This document shows positions 1 to 64,000 of a DNA stretch of 64,000 nt, in pieces. Each line of letters begins with the position of its first letter. The first letter of the stretch is position 1. Location: contig NC_054706.1 in assembly GCF_016097555.1 (NCBI RefSeq), positions 59,351,921-59,415,920 on the forward strand, read 5' to 3'. The position numbers were made by a program, and so were the translations under genes. The DNA comes from Gigantopelta aegis (lineage: Eukaryota; Mollusca; Gastropoda; Neomphalida; Peltospiridae). The notes under the pieces are model-generated. The model saw nothing but the letters and a program-made list of their open reading frames with translations, did no database searches and was not told where the DNA came from.

Positions 1-28
1 AAAGATATTAAAACATGGAGATTCTTAC

Positions 29-3000
29 CACTGGATCCTCTGGCTTCTGTTTGCAGAGATTCGTGAGACCCTTCAATAAAGTTGGGTTGACCGTCTTTGA
101 CAGGTAGTCTACTGCAGCCACGCCAGTAGCAACAGGTTCTATCACACCTACAACAAAACAGTAATCGTTATCATGGTTCTGCCTAAAAAACAAAACCAAA
201 ACCATGTTGTAACCTGTGCCCAAGACATACATGTGCTACAACAGCTTGAACACTAAACAAGCACATTACATCTTTTCCAAGTCCAGGTCTGAGCAGACCA
301 TCATGAGCAGAACACTAGATCAAAGTTTGGGGTTTTATTAAAAATAATGGTTCAAATGTGACCAGCTCATAAAATTACTATTGTACATTTTTCTGTAAAA
401 ATTCCTCCTTTTTTCTCCTGTTTTCAAGAACATTAAAATAGTGGGCCTAGCTGGGAGTTTTAAAGGGTTTTTTATTTTTATTAGTTAAATTAAACCATGC
501 TAAACATACTGTTTGGGAAGAAGAATCTGATTTCTCTCTGTGCTGTTGAGAAACAGTCACTTCCATGCAGAGCATTTCTTTGGTCATCTGTTCCATAAAT
601 TGCACGCAAACTGAAAATATTTGAATAAAAGCATGTCAAAATCTTCATTTTACTTAGGTTTTTTTAAAGATAAATTTATAAGTCGTCTAACTGTTGACAT
701 CTTCCTAAAATAATTGGTATAAAATATATTAAAATTGTATTAAAGCGGCAGTATCCGGAATATTTTTATTATTTAGGCATATAGAACAGAAAATCCAATT
801 ACATTTGGTGCATATATGATGCCGCACTCCGCACTGGTTTCATTACTTTGGCTTATCCAGGTCAAAAACAAAGCCAGTATTTTGAAAGTGGAACACTTTT
901 GACGGGCACCTACCGATATCGGTTTTCATTGACTTATCACAAGTGTGGAATTCCCCAAAAAGAGATCACATGAGATTTCGCAATTTTTTGACAAATTTAA
1001 CTGTCCTGATTGAGGGGTCGTCTCATATCTCCAAAACATATTTATATCCATAGAGGTATGGTACAACACCTTTCCAGGGGTCGGCGGGTGGGGGATTTGC
1101 CTTGAAATTTTTACAGTGGCCAGTTGTTGGCATACACGGTACATGTAAGGGGGTGTTACTAATTACGTAAAGCTCTAGGGGTAGAGGAAGAGAGTACTGT
1201 GTTCGATTTACGTAACATTTTTCAAGACTATATGTTATTTTTATTCATTACTTAGACCTAAAAAGGTGTTTTTTGGGAAATGCGCGGTCAGTCTAGGATC
1301 GATCCCCATTGGCGGGTATATAAAAGACCATGGTATGTGATATCCTGTCTGTGGGATGGTACATATAAATGATCCCTTGCTAAAAAAAAATGTAGCGGGT
1401 TTCCAAGGCGCGTGTGCAGGGATTTCAGCGGGATTGGGGTTATAGACTGTGTTGAGCGAAGTTTATATGGGGCCATGCTCCCCCCAAAAATACATTTCAA
1501 TTTGTTTTAAGCTTGGGCAAGTAATGGTTTCGACCTCAAATACTCTCCCCCTGCACATGAACCCGATTCCTCTCTAAGATTATATGTCAAAAATACCAAA
1601 TGTTAGACATCCAACATCTGATGGAAGGAAGGATAGGATATGTTTTATTTAACGACGCACTAAACACATTTTATTTACGATTGTATGGTGTCGGATGATT
1701 ATTAAATCAATATGTTCTAACTTTGATGTCGTTAAACAACCCCCCACCCCTAACATTACCCTTTCCAAATGAAAGAATATTTATTTGAATTTGTCGATTT
1801 TAACACGTAAAATTAAGAAGTGAAAACATTCATTGTCTACTTTAGTATATTTTATTTTTAAAATATATACATGATTAATGTGTTACTAGTATACAAACTA
1901 AACTTTGAAAGTTCTACTAACACTTTATAAAATATTAATTCTGAAATAGGAAGGTACGATTGTCGATAATACGTTGTCAAGATCAAACCGTTTTTAACGA
2001 AAAACTCTAGTACCGTATCCTCAACCGAACGTTCTTCGTACAGCGAAAGATTTCTCTTTTAATTTTTTGAGACGAACCCTACAATTTGAAATCGTTAACT
2101 GAAACAGACAACAGGCTGTTGTTTGTGCTTTGCCAAGCTATGGCGGCACAGGCAACGAATCAAGCGTATACTGTTGACGATCTCCGTTCATAGCGAACAC
2201 ACAAAGTTTTTTAAAAGTGCATTTGACCTTTTATTTCATATTTGTACGTGATGTTATAATATGGTAACCAGAGAATGTAACTTTAAAAACTATCTTAAAA
2301 TCCCGTTTTAATTTTTAAAATGTAACTTCCTCAGAGGAATAAGATAACAATGTGCAATGAAACTAAAAACAAACTAACACCAGATTAAAAACAACTAAAA
2401 TAGATGGTACAGTTATAAAATATTTTTAAACAGCATTAAAAAAAAATTATTTGTCTACAAATAGTCTGATAGGTACAGCTATCTGAAGCACAAATTAACA
2501 AATTTATGTGATACTAAATACTAGTGTTGGGGATTGGTTGGCATTGCCTCATTGATACTTGGTTATAACTGATGAATCAACATTTAACTTTCAATTACTT
2601 ACACAATCGGTTTAAATGTGTGAACTTAAGTTGGAAATTTTCCAATTGTTGAGACTGTACCTAATATCATGCTCACCGAGATAAGACTACATATTTCACA
2701 AATTGTACCTTTATGTTAATGCCTATTCATTATCCAGTTTCCATTATACATACACATGAAAACAAACTTACGATTTCACATATAAGCAGCAAACATTTTC
2801 TTTTTAAAAAATTTATTAGCAACTGTTTAACATTTTTAACATTGTTAACCAATCACCAATACTTGCATAGCATATAAAAGTTTATACTGTTCATGTATTT
2901 ATGAATAAACTGATTTGATTTGATTTGAAATCACCACTGGACATGTAACAAAATGATCCCTGATCAGACCTGTCAACCTTTAGTCAAGAGAAAGCAGGAG

Positions 3001-5755
3001 GTGTGTGTTGAAAAAGCAGGAGATTTTGTCAAAAAGCAGGAGATTTTTTAAATTCACACAATTTAACCCAAAATCGCAAGATTTAAAAAAAACATTATTA
3101 CAATAAGTTATATGAATACTTTATAATGTCATATATACTTCTTAACCTTAGATCTTGGCATTAAAAAAAATTAAAATTAAAATATGTTCGGTTTTTTTTT
3201 GGTTTTTTAAATATTATAATTTAAAACATATTTAAAAAAAAAAAAAAAATTTATCCAAAAATGTTAAGAACATGAACAAGAAAATAATAATTTAATTAGT
3301 ACATTTACGGTATTACACTTACAGCCTTACAGGTTGCGTTACATTATCATTTGTGGTTAGTGTACCTAAGTACCAAAAACAAATTTATATAAATCTTATA
3401 AATTAATATTCAGTTTTTACTATAATGAGGAACGGTGGCGTGGTACTTATTTAAAATCATTATAATGATGCAATAAACATTGTATTTTCATTAATCAAAA
3501 GTAAAACCTCATTACGGACATCGTGTGAAATATACCGGAATTATACCCATTTCCGTGAGTAACTTTATGTCAATGTCAAACACATTTTTTAATTGTACAA
3601 AAATAATTTCTTGAAGTGTACCCTTATAACCAACATTTTACCGCACAAACATACAACATTAATTGACACAAGTATGTTTATACAGCTAATTGGTCTTTTC
3701 GTTGTCTTGCTGTGACATGTGATTTTAACATGCATCGTGTGTATCGCTGTCAACTCGGGAGTCTGGCAGTTCAGATTCGTCATAGTTGCATTATGTAATC
3801 CAGTGGGAAGACATTTTACAATTCAGAGGTGTTAGAACTAAATTGGATAGTTTAGTTTTTTTATATGGCAACACTGAATGTCAATACACAGCCTTTTGAA
3901 TTAGCGGCAACACGCTTCGTAGCCATTACGATGACAACAAACATTATAATAACACGTCATTTTATAAACTCCATGTGCTTTTTTAACAATATAAATAGGC
4001 TATCCCACAATTCTCACTTCGGCAAAGGTTAAACAGTTGGGACAATTCGGCCTGTTACATTCTCGGAAACCGAATGTAGTCGACATTTTCCGAATGAGAA
4101 AAAAAAGGCAGAGTTACTTCCCTTCTGTTATTTTGACAAAAGAGGATCAATTTTTTTTTATGCTTACAAAAATGTCATTTAACAGGAGAAACTGTCTCCC
4201 GCACAGGTGAAAGGAGATTTGATCAAATACCGGGAGACTCCCGCGGAATCCGGGAGGGTTGACAGGTCTGTCCCTGATACCTTTTCACCATGATGACTGA
4301 TGAACTATAAGAATAATTAAAGTTAACATTTTCCATGACTTCATTTATGAATTTCGTAACTGATTAATATACTACTATAACCAAACCAATTAACTTTTTC
4401 AATTATTACTGATCTTCGCAACATCATTATTCATTACATACCAGTCAGGATGTGTTTCTCTTGCTTTGAATGTATTCGTTGGCCCTACCAGTTCTGTCCA
4501 GTAGCTGATTGCTTGGTCTCTAGCCAACACCAGAGCCATGATTGGACCACTACTCATATAGGCAACCAAGCTGGGGAAAAACATTTTCCCATAATGTTCA
4601 GCATAGAAGTCACTTGCCTGCTCTGGAGTTAAGTGAACTCTTCTTTTCTAAAAACCAAACACAAAAAGTTTTGTTTAAATGATTTTTTCTTTCAGCATTG
4701 GCATAGTAGATGAAACTGCTTATGCTCTAAGTTCACAACAACAACAAAAAAACATAAAAAAACTAAACGCACAAAAAACTATGAATATTATTTAATTTAA
4801 AAGTGATCTTGTGATTTATTAGGATGACAAAGGTTGAAAAAGGCAACATTTGTAAAGCATTCTGACCAGAAAGGTCCCAGCACCTACCTAGTCAACTGCA
4901 TGTTGGCAACATCATCTTGATAGTTTTTATAGACTAAATTTGTTTTACACAATGGAATAAAAACAGACAATGTCTCTATGACTAAGTGGCTAGTGCAGTG
5001 GACTTGAAAGATGAATTGTTGAGGTTTTAATCATAAACACACACAGCACTGTTGAAAGTATCATATAAGTCCTTACAAAATTGGTATGGTGGACTACAGT
5101 CACACTTCACACCCTTGGCTTGTTTTAGCTTTGTATACAATATAAATATAACCTACAGTATTTATACAAAGGTAACTTTTGTTTAATATTTGGTGAATGG
5201 TACTTTTTATTTCTTTCATCTTTCAAAACTCAAAATTAATATTTTGTTTAAAATTATGAAAACTAAAAACATACAGACCTGAAAACGGCATTGTCTGCGC
5301 ATCATAGAAGTCAAGAATATTTTGACAGGAGGTTAAGATAAGTAGACCCGTTTTTACTGGACACGGCTGTAACAATAAATTGGGGGTGTATGACATTTCA
5401 CTTTTTAGAAAGCTGGGAAAATTCCAATACAAATATGCTATTGAAATGTTTTTCTTACAAAATGACTAATGCACCTATATGTGAAGAAAAAAAAAAAAAC
5501 ATGTAATTTCCAGTGCGATTCCACCAACAGCACATGAGTCGTATTGACCTGTTAAACGATTATACATCACTATCGAAAATATATATTGATTACCTGTAAA
5601 ATTGCAAATCCAGATCTGAGTATAATATCCTCTATTTCTTCGGACTTGTTAATAACGTCAGGTTTAATAAGCGCTAATGTTCTTTCCACATAGATGTGAG
5701 GAGGCTCCATGGTTATAATGTCTGTGTTTTCACCTGTCATTTTGTTATATTTCAA
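29..5755 (-). CDS. NME5: NME5 (nucleoside diphosphate kinase homolog 5), 3' end beyond the window
   Basis: Four exons on the minus strand: 5594-5755, 4442-4647, 510-610 and 29-147. Joints have phases 0, 2 and 1, with GT/AG at every border, and the last visible exon ends at a GTAAGA donor, so the gene continues left of base 1. About 196 residues are visible. They read YVERTLALIKPDVI near residues 22-35, YGKMFFPSLVAYMSSGP in exon 2, then HPDCLRAIYGTDDQRNALHG across the exon 2/3 joint. The His of NALHGSD (about residue 138) matches the NDK catalytic histidine. AAVDYLSKTVNPTLLKGL in the last exon begins the DPY30-like tail typical of NME5. Known role of the family: radial-spoke protein of motile cilia and sperm, with doubtful kinase activity. 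The start could also be the Met at 5740 or 5710. Human NME5 is about 212 residues, so roughly one short exon is missing. Confidence 0.95.
148..509 (-). other. NME5 intron 3, no other feature seen
   Basis: Intron between exons 510-610 and 29-147. It is AT-rich with no repeat or reading frame that I recognise. Confidence 0.6.
1278..1410 (+). mobile_element. SINE-A fragment
   Basis: It carries the B-box-like GGATCGATCCCC and body words such as CTGTCTGTGGGATGGT and GATCCCTTGCT shared with full copies elsewhere. Both ends are lost. Confidence 0.75.
1636..1735 (-). mobile_element. SINE tail remnant with A-type and B-type pieces
   Basis: It begins with the A-type tail (TTTATTTAACGACGCAC read on +) and within 100 bp passes into a B-like end. 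It is short and decayed. Confidence 0.5.
2965..4270. mobile_element. Non-autonomous hAT-type DNA transposon in NME5 intron 2
   Basis: The termini are inverted repeats of CAGACCTGTCAACC. The identical 8-bp target duplication TCCCTGAT lies at 2957-2964 and 4271-4278. An 8-bp duplication and CAG ends are typical of hAT. The 1306-bp interior has no transposase frame, but short repeats built on AAGCAGGAGATTTT lie near the left end. Intact ends and a perfect duplication suggest a fairly recent insertion. Confidence 0.85.
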
Positions 5756-5785
5756 TTTTCACGACGAACAAAAATTATTATGCTG

Positions 5786-5798
5786 GTTGCTCAGCAAC
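5786..5798. promoter_or_regulatory. RFX-type X-box upstream of NME5
   Basis: GTTGCTCAGCAAC is a perfect palindrome around one central base and fits the X-box consensus RYYNYY-N(1-3)-RRNRAC at every position. It sits 31 bp upstream of the first NME5 ATG. RFX factors drive ciliary genes through this motif, and NME5 is a ciliary gene. The match is seen directly; binding is inferred. Confidence 0.7.
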
Positions 5799-5905
5799 AA
5801 CATGTTAGTCTCGCATAATCTCACGACACCCGGAAATCTCGTTCTAAAGTTAAAACCGGTTTCGGATTAAATATGGGTCAAATAGCGAATATCCATAAAA
5901 AAAAA

Positions 5906-6075
5906 AAAAAAAAATTATTTTATTTAATGACGTACCTAAACCTAACACATTTTAATTACGGTTATATGGTGTCTGACATATGTTTAAAGACCACATATAT
6001 AATTAGAGAGGAAACCCACTGTTGCCACTCAATGGGCTATCCTTTTCGATTGGCAACAAGGAATATCCTTGATAT
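5906..6075 (-). mobile_element. SINE-A, 5'-truncated, divergent
   Basis: Reading on +, it runs from the A tail (TTTATTTAATGACG) through GGTTATATGGTGTCTGACAT to GGCTATCCTTTTCGATT. It stops before the tRNA-like head. Confidence 0.75.
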
Positions 6076-6115
6076 GCCTCATCTCAATATCTTCGCAAGC
6101 CAGTTACCGTAGGTA

Positions 6116-6523
6116 CCAAAGAAAGAAAGAAAGAAAGAAAGAAAGAAATTTTTATTTAACGACGCACTCAACACATTTTATTTATGGTTATATGGTGTCA
6201 AACATATGGTTAAGGACCACACAGATTTTGAGAGGAAACCCGCTGTCGCCACTACATGGGCTACTCTTTCCGATTAGCAGCAAGGGATTTTGTATTTGCG
6301 CTTCCCACAGGCAGGATAGCACAAAACATGGCCTTTGTTGAACCAGTTATGGATCACTGGTCGGTGCAAGTGGTTTACACCTACCCATTGAGCCTTGCGG
6401 AGAACTCATTCAGGGTTTGGAGTCGGTATCTGGATTAAAAATCACATGCCTCGACTGGGATCCGAACCCAGTACCTGCCAGCCTGTAGACCGATGGCCTA
6501 ATCACGACGCCACCGAGGCCGGT
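6116..6523 (-). mobile_element. SINE-D, full length with target duplication
   Basis: The copy is about 408 bp, flanked by the 9-bp duplication CCGTAGGTA at 6107-6115 and 6524-6532. Its 3' half is the A body and A tail with a GAAA-rich end. Its 5' half is a different tRNA-like head, with GGATCCGAACCCAGTACC on + reading as a B box on the minus strand. It shows that this head/tail combination moved as one unit. Confidence 0.85.
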
Positions 6524-6548
6524 CCGTAGGTATCATTCCGTATTTAAA

Positions 6549-6850
6549 GGAAGGATGGAAGGAAATGTTTTATTTAACGACGCACTCAACACATTTTATT
6601 TACGGTTATTTGGTTAAGGACCACACATATATTGAGGGAGGAAACGCGCTGTCGCCACTTCATGGGCTACTCTTTTCGATTAGCGGCAATGGGTCTTTTA
6701 TATGCACCATCCCATAGACAGGATAGCACATACCACGGCCTTTGATGTACCAGTCGTGGAGCGAGAAATAGCGCAATGGGCCAACTGACGGGGATCGATC
6801 CCAAATCAACCGCGCATCAAGCGAGCGTTTTACCACTGGGCTACGTCAGG
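6549..6850 (-). mobile_element. SINE-A, near full length
   Basis: From the A tail (AAATGTTTTATTTAACGACG) to the tRNA-like head ending ACCACTGGGCTACGTC. The head holds A-box and B-box-like words in the right order. Confidence 0.85.
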
Positions 6851-8005
6851 AGAAAACTAAAATTTAAGTGCAAGGCGATCAATTTGCCACTCTCCTAAAA
6901 CTTTCGAGACGAGTGTGGAGGTGAGCGGGGATGATCACCCGCCTTTCCTGGTGAAGATTGTCATTGGTATGAATTTAAAGCTGAAATATCTCTGTCGGGA
7001 CCTCCAGCTTCATTTCTCATTAAATCATTGAAATGATACAGAAATATGGCCGATTATTAAATGGGAACTGTATACGAATGTGCATGGAACAAAATGTCTT
7101 CAAATAATATTGAATATTCAGACGGATAGATTGAATGGTGTACATATTGTTGGCGAGGACGGGCAGACATTTTACTTTCAAACTATGCACTGTGTAAGGA
7201 TGTGTCAAGGTGTTGTTAAACATAATTGCACCATTCAATATACTGATGATCTGAAATCATTCAATAAAAATAATAAGATCACAGCTAGATTACTTGTCAC
7301 TGATTTACCCACCAGAGTTAGAAACTAAAGAAAGTTTCAAATGTGTTTCATACATTGATCTATACATAGCTATTCAGAACGTCGTTGACCTTCACTCAAA
7401 GTTGTATGATAAAAGGGGTGACTGAACATCTTTCAAATAGTCTAGTAATTTTGCAACTTCTGAGATACCTTGGGGCATGCTCATCATATGAGCTGATTTT
7501 GATGACCGACATATCGTTATTCTGGTGGAGAAAATGTTTGATGTAAGGTTATAATGACTAAAATGATGTCTGATGCAATACTCTCTTTTGACCTTTTCAT
7601 CTTTTTGGTGAAAATCCTGTACATTTCAACTTTGAACTTGATGTCTGTATTCTATGCTAATATCTGGTGCTACCGGTGGGGTAGGATATGCTCAACTTTC
7701 GCGAACACCTGGAATCATGACCGTTTTTACAGTAATTCACGAGTGCATGCCATTACGGCTGTATATATTTCATTGAGCTCTATCTTGTGAAACTTTGGAT
7801 TTTCTAAGCCAGTCTTTGGAGTGGCAGTTATCATGCGGCATGTGCGGGAATGATGCACATCCTGTTACGGATCTCCTAAGCGGAGTGGCAGTCCTCAGGA
7901 TGAGCACCTAATAGTGGATCTTGGAAGCAACCACGACTTTGCATAACTTCCTTTTGGCTCTACCGTATGCAAAGATACGATTTTTATATCGGAATACGGT
8001 TTTGT
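6851..8005. other. Intergenic, nothing recognised
   Basis: Moderately complex single-copy DNA between NME5 and FBF1. Open stretches of up to 82 codons (7080-7328) show no family motif, so no gene is called. Confidence 0.5.
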
Positions 8006-8322
8006 CATTCAATTTGTTTGTTTTGTTTAACGACACCACTAGAGCATATATTAATAATCAACTATTGGATGTCAAACATTTGATAATTCTGACTCGTAGT
8101 CAATAGAGGAAACCCATTCCATTTTCTTAATGCAGCAAGGGATCTTTTATATGCACTTTCCTACAGACAGAAAAGCACATACCATAACCTTTGACCAGTT
8201 GTGGTGCGCTTGATGGAACGAGTAAAAACCCAGTCAGTTGAACGCTTCCACTGAGGTGGTTCGATCCCACGACGCAAGCACCTCAAGCGAGCGCTCAACC
8301 GATTAAGCTAAATCCCGCCCAT
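8006..8322 (-). mobile_element. SINE-B, near full length
   Basis: B-type tail (GTTTTGTTTAACGACACCAC on +), shared central body with GGGATCTTTTATATGCAC, and a degenerate tRNA-like head ending near GAGCGCTCAACC. Confidence 0.75.
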
Positions 8323-8337
8323 TTGTCGTTCATATAG

Positions 8338-8338
<1 letters not shown>

Positions 8339-8368
<30 letters not shown>

Positions 8369-8464
8369 TGTATGCATGCATGCATGCATGTACATGCGTG
8401 TATACGTGTGTGTGTGTGTGTGTGTGTGTGTATTTAAATACCCCCCACGCACACACACACACAA
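8339..8464. repeat. Microsatellite cluster (ATGT, ATGC, TG, then CA)
   Basis: About eight ATGT units pass into ATGC, then about 13 TG units, then a short CA run. The long frames here are only translations of the repeat. Confidence 0.95.
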
Positions 8465-11382
8465 ACCCAACCAAAACAAACAACATCCCCCACCCCACCC
8501 CTGAAAAAAAGAAAAAGAACAACAAAGAAATAACAAAAACCCCAAAACAAACGTTGACTGTCACGATACATGGAACAAATTAATTGTATTGGAGTTGAAG
8601 AAGAAAATCAAATTAAATTCAAATGCAAAGATGACATTATTAGACAATGTCACATTAACAAATATATAGACTTTAGACAAATGCTAATTATGATATAACC
8701 AAATGAATGATAACCAAGTTACTCTCAAGCGATTTAGAAAACTCGTTGTGTGGAGTACACCGAGTACGCATGTAACTGCAATCGAACTCGCCTTTACAAT
8801 ATGGCGTTCCTCTTTGCGTCCCTGGACACAATTTTATTTTGACACCGTCACGGAATTCATTTTGAACAAAAAGGTCCCATTGATTCTTTAACAAACATAG
8901 TGCTATTCAAAAGCTACGATATGGAAAACGTAAGTTTAAGACAAATTATAATTGTAACATCGCGCTTAAATTTAATGTTGCTCTTTCGAAACGTTGCGTT
9001 GAAAGTCTTATGTGTGTTCAAGAGAGCGAACGCTCGCCTCTTTTGATGTTGATGACACAAGCGCTTGCGATCAGAAAGTAGTGCGTTAGAGAATACAAGA
9101 TAGATATTATGGATTTTTCGTATTTTCTTCACTTGTACAGATTATAATAAATAAACGGCCTTTATTTACTTTTTATTTTATGTAGGATCTAAGGTCAACA
9201 GTCACTCTTCATACCCCATCAATGTCCCAAACTGCGTTCACCTAACGACAAAAACACGTATATGATATTTACAGAAATACTATTTTTAATTTTTCATCTA
9301 CGATATGTGAAACAAATTGCAATCATTTAACATGAACAATCAACAATGTGGATGTAAAATAAATACATTCTAGTAAACAAAAGTGAATCACCCTCTAGTA
9401 AACATGAACGAGTGCCACATTTCTAACTGCATTCAGACACATGTGTTTGCAAAAAGTATCATACCGCGCATGTGCGGTTCGTCATTTTCCATTTTTAAGG
9501 CCATTACATGAAAAATATATGTTTCTTAAATATGCACAGTTGACGAACACATTGTTAAATATTTTTTTAAATACAAATATAATAAAATATATTGATTAAA
9601 AGAAAATATTCAGTTTGTCAAGCGTTCTGGTCCAGTCCGCGTTTTACCAACACAGATCGCTAACTCTTGATGTCAATACTGATAGGCATTACGTTCATAC
9701 CAGTGAATAGTTTGTAAAATATATTTTTTTTTATAATGAATTGATTGTTAATTAACACAATTTATACACTCAAAATTATTTACAATTGCTATAAATAGAT
9801 TATGAATACTGTTCACTACAGTAGAGGCACAAAAATGTAGCATACATTTTGCAGATCAAATATAATAATTGAAAACAAATTCTAACAACATGGGGCTTAA
9901 AAATCATAAAAATTAAATGATTTGGCCTTCTTGATCTGGCATGTGTGGAGTCATGTGACACGCACCGAATGTTAATTCATCCAACTCCCATTTTAAGTCA
10001 GTTTCTACGAGTCATGTGGACCCGATATGGATCATTTTAAGGAATAAACAAAAACGACTTAGTAAAATTAATGATTTTAGGGCTTTGTAAAGTTTTGTAT
10101 GTAGATACTTATTTGTCTGCACTTTATTGGCAATGAAAATGTTTCTGAACTGTAAAGAAAAACCTCACAAATGAACGACTAGCAGATGACAACAAATCGG
10201 ATATTGATTGCGTCAACCATTCATGAGAAAACAAACTGAACAGAGTTGCAAGCATAATGCAGTTAGGGACGTTGACGACACATTTTGGCATGGTACACAT
10301 AAAATACGGATCTATGAAGTTGAGTTGGGTAATTCCGTAAAGGTTTGGATTGTGTACAGTACTCTCTACTATGGTATGCCAGAACAGTACTAATATTGAG
10401 TGATCTCCCATTTGTGAAGTGTAAAATGTAGAATATTTTGAGTATGCTCTGTTTCAAAATTGTTTACGAACGGTTTACCATCTGATATTCGAAGCAGGTA
10501 ATGTACACCAGGCGGGTAATTTCGTACACCATATTGGATAAGTCGTTACAGTTGGATAGCTATGAATAAAATCTCACCAGGCCAATATGTTTGGATTGCA
10601 TTTGATAATGACAGATGTATGGTTTCAGGCTCGGATCCAAGATTTTTTGCAATGGGGTGGGTGGGGGGGCTGCAATCGAGGATTGGCTATATACACGACA
10701 AAAAGTTGTACATTAGCACTTTATATATCTCAGATTTTCCATATTCAGATATATCTGAATTGAAAAATAAATCGGTCATATAATTGTTAAATTAAAGATA
10801 GATACGTTCAGCAATAAAACTCTGGATGTCAAAATATAATCATCCCCTCCCCGTTTCATTACAGCTGGGGTCCATGTAGTTACTGATTTACATTTTTTTT
10901 TTAAATTAGCACATGAATTAAATGTACAACAAATTCCTGTCTGAGGGTAAACAGTATCTTAAAATGATTCTTATACAGTTCTTACAGACTGTCCTGAGAC
11001 GAGGATAGGATCCGTCTGTGCACATAATTTTGGTTTCTGGGTGTGTATATGGAATGTTTCTGCAGCTGTAAAAGTGTCTTTAAATGATGGAGGTTAATTT
11101 TGTACACTTTTTATGTGTAAAATTTGTTTGTTTTTATAACAATTGAACATGAATAACATTTATTAACTTCAAAAATATTATTAATGTTTAATATCACAAT
11201 ACCTGATATTCATGATTTATTCAGGATACATTTATTACACATAATAACTGGTGTAGTGGATATCAACAGTTGGTGCTTTTCTTGTCACAGGTGGGTTATT
11301 CAGCTGTGTCACGGAAAGAACTCTCAGTCAATCAGTGTGGAACACCTTAGCTAATCGTAAATATGGATATAAATAGCAGGAA
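8465..11382. other. Intergenic region upstream of FBF1
   Basis: AT-rich, no recognised gene or repeat. It must hold the FBF1 promoter. An ATG three codons before a strong GTAAGT donor near 8935 is an alternative candidate for the first FBF1 coding exon. The reading frames at 10124-10783 match nothing I know. Confidence 0.5.
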
Positions 11383-14300
11383 ATGCCCCGTAAATTATTT
11401 AAAGATGAAGTAACAATATTCTGGGTAAGCATAAGCTCCAGCTGTTGGCCATCAGGATAATGCTTTTACCCTTACCCTTTACGTGGACTAGGATTATCTA
11501 TAGAAGGTAAGATTTATGTTTTTCAGTTAATTTGTTCCCTGGATGTACATACATAAGTAACTTTGTTTTTCTTTTTTTCAGATTCGTCCTGGAGTTGGAA
11601 AGAGACCACAAAGTGAGGGTTTTTTTTAATGTCCATTTATTAATCATGTCTATACAAACTAATTTTTATTCAGGAAGCACGACATGTGAAATATTTCAGT
11701 AATTTTGTAATTTAAAAAAATATATTTGCTCAAAAACATTTAGTAAATGTTATGTGAATTTATGTGCCTGGTAGCCATAGTTTGAAATGTACTGAAGTAC
11801 TAATTAATATTATTACAGTGAAACCTGAACAAACCAGAATCTTGGTAAAGTTTCATGGTCCTGAATTTTCTAAATTCTACAACGCGAGCCTCAAAACACT
11901 GGATCCTGTCTAAATCGGATCAATATTAGGCCCCCGATGTGATCCGGTTTAGACAAGTTTCACTGTATAACTTCAATTCTTTATTCACTTAGACCATATA
12001 CATGGTACATGAGGTAATATAGTAATATAATATTTACAAAGTGAAAAAGATAACATTTCGAGAACAAAGTGTAATAAATAAATAATATAGTAAATACATA
12101 TTCTCATGTTCATTTCTAGATCACATTCTTGTTAAACCTTGTTTAATGTAATCACATAGTTTTATTACAGTAATACATGTTTACTCTTCTTTCATTCCTT
12201 AAATTTTATTTATTTTTCTAGTCTTAAACCACTAAATAGCTTATAACAAATACAGGGCTTCTAGATTATGGTAGCCCCACTCCCATGGCTAGTGATATTT
12301 AGTATTTAGTAAATACCTACTACAACTAGCCCAACGGCTAATGGAAAAAAAACCCTTGTCAAATGCTACAGTTACATATTTTGTAAATATGAATATTCTG
12401 CCCCCTCTTTCCACCCCAATCTAAGGATTTTTAAGCTCTATATCCCTTTTTGGGTGACATCTGATTATTACTAGTAGTAAAATTGTATTTATTTAAAGTA
12501 GGGCTAGTGAATTTTTAATCATGGCTAGTACATTTTTAAAATCACTGATCCCATGGCTAGTGGATTTTTATAAAATTCTAGAAGCCCTGAACAAATAAGA
12601 AAATTGGTTTGTTGTTGTTATGATAATTTTAATTTTGTTTACGTTTCTTTTTTTAAAGTTGTGATTTTTTCTTTTAGAAAATAAAGATTATGATGATATT
12701 CTTGGAGATCTTCTTGCACCTGATGGTAAATTTTAAACATTTATATTTTATTAAAAAAAATTTAACATGACATTTGTCTGTAGGATAGTGCATATAAAAA
12801 ATCCCTTGCTGCTAATCAAAAAGAGTAGCTCATGGAGTGACATCAGCTTGTTTCATTTACCATTATTTGTGTGGTTCTTAACCATAATGTTAAATGCAAT
12901 ATAACTGTAAATTAAAAATGTGTCGAGTGCATTGTTAAATAAAGCATATCTCTCTTTAGTATATGATATCCCACCAGTATCAGCACTGAGTTTAGAACTG
13001 AAGAATATAATGGAATAGACATCAACACTGTCTCCTGTCCAATTGTTTACAAATCAAACCTGTTTTATGCAGCCAGAGAGAAAAAAAACATGACCTTTTG
13101 AGACAATTGACAGTTGCAAAATAATACATGTAATATATATTTTTACTACATGATCATACTACGTGTATATTAGATGATTTAGAAGAATATTAAAACTTGT
13201 GGCATTTTAAGGCAGATATTTAATAGAGATGTTTGCTTGAGCAGTTACTCTTAAAGGAAACATGTCACGAGACCATATTATAGCTCATTTTAAAAGAAAA
13301 ATGATATAAAAATAATATACAAATAAGTTTATAACAATAAAATACATGTAGTTAACTTAAAATGAAGAAATTGCGCTAATCAGTATCAAAGTACGATTTA
13401 TGCATATTTATTCGTGAGCATTCGGAAAAAAAGGGAAGTGACGTCAGAGCCTCTGTACTCTTCCATTGTTTGTTAATTGTTTATATATGGAGTAAGGGGC
13501 TTACGATCTTTTCAGTCCAACAGTGCCATACTGCGCAGCCTTTGGGTGTAAAAATAAACAGTTTAAACGATCGGGATTGTCTTTTTACAGCTTTCCAAAG
13601 GATTGTATCCGAAGAAAGACGCGTGTATTTTATCGCAAAACAAAAGATTGGACACCAACACCACATAGTACTTTGGTGTCAGCCTATTTACAGCCCGGAG
13701 CCCGGAGACAAAAACAGTACTCGGTTGCAAATGCCGAGGTGTACATTGTACATATTTGGCACAAAGATACACCTCAGCATGATGTATTTATATATGTTAA
13801 AACATGTTTGTTTGTTTTTTCGGGGGAAAAAAGAAGATTTTTCATGTTAGGGCTGTAGGCCTACATAACAAAATCTGTATTCACCGTCCAAAGAAGGAAA
13901 CGTCAATAAGTAATTAAATATGGCATATACAAACATGGGATTTGGCATGAGGATACATCTCAGTACGATGTATTTAAATATATTTTAAAAAAACGTGTAG
14001 AAAACAAAAATAATGTTTTTAATCTTCAGGCTGAGTACGTCACAAAAACGTTCCTCATCGCCCGAAGCCCCAAAGTAACACGAAGTTCAATACAAAATAA
14101 ACCACTACTGTCGGTGTCGAAATAACTATTATGTTTCATCCACGGGCTGACTTGAGAATCGGAGTGTTGTTTTAGTTAATTGGTCCTTTCTTTCCGTGGC
14201 CTGCACATGTGATTCCTGATTGGCAGGTGTATATTGCAGGGTATTTACCAGGTAAGTGATTACCACTGTTTAGACATACGTACAAAATACTTGCCAGTTT

Positions 14301-17300
14301 TTTAAGATCACAGGTTATTGTGGCGTAACCTGTCGCGACTATAGTACAATGTTAATGGACATTATCAGCCGCCCTGCTTTATTACTGTAAATAATGCTGT
14401 AAAACCCTTGATTAAGTAGACTTTCTCCATCTAAAATTACAAAACTGACCAATTACGTAGTACCAAAGAAAAGAAAATTATCACTTGGGTATCGTGAATG
14501 GTCGTTTTTACTCTAACGCACCCTACCAATAGGCCTAATAATATGCTGCTTTTTTTTTAAAGAGAGAAAAATACTATAACCCCATTTCGTTCTATTGATG
14601 CAAATTGAAATATATTTAGTTAAAAAGTTGATTATACTCTCAAGTCATTTATGTTGTTTTACAAGTCAGGTTAATGAAAGTGAAGCCCCTTGTCGTAAAT
14701 TAGAGCGTCTGTTTACACTGTGCATACAGATTTCATTATGTACAGCCCGAACATGAAAAATTAGATATTTTCTAAAAAAATAAAAAAATGTTTGTCCTAC
14801 ATTTATATTTTTTACATATTTAAATACATCATACCGAGGTGTATCTTTATGCTAAATATGAACAGTATACACCTCGGCATTAGCATCCGGGTTTTGGTTT
14901 TGTCTCCGGGTTACTTTCGGGCTCCGGGCTGTAAATTGGTCGACCGGTCTGGTCTGGCACCATCGGTTTCTCCACCCTCCGACTCGCTATCCGTTTTCTC
15001 TTCAGTATCACTGTTGTAAGTAAATGTGTGTCTTTCTTCATTTACTAACAGCTCAAATTGATACGGCAAAACATTTTGTGAACGGACACTCATTGTTTTG
15101 GTAAGCTGTGCAAGTCTTAGATTCTTTATGAGTGGTACGGACTAATGCTTTTAAGTGTAAGGCTTCAGATCAAGCGACGCATCTCTGACGTCACGGACCT
15201 CGTGATTGCCCTGCTCATTAAAGATCGGCAATTTTCGCTAAGAGCTCGTATTTTTTTTTTTTTTTACAGAGTTATTTTAAGTAATTAATTTTTATTTTTT
15301 TTTTTTTTTAGGTTATTCAATTTATAATTAATTGTACATGGTTAGTGCCAAATATAGGTCACGTGACATGTTTCCTTTAAGAACACGAACATTTCTTTCA
15401 ATATGACAATATATTTAATGAATATTAACCAAATGAACCTGAGACTTGTTAATATTTCTTGCAGATGTTATGTTAAAAAAGAAGCCAGGACAACCTCAGA
15501 CGGTAAGAACACCATATGAACAACAGAAAATCATGAAGACTTATCATAAAATACAACTTGCAAGTACAGAGTGCTTGATTTTCTACTGAGTAATCAACCT
15601 ACTTAACTTTCCTCTTGCATGTGAATCTTGCCTTAGAAACCCTTCTCATATGTGATTTGCGAGAGACCTAGAATCACAAGATTTGCGAGAGACCTAGAAT
15701 CACAAGATTTACGAGAGAGATAGAATCACAAGATTTGCGAGAGACCTAGAATTACAAGATTTGCGAGAGAGATAGAATCACAAGATTTGCGAGAGACCTA
15801 GGATCACAAGATTTGCGAGAGAGATAGAATCACACCTTAGAAACCCTTCTCATACTTGATTTGCAAGAGGCATAGTGTCAATCCTACACAAGAATAGTGA
15901 ATTTTATTATTTACTCTGGAGGTATCAACCTATAATTTAAGCAACCACACACAATCCATTTTTGGTAAAGTCAAAGCAAATATTGGAAATTAATGTAACT
16001 TTCAAACTTTTATGATTTACACAGTGTTTAGTGATAAAACTATGGGGATAGAAATTAAATTCAGAATATTAATTATGAATTTGAATGATAAAATTTCCCA
16101 CTCTGATAATTAATTATCTTTATAGGTTGCACAGACACCTGGAAAGAAAGCTGGAAAAAGGTATGCTCATAGTTTCGGTCTTCTCTGTAATTAAAACTGG
16201 AAAACTTGATTCATTTAGAATTCTGCAGGTTACAGAATTCTGCCAGTCGACTATACCACAAGAGGTATAGTGGACCTGAGTCTATTCTTAGACATCTTTA
16301 GAGTCTAGACTCAAATCTCTGATAATAGAGGCTGTCATTCAGGCACATGACGATTTTACTTGCTACTAATATTTTGGACTGGGGTTGTTGTTACAAGATT
16401 ACAATGAATGTTTTCTGACAGAAATGCTCTATTACACTTGATCGTAGAACTTTCCAGATCAATAGTTATTGTGCCTCCTGTTTTGCCTCAATCACAATAC
16501 TGTCAAAACTGTGTTGTTGACATAATTAAAATATGGGACATTGCTATCATTAGTTGTATTTTTGTTAGTCAGTAGACATCTTTCAACTGTGTTGTTGACA
16601 TAATTAAAATATGGGACATTGCTATCATTAGTTGTATTTTTGTTAGTCAGTAGACTCATCTTTCAACTGTGTTGTTGACATAATTAAAATATGGGACATT
16701 GCTATCATTAGTTGTATTTTTGTTAGTCAATAGACTCATCTTTCAGTTAGGAGATAACCATATGGAGTTTTTAGATTTGAGGTGGTTATTGTCTCTTTGA
16801 TCCCACAAATGTAATTTTTGAAAAATGAAACATTTGCAAGCATCAAATAGACAATAACACCCACAAATCTGAAAACTCAATATGGTTATGTCCATTGTAA
16901 ACTGAATCAATTTTCTACAGAACTAACTGTATATTTGGCATTTAAAAAAAAAAAAACCCTGGCTACAGTCTAACTGTAGACCCTTGAACCGTCAACTTGG
17001 CCTGTTCCAATTGCTAATGATGTCACTTTCTAATGACGTCATTAGCTTTCCGGCTGTTATTTTTATTTGATTCCGGAAAAATAATGTAATTAACCAGTCA
17101 CAATACAGAACACACTCACCATCAGTTTACAATTATCATTAATTGTTTTTCATCATGTTTTAGACTGGACACGAGTAAGAACATTTGTAAGACAGTTATG
17201 GTAGTAAAAATAGGTGGTGGTTAATCAGAGATGAAAGTTGGCCGCCTTTTGGCAGAATTCTGCCTTTTTGGTGCACCCCCCTAAAAAAAAACAAAAAAAA

Positions 17301-19099
17301 CAAGGCACATACCCTGAACTGAAAAATATTTTAGCCTTTTTTGTCAAGTACCATTTTTATCCCTGTTAATTAAGTCCTTTGTGTAAAATACGTAAGTGTA
17401 AGGTGGCAGAGATAAAATCGGCACAAAATGTAAAACACAAAAGTCAGGTGAAAGACGAAAAAAAGAAAGAAATGTTTTATTTATTGACGCACTCAACACA
17501 TTTCATTTACGGTTATATGGCGTCGGACACATGGTTAAGGACCACACAGGTATTGAGGGGATGTGGGTACCTGAAGTACAGTGAAGGATTATACCCTTTG
17601 TCTTGAAAATGTTTTCACTTTTGCAAGTACCTTTATTTACAAAAAAAACAAAAATTCATTATATAATGTTTCAGTGCTCTGTCCAATGAAATGTACAGCA
17701 GTCTGGCGGCGCAGGCAGGGAACGATGCCGATGAAGAGATCTCTGATGCCGATGTCAGCGAGGTGGCCAGAGCACTTGCTGTGAGTTTCACTTTTTTCCA
17801 TGTTTTTAAAAACTTATTTTCGCACTTCTATCCAATTAAGAAACAAGCATGCTGTCCTGGATACACCTCACTCAGCTATCTGGGCTGTTTGTCCAGGACA
17901 AAGGATTAGTGGTTAGCACCTCGGTGGCGTAGTGGTTAAGCCATCGGACTACATGTTGGTAGGTACAGGGTTCGCAGCTTGGTACTGGCTTCAACCAAGA
18001 GCGAGTTCTTAAGAGCTCAATGGGTAGGTGTAAGGCCACTACACCTTGTTCTCTCTCACTAATCACTAACCAACAAACAACCAGCAAACAACTAACTCAC
18101 TGTCCTGGACAGACAGCCCAGATAGCTGAGGTGTGTGTCCAGGATAGCGTGCTTGAACCTTAATTGGATATAAACATGAAAATAAGTTGAAATGAAATAA
18201 AAGTGGTTAGCTGTTAGTGTTTAGTGAGAGAGAAGTCGCTGTAGTGGCGTAACACCTATCCTTGAAGCCGTTAAACTTGCTCTGGCTGGGAACCGGTACC
18301 AGGATGTTAACTCAGTACCTGCCAGTCTTAAGTCCAGTGGCTTAACCAAGGCCGGTGAGTTTCACATTTGAAAATTGTTAAAAATTATGTTAAGTTTGAC
18401 ATCAAAATGTTGTGTTTCCTTTTGTTGAGGCCATGTGTCGGGTAATTGAAAATCTCAGTGAATGTTTTTGTTTGTTTTATGTATAATGTACATATTTAAA
18501 AGCAGTTTATTTTGCTTTTAGAAAAGATCCCTTGCTGCTATTGGGAAAACGAAGCAGGTTTTCTCCGAAGACTGTGTTAGAATTATCAAATATCTGATAT
18601 CCAATAGCCTATAATTAATAAATCAATGTGCTCTAGTTGTGTCATTAAACAAAGCAAACTTTAACTTTGCTCACTGTGCCAAAGAAGAAGACAATGTGTT
18701 ACAATGACCGCTAACACCTAATAGCCATATTTTAAAATGTGCTGGGGTGTCCACAACCAACATTCCTTTCATTTTTATCCTTTAATGTTTGGCTGTGATT
18801 GTTGTAGGGTTTGGATGACATGGATGCTGATCTCTTTGGTGGAACTTTGCCAAAGAAGAAAGGAAGCCTTAAAGAGAGAAGTAACAAGACGACACCTCGC
18901 AGAACACCCCGATCACGCAGCGGTACTCCCCGCTCTATGGCTGGAGGTCAAAGAGTTGCATCCCCTACTCGTAGTGACAGCCCTACAAGTCCGCCAGAAA
19001 GTGCCAGGTCAAGTCTGAAGCGGCGGACACCGAAATCGAAATCTCCAACGGTTGGTCAGATGATGCAAAAACCAGGGTCAGCGCCTGGGAAATTTTCAG
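11383..19099 (+). CDS. FBF1: FBF1 exons 1-7 (N-terminal region)
   Basis: Exons: 11383-11424 (tentative), 11582-11612, 12678-12725, 15465-15502, 16126-16160, 17675-17780, 18808-19099. Exons 2-5 are only 31-48 nt, yet their phases (0,1,1,0,2) fit exactly. Exon 3 encodes the conserved DYDDILGDLL. Exon 6 gives EEISDADVSEVARALA and exon 7 begins GLDDMDADLFGG, matching the conserved block of vertebrate FBF1, then becomes Ser/Arg/Pro-rich. Exon 1 encodes MPRKLFKDEVTIFW and ends at a GTAAGC donor, but no homology supports it; ATGGAAAAC before GTAAGT near 8935 would also fit the phase. Intron 3 holds a hAT element and the large T2/Kolobok element. Confidence 0.8.
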
Positions 19100-22000
19100 G
19101 TTTGTACATTGTGAATGGAAGACCAACTTTGCAAGCCGAAGTACCATTTTGTAGAGTAGACTGTATTTCATACTTTGGCATAGTTTTACCTGCATAAACT
19201 GATCTGGAAATTGCCAGATTTCAATGGTTCTCTGTGGAAAAATGTAGGATTATCATGTAGTTGTTACACATTTCTTTGCTGTTATGAACAAACATAGCCA
19301 TTTCCATGGTAACATGCTGTGTTTGCCACGAAGATCCATCTTAATCTAGACATTCTCTGCATTTACAGTTATCAGAGGTATTGGGTTACATTTAGTACAT
19401 CGGCATATATTATTGTAGATGGGAGAAGTCATATGTTTTTCTCTTTCCAACCAGTGCACCACAACTGGACAAAGGCCTTGGTATGTATTTTCCTGTCTGT
19501 GGGAAAGTGCATATAAAAGATCCCTTGCTGCATTAGAAAAAATGTGGGTTTCCTCTGATGACTACGAGTCATAATTACCAAATGTTTGACATCCAATAGC
19601 CGATGATTAATTAATCGATGTGCTCCAATGGTGTTGTTAAATAAAACAAACTTTGACTATATAATTCACTGGAAGTCTGGGTAAATTTATACAGGTAACT
19701 ATGTCAAGGTACAAAAACCAGTATTCTGTATGGAATGGTACTTTGGCTTGCAGGGCAGGACGTAGCCCAGTGGTAAAGTGCTCGCTCAATGCGCGGTCGG
19801 TCTGGGATCGATCCCCGTCAGTGGGCCCATTGGGCTATTTCTCATTCCAGCCAGTGCACCACGACTGGTATATCAAAGGCCGTGGTACTTTCCTGTCTGT
19901 GGGATGGTGCATATAAAAGATCCCTTGGTGCTAATCGAAAAGAGTAGCCCATGAAGAGGCGATAGCGGGTTTCCTCTCTCAATATCTTTGTGGTCCTTAA
20001 CCGTATGTCTGATGCCATACAACCGTAAATAAAACGTGTTGAGTGCATCATTAAATAAAACATTTCTTTCTTTCTTTCTTTCTTTCCTTGGCTTGCAAAG
20101 ATGATACAAGACTATATCCTAAATCGCATATTGCTGCTGGGCCATTGGTGGACCATCAGTGGTTTCATTGTTGCCTCACCACATCATTTTTGTCTTGCCA
20201 GTTGTGCCATTCTTCATGCTAGCAATGTGCTGGCATGGCAGGTTGTAGGACAGGAAGGTTTGTTGTCAAACCTGAACATGAGTTTGTTCAGTGGGGTCAG
20301 TAATCTTGGTTCTCCTGATCTGCATTTATCACTTTACAGCATGTACGATATGTTGTTTGTAGCATACAGTTTTCTTATAATTAGATGTAAGGAATATAAC
20401 CTTTAATTGTTTCAATATACCCATGGGAAATTTGGCATCCTTTGACATATAAGATTTTAATTTTAACTCCTAAAGTTTAAAATGGGCTTTTAATTTTAAC
20501 TCCCAAAGTTTGGAATGAGCTTAACATTCTTTATTTTATGTTAACAAATATCTGGAACTTCTGCATTCGAATTGTCCATATTTTATTTCAAAAGTTACAG
20601 CAAAACTTTTAAGGCCATAGTTTTGAATTGGGGACATGGTGTTCAATATCAGGGCCTTGCTAGATCAGTGAAGGAACTGTTATTCTCACATTACATCTTC
20701 ACCTACATTTGTTTTTAGACCTATCTGAAGCTAGCGAGAACTTGAAGCCTGGGCAGACAAAGGCTGATGAACGACCACGCACAGTACCCAAGGCTAAGGC
20801 CAGGTTCGACTTTGGAGGTAAAACATTTACTTACTGTACAGAGATGAACATCACGTAGTCTTATCAGTTTTGATATTTGTTCATGTTTTATTGATTAACA
20901 GTTTTTGTAGTTGTTCAAAGTATTGTAAAAATTAATATTTTACTCCTTTTTTTTTTCTTCATATTTTTATAACTATTCTGTGAAGAAATATTTTTTTAGA
21001 GCTTCTTGTCACCACATCTCCTTAGCACCTTTTTTGTAAGACATTGTATTTTGGATAGTAAAAATGTAATGGGGTGTGTGTTTGTGTATTAAAATTGCAT
21101 AATTGCAACAGTTTAGAAATTTTCATTAACAAGGATAAATAAATTTTAATCGGGGCCCAAAGTATTTTCTCTTTATTTACAGACATTCATAATATATCAT
21201 TTGTTGTTTCTAGAATTCAGTCAAAATTATCTATTAGCTGTTGTGTTTTTTCCACTCCCGAACTCCATCTCCATTATCATGAAGAATTTTTTTTTATTTA
21301 TTTGTAAGCTGTTTTATCTGTAAGTTAAGAGACATTGAAAAAATACATGATTTGTGGGGTTTTGTTTATTTACAGAATTTGATGAAGATGATCCTTTAGC
21401 TGGTATTTTATCGGACTCCGATTTAGAATTATCCAGTCAGATAGCTCAGAAAACTGTTTTTAAACAGCAGAAGTCTCTTGATGAGCCAATCAAATCAAAG
21501 GACAGTGGTAACTATGCTGACAAACATGCTATATTTAAATAGAAAATCTTAATAAAGAAGTCGAGCTCTCAAAAGACAATGGTAAACATAAGGAGCAACA
21601 TGTTCTATTTAACTGTATAATAATTATGAATCATTCAGATCACCAAAAGACCATGGAAAAAATATGAATAAATGTTATATTAAATATTTTAACAAGTAAT
21701 TTTTGCCTAATGAACGAATTGGATACCCAAGAGAGTGGTAACGTACAAAGAAATATTTATAATAGATAATATTAATATTTATTAAAAATGGTCATTTCTG
21801 TTATTTTGTATATGATATACATGTATACAGTGAAACTTCTCAAAACTGGACCCTCTGTAAACCAGAATTGCCTCAAAACCAGACATTGTTTACTGTCCCT
21901 TTTTAAATGACAGTACAGCACATAACCTCAATAAACCAGATACCCTTTAAAATGGGACATTTTACTTGGTCCTGAGTGTGTCCGCTTTAGAGGGGTTTCA

Positions 22001-22175
22001 CTGTATAACCATCATAGCATGCACCTTTTTTGTGCCTGCAGAGTGTAGGGTTGTAGGATTGAGCAGACATAGATTTTTCACATGCCAACTACTATGTCCA
22101 CGACCGGTATATTAAAAACTATGGTATGTGCTATTCTACCTGCATGAAAGTATATACATAAAGCCTTTCACAACT

Positions 22176-22213
<38 letters not shown>

Positions 22214-25200
22214 GTCTAGAACCCGCAAGGAAGAAAAATGTTTTTGACAGACCCCCAACTCGAAGTGGTAGTAGTGGAAAGCCTGATGAGGACGTAGTTA
22301 CAGAATCTCCTCCAAAACCAGCAGAACCACCTCCGAAAGTGGCAGAACCTGTGCAGAAAGCCAAACCAGGTTGTTATGGCTGTATTTGATACTACAGTGT
22401 AGTTCACAACAAAATAAAGAAAAGATATTTTGAATGTATATAATTAAAAAGAAAATTAAGAGGGTTTCTTAGCTATACCTTTACCATCTTGACGTTTTAT
22501 GTGTATCTGTAAGTGGGAAATTAAAAAATAATACTTTACTTTTCCCCACAAAAACTATTTTTATACAAATACGAGAGTCCGATATACATCAAAATACAAA
22601 TATGAGAGAGTCCGATATACATCAAAATACAAAATGTATTGTTAATTGAAACAAACATTACCTGGTTTACCTGTATATCTGATTAAATGGTATTTTGCTT
22701 AGACAGTATATTGAAGTCTTCATCCCTTTTTATAAAAAAAAAAAAAAAAAAAGAAACATTGAATACATTTAGTGCTGTATTTGATAAAATGGCCCTTTTG
22801 ATTTTTTATTTCAACCGTATGTTAAAGACAATGAATGTAATATATTTTAATTGCAGAAATGAGGAAAAAGGATGAAGTAATTTTCAGTGAGGATGATGAC
22901 ATGCTGTTTGGTTTGGAGGAAAAGAAGGAGAAACCGGAACTCAAGTCGAAGCCGATGACAAAAGACGGTGGCGACAAACCGGCCAAGTCTATTATGGATA
23001 GCTTCCTGGGCAAAGGTGTCGGAAGCAAGCTGTTTGAGCCAAAGGAGAAAAAAGATTTCGTTCTTGATAAGAAATACACACAAGCAAAAGGTATTATTTA
23101 TCTTTGATCTGTTTATAAAATCCTCGACTGAAAATTAACTATAGTCCTTTCCATCAGAGAACGTTATTTTCTTACTGTGGTATATACTACAAGTTATTTA
23201 TTTCTGAGCCAATTGTTTTCTAAATTGCACATAAAAATAGTGGGTTTTTTGTAATTTTCAAAACATGTTTACTTTTCTTCTAACATCAATTCAAATGAAA
23301 TTACCGTATTTGACAGGAAATAAGCCCATGTCTTTGAATAAGCCCCCCTCCGTTTTGATAGCATTTAAGAAATTAGGCCCTCATTTGTAAATAAGCCCAC
23401 CCCCAACTTCGTCACCTTATAAATGACATGAAACTGCAAATTTGCTCAAAGTTCATTTAAAAGGTCATACCTCCTGCAGATAATTAAACACAAATGTAAC
23501 ACAATATTTTACCACCAGTGAGATTTAGCAGTCTAACAATAACAGTGTGTAACATTGTTTTCAATTTCATGCCTGCAGTATTTCTCTGAAGTATCCAAGC
23601 TCAAGTATGAACTAAAAACCAATGTCTATTTTTACCACCACACTGGGTCTGCAGTTAATGCTAATTAAGCAAATACCTTATTCTGATTGGCTAAGAACAA
23701 TGACCTTAGATTGATAATTCTTTGTAGTGTAAGCTGGCTGCCTGTGTCAGAAACGTGCGTATACGTTATTGAGTTTGTTGTTAATTGCTGTTGTTTTAAG
23801 TCTTCTCAGCATTAAATTTTGAATGTAAATAAACAGCACTGGTAAGTAATTGTAACATAGAAGGTGTGTTTCTGATAATTAGATACTAGTAAAAAAACAA
23901 ACAATTTAATTAATAAACAATTATTATTTATTAATAACAAATGGAACACTAATTAATAGATGAGCTACAGAACGTTTTTTGTTTTCTTCCTAGTTTATTT
24001 AAGTGTTGTTATTTATTTTAATTATTATTATTTAAAAAAAAATCAACAAAACTGGCCCCTTGTCTAGGAATAAGCCCACCCCATGCTAAGCTCACAATGA
24101 GTTGTCTTGGCCCCCTGGGCTTATTTCCGGTCAAATACGGTAAGTGCAATATACAATGTTCATGGAGCAGAGATAGAAATAAGCAGAATTTTTCATTAGT
24201 CCACCAGACAAGTACATTGAGAAATCTACTTGTCCAGCAATGTTTTCACTTGTCCAAAGGTTTTGTTTTATTAAAGTACAAGGACTGTATTTTTGGTTTC
24301 TCAAAATCAAATTGTATTGAACATTTGTACTTGTCCACTGGACAACCATTGAGGTACATTTTGCTTGTCCGAGCAGATTTTCACTTGCCAAGACAACGGT
24401 GCTTATTTCGAACACTGTGGTGGCTTCGAAGGACTATAGATCTATTTGCAAGAGCAGATATGTTGCAGGTAGACCTAGTGAAATCATGGTTGACAAAATA
24501 TTTATTTTGAAGTTTTGTTAAGTAAATATGAAATAAAATTGAAACACATTTTATGATAGCCATATACAGTTGTGTGAAATCAACTATAAAATATAAATAA
24601 TAAAAATGTTTTCAGATGACAAAGAAGAAGAAGATTTTTTATTTGGTTCATATCAACCTTCTATGGCATCAGGCTCTCGACCGACTTCCAGAAGATCTGT
24701 TCGGTAAGTAATAATTATATGTTCGTAAAATTTCTACATTTTATGTGAAAACAAATGGGTTAATGTCATCTCGGCACAAATAAAAGTGTCAGGTGTGAAC
24801 CAACATTACATGGACTAATAATCAAGAATGGCTGTATTTGTTGTAGACGACAAGCCTTGGTGGCGTCGTGGTTAAGCCATCGGAAAAAAGGCTGGTAGGT
24901 ACAGGGTTCGTAGCCTGGTATCAGTTCCCACCCAAAGCGAGTTTTAACAACTCAATGGGTAAAAGTATTTTTCAGTATTATATTCCTTAATCTTATAATA
25001 ATAGGTTGTCATTATTTATTCATTGTTCCATTTCATTACATCAGTTTTCAAGATGATGACGACATATTTGGTTTGGACAAGTCTTCATCAAGAGGCAGAA
25101 GCCAGTCGCCCAGTAAACCACAGCCTGTGACAGATGACATGGGATGGCTGGAACAAGCCGCACTGCCAAAACCGACCGCCAACAAGGTCGATACTGCACC

Positions 25201-28200
25201 AGCCAAGGAGAAACCCGTTGAAACCAAACCAAAATCCAGCGCTGCTGATTGGCTCGGGTTAAAGGAGTCCGAAGATGAGGAGGTTTTCCAACCAAAGAAA
25301 CCGGTCGGCCCATCACCAGATCCAACAGAGATGAATAAGCTGTCACCAGCACTGAAGACCGAGTCCGGAATGTATTCGCCGAGGACTAACAAGAAGAACG
25401 TACCGTCATCTCCATCTTTGGCACGACCAACTCCACAGAAGGAGGATGATTACCTTCAGCTGGGAAAGGAGATTGACATGGATGACATTCTGACGTAGGA
25501 TTTTTAATTTTTTATATTTTCATGGCCTAATCTTTAAAATTTGTTACTTAAGGCAATTTTGTAATATTTTTGCCATAGGCAAAATGCTTATCTACGGTAA
25601 TATTGAAACTGCATATGGCAATTTTAACCAGTAACTTTTGCAGCAAATGAACAAAAATTATACCATCAACAAACTTCAAAAGTGTTTGTCCAGTGGCAAA
25701 AAACTGCCATTGGTGAAGCACTTGACCTATGGCAAATTATATTATAGCTATGGAAATTGTTATCTGTGCCATTTTTAAGTTTGAGTCTTGTATTTTAAGG
25801 TTTTTTAAATACTTTAGGTGATTGGCTGATAATACAAATAAAAAGTAATATACACACATTTACTTGCACATACAAACACACACTTTATTTATATTAATAC
25901 AGGGTTTAAGCTGTCATGTGCCAGATTGCCAGATGCAGATACAGTTCATTCTTAAATAATTTTCCTAAAATGTAATTTGAAAATCATGTAACTTTTATAA
26001 ATCAATCGCCATTCTTGCTGTTTGGCTAATTGAAGCTTGAATCTGAGTACCCGATCATCAATATTAGAATTTCCAGATTTCTTTTTGTAACCCACTTTCA
26101 TCACTGGTTTTATAGTCGGTCTGTCAGTCTATCTGCCTGTCTGTTGGACGTCTGTGTCCATAATTTGATTATTATATTTTTTTTTAATTCTACGAATAGG
26201 ACAAAGCCTGAATCTCCAGTCTTTAAAGGTGAAAGTCCGTCTGTGTTCTCTAATACTGCTGGAAGTGGAGATCTCTTTCAATCTCCCCCGACTCATGTTT
26301 CCACCGCAGTGTAAGTCGACAGTGTTACTTTCTTATTGTTATTAGTCAGCTACTGATCCATTCGAAGGAGACTATACAATTTATGTTTGTCTGTGCCATA
26401 TATAGTTTTTCTGAACCTTTTTTTTTCTTTCAATGTCTGACATACTGAACTGAAATTGTGTCACTTAGTTTTCATGCTTACCACCATACATGGCACTGCA
26501 CTCGGTAAATATAGCCACCTACTTTTATCAAAGAGCCCTTGTGCTTTCGAAGATAATAAACACGATGTAGCTGATTTCTTATGTACGCTAAGATATTGGT
26601 AAACAGTTATTAAAATGTGTCTTTTTAATACAGATATAACTAAAATGTGTGTGTAAAGCTGTTGGCTAATTTACTGCAGACAGTATTGTCTTAGAGTTCT
26701 TCTACATAACAAAATGTATCTGTCGTCTTTCTGTTTTACAGTATGCAACAGCCGGTTGAGCGACGTAGAAATAAACCCATCCAAGAAGCCCGTCTTTCTC
26801 AGTCTGGTAAAATTAAATTTATATATAGCTACTAAAAACAGACACTCTACTATGTTTTAAGTCTAGACTTTACTCAAATCTGAACTGCTACATACAGTTT
26901 GTATGGCATTATGAAAATATGATTCCAGAATTTAAAAAGTTTTATAAGCATAGGGCCTTATTGGAAATTGTCTATTAATGTAAAATATGAAACAATAAAG
27001 ACGACATTATAAATAATCATTATGAATACATAATCTCAGCATAATGGAAGTCTTGAAAAATGTGGCAGTAATGAAATATATATCTTTATAGGTTTACAAA
27101 TCTTCAGGATTCAAGTTCTTTCTGTATAATCTTTATAGGTTTACAAATCTTCAGGAGTCAAGTTCTTTCTGTATATATCTTTATAGGTTTACAAATCTTC
27201 AGGATTCAAGTTCTTTCTGTATAATCTTTATAGGTTTACAAATCTTCAGGAGTCAAGTTCTTTCTGTATAATCTTTATAGGTTTACAAATCTTCAGGAGT
27301 CAAGTTCTTTCTGTATAATCTTTATAGGTTTACAAATCTTCAGGATTCAAGTTCTTTCTGTATAATCTTTATAGGTTTACAAATCTTCAGGAGTCAAGTT
27401 CTTTCTGTATAATCTTTATAGGTTTACAAAACAGTAATAATTAGATTAGTTATATATGTTTATATACTTTTGTCATTATCAAATACATTATCTGATGCCC
27501 ATCTAGTACTGCAATATAGCACCTATAAAGACTTCCCCTTTTGTACGATTCATTTGACTTATTCAGCAAACAGTATCTGATTATTCTGTATTTGATATTT
27601 TACAGCACACAGAAGTCAGAGGAGGCTATCCCAGGAATTGGATCAGTCTCTTGGGAGTGGTGAGAACATTCAGTCTGGTATGGTGAAATCAGCAGATACA
27701 GATTTTCAGCACACACAGGTAACATCAAGCGTGAAGCAATGGGCAATGTTTCATTCCAGTACAGACTCCAGTGGTGCACCTCTAAAATCATACACTTTTA
27801 CCTACTCTGTGTGTCTCCTGAGTCTGTGACTTCAAATGGGGGTATTTACCTGGCAGGGGCACTGGAGGTTTCGTGTACCATGCTTTTGGATGATACAGAG
27901 ATAACTCAACTGATAGCAACTGTGGAGCACAGTTCTCCCATGTAGGGCCTAACAATTAAATTGTGTTTCTCGAGAATCAGTCCTACCTAGAATTTAATAA
28001 AAAAAATTTTAAACATAATTTATGGTGGGGTTTTTTAAAACATTTTTAGTATGTAGGTGAAAATAATTCATAGTATTGGATCCATAGGGTGGAATGTTGT
28101 AAAAAACCCAAAACAAAAACAAAAAAAAAGAAAGCTGGCATATACATTTTGCGATTGTTTTTTTCAGGCCTAGTGGAAATACTGCAACTTCATCATTCAT

Positions 28201-28764
28201 CTCATCATCCTTAAATGTTTGTGATGTTCAAACAAAAAATAATTTTGTCCTTATTACATACTTGTGACATCTAAAAAAATAAATAAAAGTAACCCAAATT
28301 TAACAGCAATTGATATGAAAACAATGACATCCAATATTTTCATTCCATAGTCAAACTGACAGTGTAACATAAAGTTTCTGTTTCATATATTTCTAGGCTC
28401 TGGGACCCACTACCCAAAAATCTTCAATTCTGGAAAGCTTCTTACAAGAACCGATGCCTCAGATTGGTTTAAAGGCTCGCTCAGGCCAGATGACCTCTTC
28501 GCTGCAAGCCGAGATCCCTCCACCCACCTCTCTACAGCCCTCCACCTCACCGCAGATACCTCAGATGCAGCAGCAGCTAGCGCAGCAGCATGCACTGCAA
28601 CAACAGCTGCATCAGCAGCAGGCTGAGGTGGACAGAATGCGGAGTAGCCTGCAGCAGCAGCTTGAAGCACCAGGTTTCCCTGTAAGTGAAGAAACCAGTG
28701 ATATTAACCTGACTACTGTATTCAGTTTAAATGAAAAACATTTTGAGAGGGTACAAGTTTATAA

Positions 28765-28801
<37 letters not shown>

Positions 28802-31800
28802 TAATGTTTTCCACACACCTTTTGAACCAAAATAGTTTTTAGTCATAACTGAAAATCTTTTCTTTTTTTTCCTAGCCAAACCAAGATGCACTTGACAGTG
28901 GTTACCAAGCACCGGTCTCTCTTCCGTATCAAAATATTCCTCCTGGTGGTGTTCCTGGTTCTACAGCAGAAACGTATGCTTTGGTAAGTCTGTTGATGAG
29001 AGTTGGCTTTTGTGTTGGATGCTTGCATACAAATTCAAAATTACTAAAATCAAATCAAATAAATGAATTTTATCAGTATTTGAATTTTTTTTTCTTCTTT
29101 TCTTTTCTTTTTACAGTGAATTAAGAACTTCATGTAAAAATGTAAGGAAAGATCTTAACATAGACTTTGGTCTGTTGATCAGTCTCAAATATTAATATAT
29201 ATAGAGTTTTTAAAAAGTATTTAGTCAAAAATAGGGCAAAATTCATTGGGGCACACATTTACATGCATTTCCATAACACTTTTTTTTTATCACTTATAAC
29301 AAGAGTTGTCACAGATTTAAAAGTGTTTTTAAAATGCTATAGGAGGTCCACTTTTCCATGTATTCTACACAAGCCAATCCAAAACCATCTGGCATACATG
29401 TCTGTATATTACATTACAAACCTTCTTAAATGGCCACCTCTGTTACCCAGGGCTTCTAGAATTGTTTTTAAATCCACTAGCCATGGGATCAGTGATTTAA
29501 AACATTTACTAGCCACGATTAAAAATTCACTAGCCCTACTTCTCTTTAAGTTAATAAAATTTTACTAAATAATAGTAATAATCAGATATGTCACCTAAAG
29601 AGGGAGATCGAGCTTAAAAACACTAACATTGGGGGGTGGGGGCAGGATATTCATATTTACAAAATAGACTTAACTGCAACATTTGACCAAAAATAATTCA
29701 GTAGCCGTTGGGCATGGCAATAGTAGTTATTTACTAGCCCAACATTGAATATCACTAGCCATGGGAGTGGGGCTACCATAATCTAGAAGCCCTGCTGTTA
29801 CCTAGCGAAGGATGGGATGTATCCCAGTAGTAAAATACTTGCCTGATACATGTTGGGTCTCTGATTGATCCCCGTTGGTAGGCCAGTTGGCTATTTCTTG
29901 TACCATTTTTTTTCTGTGGGATGCTGCATATAAAAGATCCCATGCTGCTCATCAGAAAGAAAATCCCACTGCGTGATGGCAAGAGGTTTTCCCTAATTAT
30001 CTCTGTAGTTCGTAACCGTTTGTCTGACACCATATAACGGTAATTAAAATATCTTGTGAGCGTTGTTAAATAAAACCTGCTTTCCTTCCTTTCTTCCTCT
30101 ATTACTTAGCTGCCTGGTTAAAGGAGTCCTCTTATAATGTTTCCAAATTGTTTTGTATTAAACAGTTATCTTTTTAAATTGGCCTCTTTTCCTTTTTTCT
30201 TTTCTCTTTTCTTTGTTTTCAAATAAACCCATATGTGTTTGCTTAAGTCATGTTTAACCACCGTGGGTGAGATGTAGCCCAGTGGTAAAGTGCTCGCTTG
30301 ATGCGTGGTCGGTTTGGGATTGACCTCCGTCAGTATTTCTTGCTCCAACCAGTGAACCACAACTGGTACGTTCAAAGACTATGGTATGTGCTATCCTGTC
30401 TGTGGGATGGTGCATATAAAAGATCCCTTGCTACTAATTGAAAAGAATAGCCCATGAAGTGGCGACAGCAGGTTTCCTCTCTTAATATCTGTGTGGTCCT
30501 TAACCATATGTCTGACGCCATATAACCGTAAATAAAATGTGTTGAGTGCGTCGTTAAATAAAACATTTCCTTCCTTTCTTCCTTCCTTGTTTAACCACCA
30601 TAGTTTTTTTTAATTTATATATTTTTGTCGGTTGATTATCTTAGGTTCGTAAGTTGGAGATAGAGAAGAGTTATGCGGAGTCCTTGTTAGAAAGCACCAA
30701 GAAGCGTTACGATGAAGAACTTCTGGCTGTTGAAAACTCATACAAGTATGTACACACCGTCCATTTATTTTAGAATTAATAATTATTCTATGCATTCAGT
30801 GTGTGTCTTATTTCTTGCTATGTATTATCTTAAAATATGTCTTTAAAAACTTTCAGAAATACAGTCATATTTGTGTTAAGCATCTGCTAAAGGGAGTATC
30901 AAAATGTGGCCTCTGGTGGTAGGTGGCTGCTTAATGCAGGTCAGTTTGCTCTATATTAGATATTTGGGATAATTAAAATATGGTCTCTTAGCACAAGTGG
31001 CTACTTAATACAGGTGGCTGTTAGAGCAGGTTTAACTGTACTTTACATTAAATTTTAATAAATAAGTGAGTAACTGATGTAGTAAAATAATTTTGTAATT
31101 TCTAGTAGTTTTATGTAAACAAAAATCACGTCTTTATTGTGATAGGTCTATCCTTTTATTTCAGAAAAAGGATGCAGATATTGAGTGAATCTAATGACAG
31201 AAAAGAATCCAGGTTTGTTGGCTATAGGCTCTAAATTGTCTCTGTTTGTCACTTTAAGTATATAAAAGTGGGGGTTATGAGGAAGTGCGAATGGAAAAAT
31301 GTTTCTTCTAAGACTATATGTCAGAATTATAAAATATTTGACATCCAGAAGCCAAGGATTAAGAAATCAATGTGCTCTAGTGGTGTCATTAAACCAAACA
31401 GACTTTGATGTTACTGTATCTGAGTTGAGGGGAAGTTGTGAGGTGGATGCAGGTGGGCCATTTAACGAGTTGCATTGTTCATACATGAGAATAAAACACA
31501 TGAACATTTTTAATTTTGTCGGTGTGATGGAGCTTAATGGTAGAGTTCAGCTGAAGAAGTGCAGTGGATTTGTAAGATCAATTTTCTCTTTTTAGAATTG
31601 TTGATTTTATTTTTTTGTCTCAAAAGTACCCCACTACTGCTATCTCAAAGGTCATGGTATATATTGTCATGTAGACCAGGTCAAGACTAGCTCTGGGTCG
31701 GCAGAAAATTTCACCAAATTATCTATTAAACTTCAACAATTGCAGAAAACCAGGGTTTTAATTATTTCACCAAATTAAAATAAAATTTGCCAGTTGTTTT

Positions 31801-34800
31801 TGAAATTCACAATTGGCGAATTTGTTGAGTGCCAGAGCTAGCCCTGCAAGTGTTAAAAACCAAATACCCACAGTTTTAAAATGTGCTGAGATGTCGTCAA
31901 TCAGAATTCCTTTCCTTTTTTTATGTATTTTTAATTTATTTTTTATTTTTTATTTTTTTTTTTTTTTTTTGTTTTTGTGAACAATAGCAGTGGGTTTTCT
32001 CCATAACTAAACCAATTGTCACATGTTAAACACCAAATAGTAATGGTTTAAAATGTGCTGAGATGTCATTATTCAAACATTCCTTTCCTTTTTGGTGGTG
32101 GTGGGGGTATACAGTAGCAGCGGGTTTTCTTCATAACTTTTACATTTGTTTGACACTGGGTATTTTGTGTGCTAGGGTGTCATTCATTCATTCATTCATT
32201 CATTCATTCATTCATTATATGTTGAAATTACCAAATGTTTGACATCCAATAGCCGATGTTTAATAAATCAACGTGCTCTAGTGGTGTCGTTAAACAAAAT
32301 AAACTTTTTTTTTTTTTTTCGTTCATTCATTCATTCATTCTTTCATTCTTTAATTTTTTCGTTCATTACTAGACCAAGTGTTGAATAACCATATGGTAGA
32401 CGCCACACAGTAATAGTTTGAAATATGCTGAGCTATCATTAAACAAGCCTTCGTTTCTGTCTGTCCCTGGGGGGCGGGACGTAGCCCAGTTGTAAAGCAC
32501 TCGCTCGATGCACGGTTGGTCTGGGATCGATTTCTGTCGGTGGGTCCATTTGGCTATTTCTCGTTCCAGCCAGTGCACCACGATGTACTATACTGTCTGT
32601 GGAGTGGTGCATATAAAAGATCCCTTGCTGCTAATTGAAAAGAGTAGCCCAGGAAGTGGCGACAGCAGGTTTCCTCTTTCAAGATCTGTGTGGTACTTAA
32701 CCATATGTCTGACGCCATATAACCATAAATAAAATGTGTTGAGTGCGTCGTTAAATAAAACATTTCTTTTCTATGTGTTTCTGGTGCAGACTGCTCGAGG
32801 AGACTGAGCGTCTGATGGAGGAGCACCTGTCTCGTGTGCGCCAGATGGAGCAGGAGCGAGCCGACCTCAACATGCAGCACTACCGGAAGCTGGAGGAGAT
32901 CGAACTCAGCAAGGCTCAGGAGATGGAGAAACTCAAAGAACAACATCGGTACGATGCTCAGTATCGTATTATTTTATTACAAACATTTTCCAAGTGGTCA
33001 ACAGAGAGGTTTTGTTGTCCTGTAAAAGCTGCATTTCAACAGATGTCAGTGGATTACAATCTTATAGCTAACAAAATGTATTATTGTGCCACTTTGAGAA
33101 GTCCCCTTTAAAAATTAGAGCAATTTGATTGATTTTTAATCAGCTTTTTTTTTTTAATAACTGCATGATAATATATGCCTTTTGTGAAACTTCCAATGTT
33201 ATGTTACTTGCTTTTCCTTTTCAGATTGTATTGGATAGTTCTGTGGTTTAGTGGCACATTTTAAGGATATTTGGAGGTTATTTAAAAGTTGCCACTGAGT
33301 TGCCACAATTTCTTTTGCAAAAAGAAAAAACAAACAAGAAAAAGGAGGGAAAAATGCAAATGTTATTTATAGGAAAACAAATGAGAGACATTCTAATACC
33401 ACCTGGAATTAAATATCATTAGGTTATTCCAATGTAATTTAATTGACAACTCCAACAATGAAATCGGGTTGCTTGGCCAAATTTAAGGTTATGGCTGTTC
33501 AGCCAACCATTAAATTGACTCCTGACTACTGAGACAAACCTTAAAAATAGTCATTATGGGGCAGAGAATGTCTTGAAATATTCTGTTGCAGTAAAGTATG
33601 AGTCGGGCAGCCATCGTTATGAGTATCAAAGGTGTTCCGGATGAGACAAGTTGTTCCTTAATGCAGGTTTATTTGATTTATCTAATATGATTTACAGAAT
33701 GGTATGGTGACGGTACAACTTTGTTTTCCAGACTGGCCATCTTGGAATTGAAGCGAGAGCATGAGGAAGCCATAGATCGTCTGAAGCGAGCCAAAAACCA
33801 TGAGATTGATGCGGTGGCCAATGCCAATGATACGTCCAGGTTTATACATGTTTTACTGAATTTTTATTGAAAGCTTAATCACTTCAATATATCCAAACCA
33901 ACATGTCTGATTGGTTGTTTGCAATTCATTTCATTTATACTAATAATCATGCTTATATCCAATTAAGGTTCAAGTACACTGTCCTGGGCACAAACCTCAG
34001 CTATCTGAGCTGTCGTTCCAGAACGATGGGTTAGTTGTTAGTGGTTAGTGAGAGAAAAGTTGGTGTAGTGGCCTTACACCTACCAACTGAGTCATTAATC
34101 TTGCTCTGAGTGAAAGCTGGTACCTAGCTGCGAAACCAATACCTACTAGCCGTATGTCTGATGGCTTAGCCACGACACCACCGAGGCCGGTTTTACTGAA
34201 TTTAAGTTTAATCAGTTAAATCCATCCAAACAAGTATGCCTGATTAACTGTTTGGAAGTTTGGTACGTTTCATTTTATAGAGGGGTTTTGGTATCGTCCA
34301 TTTTATGGAAATATTTTGGTGGGGGGAGAGGTCAATTTTATAGCTGAATTTTAGTATGGTATGTTTTATGGAGGGATTTTGCTATTATCAATTTTACATT
34401 ATAGGAGTTTAACAGCTGTAGTCAGTCAGATAGAGTCAAATGCCCGTGACTTGGAGAAGTTACACCAGAAGGTAGAAAACTGGAATCGTATGGGGCTGGA
34501 CGAACGGGAGATCAACTTGAGATCCAAGGACGAACAACTCAAAAGTGAGTTTTTGAGATGTGATTAGATCAATAATTAAATAGTTACGGTGTCAGTATGC
34601 TGTTTAATTACTTGAAAGGTGTGTGTATATTTTTTGGTTAATAAAATATGATTGATAATGATATAATTTATGTGATATTATTATGTTGTTTAATTACTTA
34701 AGAGTGTGCTTGATAAATGTTTATATAATTTGTGTTTTAATTAATAATATTGCATTTAATTCTGTCAAAGTCAGCAGTATCATATCTTAGATAATATCTT

Positions 34801-37800
34801 TGCTGTCACAGATTACTAATGTTTTATGATATTCTCTGTTAACATAAAATGTTAGGGGCATTCAGTGTCAAGTGAAATTCACTAGTTAGATTTTCTCTAG
34901 TTCGGATTTTAGTATGAAAAATATACAAATGGTTTATTGTTTTCCAAAAGTTTGATATAGTTTTTTATGTCTTAAAACAATTGAAATAATTTTGTGTGTT
35001 TAGTACTTCAAGAACGCTTGAACCGACAGGAAGCTGACAATGACAATGAGAGGAAACGATTGGAAGACCTGATAGCGCGGATGGAAACTCAGCTGAGAGA
35101 TCAAACCAGGATTCTTGATGAGGTTTGTCTGGTTTTAGACTCTTTTCTGATGAAGTCTTTATTAGCACTTGAATGTCACTAAATCACTGACTCTTTCATT
35201 ATTTGTTTAGTGGTATTCACTTTAATTAATTCGTTATTTTGATTGATTGATGGATGGATGAATGGATGGATGGATTCATTCATTCATTATTTAATTATTT
35301 CATTCATTCATTCTGTGGGCATGATGTAACACAGTGATAAAGCTTTTAAGCTTTTGTCTGATGCGTGGCCAGTCTAGAATCCATCCGTCCGTCCGTCCAT
35401 CCATCCCATCCCATCCCATCCCATCCCATCCCATCCCATCCCATCCCATCCCATCCCATCCCATCCCATCCCTCCATCCTTCCATCCATCCATCCATCCA
35501 CCCACCCACCCATCTGTTCTAGTTCAAATAATTTATAAAGAATTTTTATCTGTTTATATAATAATAAAAAAAATTCCATTTGCCTCAGAAGGTTTAAAAA
35601 TTAGTTAGGCAATTATACTAAGAAGCCGACGATAACTTTATCTGCAGATGTGCAATATTTACAAACGTTAAATTGTTGTGTTGTTAGGAAAGGTGGAAGT
35701 TGAAACAGGAGCAGAATCGTATCGAAGCTCTGCAGAGGTCTCTACAAGAAGAGCGCAGGATTTGGCTGGAGCAGCAGGCCAGAGACAAAGAAATGTTCGA
35801 GAAAACCAGAGTTAGTCACCCTTGGTTATTTCAGTATTTGTAATCATTAATAATGTCCGATAATTTACTTAATTAATAATATATACTTTTGATCTCTATA
35901 GCTTTGACACAAATTATTAGTCTTTAACTGTTAACCTCAGCAGTGATTATACGGTACATTTATCAGCCAATATATTTGTTGTCTTTGTCTGACAGCAAAT
36001 AAAAATAAAAAGACGACTTCCCGATATAAATACCTATTGTTAATAAATACATATTTTATTCACTTGACTGCAGTACAAACAGAGCATGTCTTGGTACATC
36101 TTAATGCCATACCGGTCCAACAAGAGGTAGGTTTTTGTCTTCATCTGTCATATCTGTCCACATAGAGTTTTCGGGACTTATTTTCATAATGTCTTCAGAT
36201 ATTGAGCTGAAATTTTGTATATAACTTTATCATTTAGAGTTACAGGCAAAGTGAGACATTTAGTGGGATTGATCCATTTTTGACAAGAGTTATGGCCCTT
36301 TAGGAGATACAATCATTTGTTGGGCTCGGTAGGGAACATGTATTGCCGTAGTAGTTCTCTCAGAATGCTTGTTTGTAACTTAAATTGCAGGCTTTTCGGT
36401 TCTCACTTTTAGAATGTCTTGATGCTACCTAACTAACTGAAATAATACTTTATTTTCAGTAATTTCTGGAGGAACAAAGACTTAATGCTACTCATTTCTA
36501 ATTGAAATCACACTTTGTTTTTAGTAATTTCTGGAGCAACAAAGGCTTAATGCCACTCATTTCTAACTGAAATCGTACTCTTTTCAGTCATCATTTCTGG
36601 AGGAACAGCGGACGTCTCTGTCACAGCTGAATGAAGAACGTCGGCTGATCTCAGAAGAAAGAACCAAACTGAGTGTTGACCAGAAGATGAGTCGAGAGAT
36701 GTTGCAACAGGAAGCAATTAAATCAGCACAGGTACGGATATATTTGATTAATCTGTCCGTCGAACTGTCCCTATGTCCCACATATAGTTTCAAGACTTTT
36801 TTTTTCCCCACAGTGCCTCAAGATTTTTTAGATGAAATTTTGTGTGTAACTTTATCATATAGAGTTACAGATCAAGTTTGAATTCCATATTGATTTTTCC
36901 ATTTTTGTATATTTAATAATTTATAATAAACATAAATGTTTAGCCATGTGCACACATTATATTTCATTATATATAGATCTAAAATAAATGAGCAATGATT
37001 ATCGTTCATAAATTCTGAAAAGTATGTATATATGTTTTGTATATGTATATAAAAAGTGTGGTTTTACAATCATTGTTTGATGAGTTATGATATCATATGT
37101 ATTAAAATAGTTTTTTGCTGTTTTGACTATTTTAGGCTAAGGCAGAATTTGAGGTTCTGATGAAGTCTATAGCTGAAGAACGAGCGAAATCGGCGTCCAA
37201 GATGCAGGAGCTTCGATCAGAAGAGGATCGCATCATCGCAGAACGAGCGCGACTGGAGCGTGAGAGAACAAACCTGGAACACGAGAAAGAGAAAATATCA
37301 AACCTGGCTCTGCAAGTCAAACAGAGGTCAACAGAAATTGAATCTCTCGCAGAGGTGAAAGTTATTCTAGATATTACATTGATTGAGATTTGGAGGGAAG
37401 AACTATGGTCAATAGTAGAGGGTGTATTTTCAAAGTATATGTATAGAATTTCTGCAAGTCAAACAGAGATCCACAGAAATAGAATCTCTAGCTAAGGTGA
37501 GTTATTCTAGATATATTGATTGGGATGTTGGGGAAGAGATAGTGTGGAAAGTACAGGATGTGTTTTCGAAGTATTTGTATATAATTTCTGTAAGTCAAAC
37601 CGAGATCCACAGAAATTGAATCTCTGGCTAAGGTGAGAGTTATTCTAGTAATTACATTAATTGGGATGTGAGGAAGGGAGGGGGAGCAAGGGTGAAAAGT
37701 AGAGGTTATGTTTTCAAAGTATTTATATAATTTCATTTAGGTTGTGTGGTCAAGTTAAAAAAAGCACCAAAAAATCCCAGTTGTGTAAAAGCAGATGTTT

Positions 37801-40800
37801 TCTGCCATAATTTATAATTGGGGTATTTATTGTTCCTTTTCTCAATGTAACATTTAAATAAATATCAAATATTAAAAAAAAAAAAATCCGCCTTTTTATG
37901 GTCAGTTGGTTTAATATATATGAAAAGAAAGAAAGAATGTTTTATTTAACAACCCACTCAACCCATTTTTATTTACAGTTACATGACAATGCACATATTT
38001 TTAAAAAAACATGCAAATAATGGAAGAGGAAACAGTCTTCTGCCACCTTTTTTTATTAGCAGCAAGACATTTTTTATATTTTGATTATCAGCAAGCATTG
38101 ACAGATCCAGAGGGAGTCACAGGGGTCCCATGACCCAGTCCCATTCATTTGAAAGTGTCCTTCTTAATGACTTCATGTTTTAAATTCATCATCCACAATA
38201 TACAACACTAAATTGCCCTGAAAACTCTCCTACAGATCTTGCTGCCTTTGGGAACTCAGCTCATTTGCCTTTGACAAACTAAATTGCCCTTTTTAGAATT
38301 TTGTTACCTCACCCTTACAAAATCCTGGATCCACTCCTAGCAAGAGATATTTTATTTGAAGCATCGCACAGACAGGATAGTACAAGCCATGACCTTTGTT
38401 ACACTGACTGGAGCACTGGCTGGAACAAGAAATAGCCCAATGGGGATTAGTTGTGTTAAAAAGAAATATAATATTTTTTTCTCTTTTATTTCAGATGTCG
38501 GCTAAGTCCCGGTCTGAGGGTGAACAAGCACTCATGGAGGCTAAACGGATTGAAGCTGAACGTAATCACCGCCTGAACGAAATCTCTAAACAGATCCAGA
38601 ACTCCAAGATAATGGAGGAACACATAGCTCAGGTTGATCTCTTGACTGGTTACACCACATTCTACAAACCATCAATCTACCCTAATGGGTGTGGCCTCTT
38701 GTTTTGAGTCATAATACTGATTCCCTTAGGTGGATTCATTTCTTTTCCACATTGCCTGTCCTCAACAAGTGCACACCTTTCTTAACCTTTTCCACTTTTG
38801 TTCTACCATTCAATTATTACATTATACTAAAACCCTTTTTTCAAAACCAGCAATCTATAAAAAGAACATTAATTTAAAAAATATATAAATTTTAAAGTGA
38901 TAAAATTTAATGTTTGTTTTCCCTTTTTTGTATGTATTTTAGGAAAAGTTGAAGCTATCAAAGGAGAAGAAGTCTTTGGAGAATCTACGAAATTCTTCAT
39001 TATGTGTAAACTGTCGAAACCCACTGAGATCTGACCTTAATCAGACACTTCCAGTGTACAGTAAGTAAACAATGAATTCCTTGAAGATGAAGTATTTTAG
39101 AGTCACAGTAAATAGTTATGAACAAGGAAGGAAATGTTTTATTTAATGATGCACTCAACATATGTTATTTACGATTATATGGCATCAGACATATGGTTAA
39201 GGACCACACAGGTATTGAGAGGGGAAACCCACTGTCGTCACTTCATGGGCTACTCTTTTCGATTAGCAGCAAGGGATCTTTTATATGCACCACCCCACAG
39301 ACAGGATAGTACATACCACGGCCTTTGTTACACCAATTGTTAGTTATGAACAATGCATATTCGACATTTGTTGTCATTATTATTAAAAAAAAATTCATTA
39401 TGGACAGACATTTTGAAGTTGTTGTCTTGTGTCACCATTACAAGTCAGTACACTGCAGCTTAATAGTTCACTGGAAACTTTATTTAGCCCTACAATAGGA
39501 TCTGTTTTAACTCGTACAATGTCATGTAGTTTGGTAGTTTTCATCTCTGGAATGAAAGTCATCACTGCCATCCCTACTTCGTACTCCAATGTTTTTTTAA
39601 TATGACCCAATGATGAATTGAACTGTTTGAACATAGTTCAAAGTTTTTTCTACCAAGAATAAGTCGTGTGTTTTTTTCAATTTGTAAATTACAATATATG
39701 CAAGAGAAACCCATAATAAAACAAAAACATAACAAAAAAATATTCAACATTCCCCACATCCACCACTAATATCAACTGAAATCCTAATCAATTGAATTTA
39801 TTCTGTTTGACTTTTTTTCTTCTGGTATTTGTTTCCTGGTACATCATTTGGTTCAGTCACAGTTTTGTTCTCTTTCAGTGCCTAATGGTGTAAACATGTC
39901 AATGATGTCACCTAGCAACCTGATGCCTGTCACTCCTGGCCACGCTGGTATGAATTTCTCGGTAAATGCTATAGAGACAATCACGTCCTCCATAGCGTCG
40001 GACCGCTCAATCCGTATGTGGAAAATACAGGCTCTCAAGGTAAATTCAACAACAATAGCGCACTGTGAAGGAAGGAAGGAAATGGTTTATTTAATGACGT
40101 ACTCAACACAATTTATTTACAGTTATATGGTTATGGACTACACAGATATTGAGGGAGGAAACCTACTGTTGCCACTTCATGGGCTACTCTTTTTTGATTA
40201 GCAGCAATGGATCTTTTATAGTGTTGTAAATAAGTGAAAGTAACTTGTACTCTGTTTATGACATTACAACTTGTACTCTGTTTATGACCTTACTGCTTGT
40301 ACTCTGTTTATGACCGTACAACTTGTATTCTGTTTATGACCTTACAACTTATACTCTGTTTATGACCTTACAGCTTGTACTCCGTTTATCACCTTACAGC
40401 TTGTACTCTGTTTATGACCTTACAGCTTGTACTCTGTTTATGACCTTACAAGTTGTACTCTGTTTATGACCTTACAACTTGTACTCTGTTTATGACCTTA
40501 CAGCTTGTACTCTGTTTATGACCTTACTGCTTGTACTCTGTTTATGACGTTACAACTTGTAATCTGTTTATGACATTATAACTTGTACTCGGTTTATGAC
40601 CTTACAACTTGTACTCTGTTTATGACCTTACAACTTGTACTCTGTTTATGACCTTACAACTTGTACTCTGTTTATGACCTTACAACTTGTACTCCGTTTA
40701 TGACCTTACAACTTGTACTCCGTTTATGACCTTACAACTTGTACTCCGTTTATGTCTCTACAACTTGTACTCGGTTTATGACCTTACAACTTGTACTCTG

Positions 40801-41422
40801 TTTATGACTTTACAACTTGTACTCTGTTTATGACCTTACAACTTGTACTCTGTTTATGACCTTACAACTTTTACTGTTTTTATGATGTTACAGTAGGTAT
40901 ATAAATCAGAGTAAAAATGAATGTTTCTGACCATTGCTATGTAACAGATAGGTGTTTTTATAAATCTTGCTTTTGCCTGATAGTAGCATTTAAACTATTG
41001 TTTGCCAAATCACCAAATGTGATTTAAAGTTGAATATGGCAAATATATGTCATTTCCAGTTCACCCAAAGCTACTTCAAAAGCTGTGTTGTTTTTGTATG
41101 TGTATAGCTATTTTAAAATATAATTCTGTTTTGCTAAATATTACTTTAATGTAGCTAAGATTTTCTGATGAAATTTGCCAAATTTCTGTTAATTTTTGAG
41201 TCCAGCTCAAACCCCATGATAGGTATTGTTTTTTGACATGGTAACAGCCATAACAGACTAAGTTTTGTTTTACATCTCGTATGTCATTGTTTTTGGCATG
41301 TATTCCATACAACTGACTAATCTTTGTTTTGTCTTCAACAGGATAAAGATTACTTGGAAGAAGAGAGCATGTTTTTGGAAGCTCTTCGTCACTCGCCTTA
41401 CCACAGTCCAACGAAGACTTGA
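11383..41422 (+). CDS. FBF1: FBF1 (Fas-binding factor 1), 31-exon model
   Basis: Exons join in one consistent frame to 4086 nt, 1361 codons plus TGA; human FBF1 is about 1130 residues. Layout: an acidic, Ser/Pro-rich N-terminal half (to about residue 700) with short conserved blocks, a Gln-rich stretch, then a long coiled coil (about 740-1260) and a short conserved tail. Family landmarks include DYDDILGDLL, DDMDADLFG, FVLDKKY, DFLFGSYQPS, AADWLGLK, KNHEIDAV and the end DYLEEESMFLEALR. Known role: a distal-appendage (transition fibre) protein at the mother centriole that gates entry of intraflagellar transport into cilia. Introns are loaded with SINEs and DNA transposons. Several donors are weak (GTTTGT, GTTTAT, GTTGAT, GTTGTT). 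The first exon is the only doubtful one. Confidence 0.95.
11816..11965. mobile_element. TA-flanked MITE (CAGTGAAAC ends)
   Basis: A 150-bp element in FBF1 intron 2. It starts CAGTGAAACCTG and ends CAAGTTTCACTG, inverted copies of each other, with TA on both sides. TA duplication and CAGT ends suggest a Tc1/mariner or pogo relative. Confidence 0.75.
12253..12589. mobile_element. hAT-type MITE (CAGGGCTTCTAGA ends), copy 1
   Basis: Ends are CAGGGCTTCTAGA and TCTAGAAGCCCTG, flanked by the perfect 8-bp duplication AACAAATA at 12245-12252 and 12590-12597. It is 337 bp long with internal repeats of CATGGCTAGTG. It lies in FBF1 intron 2, just upstream of exon 3. Confidence 0.9.
12776..12955 (+). mobile_element. 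SINE-A, 5'-truncated, divergent
   Basis: It runs from GTCTGTAGGATAGTGCATAT through the body to the tail GTTAAATAAAGCATATCTCT. Confidence 0.7.
13523..13720 (+). pseudogene. THAP zinc-finger remnant of the Kolobok transposase
   Basis: The frame reads PYCAAFGCKNKQFKRSGLSF then YSFPKDCIRRKTR and WTPTPHSTLVSAYLQPG. This matches the THAP pattern: an early Cys pair spaced by four residues, an aromatic-FPKD block, then W-x-P. Two features are lost: the start codon is GTG where ATG is expected, and the later C-x2-H is replaced (LVSAYL for LCSxHF). It is therefore an inactive zinc-finger fossil of a DNA transposon. Confidence 0.7.
14911..15093 (-). pseudogene. Antisense N-terminal gene fragment inside the Kolobok element
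   Basis: A 60-codon minus-strand frame starts MSVRSQNVLPYQFELL and becomes acidic (DTEEKTDSESEGGE). It reads inward from the right end, opposite to the THAP frame. From memory, a VLPYQFEP-like start occurs in invertebrate proteins annotated as P2X7-like; that link is weak. It ends in the same LQPGAR residues as the THAP frame because both run into the internal inverted repeat. Confidence 0.35.
15653..15834. repeat. 26-bp minisatellite, about 7 copies
   Basis: The unit contains GATTTGCGAGAGACCTAGAA and ends ATCACAA, with variants GAGATAG for GACCTAG. It is flanked by two copies of CCTTAGAAACCCTTCTCATA (about 15632 and 15835). FBF1 intron 4. Confidence 0.95.
16505..16744. repeat. 80-bp tandem repeat, 3 copies
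   Basis: Units begin ACTGTGTTGTTGACATAATT and repeat at about 16505, 16584 and 16664 with almost no change, so the duplication is recent. FBF1 intron 5. Confidence 0.95.
17462..17562 (-). mobile_element. SINE-A tail fragment
   Basis: AAGAAATGTTTTATTTATTG to CACACAGGTATTGAGG; only the 3' third remains. FBF1 intron 5. Confidence 0.75.
17826..18354 (-). mobile_element. SINE-C, interrupted by a second SINE-C
   Basis: The tail part (TATCCAATTAAG, 17826-17907) and the head part (18211-18354, ending AACCAAGGCCGG) belong to one minus-strand copy. It was split by a plus-strand SINE-C at 17917-18201. Confidence 0.8.
17917..18201 (+). mobile_element. SINE-C, full length, nested in an older SINE-C
   Basis: It starts CACCTCGGTGGCGTAGTGGT (A box) with GGGTTCGCAGC (B box) and ends GGATATAAACATGAAAATAA plus an AT-rich tail. 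It is flanked by the 9-bp duplication AGTGGTTAG at 17908-17916 and 18202-18210. Confidence 0.9.
18522..18665 (+). mobile_element. SINE-B, 5'-truncated
   Basis: AAAGATCCCTTGCTGCTA to the B tail TCAATGTGCTCTAGTTGTGT and CATTAAACAAAGCAAACT. Confidence 0.75.
18690..18778 (+). mobile_element. SINE-E tail fragment
   Basis: A third tail type: AAAATGTGCTGGGGTGTCC then CAACATTCCTTTCATTTTT. It ends about 30 bp before FBF1 exon 7. Confidence 0.5.
19430..19657 (+). mobile_element. SINE-B, 5'-truncated
   Basis: It starts at the CCAGTGCACCACAACTGG part of the body and ends in the B tail (CGATGTGCTCCAATGGTG). Confidence 0.8.
19755..20092 (+). mobile_element. SINE-A, full length
   Basis: It begins GGCAGGACGTAGCCCAGTGG (A box TAGCCCAGTGG), followed by GGTCTGGGATCGATCCCC (B-box-like). 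The central body follows, then the tail GTTAAATAAAACATTTCTTT with CTTT repeats. A good reference copy for the family. Confidence 0.92.
20719..28681 (+). CDS. FBF1: FBF1 exons 8-17 (acidic and Pro/Ser/Gln-rich region)
   Basis: Exons: 20719-20817, 21376-21507, 22220-22369, 22857-23090, 24616-24703, 25045-25494, 26200-26310, 26742-26806, 27606-27718, 28397-28681. Conserved words: FDEDDPLAGILSD (exon 9), VIFSEDDDMLFGLE and DSFLGKGVGSKL (exon 11), DFLFGSYQPS (exon 12), GWLEQAALPK and AADWLGLKESEDEE (exon 13). Exon 13 ends at a GTAGGA donor; the frame closes a few bases later if unspliced, and the phase-2 joint to exon 14 gives ILTTKPESP. Exon 17 is Gln-rich (about residues 730-765) and opens the coiled coil. 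The exon 10 donor is the weak GTTGTT. Confidence 0.92.
21828..22003. mobile_element. TA-flanked MITE (CAGTGAAAC ends), second copy
   Basis: CAGTGAAACTTCTC at the left and GAGGGGTTTCACTG at the right, TA on both sides, 176 bp. Same end type as 11816-11965. FBF1 intron 9. Confidence 0.75.
22180..22210. repeat. Poly-T tract at the FBF1 exon 10 acceptor
   Basis: An uninterrupted run of about 30 T ends 10 bp before the exon 10 acceptor and can serve as its pyrimidine tract. Confidence 0.8.
23304..24140. mobile_element. TA-flanked non-autonomous DNA transposon
   Basis: The ends CCGTATTTGACAGGAAATAA and TTATTTCCGGTCAAATACGG are inverted copies, followed inward by AAGCCC on each side, with TA at 23302-23303 and 24141-24142. 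It is 837 bp with no coding frame. FBF1 intron 11. Confidence 0.8.
24167..24418. mobile_element. MITE-like element with GAAATAAGCA ends
   Basis: GAAATAAGCA near the left end is mirrored by TGCTTATTTC near the right, and the right end CGAACACTG suggests hAT. Internal repeats of ACTTGTCCA. The left end is decayed and no clear duplication is seen. Confidence 0.5.
24850..24966 (+). mobile_element. SINE-C, 3'-truncated
   Basis: CAAGCCTTGGTGGCGTCGTG to CAACTCAATGGGTA: head and start of the body only. It ends 78 bp before FBF1 exon 13. Confidence 0.8.
27082..27430. repeat. 47-bp minisatellite, about 7.4 copies
   Basis: The unit starts ATCTTTATAGGTTTACAAAT and ends TTCTTTCTGTATA. Copies alternate mostly between CAGGATTC and CAGGAGTC. 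Each contains TTTATAG, a possible splice acceptor. FBF1 intron 15. Confidence 0.95.
28770..28798. repeat. TG microsatellite
   Basis: About 14 TG units in FBF1 intron 17, between exons 17 and 18. Confidence 0.95.
28876..38632 (+). CDS. FBF1: FBF1 exons 18-28 (coiled-coil region)
   Basis: Exons: 28876-28983, 30645-30745, 31165-31212, 32790-32948, 33732-33839, 34405-34544, 35004-35122, 35688-35810, 36588-36731, 37136-37354, 38495-38632. Nearly all residues are Glu, Lys, Arg, Gln, Leu or Ala in heptad-like order, as in the FBF1 coiled coil. Matches to vertebrate FBF1 include KNHEIDAV (exon 22), LQERLNRQEADNDNERKRLE (exon 24) and the RWKLKQEQNRIEALQRSLQE stretch (exon 25). Exon 26 is preceded by copies of its own acceptor, and exon 27 is followed by copies of its own 3' end. 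Confidence 0.92.
29448..29794. mobile_element. hAT-type MITE (CAGGGCTTCTAGA ends), copy 2, inverted relative to copy 1
   Basis: Same ends as 12253-12589 but the interior runs the other way. Flanked by the perfect 8-bp duplication CTGTTACC at 29440-29447 and 29795-29802. 347 bp. FBF1 intron 18. Confidence 0.9.
29808..30100 (+). mobile_element. SINE-A, divergent full-length copy
   Basis: GGATGGGATGTATCCCAGTA (decayed A box) to GTTAAATAAAACCTGCTTTC. It lies right beside the hAT-type MITE. Confidence 0.75.
30265..30588 (+). mobile_element. SINE-A, full length
   Basis: GTGGGTGAGATGTAGCCCAG through the body to GTTAAATAAAACATTTCCTT and CTTCC repeats. It ends about 56 bp before FBF1 exon 19. Confidence 0.88.
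30852..31040. mobile_element. Possible TA-flanked MITE (TACAGT ends)
   Basis: It begins TACAGTCATATTTG and ends CAGGTTTAACTGTA, with internal GGTGGCTGCTTAATGCAGG words. A relative at about 59195-59600 is split by a SINE. The ends match only partly. Confidence 0.45.
31290..31410 (+). mobile_element. SINE-B tail fragment
   Basis: CTAAGACTATATGTCAGAAT to TCAATGTGCTCTAGTGGTGT and CATTAAACCAAACAGACT. Confidence 0.7.
31666..31838. mobile_element. Possible MITE (CTAGCTCTGG ends)
   Basis: CTAGCTCTGG at the left is mirrored by CCAGAGCTAG at the right. The interior is AT-rich. No clear target duplication. Confidence 0.4.
31850..32450 (+). mobile_element. Cluster of SINE-E and SINE-B fragments with ATTC repeats
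   Basis: Four E-type tails (AAATGTGCTGAGATGTC and relatives; near 31850, 31985, 32120 and 32390) and one B tail (32215-32310, GTGCTCTAGTGGTGTCGTT) lie head to tail. ATTC repeats occur at about 32178-32215 and 32320-32345. FBF1 intron 20. Confidence 0.6.
32468..32771 (+). mobile_element. SINE-A abutting the FBF1 exon 21 acceptor
   Basis: GGGGCGGGACGTAGCCCAGT to GTTAAATAAAACATTTCTTT. Its 3' end lies 18 bp before the AG of exon 21, so the branch point and part of the pyrimidine tract probably come from the SINE tail. Confidence 0.88.
33945..34190 (-). mobile_element. SINE-C, near full length
   Basis: Reading on +: ATGCTTATATCCAATTAAGG, CTGTCCTGGGCAC, then the head ending CACGACACCACCGAGGCCGG. 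FBF1 intron 22. Confidence 0.85.
35248..35515. repeat. Simple repeats: GGAT, ATTC and a long CATCC array
   Basis: The CATCC pentamer runs about 35398-35475 (about 15 units), flanked by CCGT, CCAT and CACC runs. GGAT and ATTC units lie to its left. FBF1 intron 24. Confidence 0.95.
36395..36610 (+). repeat. 64-bp tandem duplication of the FBF1 exon 26 acceptor
   Basis: Three copies of pyrimidine tract + AG + TTTCTGGAG. The AGs are at 36458-36459, 36523-36524 and the true one at 36586-36587. Copies share CTCATTTCTAACTGAAATC upstream. The two upstream copies begin TAA in the exon frame, so use of either would close the frame at once. Confidence 0.85.
37312..37735 (+). repeat. About 140-bp tandem triplication of the FBF1 exon 27 3' edge and donor
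   Basis: Copies start at 37312, 37454 and 37590. Each holds AAGTCAAAC, the ACAGAAATTGAATCTCT segment and a donor. The first donor (exon 27 end, GAG/GTGAAA) is weaker than the second (AAG/GTGAGT) and third (AAG/GTGAGA). Reading past donor 1 stays open until a TAA directly before donor 2. Confidence 0.9.
37924..38440 (-). mobile_element. SINE-A, decayed and split by a MITE
   Basis: A tail and body at 37924-38095, then a foreign block, then body and head side at 38343-38440 (GCACAGACAGGATAGTACA, GGAACAAGAAATAGCCCAAT). FBF1 intron 27. Confidence 0.75.
38096..38342. mobile_element. MITE nested in a SINE (TGGATCC ends)
   Basis: ACAGATCCAGAGGG at the left against CTGGATCCACTCCTAG at the right forms an imperfect inverted pair. 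AGCAAG on both sides may be the target duplication. About 247 bp. Confidence 0.55.
38943..41422 (+). CDS. FBF1: FBF1 exons 29-31 (C-terminal tail)
   Basis: Exons: 38943-39060, 39879-40039 and 41342-41422, ending at TGA 41420-41422. Exon 29 finishes the coiled coil and carries a CVNC pair of cysteines (about residues 1263-1266). Exon 30 is Met/Ser/Pro-rich then ASDRSIRMWKIQALK. Exon 31 gives DKDYLEEESMFLEALRHSPY, matching the conserved vertebrate end (DFLENEQFFLETLK). The last intron holds a SINE and a 26-bp minisatellite. Confidence 0.93.
39122..39342 (-). mobile_element. SINE-A, 5'-truncated
   Basis: AAGGAAGGAAATGTTTTATT to CCTTTGTTACACCAAT. FBF1 intron 29. Confidence 0.85.
40068..40220 (-). 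mobile_element. SINE-A, 5'-truncated, beside a minisatellite
   Basis: GAAGGAAGGAAATGGTTTAT to AGCAATGGATCTTTTATA. The 26-bp array starts about 20 bp later. Confidence 0.82.
40241..40892. repeat. 26-bp minisatellite, about 25 copies
   Basis: The unit joins TTACAACTTGTACTCTG and TTTATGACC. Units vary at a few positions (CAGCTT, CTGCTT, CTCCG, CTCGG). It fills half of the last FBF1 intron. Confidence 0.97.
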
Positions 41423-41504
41423 GTCTAGTCATCATGACAATATTACTGTTACCAGCGTAAAGGAAGTTAAAGCAGACATACACTGCCGAAGAAAATGTGT
41501 AGTC

Positions 41505-42201
41505 TACCTGAGTAAAAAAACATTCTGTGAGTCAAACATGGGGCCCCTTCCCAATAAAAGTGGCACTAAAAATTCCCATAGACTAAAAATGCTCAATATA
41601 TATATATATATATTATATATATTCTATAAATTAATTTAACACATATACTGCATCTTTTAGTGGCCTGAAAACATTTCAAGAACAGTACTATTTTCCCTAC
41701 AACTGATCTATTTTCATTGTACTCTCATGGCCCCCATCTTGCAGTATGGCCTCAGAGGAACTTTTTGTGTATTTACCAAAAGCTTGTCAAGGGATTTAGC
41801 AAAAATATCCCATACCTGATGGTATTGGGGAAAATAGTATGTGTAAATCATACACTATTTTATCATGGTATATATGTTTTTGGCATCATCTGGACAAATT
41901 TGTAAAGCTGTTTGGTAAATACACAATGTTCCTCTGATGGCATACCGCAAGATGGGAGGTATGAGAGTAAATAACAAATGTTCTGTTCAGTAGGGAAAAT
42001 ACATGTTTTCAGTCCACTGAAAGATACAGTACCCCACGTGTTGAATAATTTAGTAGAACAGACATCGTTAAATATATATATACCAGTATATTGGACATTT
42101 TTAGTACAGAAATTGGGAATTTTTAGTGCCACTTTTGTTTGGGAAGGGGCCCCATGTTCTGACTCACAGAATGTCTGGAAAAATCCCTGTTTACTCAGGT
42201 A
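41505..42201. mobile_element. Foldback MITE, an almost full-length palindrome, in the FBF1 3' region
   Basis: TA-flanked ends CCTGAGTAAA and TTTACTCAGG. The two arms (about 41505-41838 and 41847-42201) pair along nearly their whole length, for example CATGGGGCCCCTTCCCA against TGGGAAGGGGCCCCATG and CCATCTTGC against GCAAGATGG, leaving a loop of only a few bases near 41842. It starts 83 bp after the FBF1 stop codon. No coding frame of its own. Confidence 0.9.
41553..41558 (+). promoter_or_regulatory. Candidate FBF1 polyadenylation signal (AATAAA)
   Basis: First AATAAA after the stop codon (131 bp downstream), inside the left arm of the foldback element. Other AATAAA words occur further on, for example near 43748 and 44150, so the true site is unsettled. 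Confidence 0.4.
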
Positions 42202-42740
42202 AAATATCAGAGTTAGAAATTAAGCACTATATTCTGTCATCTGCTAAAAATCGGACACCTGTTTGCCTTTAATTATGTTTGGTGCATGACTTGTATGCCA
42301 AAGAGTTTTATTGTAGTATATGACACTGAGATTGGCATGGTAAGACATAGGTTTTGAATTGAATATTATTCAAAATTCTGCTCATTGTATACAAAATGTA
42401 TTTTTGTTATATTAGGCCTAACAAAATATATTGCTGGTCTCTGGTTAGCGTGCATGTCGATTTTGACTCTGCATGTCAACATTTATGTTTTTCAAATTTA
42501 TCCCCATAGCTACGACAGTGCCATCAAAACCAAAAATAATGCTGCCCTGCCTCAACTAATAATATTGAGATGCACAGACAGGACAGCACATACCATGGGC
42601 TTTGACATACCAGCTGTGGGCTATTGGTTGGGATATAATAAAACCCAATTAGAATGGATCCACTGATATAGTAGTTGGACCTTGAAAAGTCCCCGGATGA
42701 ACCATTCATTTGACAAAATGGGACCTGGGTTCTTGAATCG
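42202..42740. other. FBF1 downstream region with one SINE fragment
   Basis: AT-rich DNA with no gene. A 5'-truncated minus-strand SINE piece lies at 42566-42665 (CACAGACAGGACAGCACATA). Confidence 0.5.
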
Positions 42741-43072
42741 AAGGAAGGAAGGAAATGTTTTATTTAACGACGCACTCAACACATTTTATTTACGGTCAAA
42801 TGGCGTCAGACATATGGTTAAGGACCACACAGATATTGAGAGAGGAAACCTGCTGTCGCCACTTCATGGGATACTCTCTTCGATTAGCAGCAAGGAATCT
42901 TTTATATCCACCATCCCACAGACAGGATAGTACATACCACGGCCTTTGATATGCCAGTCATGGTGCACTGGTTGGAACGAGAAATAGCCGAATGGGCCCA
43001 CTGACGGGGATCGATCCCAAACCGACCGCGCATCAAGCAAGCGCTTTACCACTGGGCTACGTCTCACCCCAT
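42741..43072 (-). mobile_element. SINE-A, full length
   Basis: GAAGGAAGGAAGGAAATGTT through the body to GATCGATCCCAAACCGACCG and ACCACTGGGCTACGTC. A clean reference copy in minus orientation. Confidence 0.92.
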
Positions 43073-43252
43073 CTTAAATAGTATCAAATAGTAGATCTGT
43101 GTAATAGTCAAATCCTGATCTGTGTTGACATTTACTTTGTTATTATATTTACTAAAATTGCTATCACAAGATGATGTGAATTTTGAGGACTGTGTTGTTG
43201 AGATTGAAGACATGAATATACTCGACTTAAGCTGATAGGAAAGTAAAAAAAG

Positions 43253-43628
43253 TAAAGTTTGTTTTATTTAACGATGCCGCTAGAGCACATTGATTTTTTA
43301 TCTTATCATCGGCTATTGGACGTCAAACATATGGTCATTCTGACACTGTTTTTAGAGGAAACCCGCTGTCGCCACATAGGCTACTCTTTTTACAACAGGC
43401 AGCAAGGGATCTTTTATTTGCGCTTCCCACAGGCAGGATAGCACAAAACATGGCCTTTGTTGAACCAGTTATGGACCACTGGTCGGTGCAAGTGGTTTAC
43501 ACCTACCCATTGAGCCTTGCGGAGCACTCACTCAGGGTTTGGAGTCGGTATCTCGATTAAAAATCCCATGCCATGACTGGGATCCGAACCCAGTACCTAC
43601 CAGCCTGCCACGACGCCACCGAGGCCGG
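43253..43628 (-). mobile_element. SINE with B tail and D head
   Basis: Tail GTTTTATTTAACGATGCCGC then AGAGCACATTG (B type), shared body, and D head (GGATCCGAACCCAGTACC on +, CGACGCCACCGAGGCCGG). It proves a further head/tail combination. Confidence 0.85.
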
Positions 43629-44779
43629 TCTGATAGGAAAGATATATGGTTTGTCATAATAGTTGAAAGACATCATGCTAAACAAGAGGCTTGTTCAGGA
43701 GGGTGAATGTTCATGATCTCTCATTAGACTGTTTTTTTAATGTAACAATAAATGAATGTGCTATGATAGAACATGATGGTACCAGTCAGATTGTTCACAA
43801 GCACCCGCTATCCTGAACATGCTGAAGATTTGAATTGGTATTTCACTTGAATTATAATGTTGTGCATCTATGTAACTGTTGTATTTGTGAAAATGTAAGT
43901 ATAGTGGAATTAAGTTAACAATACTATTTGTGGTGTTTTTTAATATTTATATTTTTTGTTTCTGTCCATCATCAGGGTTTTAATCATAGTGTTTTGCACA
44001 TTTTGTCTTCCGAGCACATTTTCATTTAGCTTGGTCCAAAAATCAATGTCATAAAGCTCCAAGTTTATAAAGTCCCATGCAATGAAGTGTTCAATCTGAA
44101 GCTAATGCATTTTTCTATTGCATTGCCTTGTTAGTTATAAAACAATAAAATCAAACAAATATAGCTGAATATGGTTAAATACTGGTAAGATATTGCCTTA
44201 GATGAGAGAAATCCTTTCTTTTTTTCTCTTACTTCATTTTTTGTTTAGCTTATCTAAAAATACAACTGTGCCTTTAATTCTGATGTTGTATTTGAGAGCG
44301 TAACTGTGATATGTGTATAACTGTGATATTTTGATATTTATTAAATCATATCTATAATACATGTGTGTCCAGTTGTTATTTTTGAATGTATTCTGCTTGT
44401 TGAAAAGAACAGAGTTTTTTCAACCTTCATTTATCCCCATTATACAAAGATTTCAGATTGTGAAAAAGTGAACAATTTTGATTTATGAAAAGGAATATTT
44501 GTTCAACAATGTACAATGGCTATTAGGTCTCAAATAATTATCATACAGGTTGGTAGGTTTAGAGAAGAAACCTGTCACCCATTTGTACTTTATCTTAAAG
44601 AGTTGAAGAATAAACCAGCATCTGGAAAAAAGTATGTACTGTATGATCCGTCAGGTCAGAGGGCTTAACATGCACATAGAGCAAGCTGTTGTAGCACAAG
44701 ACTGTCATGGGCCCATGTGTCGACTCCTCTGTTGGAATAGGAAAAAAACTAAACATTGTTCATGGAGAAGAATTGATGA
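43629..44779. other. Intergenic, nothing recognised
   Basis: AT-rich, perhaps FBF1 3' flank. Near 44645-44725 is a short sequence (GTCGACTCCT, GCAAGCTGT) also found at 54766-54870. Confidence 0.5.
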
Positions 44780-45107
44780 AGAAAGGAAATGTTTTATTTA
44801 ACGACACACTCAGCACATTTTATTTACAGTTATATGGCATCAGACATGGTTAATGACCACACAGATATTGAGAGAGGAAATGCACTGTTGCCACTTCATG
44901 GGCTACTCTTTTTTTTTCGATTAGCAGCAAGGGATCTTTTATATGCACCATCCCACAGGCAGGACAGTACATACCATGTCCTTTGTTACACCAGTTGTGG
45001 AGCACTGGCTGGAACGAGAAATAGCCCAATGGGTCCACCGACGGGGATCGATCCTAGACCGACCACACATCAAGCAGACATTTTACCACTGGACTACGTC
45101 CCGTCCC
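44780..45107 (-). mobile_element. SINE-A, full length with target duplication
   Basis: Flanked by AATTGATGA at 44771-44779 and 45108-45116. It ends in the head CTGGACTACGTCCCGTCCC. Confidence 0.92.
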
Positions 45108-45845
45108 AATTGATGATGAAAATACAAATGAAAACAAGATGACTAGATTTGTGCAATTTATTAATTCATATTTCTTCAGTATGACATTTTATAATTAATC
45201 AAAGAAGCAATAAATAGTAAAGAAATATAAATTTACAAATAATTTGTTGAAAGATCACAGAAAACAGCATTGTGGGTTTACTAAAGCCTTAACTTCACCA
45301 AATGTTGGTGGCAGTTTAAAAAAAACACACACAAAAAACCCATATGATAGACTAGACTGCATAGTTAATAGACTGGGCCATAAAAAAGAAACATCTCAGC
45401 ACATTGCTATTGGTTATGCATGGTTTTATTGATCACTTCTGTATTTCAAGTTCATTGTCAGAAACCAATACATCTTAAATCAGCTGGTTTTCTTAACTAT
45501 ATTCTTAGACGTGAAAAAGGAAGGGCTTGACATTTATTCAATATTAAGGTCCTTTGAATTAGGTAATGTCAGGTGTACTTTTGTACCTTGAAGCATCAAT
45601 CATTCAAGTAATTTATTTACAACTGAAAACTATTTTGTTTCTTTTGCATGTCGGTGTATTATATATCATCTATCACATGGTTTTAAAAAAAGTGCTTCTT
45701 ATCTATGACACTGATGTATATAAATGCTGGAATGTACAGATGACATTTTTTTATTAACAAAATGTAAACTTTTAATACACCATAAGCTAAAGAAAAAACA
45801 AAAGTTTCTGCAAAAACAGACATTTATATAAAAGTGTTTTTTTGA
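45108..45845. other. Intergenic, nothing recognised
   Basis: AT-rich single-copy-looking DNA. Open stretches of about 60 codons have no family features. Confidence 0.5.
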
Positions 45846-46178
45846 AGAAGGAAGAAAAAAACTTTTATTTTAACAATGAATGCAACATTTTAAAGTTATT
45901 TGATATCAGACTTATGGTTATGGACTACACAGATAATGTGAGGGGAAACCCACTGCTGTGACTCCATGGCTTACTCTTTTCAATTAGCAGCAACTAGGGA
46001 TCTTTTATATATTCCATCCCAAAGAGGGGATAATACATGCCACAACCTTTGGTACACCAGTTGTGGAACACTGGGATAGAACGAAAAATATCCCAATTGG
46101 CCCACAGACTAGGATCGATCCTAGACTGATCAGGCATCAAGAGTGCATCAAGTGTGCACTTTACGACTGGGTTACTTG
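45846..46178 (-). mobile_element. SINE-A, old and decayed
   Basis: GAAGAAGGAAGAAAAAAACT to TTTACGACTGGGTTAC. It is recognisable along its length but carries many changes. Confidence 0.7.
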
Positions 46179-46218
46179 AGAGCTAGCTGCTTAATAGAGG
46201 TCAATCTAATTAGAATAT

Positions 46219-46665
46219 TTAAAGGGACTGTCCCGAGTTTGCTGAGATTGTAAGATGTGTGACAAAAACTATATACCAAATACATGTTATCATTCAGAAA
46301 ATAAAAGTTAAAGTTTGTTGTCTTTAACGACACCACTGGAACACATTGATTTATTGGATGTCAAATATTTTGTAATTTCAACATATAGTCTTAGTAGCAA
46401 GGGATCTTTTATATGCACCATCCCACATACCTTTGATATACCAGTCGTGGTGCACTGGATGGAACGTGAAAAAGCCCAATGGGGGCCCATCAACGGAGAT
46501 TGATCCTAGACCGACCGTGCATCAGGCAAGAGCTTTACCACTGGGTTACGTCCTGACCCCTCAGAATATGAGTGTGTGTGTATACAACATATTTCTGGTC
46601 TTCCTAAGCAGGGATGGGGGAAAATAAAATTGTCAATGATAGCAAACTCAGGACAGTTCCTTTAA
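46219..46665. mobile_element. T2/Kolobok-type MITE interrupted by a SINE
   Basis: Left TTAAAGGGACTGTCCCGAGT, right CTCAGGACAGTTCCTTTAA: TTAAAGG ends on TTAA. AGTTTGCT is mirrored by AGCAAACT inside. A SINE sits at 46312-46560. Confidence 0.75.
46312..46560 (-). mobile_element. SINE with B tail, internally shortened, nested in a T2 MITE
   Basis: TTTGTTGTCTTTAACGACAC (B tail), part of the body, then an A-type head ending ACCACTGGGTTACGTC. Confidence 0.75.
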
Positions 46666-46739
46666 AAGTAATAAAAAAAGAAGCTTTTTAATACAGGTCA
46701 AATTAAATCAACCATTTGAGATTATTACATTAGTAACCT

Positions 46740-46857
46740 GGGGCCTAATTCACTAAACTCTCGCAACTTTGCGATCTCGCAGTGCAATGCTAAAAGACTT
46801 GCAAAGAGGATGCTTTGTTGTCTAGCAGAGCCTAAAAGACCTTTGTGAATTAGGCCC
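46740..46857. mobile_element. 118-bp MITE (GGGCCTAATTCAC ends)
   Basis: GGGGCCTAATTCAC at the left is mirrored by GTGAATTAGGCCC at the right. The interior has CGCAACTTTGCGATCTCGCA, itself a small hairpin. Two more copies lie at 54257-54494. Confidence 0.85.
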
Positions 46858-48024
46858 GTGGTCTCTTAATACAGGGGGCCATTTGCACAGGTTCAAGTAG
46901 GAATATTTTTATATTGCTGACTAGCAATTGCTTCGAGGTCATAGGTTTGAATACAAAAATCTTAATTATTTTGGCACATCTGCTACTGTTGCTAGGTCAA
47001 GTAGGAACTATATGAAGTATTTCTTTGGCACTTGCCATACCCGTGTCACACATTTTTTTAATAGACTTTTAAAAACATTATAAATGCTTTAAAAATGTCA
47101 TTGATTATTGCCCCTTTGAACTAGTTTATGAAATGTCCAATAAAAAATTAAATGGTTATAAGCCACAAATAACTGCCTTTAACATTAATTATAAAAATAA
47201 GTACATGTAGTTTTGCTGTTCAAAATATGGTACAACATACATACTTTTCAGTGAGCAATTTGCTAAAAAAAAATATTTTATGCAAAAAATTGTAAGCAAC
47301 GTCTAATTTAACAGTAATAAAGCTGCAATATAGCTGAAAATATTTCACACTGATTAATAATCAGAATATGTGCCTTTAATAACATACAAAATTTCAATAT
47401 GGGTTGAACACGAAACATTCTGAGCTACCGTGCCTTTAAACCAGCACCTAAAATATTCAGGGCTAAATTTACGAAGCCTGTTTTTGTCTTGCATATGCGA
47501 ATTCAATGCTAAAACACCTGTTTTAAGAAAAAACTGGATTCGCAGATTTGGCAGTCAATGTTTTCACATTTGGGTGTGTTCGGTGGATATTTCTAGGTGT
47601 TTAATACAGAGTACGGTCATGGCCACACTTCTGAAATAAACACCAAACGGTAACCTTGAGTGTACACCAAAACTGCATTCAATCTAGAACATTTATCTAG
47701 ACACACTACTACATTAAGCTGCTAAAAGCAAAAAGCAGATGGGTGATGGCAGTGTTGTGACCATGACAAAATGCTGTGGCTTATATTCCCTACTGACCAG
47801 TGCACGGTTTATTAAAAAACAGGATTCTAGTATTGATATGTCTAGTTATGTTATGGTATGGAATTAAGCAATTCCACTATTCAAAATAAGACCACAGTAC
47901 AGAAAAGTCTGGTTGTAACATGTAACCAAGTCATTTCTGTCCCCGGTTGGGCTCCTGGCTATTCAGAGACCGAACCCGGGACAGACATGCTCGAAACCTC
48001 CGTGGTATATGAGCATGATCAAGA

Positions 48025-48027
<3 letters not shown>
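46858..48027. other. Intergenic, nothing recognised
   Basis: AT-rich, with no gene or clear repeat apart from scattered low-complexity words. Confidence 0.5.

Positions 48028-48101
<74 letters not shown>
48028..48101. repeat. CA microsatellite, about 37 units
   Basis: Uninterrupted CA dinucleotides about 160 bp to the left of the 79-bp satellite. Confidence 0.98.
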
Positions 48102-48104
<3 letters not shown>

Positions 48105-48261
48105 GTAATTCTGGTTATACATGTATTACAACCCGAGATTAATTAATTACCATGTTATTGGTAATAAAACCAATATAGGTACAAGTATACCTGGTTATTC
48201 TTTTTGGCATGGGACTAAGTGAATACCACGTTGTTCCATATAAAACCAATAAAAGCAATTC

Positions 48262-50498
48262 TGGTTATAAGACCCATACAGACAAGTCTGATTATATTAC
48301 AGAGTGGGACTTGGTTGTCGTTATGTAGTTACCACGTTATTCCATGTAAGACCCATACAGGCAAGTCTGATTATATTACAGAGTGGGACTTGGTTGTCGT
48401 TATGTAGTTACCACGTTATTCCATGTAAGACCCATACAGGCAAGTCTGATTATATTACAGAGTGGGACTTGGTTGTCGTTATGTAGTTACCACGTTATGC
48501 CATGTAAGACCCATACAGGCAAGTCTGATTATATTACAGAGTGGGACTTGGTTGTCGTTATGTAGTTACCACATTATTCCATGTAAGACCCATACAGGCA
48601 AGTCTGATTATATTACAGAGTGGGACTTGGTTGTCGTTATGTAGTTACCACGTTATGCCATGTAAGACCCATACAGACAAGTCTGATTATATTACAGAGT
48701 GGGACTTGGTTGTCGTTATGTAGTTACCACGTTATGCCATGTAAGACCCATACAGGCAAGTCTGATTATATTACAGAGTGGGACTTGGTTGTCGTTATGT
48801 AGTTACCACGTTATTCCATGTAAGACCCATACAGACAAGTCTGATTATATTACAGAGTGGGACTTGGTTGTCGTTATGTAGTTACCACGTTATTCCATGT
48901 AAGACCCATACAGGCAAGTCTGATTATATTACAGAGTGGGACTTGGTTGTCGTTATGTAGTTACCACGTTATGCCATGTAAGACCCATACAGACAAGTCT
49001 GATTATATTACAGAGTGGGACTTGGTTGTCGTTATGTAGTTACCACGTTATGCCATGTAAGACCCATACAGGCAAGTCTGATTATATTACAGAGTGGGAC
49101 TTGGTTGTCGTTATGTAGTTACCACGTTATTCCATGTAAGACCCATACAGGCAAGTCTGATTATATTACAGAGTGGGACTTGGTTGTCGTTATGTAGTTA
49201 CCACGTTATTCCATGTAAGACCCATACAGGCAAGTCTGATTATATTACAGAGTGGGACTTGGTTGTCGTTATGTAGTTACCACGTTATTCCATGTAAGAC
49301 CCATACAGGCAAGTCTGATTATATTACAGAGTGGGACTTGGTTGTCGTTATGTAGTTACCACGTTATTCCATGTAAGACCCATACAGGCAAGTCTGATTA
49401 TATTACAGAGTGGGACTTGGTTGTCGTTATGTAGTTACCACGTTATTCCATGTAAGACCCATACAGGCAAGTCTGATTATATTACAGAGTGGGACTTGGT
49501 TGTCGTTATGTAGTTACCACGTTATTCCATGTAAGACCCATACAGGCAAGTCTGATTATATTACAGAGTGGGACTTGGTTGTCGTTATGTAGTTACCACG
49601 TTATTCCATGTAAGACCCATACAGGCAAGTCTGATTATATTACAGAGTGGGACTTGGTTGTCGTTATGTAGTTACCACGTTATTCCATGTAAGACCCATA
49701 CAGGCAAGTCTGATTATATTACAGAGTGGGACTTGGTTGTCGTTATGTAGTTACCACGTTATTCCATGTAAGACCCATACAGGCAAGTCTGATTATATTA
49801 CAGAGTGGGACTTGGTTGTCGTTATGTAGTTACCACGTTATTCCATTAAGACCCATACAGGCAAGTCTGATTATATTACAGAGTGGGACTTGGTTGTCGT
49901 TATGTAGTTACCACGTTATTCCATGTAAGACCCATACAGGCAAGTCTGATTATATTACAGAGTGGGACTTGGTTGTCGTTATGTAGTTACCACGTTATTC
50001 CATGTAAGACCCATACAGGCAAGTCTGATTATATTACAGAGTGGGACTTGGTTGTCGTTATGTAGTTACCACGTTATTCCATGTAAGACCCATACAGGCA
50101 AGTCTGATTATATTACAGAGTGGGACTTGGTTGTCGTTATGTAGTTACCACGTTATTCCATGTAAGACCCATACAGACAAGTCTGATTATATTACAGAGT
50201 GGGACTTGGTTGTCGTTATGTAGTTACCACGTTATTCCATGTAAGACCCATACAGGCAAGTCTGATTATATTACAGAGTGGGACTTGGTTGTCGTTATGT
50301 AGTTACCACGTTATGCCATGTAAGACCCAAACAGGCAAGTCTGATTATATTACAGAGTGGGACTTGGTTGTCGTTATGTAGTTACCACGTTATTCCATGT
50401 AAGACCCATACAGGCAAGTCTGATTATATTACAGAGTGGGACTTGGTTGTCGTTATGTAGTTACCACGTTATTCCATGTAAGACCCATACAGACAAGT
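48262..50498. repeat. 79-bp satellite array, about 28 copies
   Basis: The unit contains TTACCACGTTATTCCATGTA, AGACCCATACAGGCAAGTCT and AGAGTGGGACTTGGTTGTCG. Twenty-seven units from 48329 to 50460 differ at only about four positions; one unit near 49845 lacks a single base. The left flank (from about 48170) and the terminal piece are degenerate. Variants (TTATGCC, CAGACAAG) sit near both ends while the middle 13 units are alike, as expected from unequal exchange. It is open in every plus-strand frame for about 60 codons, which is a by-product of the unit. Confidence 0.98.
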
Positions 50499-51104
50499 AC
50501 TTCTGGTTATGTTCACTCTATTCAAAACATGACAACAGTCCATCTAACGAAGGAAAGAAACAACTGTTTAATGACACATGGACACATTTTTTAAACTAAA
50601 GCTATGTGGTGTCTAGCACAGGGTTATTCTGGAATCTAATTAATTACACTAGATCCTATTCACACTCCTGGGAGTCTGTTGTGGATGATTTAACAACAGG
50701 CAATGCCAGCTCATGTCCAGATGACATTTCATTCAATCAATCATTGATCCCACTATTGGCATTTATATTAAGATTGATTATTTAAATGCTTTTTAAACAT
50801 GTGACTGTATTCACAACTATCTGCAATGGTAGTTCACGTGGACATGGAATAGCATTGGCACTTGCCAGATCAAACGATGGAGACTCTTAAGACAGTGACA
50901 GTAAGATCTTTCTCAGATCAGACTGAATGGCAATATATGCATGTTTGGTTTTGGTATGGGGCACAATACAAGAGCAAGTTGCACAATTTAAAAATACAGG
51001 ACTATCATGAGTTTGTAACCAAAAAAAACTGATATTGGATTAATCTACTCATGTAAAACATTCTAGTTACAAAAACTAATTTGAAGTCTATGAAAAAAAT
51101 CCAT
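50499..51104. other. Intergenic with one decayed SINE piece
   Basis: A SINE-A tail remnant lies at about 50546-50640 (GAAGGAAAGAAACAACTGTT). The rest is unrecognised. Confidence 0.5.
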
Positions 51105-51200
51105 TAAACAAAAAGGTTGTATTGTTTAACAACATCACTAGAGCACACTGATTAACTAATTATAGACTATTGGATGTCAAACATTTGGTAATTTTGATGC
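51105..51200 (-). mobile_element. SINE-B tail fragment
   Basis: GTTTAACAACATCACTAGAG to ATTGGATGTCAAACATTTGG. Confidence 0.7.
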
Positions 51201-51224
51201 ATACTGGTAGGCTTCAAAGAAAAG

Positions 51225-51525
51225 TTAGTTTGTTTTGTTTAATGACACCACTAGAGCACATTGATTTATTAATCATCGGCTATTGGATGTCACACATTTA
51301 GTGATTCTGACATATACCGGTAGTCTTAGAGAAAGAAACCTGCCATATTTGTCCATTAGTAGCAAGGGATCTTTTATGTGCACCATCTCACAGACACAGG
51401 ACAGTACATACCATGGCCTTTGATATACCAGTCATGGTGCACTGGCTAGAATGACAAATAGCCCATTGATGGAAATCAATCCCAGACTAACCACACATCA
51501 AGACGAGTGCTTTACCACTGGGTTT
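51225..51525 (-). mobile_element. SINE-B, near full length
   Basis: GTTTGTTTTGTTTAATGACA, body, then an A-type head ending GCTTTACCACTGGGTT. Confidence 0.82.
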
Positions 51526-51840
51526 CAAAGGGAAATTTTCCATTAATACAAAGGGATATACCACTAGTGGGATACTAGCTGGTACAGGGGAAAAAAATGG
51601 GTCTGTAAAGACAAACATTACAAACTGAGGAAAGTCCCTATAAAAATACAATGCAAGAGTGTTTACATTATAGCACACAATCATGTATTTCAACCAGTCT
51701 ATTCACAATAAGACTGCAATGTGCATACAGTTATTTTTTTTTATGTCATGACATTTTGAAATCCATGATATTAAAAATATAAGACTATAATAAAACTAAC
51801 AAAAAATGAAAAACAAATACCAAACTATATTTTCTGTGTT

Positions 51841-52203
51841 TTAAAGGGACATTCCTGAGGTTGCTGCATTGTAAGATGTTTCCAACTAATAAAATATTTC
51901 TAGGATTAAACTTGCATATTAAATATATTTTCTTGTGTAGAATATCAGTGTCTGTATATTCAATGTGTTTCTGGTCATCTTAATATTTGTAAGATTCTGT
52001 CTTCAAATAATTTTGTATGTATGAAAAAACCCGAAGAAATTTAACCTAATACAAATATTAGAACAATCAGAAACACGTTTAATATACAGGCACTAATATT
52101 TTATGCAGAAAAATATATTTGATATGAAATTACAATCGTTAAAGTCTTTGTTAGTCGATAACATCTTAAAAAGTGCAACAAACTCAGGAATGTCCCTCTA
52201 AGT
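51841..52203. mobile_element. T2/Kolobok-type MITE
   Basis: TTAAAGGGACATTCCTGAGG at the left, CAGGAATGTCCCTCTAA at the right: inverted ends on a TTAA-like target with one change at the right. AT-rich interior is largely self-complementary (TCTGGTCATC, AATATTTG and mirrors). Confidence 0.8.
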
Positions 52204-52928
52204 GATGTAGTAGAAAAGGAACAGTTTCTGTAACTATCACCCCATTTGATCAAAAATCAAGTTTAGAACCAAAAATAATATTCAAATGTAGATTTTCAAA
52301 TTTTGAAATAATCAAAATAAATTTGTATGTTTACAAAATAATCTGGTGTACATGACTCTTATTACAACTAACAGACAAACCTGTTATCTAAAACACAATT
52401 TGACTGAACAAAATTACAACAGGTATACAGTTTTTGTGATTAGGGTGGTTTGTGCTTCAGGTATATGAAGAAAAAACAAAAAAACAAAAAAACCCAAAAA
52501 AAACAAGACACACAGAATGACAATGGAAACCATTAACATCCAATTCAGTAACATATGAATGGTAACAAGACCCTAAAACAAAACTTGCATTCAATATTGA
52601 TGTATTTACCGATAAACATGGACAATACAGGTAATATTATATGTAATTATATACCAATTCGTTGCACGTACTTTGAATATCACAAGGTTTGAAATACAAC
52701 CCCAAATCACCTAAAACAGAGATATGTTTGTATGTCAACATCTTCCACATGTTACCACCACATAAAACGGACAGTACCAATACTAAAATATATGTCAAAC
52801 AACTGCTACAATACGCACACTACAAACATAAATCTTATTATTATATAACCACCACCTGTGTAAAGAAATACTAATGGTATGTCCCTTCTGTGCAAGAATA
52901 TATTCCAACTTGTACATATATAGGACAC
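52204..52928. other. Intergenic, nothing recognised
   Basis: AT-rich. No gene or repeat seen. Confidence 0.5.
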
Positions 52929-52940
52929 CTGTTGACAGAG

Positions 52941-53173
52941 GAAGGAAGGAAATGGTTTATTTAACGACGAATTCAACATATTTTATTTACAGTTATATGG
53001 CGTCAGACATATGATTAAGGACCACACAGATACCGAGGGAGGAAACCCGCTGTCGCCACTTCATGGGCTACTCTTTTCGATTAACAGCAAGGGATCTTTT
53101 ATATGCACCATCCCATAGACAGAATAGCACATACCATGGCCTTTGATGTACCAGGCGTGGTGCACTGGCTGGA
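52941..53173 (-). mobile_element. SINE-A, 5'-truncated, with 12-bp target duplication
   Basis: Flanked by CTGTTGACAGAG at 52929-52940 and 53174-53185. The copy stops at GCACTGGCTGGA, before the tRNA-like head, as expected of incomplete reverse transcription by a LINE enzyme. Confidence 0.93.
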
Positions 53174-53420
53174 CTGTTGACAGAGAAGAGTGGTCTTTAT
53201 GAATAAATGTTGGTTGACACAGATAATTAAAAAACTCAGAAAAGACAATAGAAAAGCCTGCTAATTTCACTAAAGGCAGGTGAAAGGAGAATTATGTACA
53301 ATTACACCCCAGCACATTAGTTAATCAGCTGCTAGCAATTGCTTCTTATACAGTTTTCTCCTACAATACAAAACATTGGCACAGAGCAAGAGGCCAAAAT
53401 ATACAATATGCTTTAACAAC

Positions 53421-53574
53421 CAGTGGCGTTGCGTGGGTGAGGCCACCGAAGCAGTCGCCCTGGGTGCAAAATTCTGGACTGGTGGAAGGGACTCTGGGAG
53501 TGCTAATGGTCTACAGGTTAGGGGATGCAATACTTGCCTTGCCCTGGGCGCTGGCAATCCACGCCATGCCACTG
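53421..53574. mobile_element. 154-bp hAT-type MITE
   Basis: CAGTGGCGTTGCGTGG at the left, CCACGCCATGCCACTG at the right, with the 8-bp duplication TTAACAAC at 53413-53420 and 53575-53582. GC-richer than its surroundings. Confidence 0.92.
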
Positions 53575-53671
53575 TTAACAACACCATACAATATTTTAAA
53601 CTACAACTGTTTCATGTCTAACATGGTTATTGATAACTTTGTCTAAATGGTACTTAAAGTTAAGGTGTGTT

Positions 53672-54175
53672 TAGTTCGATTAAAACAGAAGAACACATTG
53701 ATTTACCAATGACTGGCTACTTACTGGATATCAAACATTTGATAATTCTGACAGTCTTAGAGGAAACCTGCTACAATTTTCCATTAGCAAAACGTCATCT
53801 TTTATATACCGGTATGCTTCCTATAGACAGGACAGCATATACCATAACCTTTAATATACCAATCATGGAGCACTAGTTGGGGCAGGGGGGAAAAAACAAA
53901 CAATCATAAAATAGGTCCACTGAGGTGGTTTGGTCCTATGACACTACAACTGGTATATCAAAGGCCATGGTATGTGCTATCCTGTCTGTGGGATGGTGCA
54001 TATAAAAGATCCCATGCTACTAATGGAAAAATGTAGCGGGTTTCCTCTCTATGACTGTGTCATTATGACCATATGTTTGACCATAGCCGATGATTAATAA
54101 ATCAATGTGCTCTAGTGGTGTCATTAAACAAAACAAACTCTCTTTTTTTGTCCTATGATCCAAACACCTTAGGCA
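53672..54175 (-). mobile_element. SINE-B, old, split by a younger SINE-B
   Basis: Tail and body at 53672-53930 (GAACACATTGATTTACC, ACCATAACCTTTAATATACC), then the head side resumes after 54158 (CAAACACCTTAGGCAAGC). Confidence 0.65.
53941..54149 (+). mobile_element. SINE-B, 5'-truncated, nested
   Basis: CACTACAACTGGTATATCAA to GTGCTCTAGTGGTGTCATTA and AACAAAACAAACT. The repeated GTCCTATGA (about 53932 and 54150) looks like its target duplication. Confidence 0.8.
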
Positions 54176-54690
54176 AGCAATCTACCGACTACCCCCCAAT
54201 AGCAGGAGGAAAACCACTCTCACAACACAGGCTATTCCTAACAAAAAGTAAGAGCTGGGGCCTAATTCACTAAACTCTCACAACTTTGCGATCTCGCAGT
54301 GCAATGCTAAAAGACTTGCAAAGATGATGCTTTGTTGTCTAGCAAAGTCCAAGAGACTTTGTGAATTAGGTCCCAGTGGCCTATTTCACTAAACTCTCGC
54401 AACTTTGCGATCTCGCAGTGCAATGCTAAAAGACTTGCTAACAGGATGCTTTGTTGTCTAGCAGAGCCTAAGAGACCTTTGTGAATTAGGCCCCTGATCT
54501 TTTATATGTACTTTCCTATACACAGAAGAGTACACACCACAGAGTTTGGTGAACCACTTTTGTTTGTTTACCAGCCATGGGACACTGGATGGGACAGGGA
54601 AAACCTGACACATGGGCTGGGCCAACGGTCCTACAACCCTTTGCACCCCAGGGATGAATACTCTACCACTGAGCTACATCTGGCATCTCT
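54176..54690 (-). mobile_element. SINE split by a pair of MITEs
   Basis: The body at 54190-54256 (CACAACACAGGCTATTCCTA) resumes at 54495 (GATCTTTTATATGTACTTTC) and ends CTACCACTGAGCTACAT. Confidence 0.65.
54257..54494. mobile_element. Two tandem copies of the GGGCCTAATTCAC MITE
   Basis: Copies at 54257-54374 and about 54376-54494, same orientation, nearly identical to 46740-46857. They lie inside a SINE body. Confidence 0.85.
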
Positions 54691-55609
54691 ACTCCCAAGT
54701 GTTAAAGATGAAACTAGCTACAATCACATAACATGCCACTCCTCTGAGTCTCAATTTAGCAGATAATGAGGTCAGGTCAGGTCAGGTCAGGTCAGGGGTT
54801 CAACATGCACATTCAGAACAAGCTGTGGTAGTGCAAGCATGTCATGGGTGCAGGTGTCGACTCCTGCCAACTGCTCCATCCAGAACATGATTCCACAGCC
54901 TGTTATATATCAGCTGTTGAGCACTAGTTGGATTGGGAAATAACTCAATAGGATGATCAAGACTGAAGACTCTTCAAGAAAAATTAATAAAATAATATGC
55001 TACTGCTGTCAGTTTAGTAGATGATTCCACAGCCTGTCATATACCAGCTGTGGAGCACTATCGGTAGTTAGCTTATGAAGTGAATAAAAATGAGTTCTAC
55101 TTAAGTACAGACAAGTAATACTGTATTTTTTAAGAAAATATGAATACCACTACCACTTCCACATGTCGTGTATTCGAAACTACATGTATTCTGGTGCAGG
55201 GAACGTGATTTTAAATATTTAGAGAGGCGAGAACGTGTTCGTGAATCTGTCCCCGTTCTCAAATCCCATACTACCTAGCATGTGATAAGAACAGGTTCTT
55301 AGCCGTTCACGAATTCAGTTTCGAATACACAGATGATGTATTCATTAAGAGAATATGCAATTAACAAATAAAATATCTGTACATGTACATACCAACATGT
55401 ACATAATGTACATACAACATTTAAAAGACCAAACATATTTATACATGTATATATACATTTAACAACACAATGTTACATACTTTGATTTAACTAGACATAA
55501 TTAAATAAGAAAATATTTGAAACTCTATTTAAATAAATCACAACAACAAAACATGAAAATGAAATTCAATAAACTGTTGTTCTGTTAAATTAACAGAAAA
55601 CAAACTGGA
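54691..55609. other. Intergenic, minor repeats
   Basis: Five GGTCA units at about 54770-54796. Two related pieces (GATTCCACAGCCTGT near 54891 and 55024) recall the SINE body. The rest is AT-rich and unrecognised. Confidence 0.45.
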
Positions 55610-55667
55610 ATGGATGGACAGATGTATGGATGGATGGATGAGTGGTCCAACAAATGGGCAAGAATTA

Positions 55668-55765
55668 TACAGTATATACATTATATATACAGCAGTATAT
55701 ACATTATATATACAGCAGTATATACATTATATATACAGCAGTATATACATTATATATACAGCAGT
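55668..55765. repeat. 21-bp minisatellite, about 4.6 copies
   Basis: Units of TATACATTATATATACAGCA plus G, nearly identical. Confidence 0.95.
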
Positions 55766-56223
55766 ATCTCCAAGACAACTTGCCAGTCCTCACAATAAAT
55801 GAAATGTAAATTTGATTTTCATACATATTTTATTACTATCTTTTGATACATTTGTAAGATAAAAAAAAAGGAAAAAAACCAACACCTTTTGTATAGTTAG
55901 TAAAAGGATGACAAAGTAATAATAATTTAAATAAATGACATTTGTTTTTCAGGTAATCTCCAATTTTAATTTATTAAGAACATAAATAACTAATTTCTTG
56001 ACAATGACAACATTTTAATATATACACACATATTAGATTTGGGGTTTTTCCCCCAAGTGAAGAAAGGCACAACAAGTATAATACTATGCATAATAATACA
56101 CCGACGGAAAGAAATATGGGAACATGTAAAATAGTACAACAGCAGTAGATATTGACTGCAATGAGAATCCTCATCCACTTTATCAGGAAGTGAACCATCT
56201 TATTGGCAGTCAGACCCACAGGA
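55766..56223. other. Intergenic, nothing recognised
   Basis: AT-rich. The 81-codon minus-strand frame at 55974-56219 shows no family features. Confidence 0.5.
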
Positions 56224-56570
56224 TTAAAGGGACATACCCTAGTTTCAGCCCATTAAAATGCACACTAAGTTTAGTTAATCTACAAACCTGTAACACATTT
56301 GGATAAAGTTACAACTGAGTGAAACATGAGTCTCTGACTTTGAAATGGTGAAATACCCTCTAAAAATAGACTAAAACTCGACTCCATAACTGCACATGCA
56401 TTTTTTTAAATATGAGAAATACATTTTGTGACATCAAAAACACTTTGAATGTATGGAAATGAATAGTCTAACCAATAAAATCTAAGTAAAGTATGATTTT
56501 AGTTAACAAAAACGGCTCTAATAGTGAAAAATATGCCTTAGTGTTTAAAAACTAGGGTGTTTCCCTTTAA
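56224..56570. mobile_element. T2/Kolobok-type MITE, intact ends
   Basis: TTAAAGGGACATACCCTAGT at the left, ACTAGGGTGTTTCCCTTTAA at the right; TTAA on both sides (56224-56227, 56567-56570). 347 bp. Confidence 0.88.
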
Positions 56571-57212
56571 CATTCAGTCCCACATCTTCATATTTTATAC
56601 AGGCATAGCTACTCTAGCAGTGCATTAAATTTGGTCTCAAAAACCATGTGTTCCATTATTTCTTTCCAACAGTATACTTTAAAACACTAAATTTATGCTC
56701 CAAGCTTATTGCAGTAAAATTGCAAAATGATGATTAATGTGTATGAATAGTTAAAAGTACCTTCAGTATCACTAAAACAACACTATAATTAATGTTTTAC
56801 CACAAGAATTGCTTCGTTATTAGTTGATATGCATAAAACCTCAAATGAAGGTTGTTTTTGTTTTTATTACAAATAAACATGGTGAATGGATTCCATGATA
56901 ATACTCACTAAATAAATAAAATGAAAAAATAAATATATACAGTCACATGTATACTAGTATACATGTATTTATAATTAATTTTAGGTCTTTTACTATCCTT
57001 AACTACCGAAAACCATCCTCAATGCACTGTATTGCACTTTGTATACAAATAGCCACAGATGCCTTCTATAATGAATGAATAACAACTTAAACAGTACTAG
57101 TACAAAAATATAAGTACATGTAATTAAATATTCACATTCTTTGTTTCTACATAAACCAGACAGATTTACTTTTACATACATATATCTAAAGCAAATGTTC
57201 ATAAGTGTGTTT

Positions 57213-57672
57213 TTACAATGGAATTGATGGCTGAGGTTTTATGTCTTCTGTATTTCCCCATCATATTTTATTGTATTGGTTGTTAAGTTAACTCAACCTA
57301 AAACCCAATATTAATAAATAATTCTATGTCTACAATGGAAATGATAATTAGGGTTTTATGTCATCTACTGTATTTGCTATCATATTTTATTATATTGGTT
57401 AAGTTAAAGTCAATCTAACCACTGATATAAAACACAATTCTGTATCTACAATGGAAATGATAATTTGGGTTTTATTTAATCTGCTATATTTACCATCATT
57501 TGTATTATATTGGTTAAGTTAACTCAACCTACATGTAAAAACTAGTATTAAAAATATAATTCTAGGTCTACAATGGAAATGATAATTTGGGTTTTGTTAT
57601 CTACTATATTTGCCATTGCATTTTATTATATCGATTTTTAGTTTGACTCAACCTAACAACCGATATTAAAAA
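57213..57672. repeat. About 113-bp tandem repeat, 4 copies
   Basis: Each unit runs from CTACAATGGAAATGATAATT through a TTTTATTATATTGGTTAAGT stretch to AACTCAACCTAA and an AT-rich end. Copies are moderately diverged. Confidence 0.9.
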
Positions 57673-57757
57673 TAAAAAAAAGTTGACAGAAGATACATGC
57701 ATATCAGACGAGGTTTTATCTTGATAAACTTTGACTTCTCGACTATCAACAATGCAG

Positions 57758-58043
57758 GGGTGCAGAAACTACCGGTACTCACCCGCTTGCCAAATGTGAG
57801 TAAATACGAATGAGTTAAAGAAAATACAACTACTAGTCCCACGAGCGATCTGTCTTTTTCTGACAACCAAGTGCCATTAATAATGTTTTTGTCAAATTTA
57901 TATCTATCATTTGAAGTGTATATTATAATATTGTTAAACAATAATATTTTGTGGACTGGTAGAAATACTGGCGGGCTAGTACATTTTAGTTGGTTCTGGT
58001 GTGGAGGGCTAGTGAAATATTTTCCATTTCTGCACCACTGACA
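57758..58043. mobile_element. Possible hAT-type MITE (GGTGCAGAAA ends)
   Basis: CAGGGGTGCAGAAA at the left against TTTCTGCACCACTG at the right. ACAATG occurs on both outer sides but does not form a clean 8-bp duplication. Confidence 0.6.
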
Positions 58044-59248
58044 ATGACAAGATAGATTTTTAGAATGTCTTTGCTAGTGTAGTTAGGCATTTTCTTGTAT
58101 TTCAGTGGATACAATCCAAATTAAGTTTGTGATATTTAGTCTTTAAAACAAATACCCCCACCCACCCACCCACCCTTCTTTTTTTAATTCTGGTTTATAT
58201 ACAGTGTAAGCATATTCCTTTTTTTTGTAATAAAATGTGTTACACGATGAACAAAATAAACAGCTTCCAGTTCAGTTACATATAGGCTGGAGCTCAAAAC
58301 AGTGTAGAATATAAAACTCAAATCATGCATAGATTATTCTTTTTGACAAGCAGCAAGGACTATTTTTAGTGTACTATTACACATACGATAACACATACCA
58401 ATTATTTTTATTAAGAGTAATAAATACAGGCCTTTAAAGATTACAAGAACACAAAAAGACATGGGTTACCTAAAAATAATTCTGGCATACCTGGTAACCA
58501 ATAAACAAAAAAACCTTATTAATGCTCAAAGGCCTGTAAATTATGTCAATACTTTTGTACCTAATTCGTTGTATTAATATATACTGGTGCCATTACAGAA
58601 CAAATATATAATTGAATGGAATGAATGAATGAATGTTTAACGACACCCCAGCATGAAAAAATTAAAAAATACACTGTCTATTGAGTGTCAACTACACTTG
58701 ATTTGTCAAACATGGTATCATATTCAAATGCACACAGAAATGACTGGTCCCAAGTCTAAGATCTAGATGACAGGTAAAATGTCTTTATTACCTGTAATCC
58801 AACTTATAAAAAACAAAAAAGCCTTGCAGGGGTATTTTCTTATTGACTATTAGTTCATACTTTTTTTTATCTGTTCCCCATCTTCCCACCAATGAACCTA
58901 ACCTAAAACGTCCTTAATGACATCATATCCTAAATCTTCTGACCCCTGACCCCACCCAACACACACACACACACCCATCCCCAGGTTAAGAACCACTGGG
59001 ATACATATGTCATGTTTCATTAGAAATATTAACAAATACTCCACACAAAATGAGGTGTAAGCATGGCTAATATATATATTGATGTACTCACTGGAATGTA
59101 AAGATGACAGACCAATGGTAAATTCCATGATTCCAAATCATACCTATTTACCTACATGTTCGAACACAATAAATTTGAGCAAAAAATCACCTGTACAATC
59201 AAACCTGGTCTAGCAGCCACCTGTCTTAAGAGGCCTTATTTTTATTCT
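58044..59248. other. Intergenic, short simple repeats only
   Basis: CCCA units near 58150, AATG units near 58620 and a CA run near 58963. A SINE-E-like word (TTTAACGACACCCCAGCA) occurs near 58637. No gene seen. Confidence 0.45.
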
Positions 59249-59261
59249 CCCAAATCATTAG

Positions 59262-59514
59262 AAAGAAAGAAATGTCAACACATTGTATTTACGGTTATAT
59301 GGTGTCAGACATATGGTTAAGGACCACACAGATATTGAGAGAGGAAACCCGCTGTCGCCAATTCATGGACTACTTTTTTTGATTAGCAGCAAGGGATCTT
59401 TTATATGCACCATCCCACAGACAGGGTAGTACATACCACAGCCTTTGATATACCAGTCGTGGTGCACTGGCTGGAACGAGAAATAGCCCAATGGGCCCAC
59501 AGACCGGGAATCGA
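59262..59514 (-). mobile_element. SINE-A, 5'-truncated, with 13-bp target duplication
   Basis: CCCAAATCATTAG at 59249-59261 and 59515-59527. The insertion splits an older TACAGT-type MITE: the flanks CAGCCACCTGTCTTAAG and GGTGGCTGCTTAATACAG match the piece at 30852-31040. Confidence 0.88.
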
Positions 59515-59749
59515 CCCAAATCATTAGTACAAACTAACATGTACTAAGCACCTACCTGTCTTAAAAGACCATTTTTGGGTACCCATTCTGGTGGCTGCTT
59601 AATACAGATTTGTCTGTATCTACCTATCTACATACATCTACTAATATTCAATCAGGATTGTAAAAATATATGCAAGCAAGCCTACCTACTACAAACGGGT
59701 TAGCAAACTTTCACAATGTCTTTCAAGCATTCCATTCCAACTTATTTTC

Positions 59750-59983
59750 ATGCTTATATCCAATTAAGGTTCAAGCACGCTGTCCTGGACACATACCTCA
59801 GCTATCTGGGCTGTCTGTCCAGGACAGTGGGTTAGTTGTTAGTTGTTAATGCTTAGTGAGAGAAAAAGAGGGTGTAGTGGTCTTACATCTATCCACTGAG
59901 TCATTAAAACTCGCTCTGGGTGGGAGCCGATATCAGGCTGCGAACCCAGTATCTACCAGCTTAACCACGACGCCACTGAGGCT
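59750..59983 (-). mobile_element. SINE-C, near full length
   Basis: ATGCTTATATCCAATTAAGG, CACGCTGTCCTGGACAC, then the head ending AACCACGACGCCACTGAGG. Confidence 0.85.
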
Positions 59984-61175
59984 GATGTTATTCAAGCATG
60001 TAAAATGAAAATGCATTCAGACATTTTTTTACTAATTGCTCTTTTCAAAATTCTGCCCATTTTCAACTCATGGTTCATCCTCAAGTTCATACTCATTTAG
60101 CACAAGATCAATACATTTTTCTCATATGTCAGTAGTCCATTTTAGTCCATTCTGGTTTGTTGGGTTTTTTAAATTACAGTCACTGTGGCCGTTTTTAAGT
60201 CAGCAGGGAGTCAGTGATCTGCAGATGCCTCTGTTGCAACAGGGTCACTTCAACACACAAAACACAAGTGGTACACACAAAGCATGAACTGCATGGTGAA
60301 TTAAATGTCATCTTGATGTGCTACCGATGTGCGAACCAAGAATGATTCTATTGCATATTTACTTAATAAAATTATAATCACAGTGATCAGCTAACGGGTA
60401 CCTCCCCAGGATCAGACCTCTGGCCATGCCAGGGGTCGGACTCGAGGGAGACATGCCTGAACCTTCAATGGATAGAGGCATGTAAAACAAGTTTTGAGAT
60501 TAAAAGGATACCAAAACATCACGAGATCAAACCATTCCTTTTTCGATGTTATATTTGACAGGTATTCCTTTTGTTTCAAAATATACTTTAAAGCAGCAGT
60601 CTCTATTATTTTTTATATTTAAGCATTCAGAACATGATAAACATTTCTGGTTTTCCCCATACAATATGCTATTCTTTGATTTTCTTGTGATCTTATTTAC
60701 AGTTTTATTCAAACAGACAAGAAGGGCAATATCATGGAATGTAACCACCAAGTTCCCATGTATTGCAAAATGCAAAAAGTAAAATTGCAAAATATAATTC
60801 TGAAGTTGCCTTTTTCATTTTATTGACAGACTGCTTGCAAAAAACCACCCATCTTTTTTCATTATTACCTAATTATATGGTCTACAGCAATTACAAATAA
60901 TGTTTTAGCCATTTTGTTTTAATGATAATAATACTTAAGCAATTGATATTTTTATATTGCATTGCTAAAACAATATAGAACTGAGTAGTTAAATGCTTCT
61001 TTTGTTTAACGACACTACTAGACCTCATTGATTTATTAGTCATATTAATACTTTTAACTAAAAGTTTGCATGTCAAACATATGATAATCTTGACCCATAA
61101 TCCTCGGAGAAAACCCGCTACATTTTTTCCATTAAGGACTGCTGCTTTAATTAAAAATCACAATTATCACGGACT
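59984..61175. other. 3' flank of the sphingosine kinase gene
   Basis: Probably includes its 3' UTR. A SINE-B fragment lies at about 61000-61135 (TTTGTTTAACGACACTACTA). The 87-codon minus-strand frame at 60527-60790 matches nothing known. Confidence 0.45.
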
Positions 61176-64000
61176 TTATTGCATAGCCATGATTCGACTG
61201 AGATGAGGAAGAATCTGGCCCTGTATCGGTCCACATTCGACTTTCTCTCCGTCAACCATCATATTCCCTTCTTCGGTGATCGGTTCTATTCTGAAGGCAA
61301 GAGCTTTCACAATCTCTACATTCGGTGAATCGATATGGCCGCCATCACCAAACGTCATCAGCAGAGACAGCAGTGCGGACTTTGACAGGCCTTCGCGCGC
61401 GAAGACCAGATACATAAAGCCGTCGCTGAGGTGGGCGTGAGGTGCCGCCAGCATGTCGCTACCCAGGTGAGTCTGGTACACCACGGAAACGAAAATAAAA
61501 GAGTCATCGATGGTGACCCAGTTTCCAGGCACAGGCTGGTCGAGAGGAGGAAGCAATGGACACGAGACTGATCCAATACTCGACTTGGGCGCCAGGGCCG
61601 TTTCGGTTTCAATCTCAAAGTCCTCACGGCTGGCTGAAGCCGTTATCTTGTCTAGTTTCCACACCACAGAGTCCAACCTACCATCAGTAGCACCAGCGTC
61701 GTCCTCGTTTGAGATTTCATTCTGATTTGTGTTCCCCTCCACCGTACCGTTATCACCTGCCAAGCTGTTTTCCACAACCAGCATTGCATCCAGATCATTT
61801 CGTGTCAGCTGATTTGACCCACTGCTCTTTGATTTCGACAGGTTTGGCTCCGATCTGGCAGGACTCATCTGATGAGGAGACTCTTCCTTCAGGTTCGGTA
61901 AGAAGCCGTTTTCCTGTGTCCTGTTTTCACTGACTGCTCTTGTTCTGGAAGGTATCAGGTCCTGGTCCGATGATGTCTGTCTGATCAAACCACTGGGGAA
62001 TTCTTGGTAACTGTGTGACTGGTCGTCAACATTTGTCAAGTTTAAAGTGCTTCTGCTGCTCCTCCAGGAAAAACGTCGGATTTTCGACACTATAGATCGG
62101 TTTGAGTTGTTCACTTTCGGTTTGTACTCGGCTACAGGCAGGAATGAAAAACGACCTTTATATGTCCGCAAGTCTGAAATGTAAACAATGAAAAAAACCT
62201 TAATAGTTTTTCTCTTTTCAAGAATACTTCACCTGGCTCCGTGCTTATAAAACTTTTAAAGTCTAAACTCAAGACTCTGACAAAGATAGAAAGAAAGAAA
62301 TGTTTTATTTAACAATGCACTCAACACATTTTATTTATGGTTATATGGCGTCAGACATATGGTTAAGGATCACACAGATATTGAGAGAGGAAACCTGCTG
62401 TCGCCACTTCATGGTCTACTCTTTTTCGATTAGCAGCAAGGGATCTTTTATATGCACCATCCAACAGACAGGGTAGTACATACCACAGCCTTTGATATAC
62501 CAGTTGTGGTGCACTGGCTGGAACGAGGCAAGACTGACAAAGTCTGAAACTTGAATGGCATGGCAACACCATACAAACTACATGCATGTAATGCCATTAA
62601 AGATTTAAGATTAAAAAAAACATTTTATAATAAAAATAGGATCTGAACTTTAAAAATGAGAGCATCTCCCCCTTCTACAAATGGACTGGTCTGAATAACT
62701 CAATGTTTAGATAACATAATTTCTTCTCTTTTTTTTCTCTCCCATACTTCATAACCACTTGTCATAACTTTAGATAACTTACCTCAGAGCATGGCCCTGT
62801 CATTCAAAAGTTAGATAACCTATATATGTGACAGGAAATGCATTCTCAGCAGAATACATTGCAGATAAGATGGGGAAGCATGTAATCAGTCGAGTACACA
62901 ACATATAGGTGATTATGTCCTAGATAATGAATCATTATGGTCTCTTTGGCATCGTGGTTAGGCCATCGGTCTACAGGCTGGTAGGTAATGGGTTCGGATC
63001 CCAGTCGTGGCATGGGATTATAAATGTGTTGAGAGCGTCGTTAAATAAAACATTTCTTTCTTTCTTTTTCGTAATAAAATAATAACCATAACCATAATAA
63101 AAACGTGTTGCATGCATGATTAATTCAAACAATTCTTCCTTTCTTTATTTAAAAAGAAATTTGTTAACCAAGACCCTGATTAGGTACAATGGTTCTTTTT
63201 ATTTCATTTCAACTTATTTTCTGTGCTTATATCCAATTAAGGTTCAAGCATGCTGTCCTGGGCACACACCTCAGCTATTTGGGCTGTCTGTCCAGGACAG
63301 TGAGTTAGTTGTTAGTGAGAGAGAAGAGGGTGCAGTGGACCCAGTACCTACCAGCCTTATGTCTGATGGCTTAACCGCGACACCACAAAGGCCCACAGTA
63401 TCAATAGCCACAGAGGTAGAAAGAAAATATATCACTTACTCATAGTCCTTTTGAGGGCCCCCACAGTAAACCTGGCTTCTCCAATGGCTCTGTATTTCTA
63501 GGTGAGAGCCGGTCCCAGACTGCGAACCCAGTACCTACCAGCCGTATGTCCGATGGCTTAACCGCGACACCACAAAGGCCCACAGTACCACAGAGGTAGA
63601 AAGAAAATATATCACTTAGCCGTAAACCTGGCTTCTCCAATGGCTCTGTATGGTGAGAGCCGCTTACCACCGCGATGGCTTAACCGCGACACCACAAAGG
63701 CCCACAGTATCAATAGCCACAGAGGTAGAAAGAAAATATATCACTTACTCATAGTCCTTTTGAGGGCCCCCACAGTAAACCTGGCTTCTCCAATGGCTCT
63801 GTATTTCTGGGTGGGAGCCGGTCCCAGACTGCGAACCCAGTACCTACCAGCCTTATGTCCGATGACTTAACCGCGACACCATATAGGCCCACAGTATCAA
63901 TAGCCACAGAGGTAGAAAAATATATCACTTACTCATAATCCTCTTCAGGGCCCCCACAGTAAACCTGGCTTCTCCAATGGCTCTGTACTTCTCACTTTCA
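61176..64000 (-). CDS. SPHK: Sphingosine kinase (SPHK1/2-like), last two exons, 5' part beyond the window
   Basis: Last exon 61176-62173 (TAA at 61176-61178) and the upstream exon from 63933 past base 64000. The joint is phase 1 on both sides. The upstream exon gives ESEKYRAIGEARFTVGALKR; the last exon continues LRTYKGRFSFLPVAEY, matching SPHK SEKYRxLGxxRFTLGT...LRTYRGRLxYLPV. A 200-residue Ser/Asn/Asp-rich linker follows, then PVPGNWVTIDDSFIFVS, HLGSDMLAAPHAHLSDGF and, near the end, MMVDGEKVECGPIQGQILPH. The AAPHA and VDGEKVECGP blocks look closer to SPHK2, as does the long linker. Known role: ATP-dependent phosphorylation of sphingosine to sphingosine-1-phosphate. The catalytic N-terminal part is outside the window. 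Confidence 0.93.
62286..62533 (-). mobile_element. SINE-A, 5'-truncated, in the sphingosine kinase intron
   Basis: Flanked by CTGACAAAG at 62277-62285 and 62534-62542. It stops at GCACTGGCTGGAACGAG, before the head. Confidence 0.9.
62938..63068 (+). mobile_element. Short SINE: D head joined directly to A tail
   Basis: GCATCGTGGTTAGGCCATCG (A box), GGGTTCGGATCCCAGTCGT (B box), then GTGTTGAGAGCGTCGTTAAA and CTTT repeats. The whole central body is absent. Confidence 0.8.
63218..63395 (-). mobile_element. SINE-C at the edge of an exon duplication
   Basis: Reading on +: TATATCCAATTAAGGTTCAA, CTGTCCTGGGCAC, then the head AACCGCGACACCACAAAGGC. The head part is repeated in each duplicated unit to the right. 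Confidence 0.8.
63440..63497 (-). pseudogene. Sphingosine kinase exon copy 1
   Basis: It encodes KYRAIGEARFTVGALKRTM with no stop, a GTAAGT donor in the same phase as the true exon and an AG supplied by the SINE head (CACCTAG). It lacks the ESE start of the true exon and has Thr for Ile near the end. It may be a dead copy or a cryptic exon. Confidence 0.75.
63621..63651 (-). pseudogene. Sphingosine kinase exon copy 2 (truncated)
   Basis: Only the middle remains (ACAGAGCCATTGGAGAAGCC on the minus strand). The donor and the last part of the exon are deleted, so it cannot act as the exon. Confidence 0.75.
63749..63806 (-). pseudogene. Sphingosine kinase exon copy 3
   Basis: Same 58-bp content as copy 1, with the donor GTAAGT and an AG from the SINE head (CACCCAG). 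Its frame is open. Confidence 0.75.

Follow-up and report, generated by a model that had tools for sequence, protein, structure and literature searches.

A sphingosine kinase exon end and a SINE head repeated in tandem in Gigantopelta aegis, with copies that are most likely silent pseudo-exons

Main finding

In a sphingosine kinase gene of the gastropod Gigantopelta aegis, an array on the minus strand holds a true exon and then three incomplete copies, which derive from the last 58 nt of that exon and are separated by truncated SINE heads. By far the best explanation, and one in which we place considerable confidence, is a neutral tandem duplication straddling the exon end, whose products would most likely be silent and would truncate the protein if they were used. 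The window, by which we mean the whole 64,000-nt stretch of contig NC_054706.1 that was analysed, has the array at its end, and the adjoining 30 kb of the same chromosome, from position 61001 on, were included in the analysis. A preliminary description of this DNA can be upheld in part, as its repeat of the exon end with a SINE head stands and several of its coding details do not.

The gene and the array

The sphingosine kinase gene is on the minus strand, and the exons that matter here are as follows.

65667-65552, minus strand: preceding exon, 116 nt, exit phase 2
64153-63933, minus strand: true exon, 221 nt, of which only the 3' part (63933..64000) is inside the window
63927..63932, minus strand: true donor GTAAGT, directly after the 221-nt exon
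62173-61176, minus strand: next and last coding exon, 998 nt including the stop, open frame

The true exon has a good acceptor (TTTCTTTCTTTCAG), is entered in phase 2 and is left in phase 1. The joined protein matches human SPHK1 structures (chains 3vzb and others) with E 8e-43; the homology covers both exons of the array stretch, and the alignment runs without a gap over the 63933/62173 junction. The YegS_C domain of the last exon scores over its cut-off, and the DAGK_cat part, at 20.7 bits, is under its cut-off of 23.6.

In transcript order the true exon and its donor lead into 43 nt of intron, head A, and copy B with donor and intron; there follow head B, copy C, intron, head C, copy D with donor and intron, and finally a SINE that has a body and a tail.

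63807..63889, minus strand: truncated SINE head A, terminating in CTCCCACCCAG
63749..63806, minus strand: partial exon copy B, 58 nt, then GTAAGT (63748-63743)
63652..63702, minus strand: SINE head B, with an internal deletion
63622..63651, minus strand: damaged partial exon copy C, of which 30 nt remain
63498..63580, minus strand: truncated SINE head C, terminating in CTCTCACCTAG
63440..63497, minus strand: partial exon copy D, 58 nt, then GTAAGT (63439-63434)
63196..63393, minus strand: SINE with head, body and tail, lower end approximate

The earlier picture of a true exon followed by three partial copies is therefore sound as to the order of transcription on the minus strand, provided that the true exon is given its full 221 nt and the copies only its last 58.

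The repeat itself is real. The blocks 63365-63590 and 63674-63899 match at 97% across 226 nt, which excludes chance, and the exon end is present in four registers within the array. Copies B and D are alike at 58/58 nt and differ from the true exon at four of the 58, three of the differences being synonymous and one changing Ile to Thr. Copy C has lost its acceptor AG and its donor, as well as sequence from the interior of the exon, so that one of the three copies is left with neither splice site. When the whole genome was searched with the exon, there were four matches, all in the array, and thus no copies outside it. Might the array be an artefact of assembly, produced by read segments that were misplaced or duplicated? 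Short near-identical repeats that adjoin one another, in a single assembly, are in favour of this idea; against it, the units carry private indels and substitutions and share one junction register, and we regard an artefact as very unlikely. The copy number of the array may differ between haplotypes.

The SINE and the junction

Each of the two intact copies is preceded by the head of a SINE with abundant copies in the G. aegis genome, and on this point, the copying of the exon together with a SINE head, the preliminary description was right. The dispersed copies share head, body and tail, as expected of a tRNA-type SINE, and the head is one that we take to be of tRNA origin. There are 29 head matches in the analysed sequence, and the majority sequence, which reads ...CGGCTCCCACCCAGAGCGAGTTTTAACGACTC..., was built from 16 of them, leaving aside four rows from the array, eight rows from a second SINE family, and a row of poor quality (window 18347). 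Of the four elements from the array, three were included in the alignment but did not enter the count. The second family has the same head with another body (CCAGTCGAGGCATGGGATTTTTAATCC...) and is seen at window 62939-62996 and other sites. Three pieces of the array SINE, used as queries for a name, had no match in the literature.

Is the fusion of head to exon a property of the SINE or of this array? Fifteen of the 16 aligned copies continue through the array breakpoint, and the remaining one is deleted there. Exact matches in the genome number 4139 for the 21-mer that ends in CCCAGAG and 239 for the AGAA form, with none for a reversed control; all 12 loci inspected among the 239 continue into the SINE body. 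Judging by these SINE copies, fusion of the head to exon sequence is peculiar to this array. The idea of a recurrent point of fusion within the SINE is rejected for the sample, that is, for the 12 of 12 loci inspected out of 239 and the 15 of 16 aligned copies.

At the breakpoint the SINE reads CACCC-AGA-GCG, the exon GTG-AGA-AGTAC and the array junction CACCC-AGA-AATAC. The AGA occurs both in the true exon (GTGAGAAGTAC) and in the SINE, whose majority sequence from 16 copies reads CACCCAGAGCG here, and because of this 3-nt match the AG before the copies belongs to both alike; the earlier derivation of the acceptor AG from the SINE assigned to one parent what cannot be attributed to it alone. 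The register of the junction is the same in both intact heads, and the third junction differs by a deletion only. Microhomology of this kind is by itself weak evidence, as 5.5% of random breakpoint pairs in the stretch have a 3-nt match. A target-site duplication flanking the SINE was sought, and none was clear.

The position of the junction inside a SINE would also suit an RNA-templated event, in which a template switch during SINE retrotransposition produced the chimeras of head and exon. In the repeated unit, however, the donor and the unspliced intron follow each other as they do in the genome, which DNA duplication predicts, and we find the RNA-templated account scarcely credible. A tandem duplication of the exon end and SINE head would leave direct repeats in genomic order that include intron sequence and have a single junction register, and the array has these features.

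The copies and the message

Could the copies be of use to the gene? Ten splice forms were modelled, namely the normal form, one with the exon skipped, and eight in which a copy, or the donor of a copy, is used. The phases and stops are read directly, and all eight of these last forms stop early, which rules out a role as alternative coding exon for the copies. For copies B and D the entry phase is 0 and the exit phase 1. They were said to keep the frame, the GTAAGT donor and the phase of the exon, and they do keep the donor and the exit phase; their entry phase is 0 against the true exon's 2. Because exit phase is kept and entry phase is not, a swap loses far more than the ESE that had been named as its whole cost, and it shifts the frame: in the model a copy that replaces the 221-nt exon brings a frameshift, with a stop as the last codon of the copy. 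The frame shift that had been foreseen for a copy spliced after the true exon is borne out by the model, which places the stop 16 nt into the last exon. The protein would then end ...KIQSHWRSQVYCGGPQKDYELADI, with the last exon's domain gone. If the copy's donor were instead used to extend the true exon, the stop would be immediate (SK*).

Mutually exclusive exons share entry and exit phase, and exchanging them keeps the frame. The copies do resemble the exon end, but they have another entry phase, replacement leads to a frameshift and a stop, and 58 nt are no substitute for 221 nt that encode a conserved core. A mutually exclusive alternative coding exon is refuted for the assembled sequence by phase and stops, and we put its likelihood close to nil.

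A different role would be that of truncating cassette exons, which lower or retune the output of sphingosine kinase. AG and GTAAGT are kept in two copies, and inclusion truncates in every form modelled. The 50-nt rule is a guide to message decay; it would spare the messages with replacement or inclusion, because their stop falls either on the last junction or past it. A stop inside the last exon or at its border would not come under the rule, and the messages, if spared, would give a short protein that lacks the domain of the last exon. These points have to be set against the state of the splice sites, both of which are gone in one of three copies, and against the weak pyrimidine tracts of the copy acceptors, which place them in the middle ranks. 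Among the 127 AGs between 62144 and 64193, the true acceptors rank 1 and 4 and the copy acceptors 24 and 26, by a count of pyrimidines in the preceding 20 nt that is a crude measure and no splice predictor. We consider a role as cassette exons unlikely. A broader proposal, that the SINE head is a recurrent focus of local duplication that makes truncating pseudo-exons, some of them spliced at a low level in sphingosine kinase so as to damp the enzyme, appears similarly improbable. As judged from the DNA, the copies are most likely silent pseudo-exons, and their silence in RNA is inferred.

Proposed history of the array

What steps might account for the array under a neutral tandem duplication? 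The copies, junctions and deletions are plain to see, and the order of events and slippage as the mechanism are our reconstruction. A tRNA-like SINE would have inserted in the intron about 43 nt past the donor of the 221-nt exon. A slip of replication or repair would then have duplicated a stretch that begins within the exon (...GAG|AAGTAC) and ends within the SINE head (...CACCC|AGAGCG), joining the ends at the common AGA, and the new unit may have grown to three by unequal exchange or slippage. Deletions would later have struck the units, taking 63 positions from the last SINE, the central part from one head, and both acceptor and donor from one copy. By chance the junction sets an AG before a 58-nt exon remnant with a donor, giving two pseudo-exons.

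The SINE at 63196..63393 is likely the parent copy of the array heads. Compared with the majority sequence it lacks 63 positions, with the CACCCAG site among the losses, so the parental breakpoint site is gone. Units 1-3 share, against the true unit, a 3-nt indel and the noncoding bases at 107, 109 and 126, which points to one first duplication and later re-expansion. With gap columns excluded and, for U3, the columns beyond its deletion, noncoding differences from the true unit are 4/94 to 7/119 and 7/92, and among the later units 3/90 to 4/86, several of them at deletion edges.

One might think that the identity of copies B and D and the excess of synonymous differences could hint at constraint on the copies. 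Three of the four differences between copy and exon are synonymous, where 28% is the neutral expectation, and the probability of at least three in four is 0.07. The excess is not significant, and selection on the copies is rejected as an inference from it; drift of the constrained true exon after the duplication explains it too. The preliminary description had also seen the SINE as part of an exon-amplifying unit. SINE head, exon end and donor are indeed joined in one unit, and amplification in a functional sense does not follow; on present reading of the sequence, the phrase is a description of DNA only.

Comparison with known systems

Several known systems resemble the array in part. Tandem exon duplication can give mutually exclusive exon pairs (PMC9741552), and there as here exon sequence is copied beside itself in a gene; in our case, in contrast, only the last 58 of 221 nt are copied, the entry phase is wrong and all modelled use truncates. 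Partial tandem duplication over coding sequence with cryptic AG/GY is a route to novel introns (PMC2891723) and likewise sets splice-site-like signals beside copied coding sequence, whereas here the gene's own intron and donor are copied and no new intron position in coding sequence is apparent. In the exonization of transposable elements (PMC2592719) mobile-element sequence also stands before a potential acceptor. The potential acceptor AG of the array adjoins the SINE head, yet it is common to the exon, and what would serve as exon is a copy of gene sequence and not SINE. Tandem repeats derived from SINEs include PcH-sat, from Nin-SINE in Patella (PMC11121367), and Hy/Pol III and Xenopus Satellite 1 derive from tRNA-related regions (PMC9659126). 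In these too, the tandem unit includes a portion of a tRNA-type SINE; the present array differs in being four units with unique gene sequence and no satellite.

In the available parts of the literature on comparable cases we found no description of this locus, and a search on sphingosine kinase and molluscs gave nothing relevant among the matches listed. The array, which is young, shows clearly how pseudo-exons can arise from a short duplication and a mobile element close to a donor. It also advises caution, as partial exon copies with intact donors pass for alternative exons as long as their phase and the full length of the exon have not been checked.

Other repeats in the neighbourhood and the genome

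How unusual is such an array? When 91 kb of sequence were compared with themselves, local direct repeats fell into 21 clusters (pairs of at least 45 nt, at least 75% identical and 50-700 nt apart), some of which may be neighbouring mobile elements. Three of the 21 are exon-edge arrays, and no enrichment of repeats at exon edges is claimed. Two of the three are in an FBF1 gene on the plus strand of the same window, a family assignment that has one exon over the cut-off and one under.

36418-36607, plus strand: FBF1 array, a repeat of the intron end with the acceptor and the start of the exon
37309-37734, plus strand: FBF1 array, in which the exon's last 45 nt with donor and intron occur three times

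The first places two extra copies upstream of the acceptor in use. The second holds three donors, GTGAAAG, GTGAGT and GTGAGAG; GTGAAAG, the one joined to the open frame, looks weaker than the GTGAGT and GTGAGAG of the copies. A search for head matches found the head of the array SINE in neither FBF1 array, a result that concerns this SINE only, and exon-edge copying here therefore needs no SINE.

Tandem arrays that contain no exon are also built from parts of the SINE.

C9, L019 877-1721: 95-nt unit, 8.9 copies
C1, L052 870-2962 and L066 883-3015: 118-nt units, 17.7 and 18 copies
L027 948-1848: 132-nt unit, 6.8 copies

A third cluster of the SINE 21-mer on C1, among the matches listed, has a spacing of about 120 nt. 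Among the 100 places listed of the 4139, 39 fall in three clusters, a share that is not representative, since all three are in the first 4.1 Mb of C1. The four arrays with 95-, 118-, 118- and 132-nt units are SINE-derived satellite-like repeats. With local repeats, the FBF1 arrays and SINE-derived tandem arrays surrounding or paralleling it, the sphingosine kinase array is ordinary.

Two further repeats were observed. A 79-nt tandem repeat occupies window 48268-50498, with 28.3 copies and 98% matches, and telomere-like GTTAGG repeats are found inside a chromosome-sized contig, on C4 near 24.83 Mb (L020 1-136).
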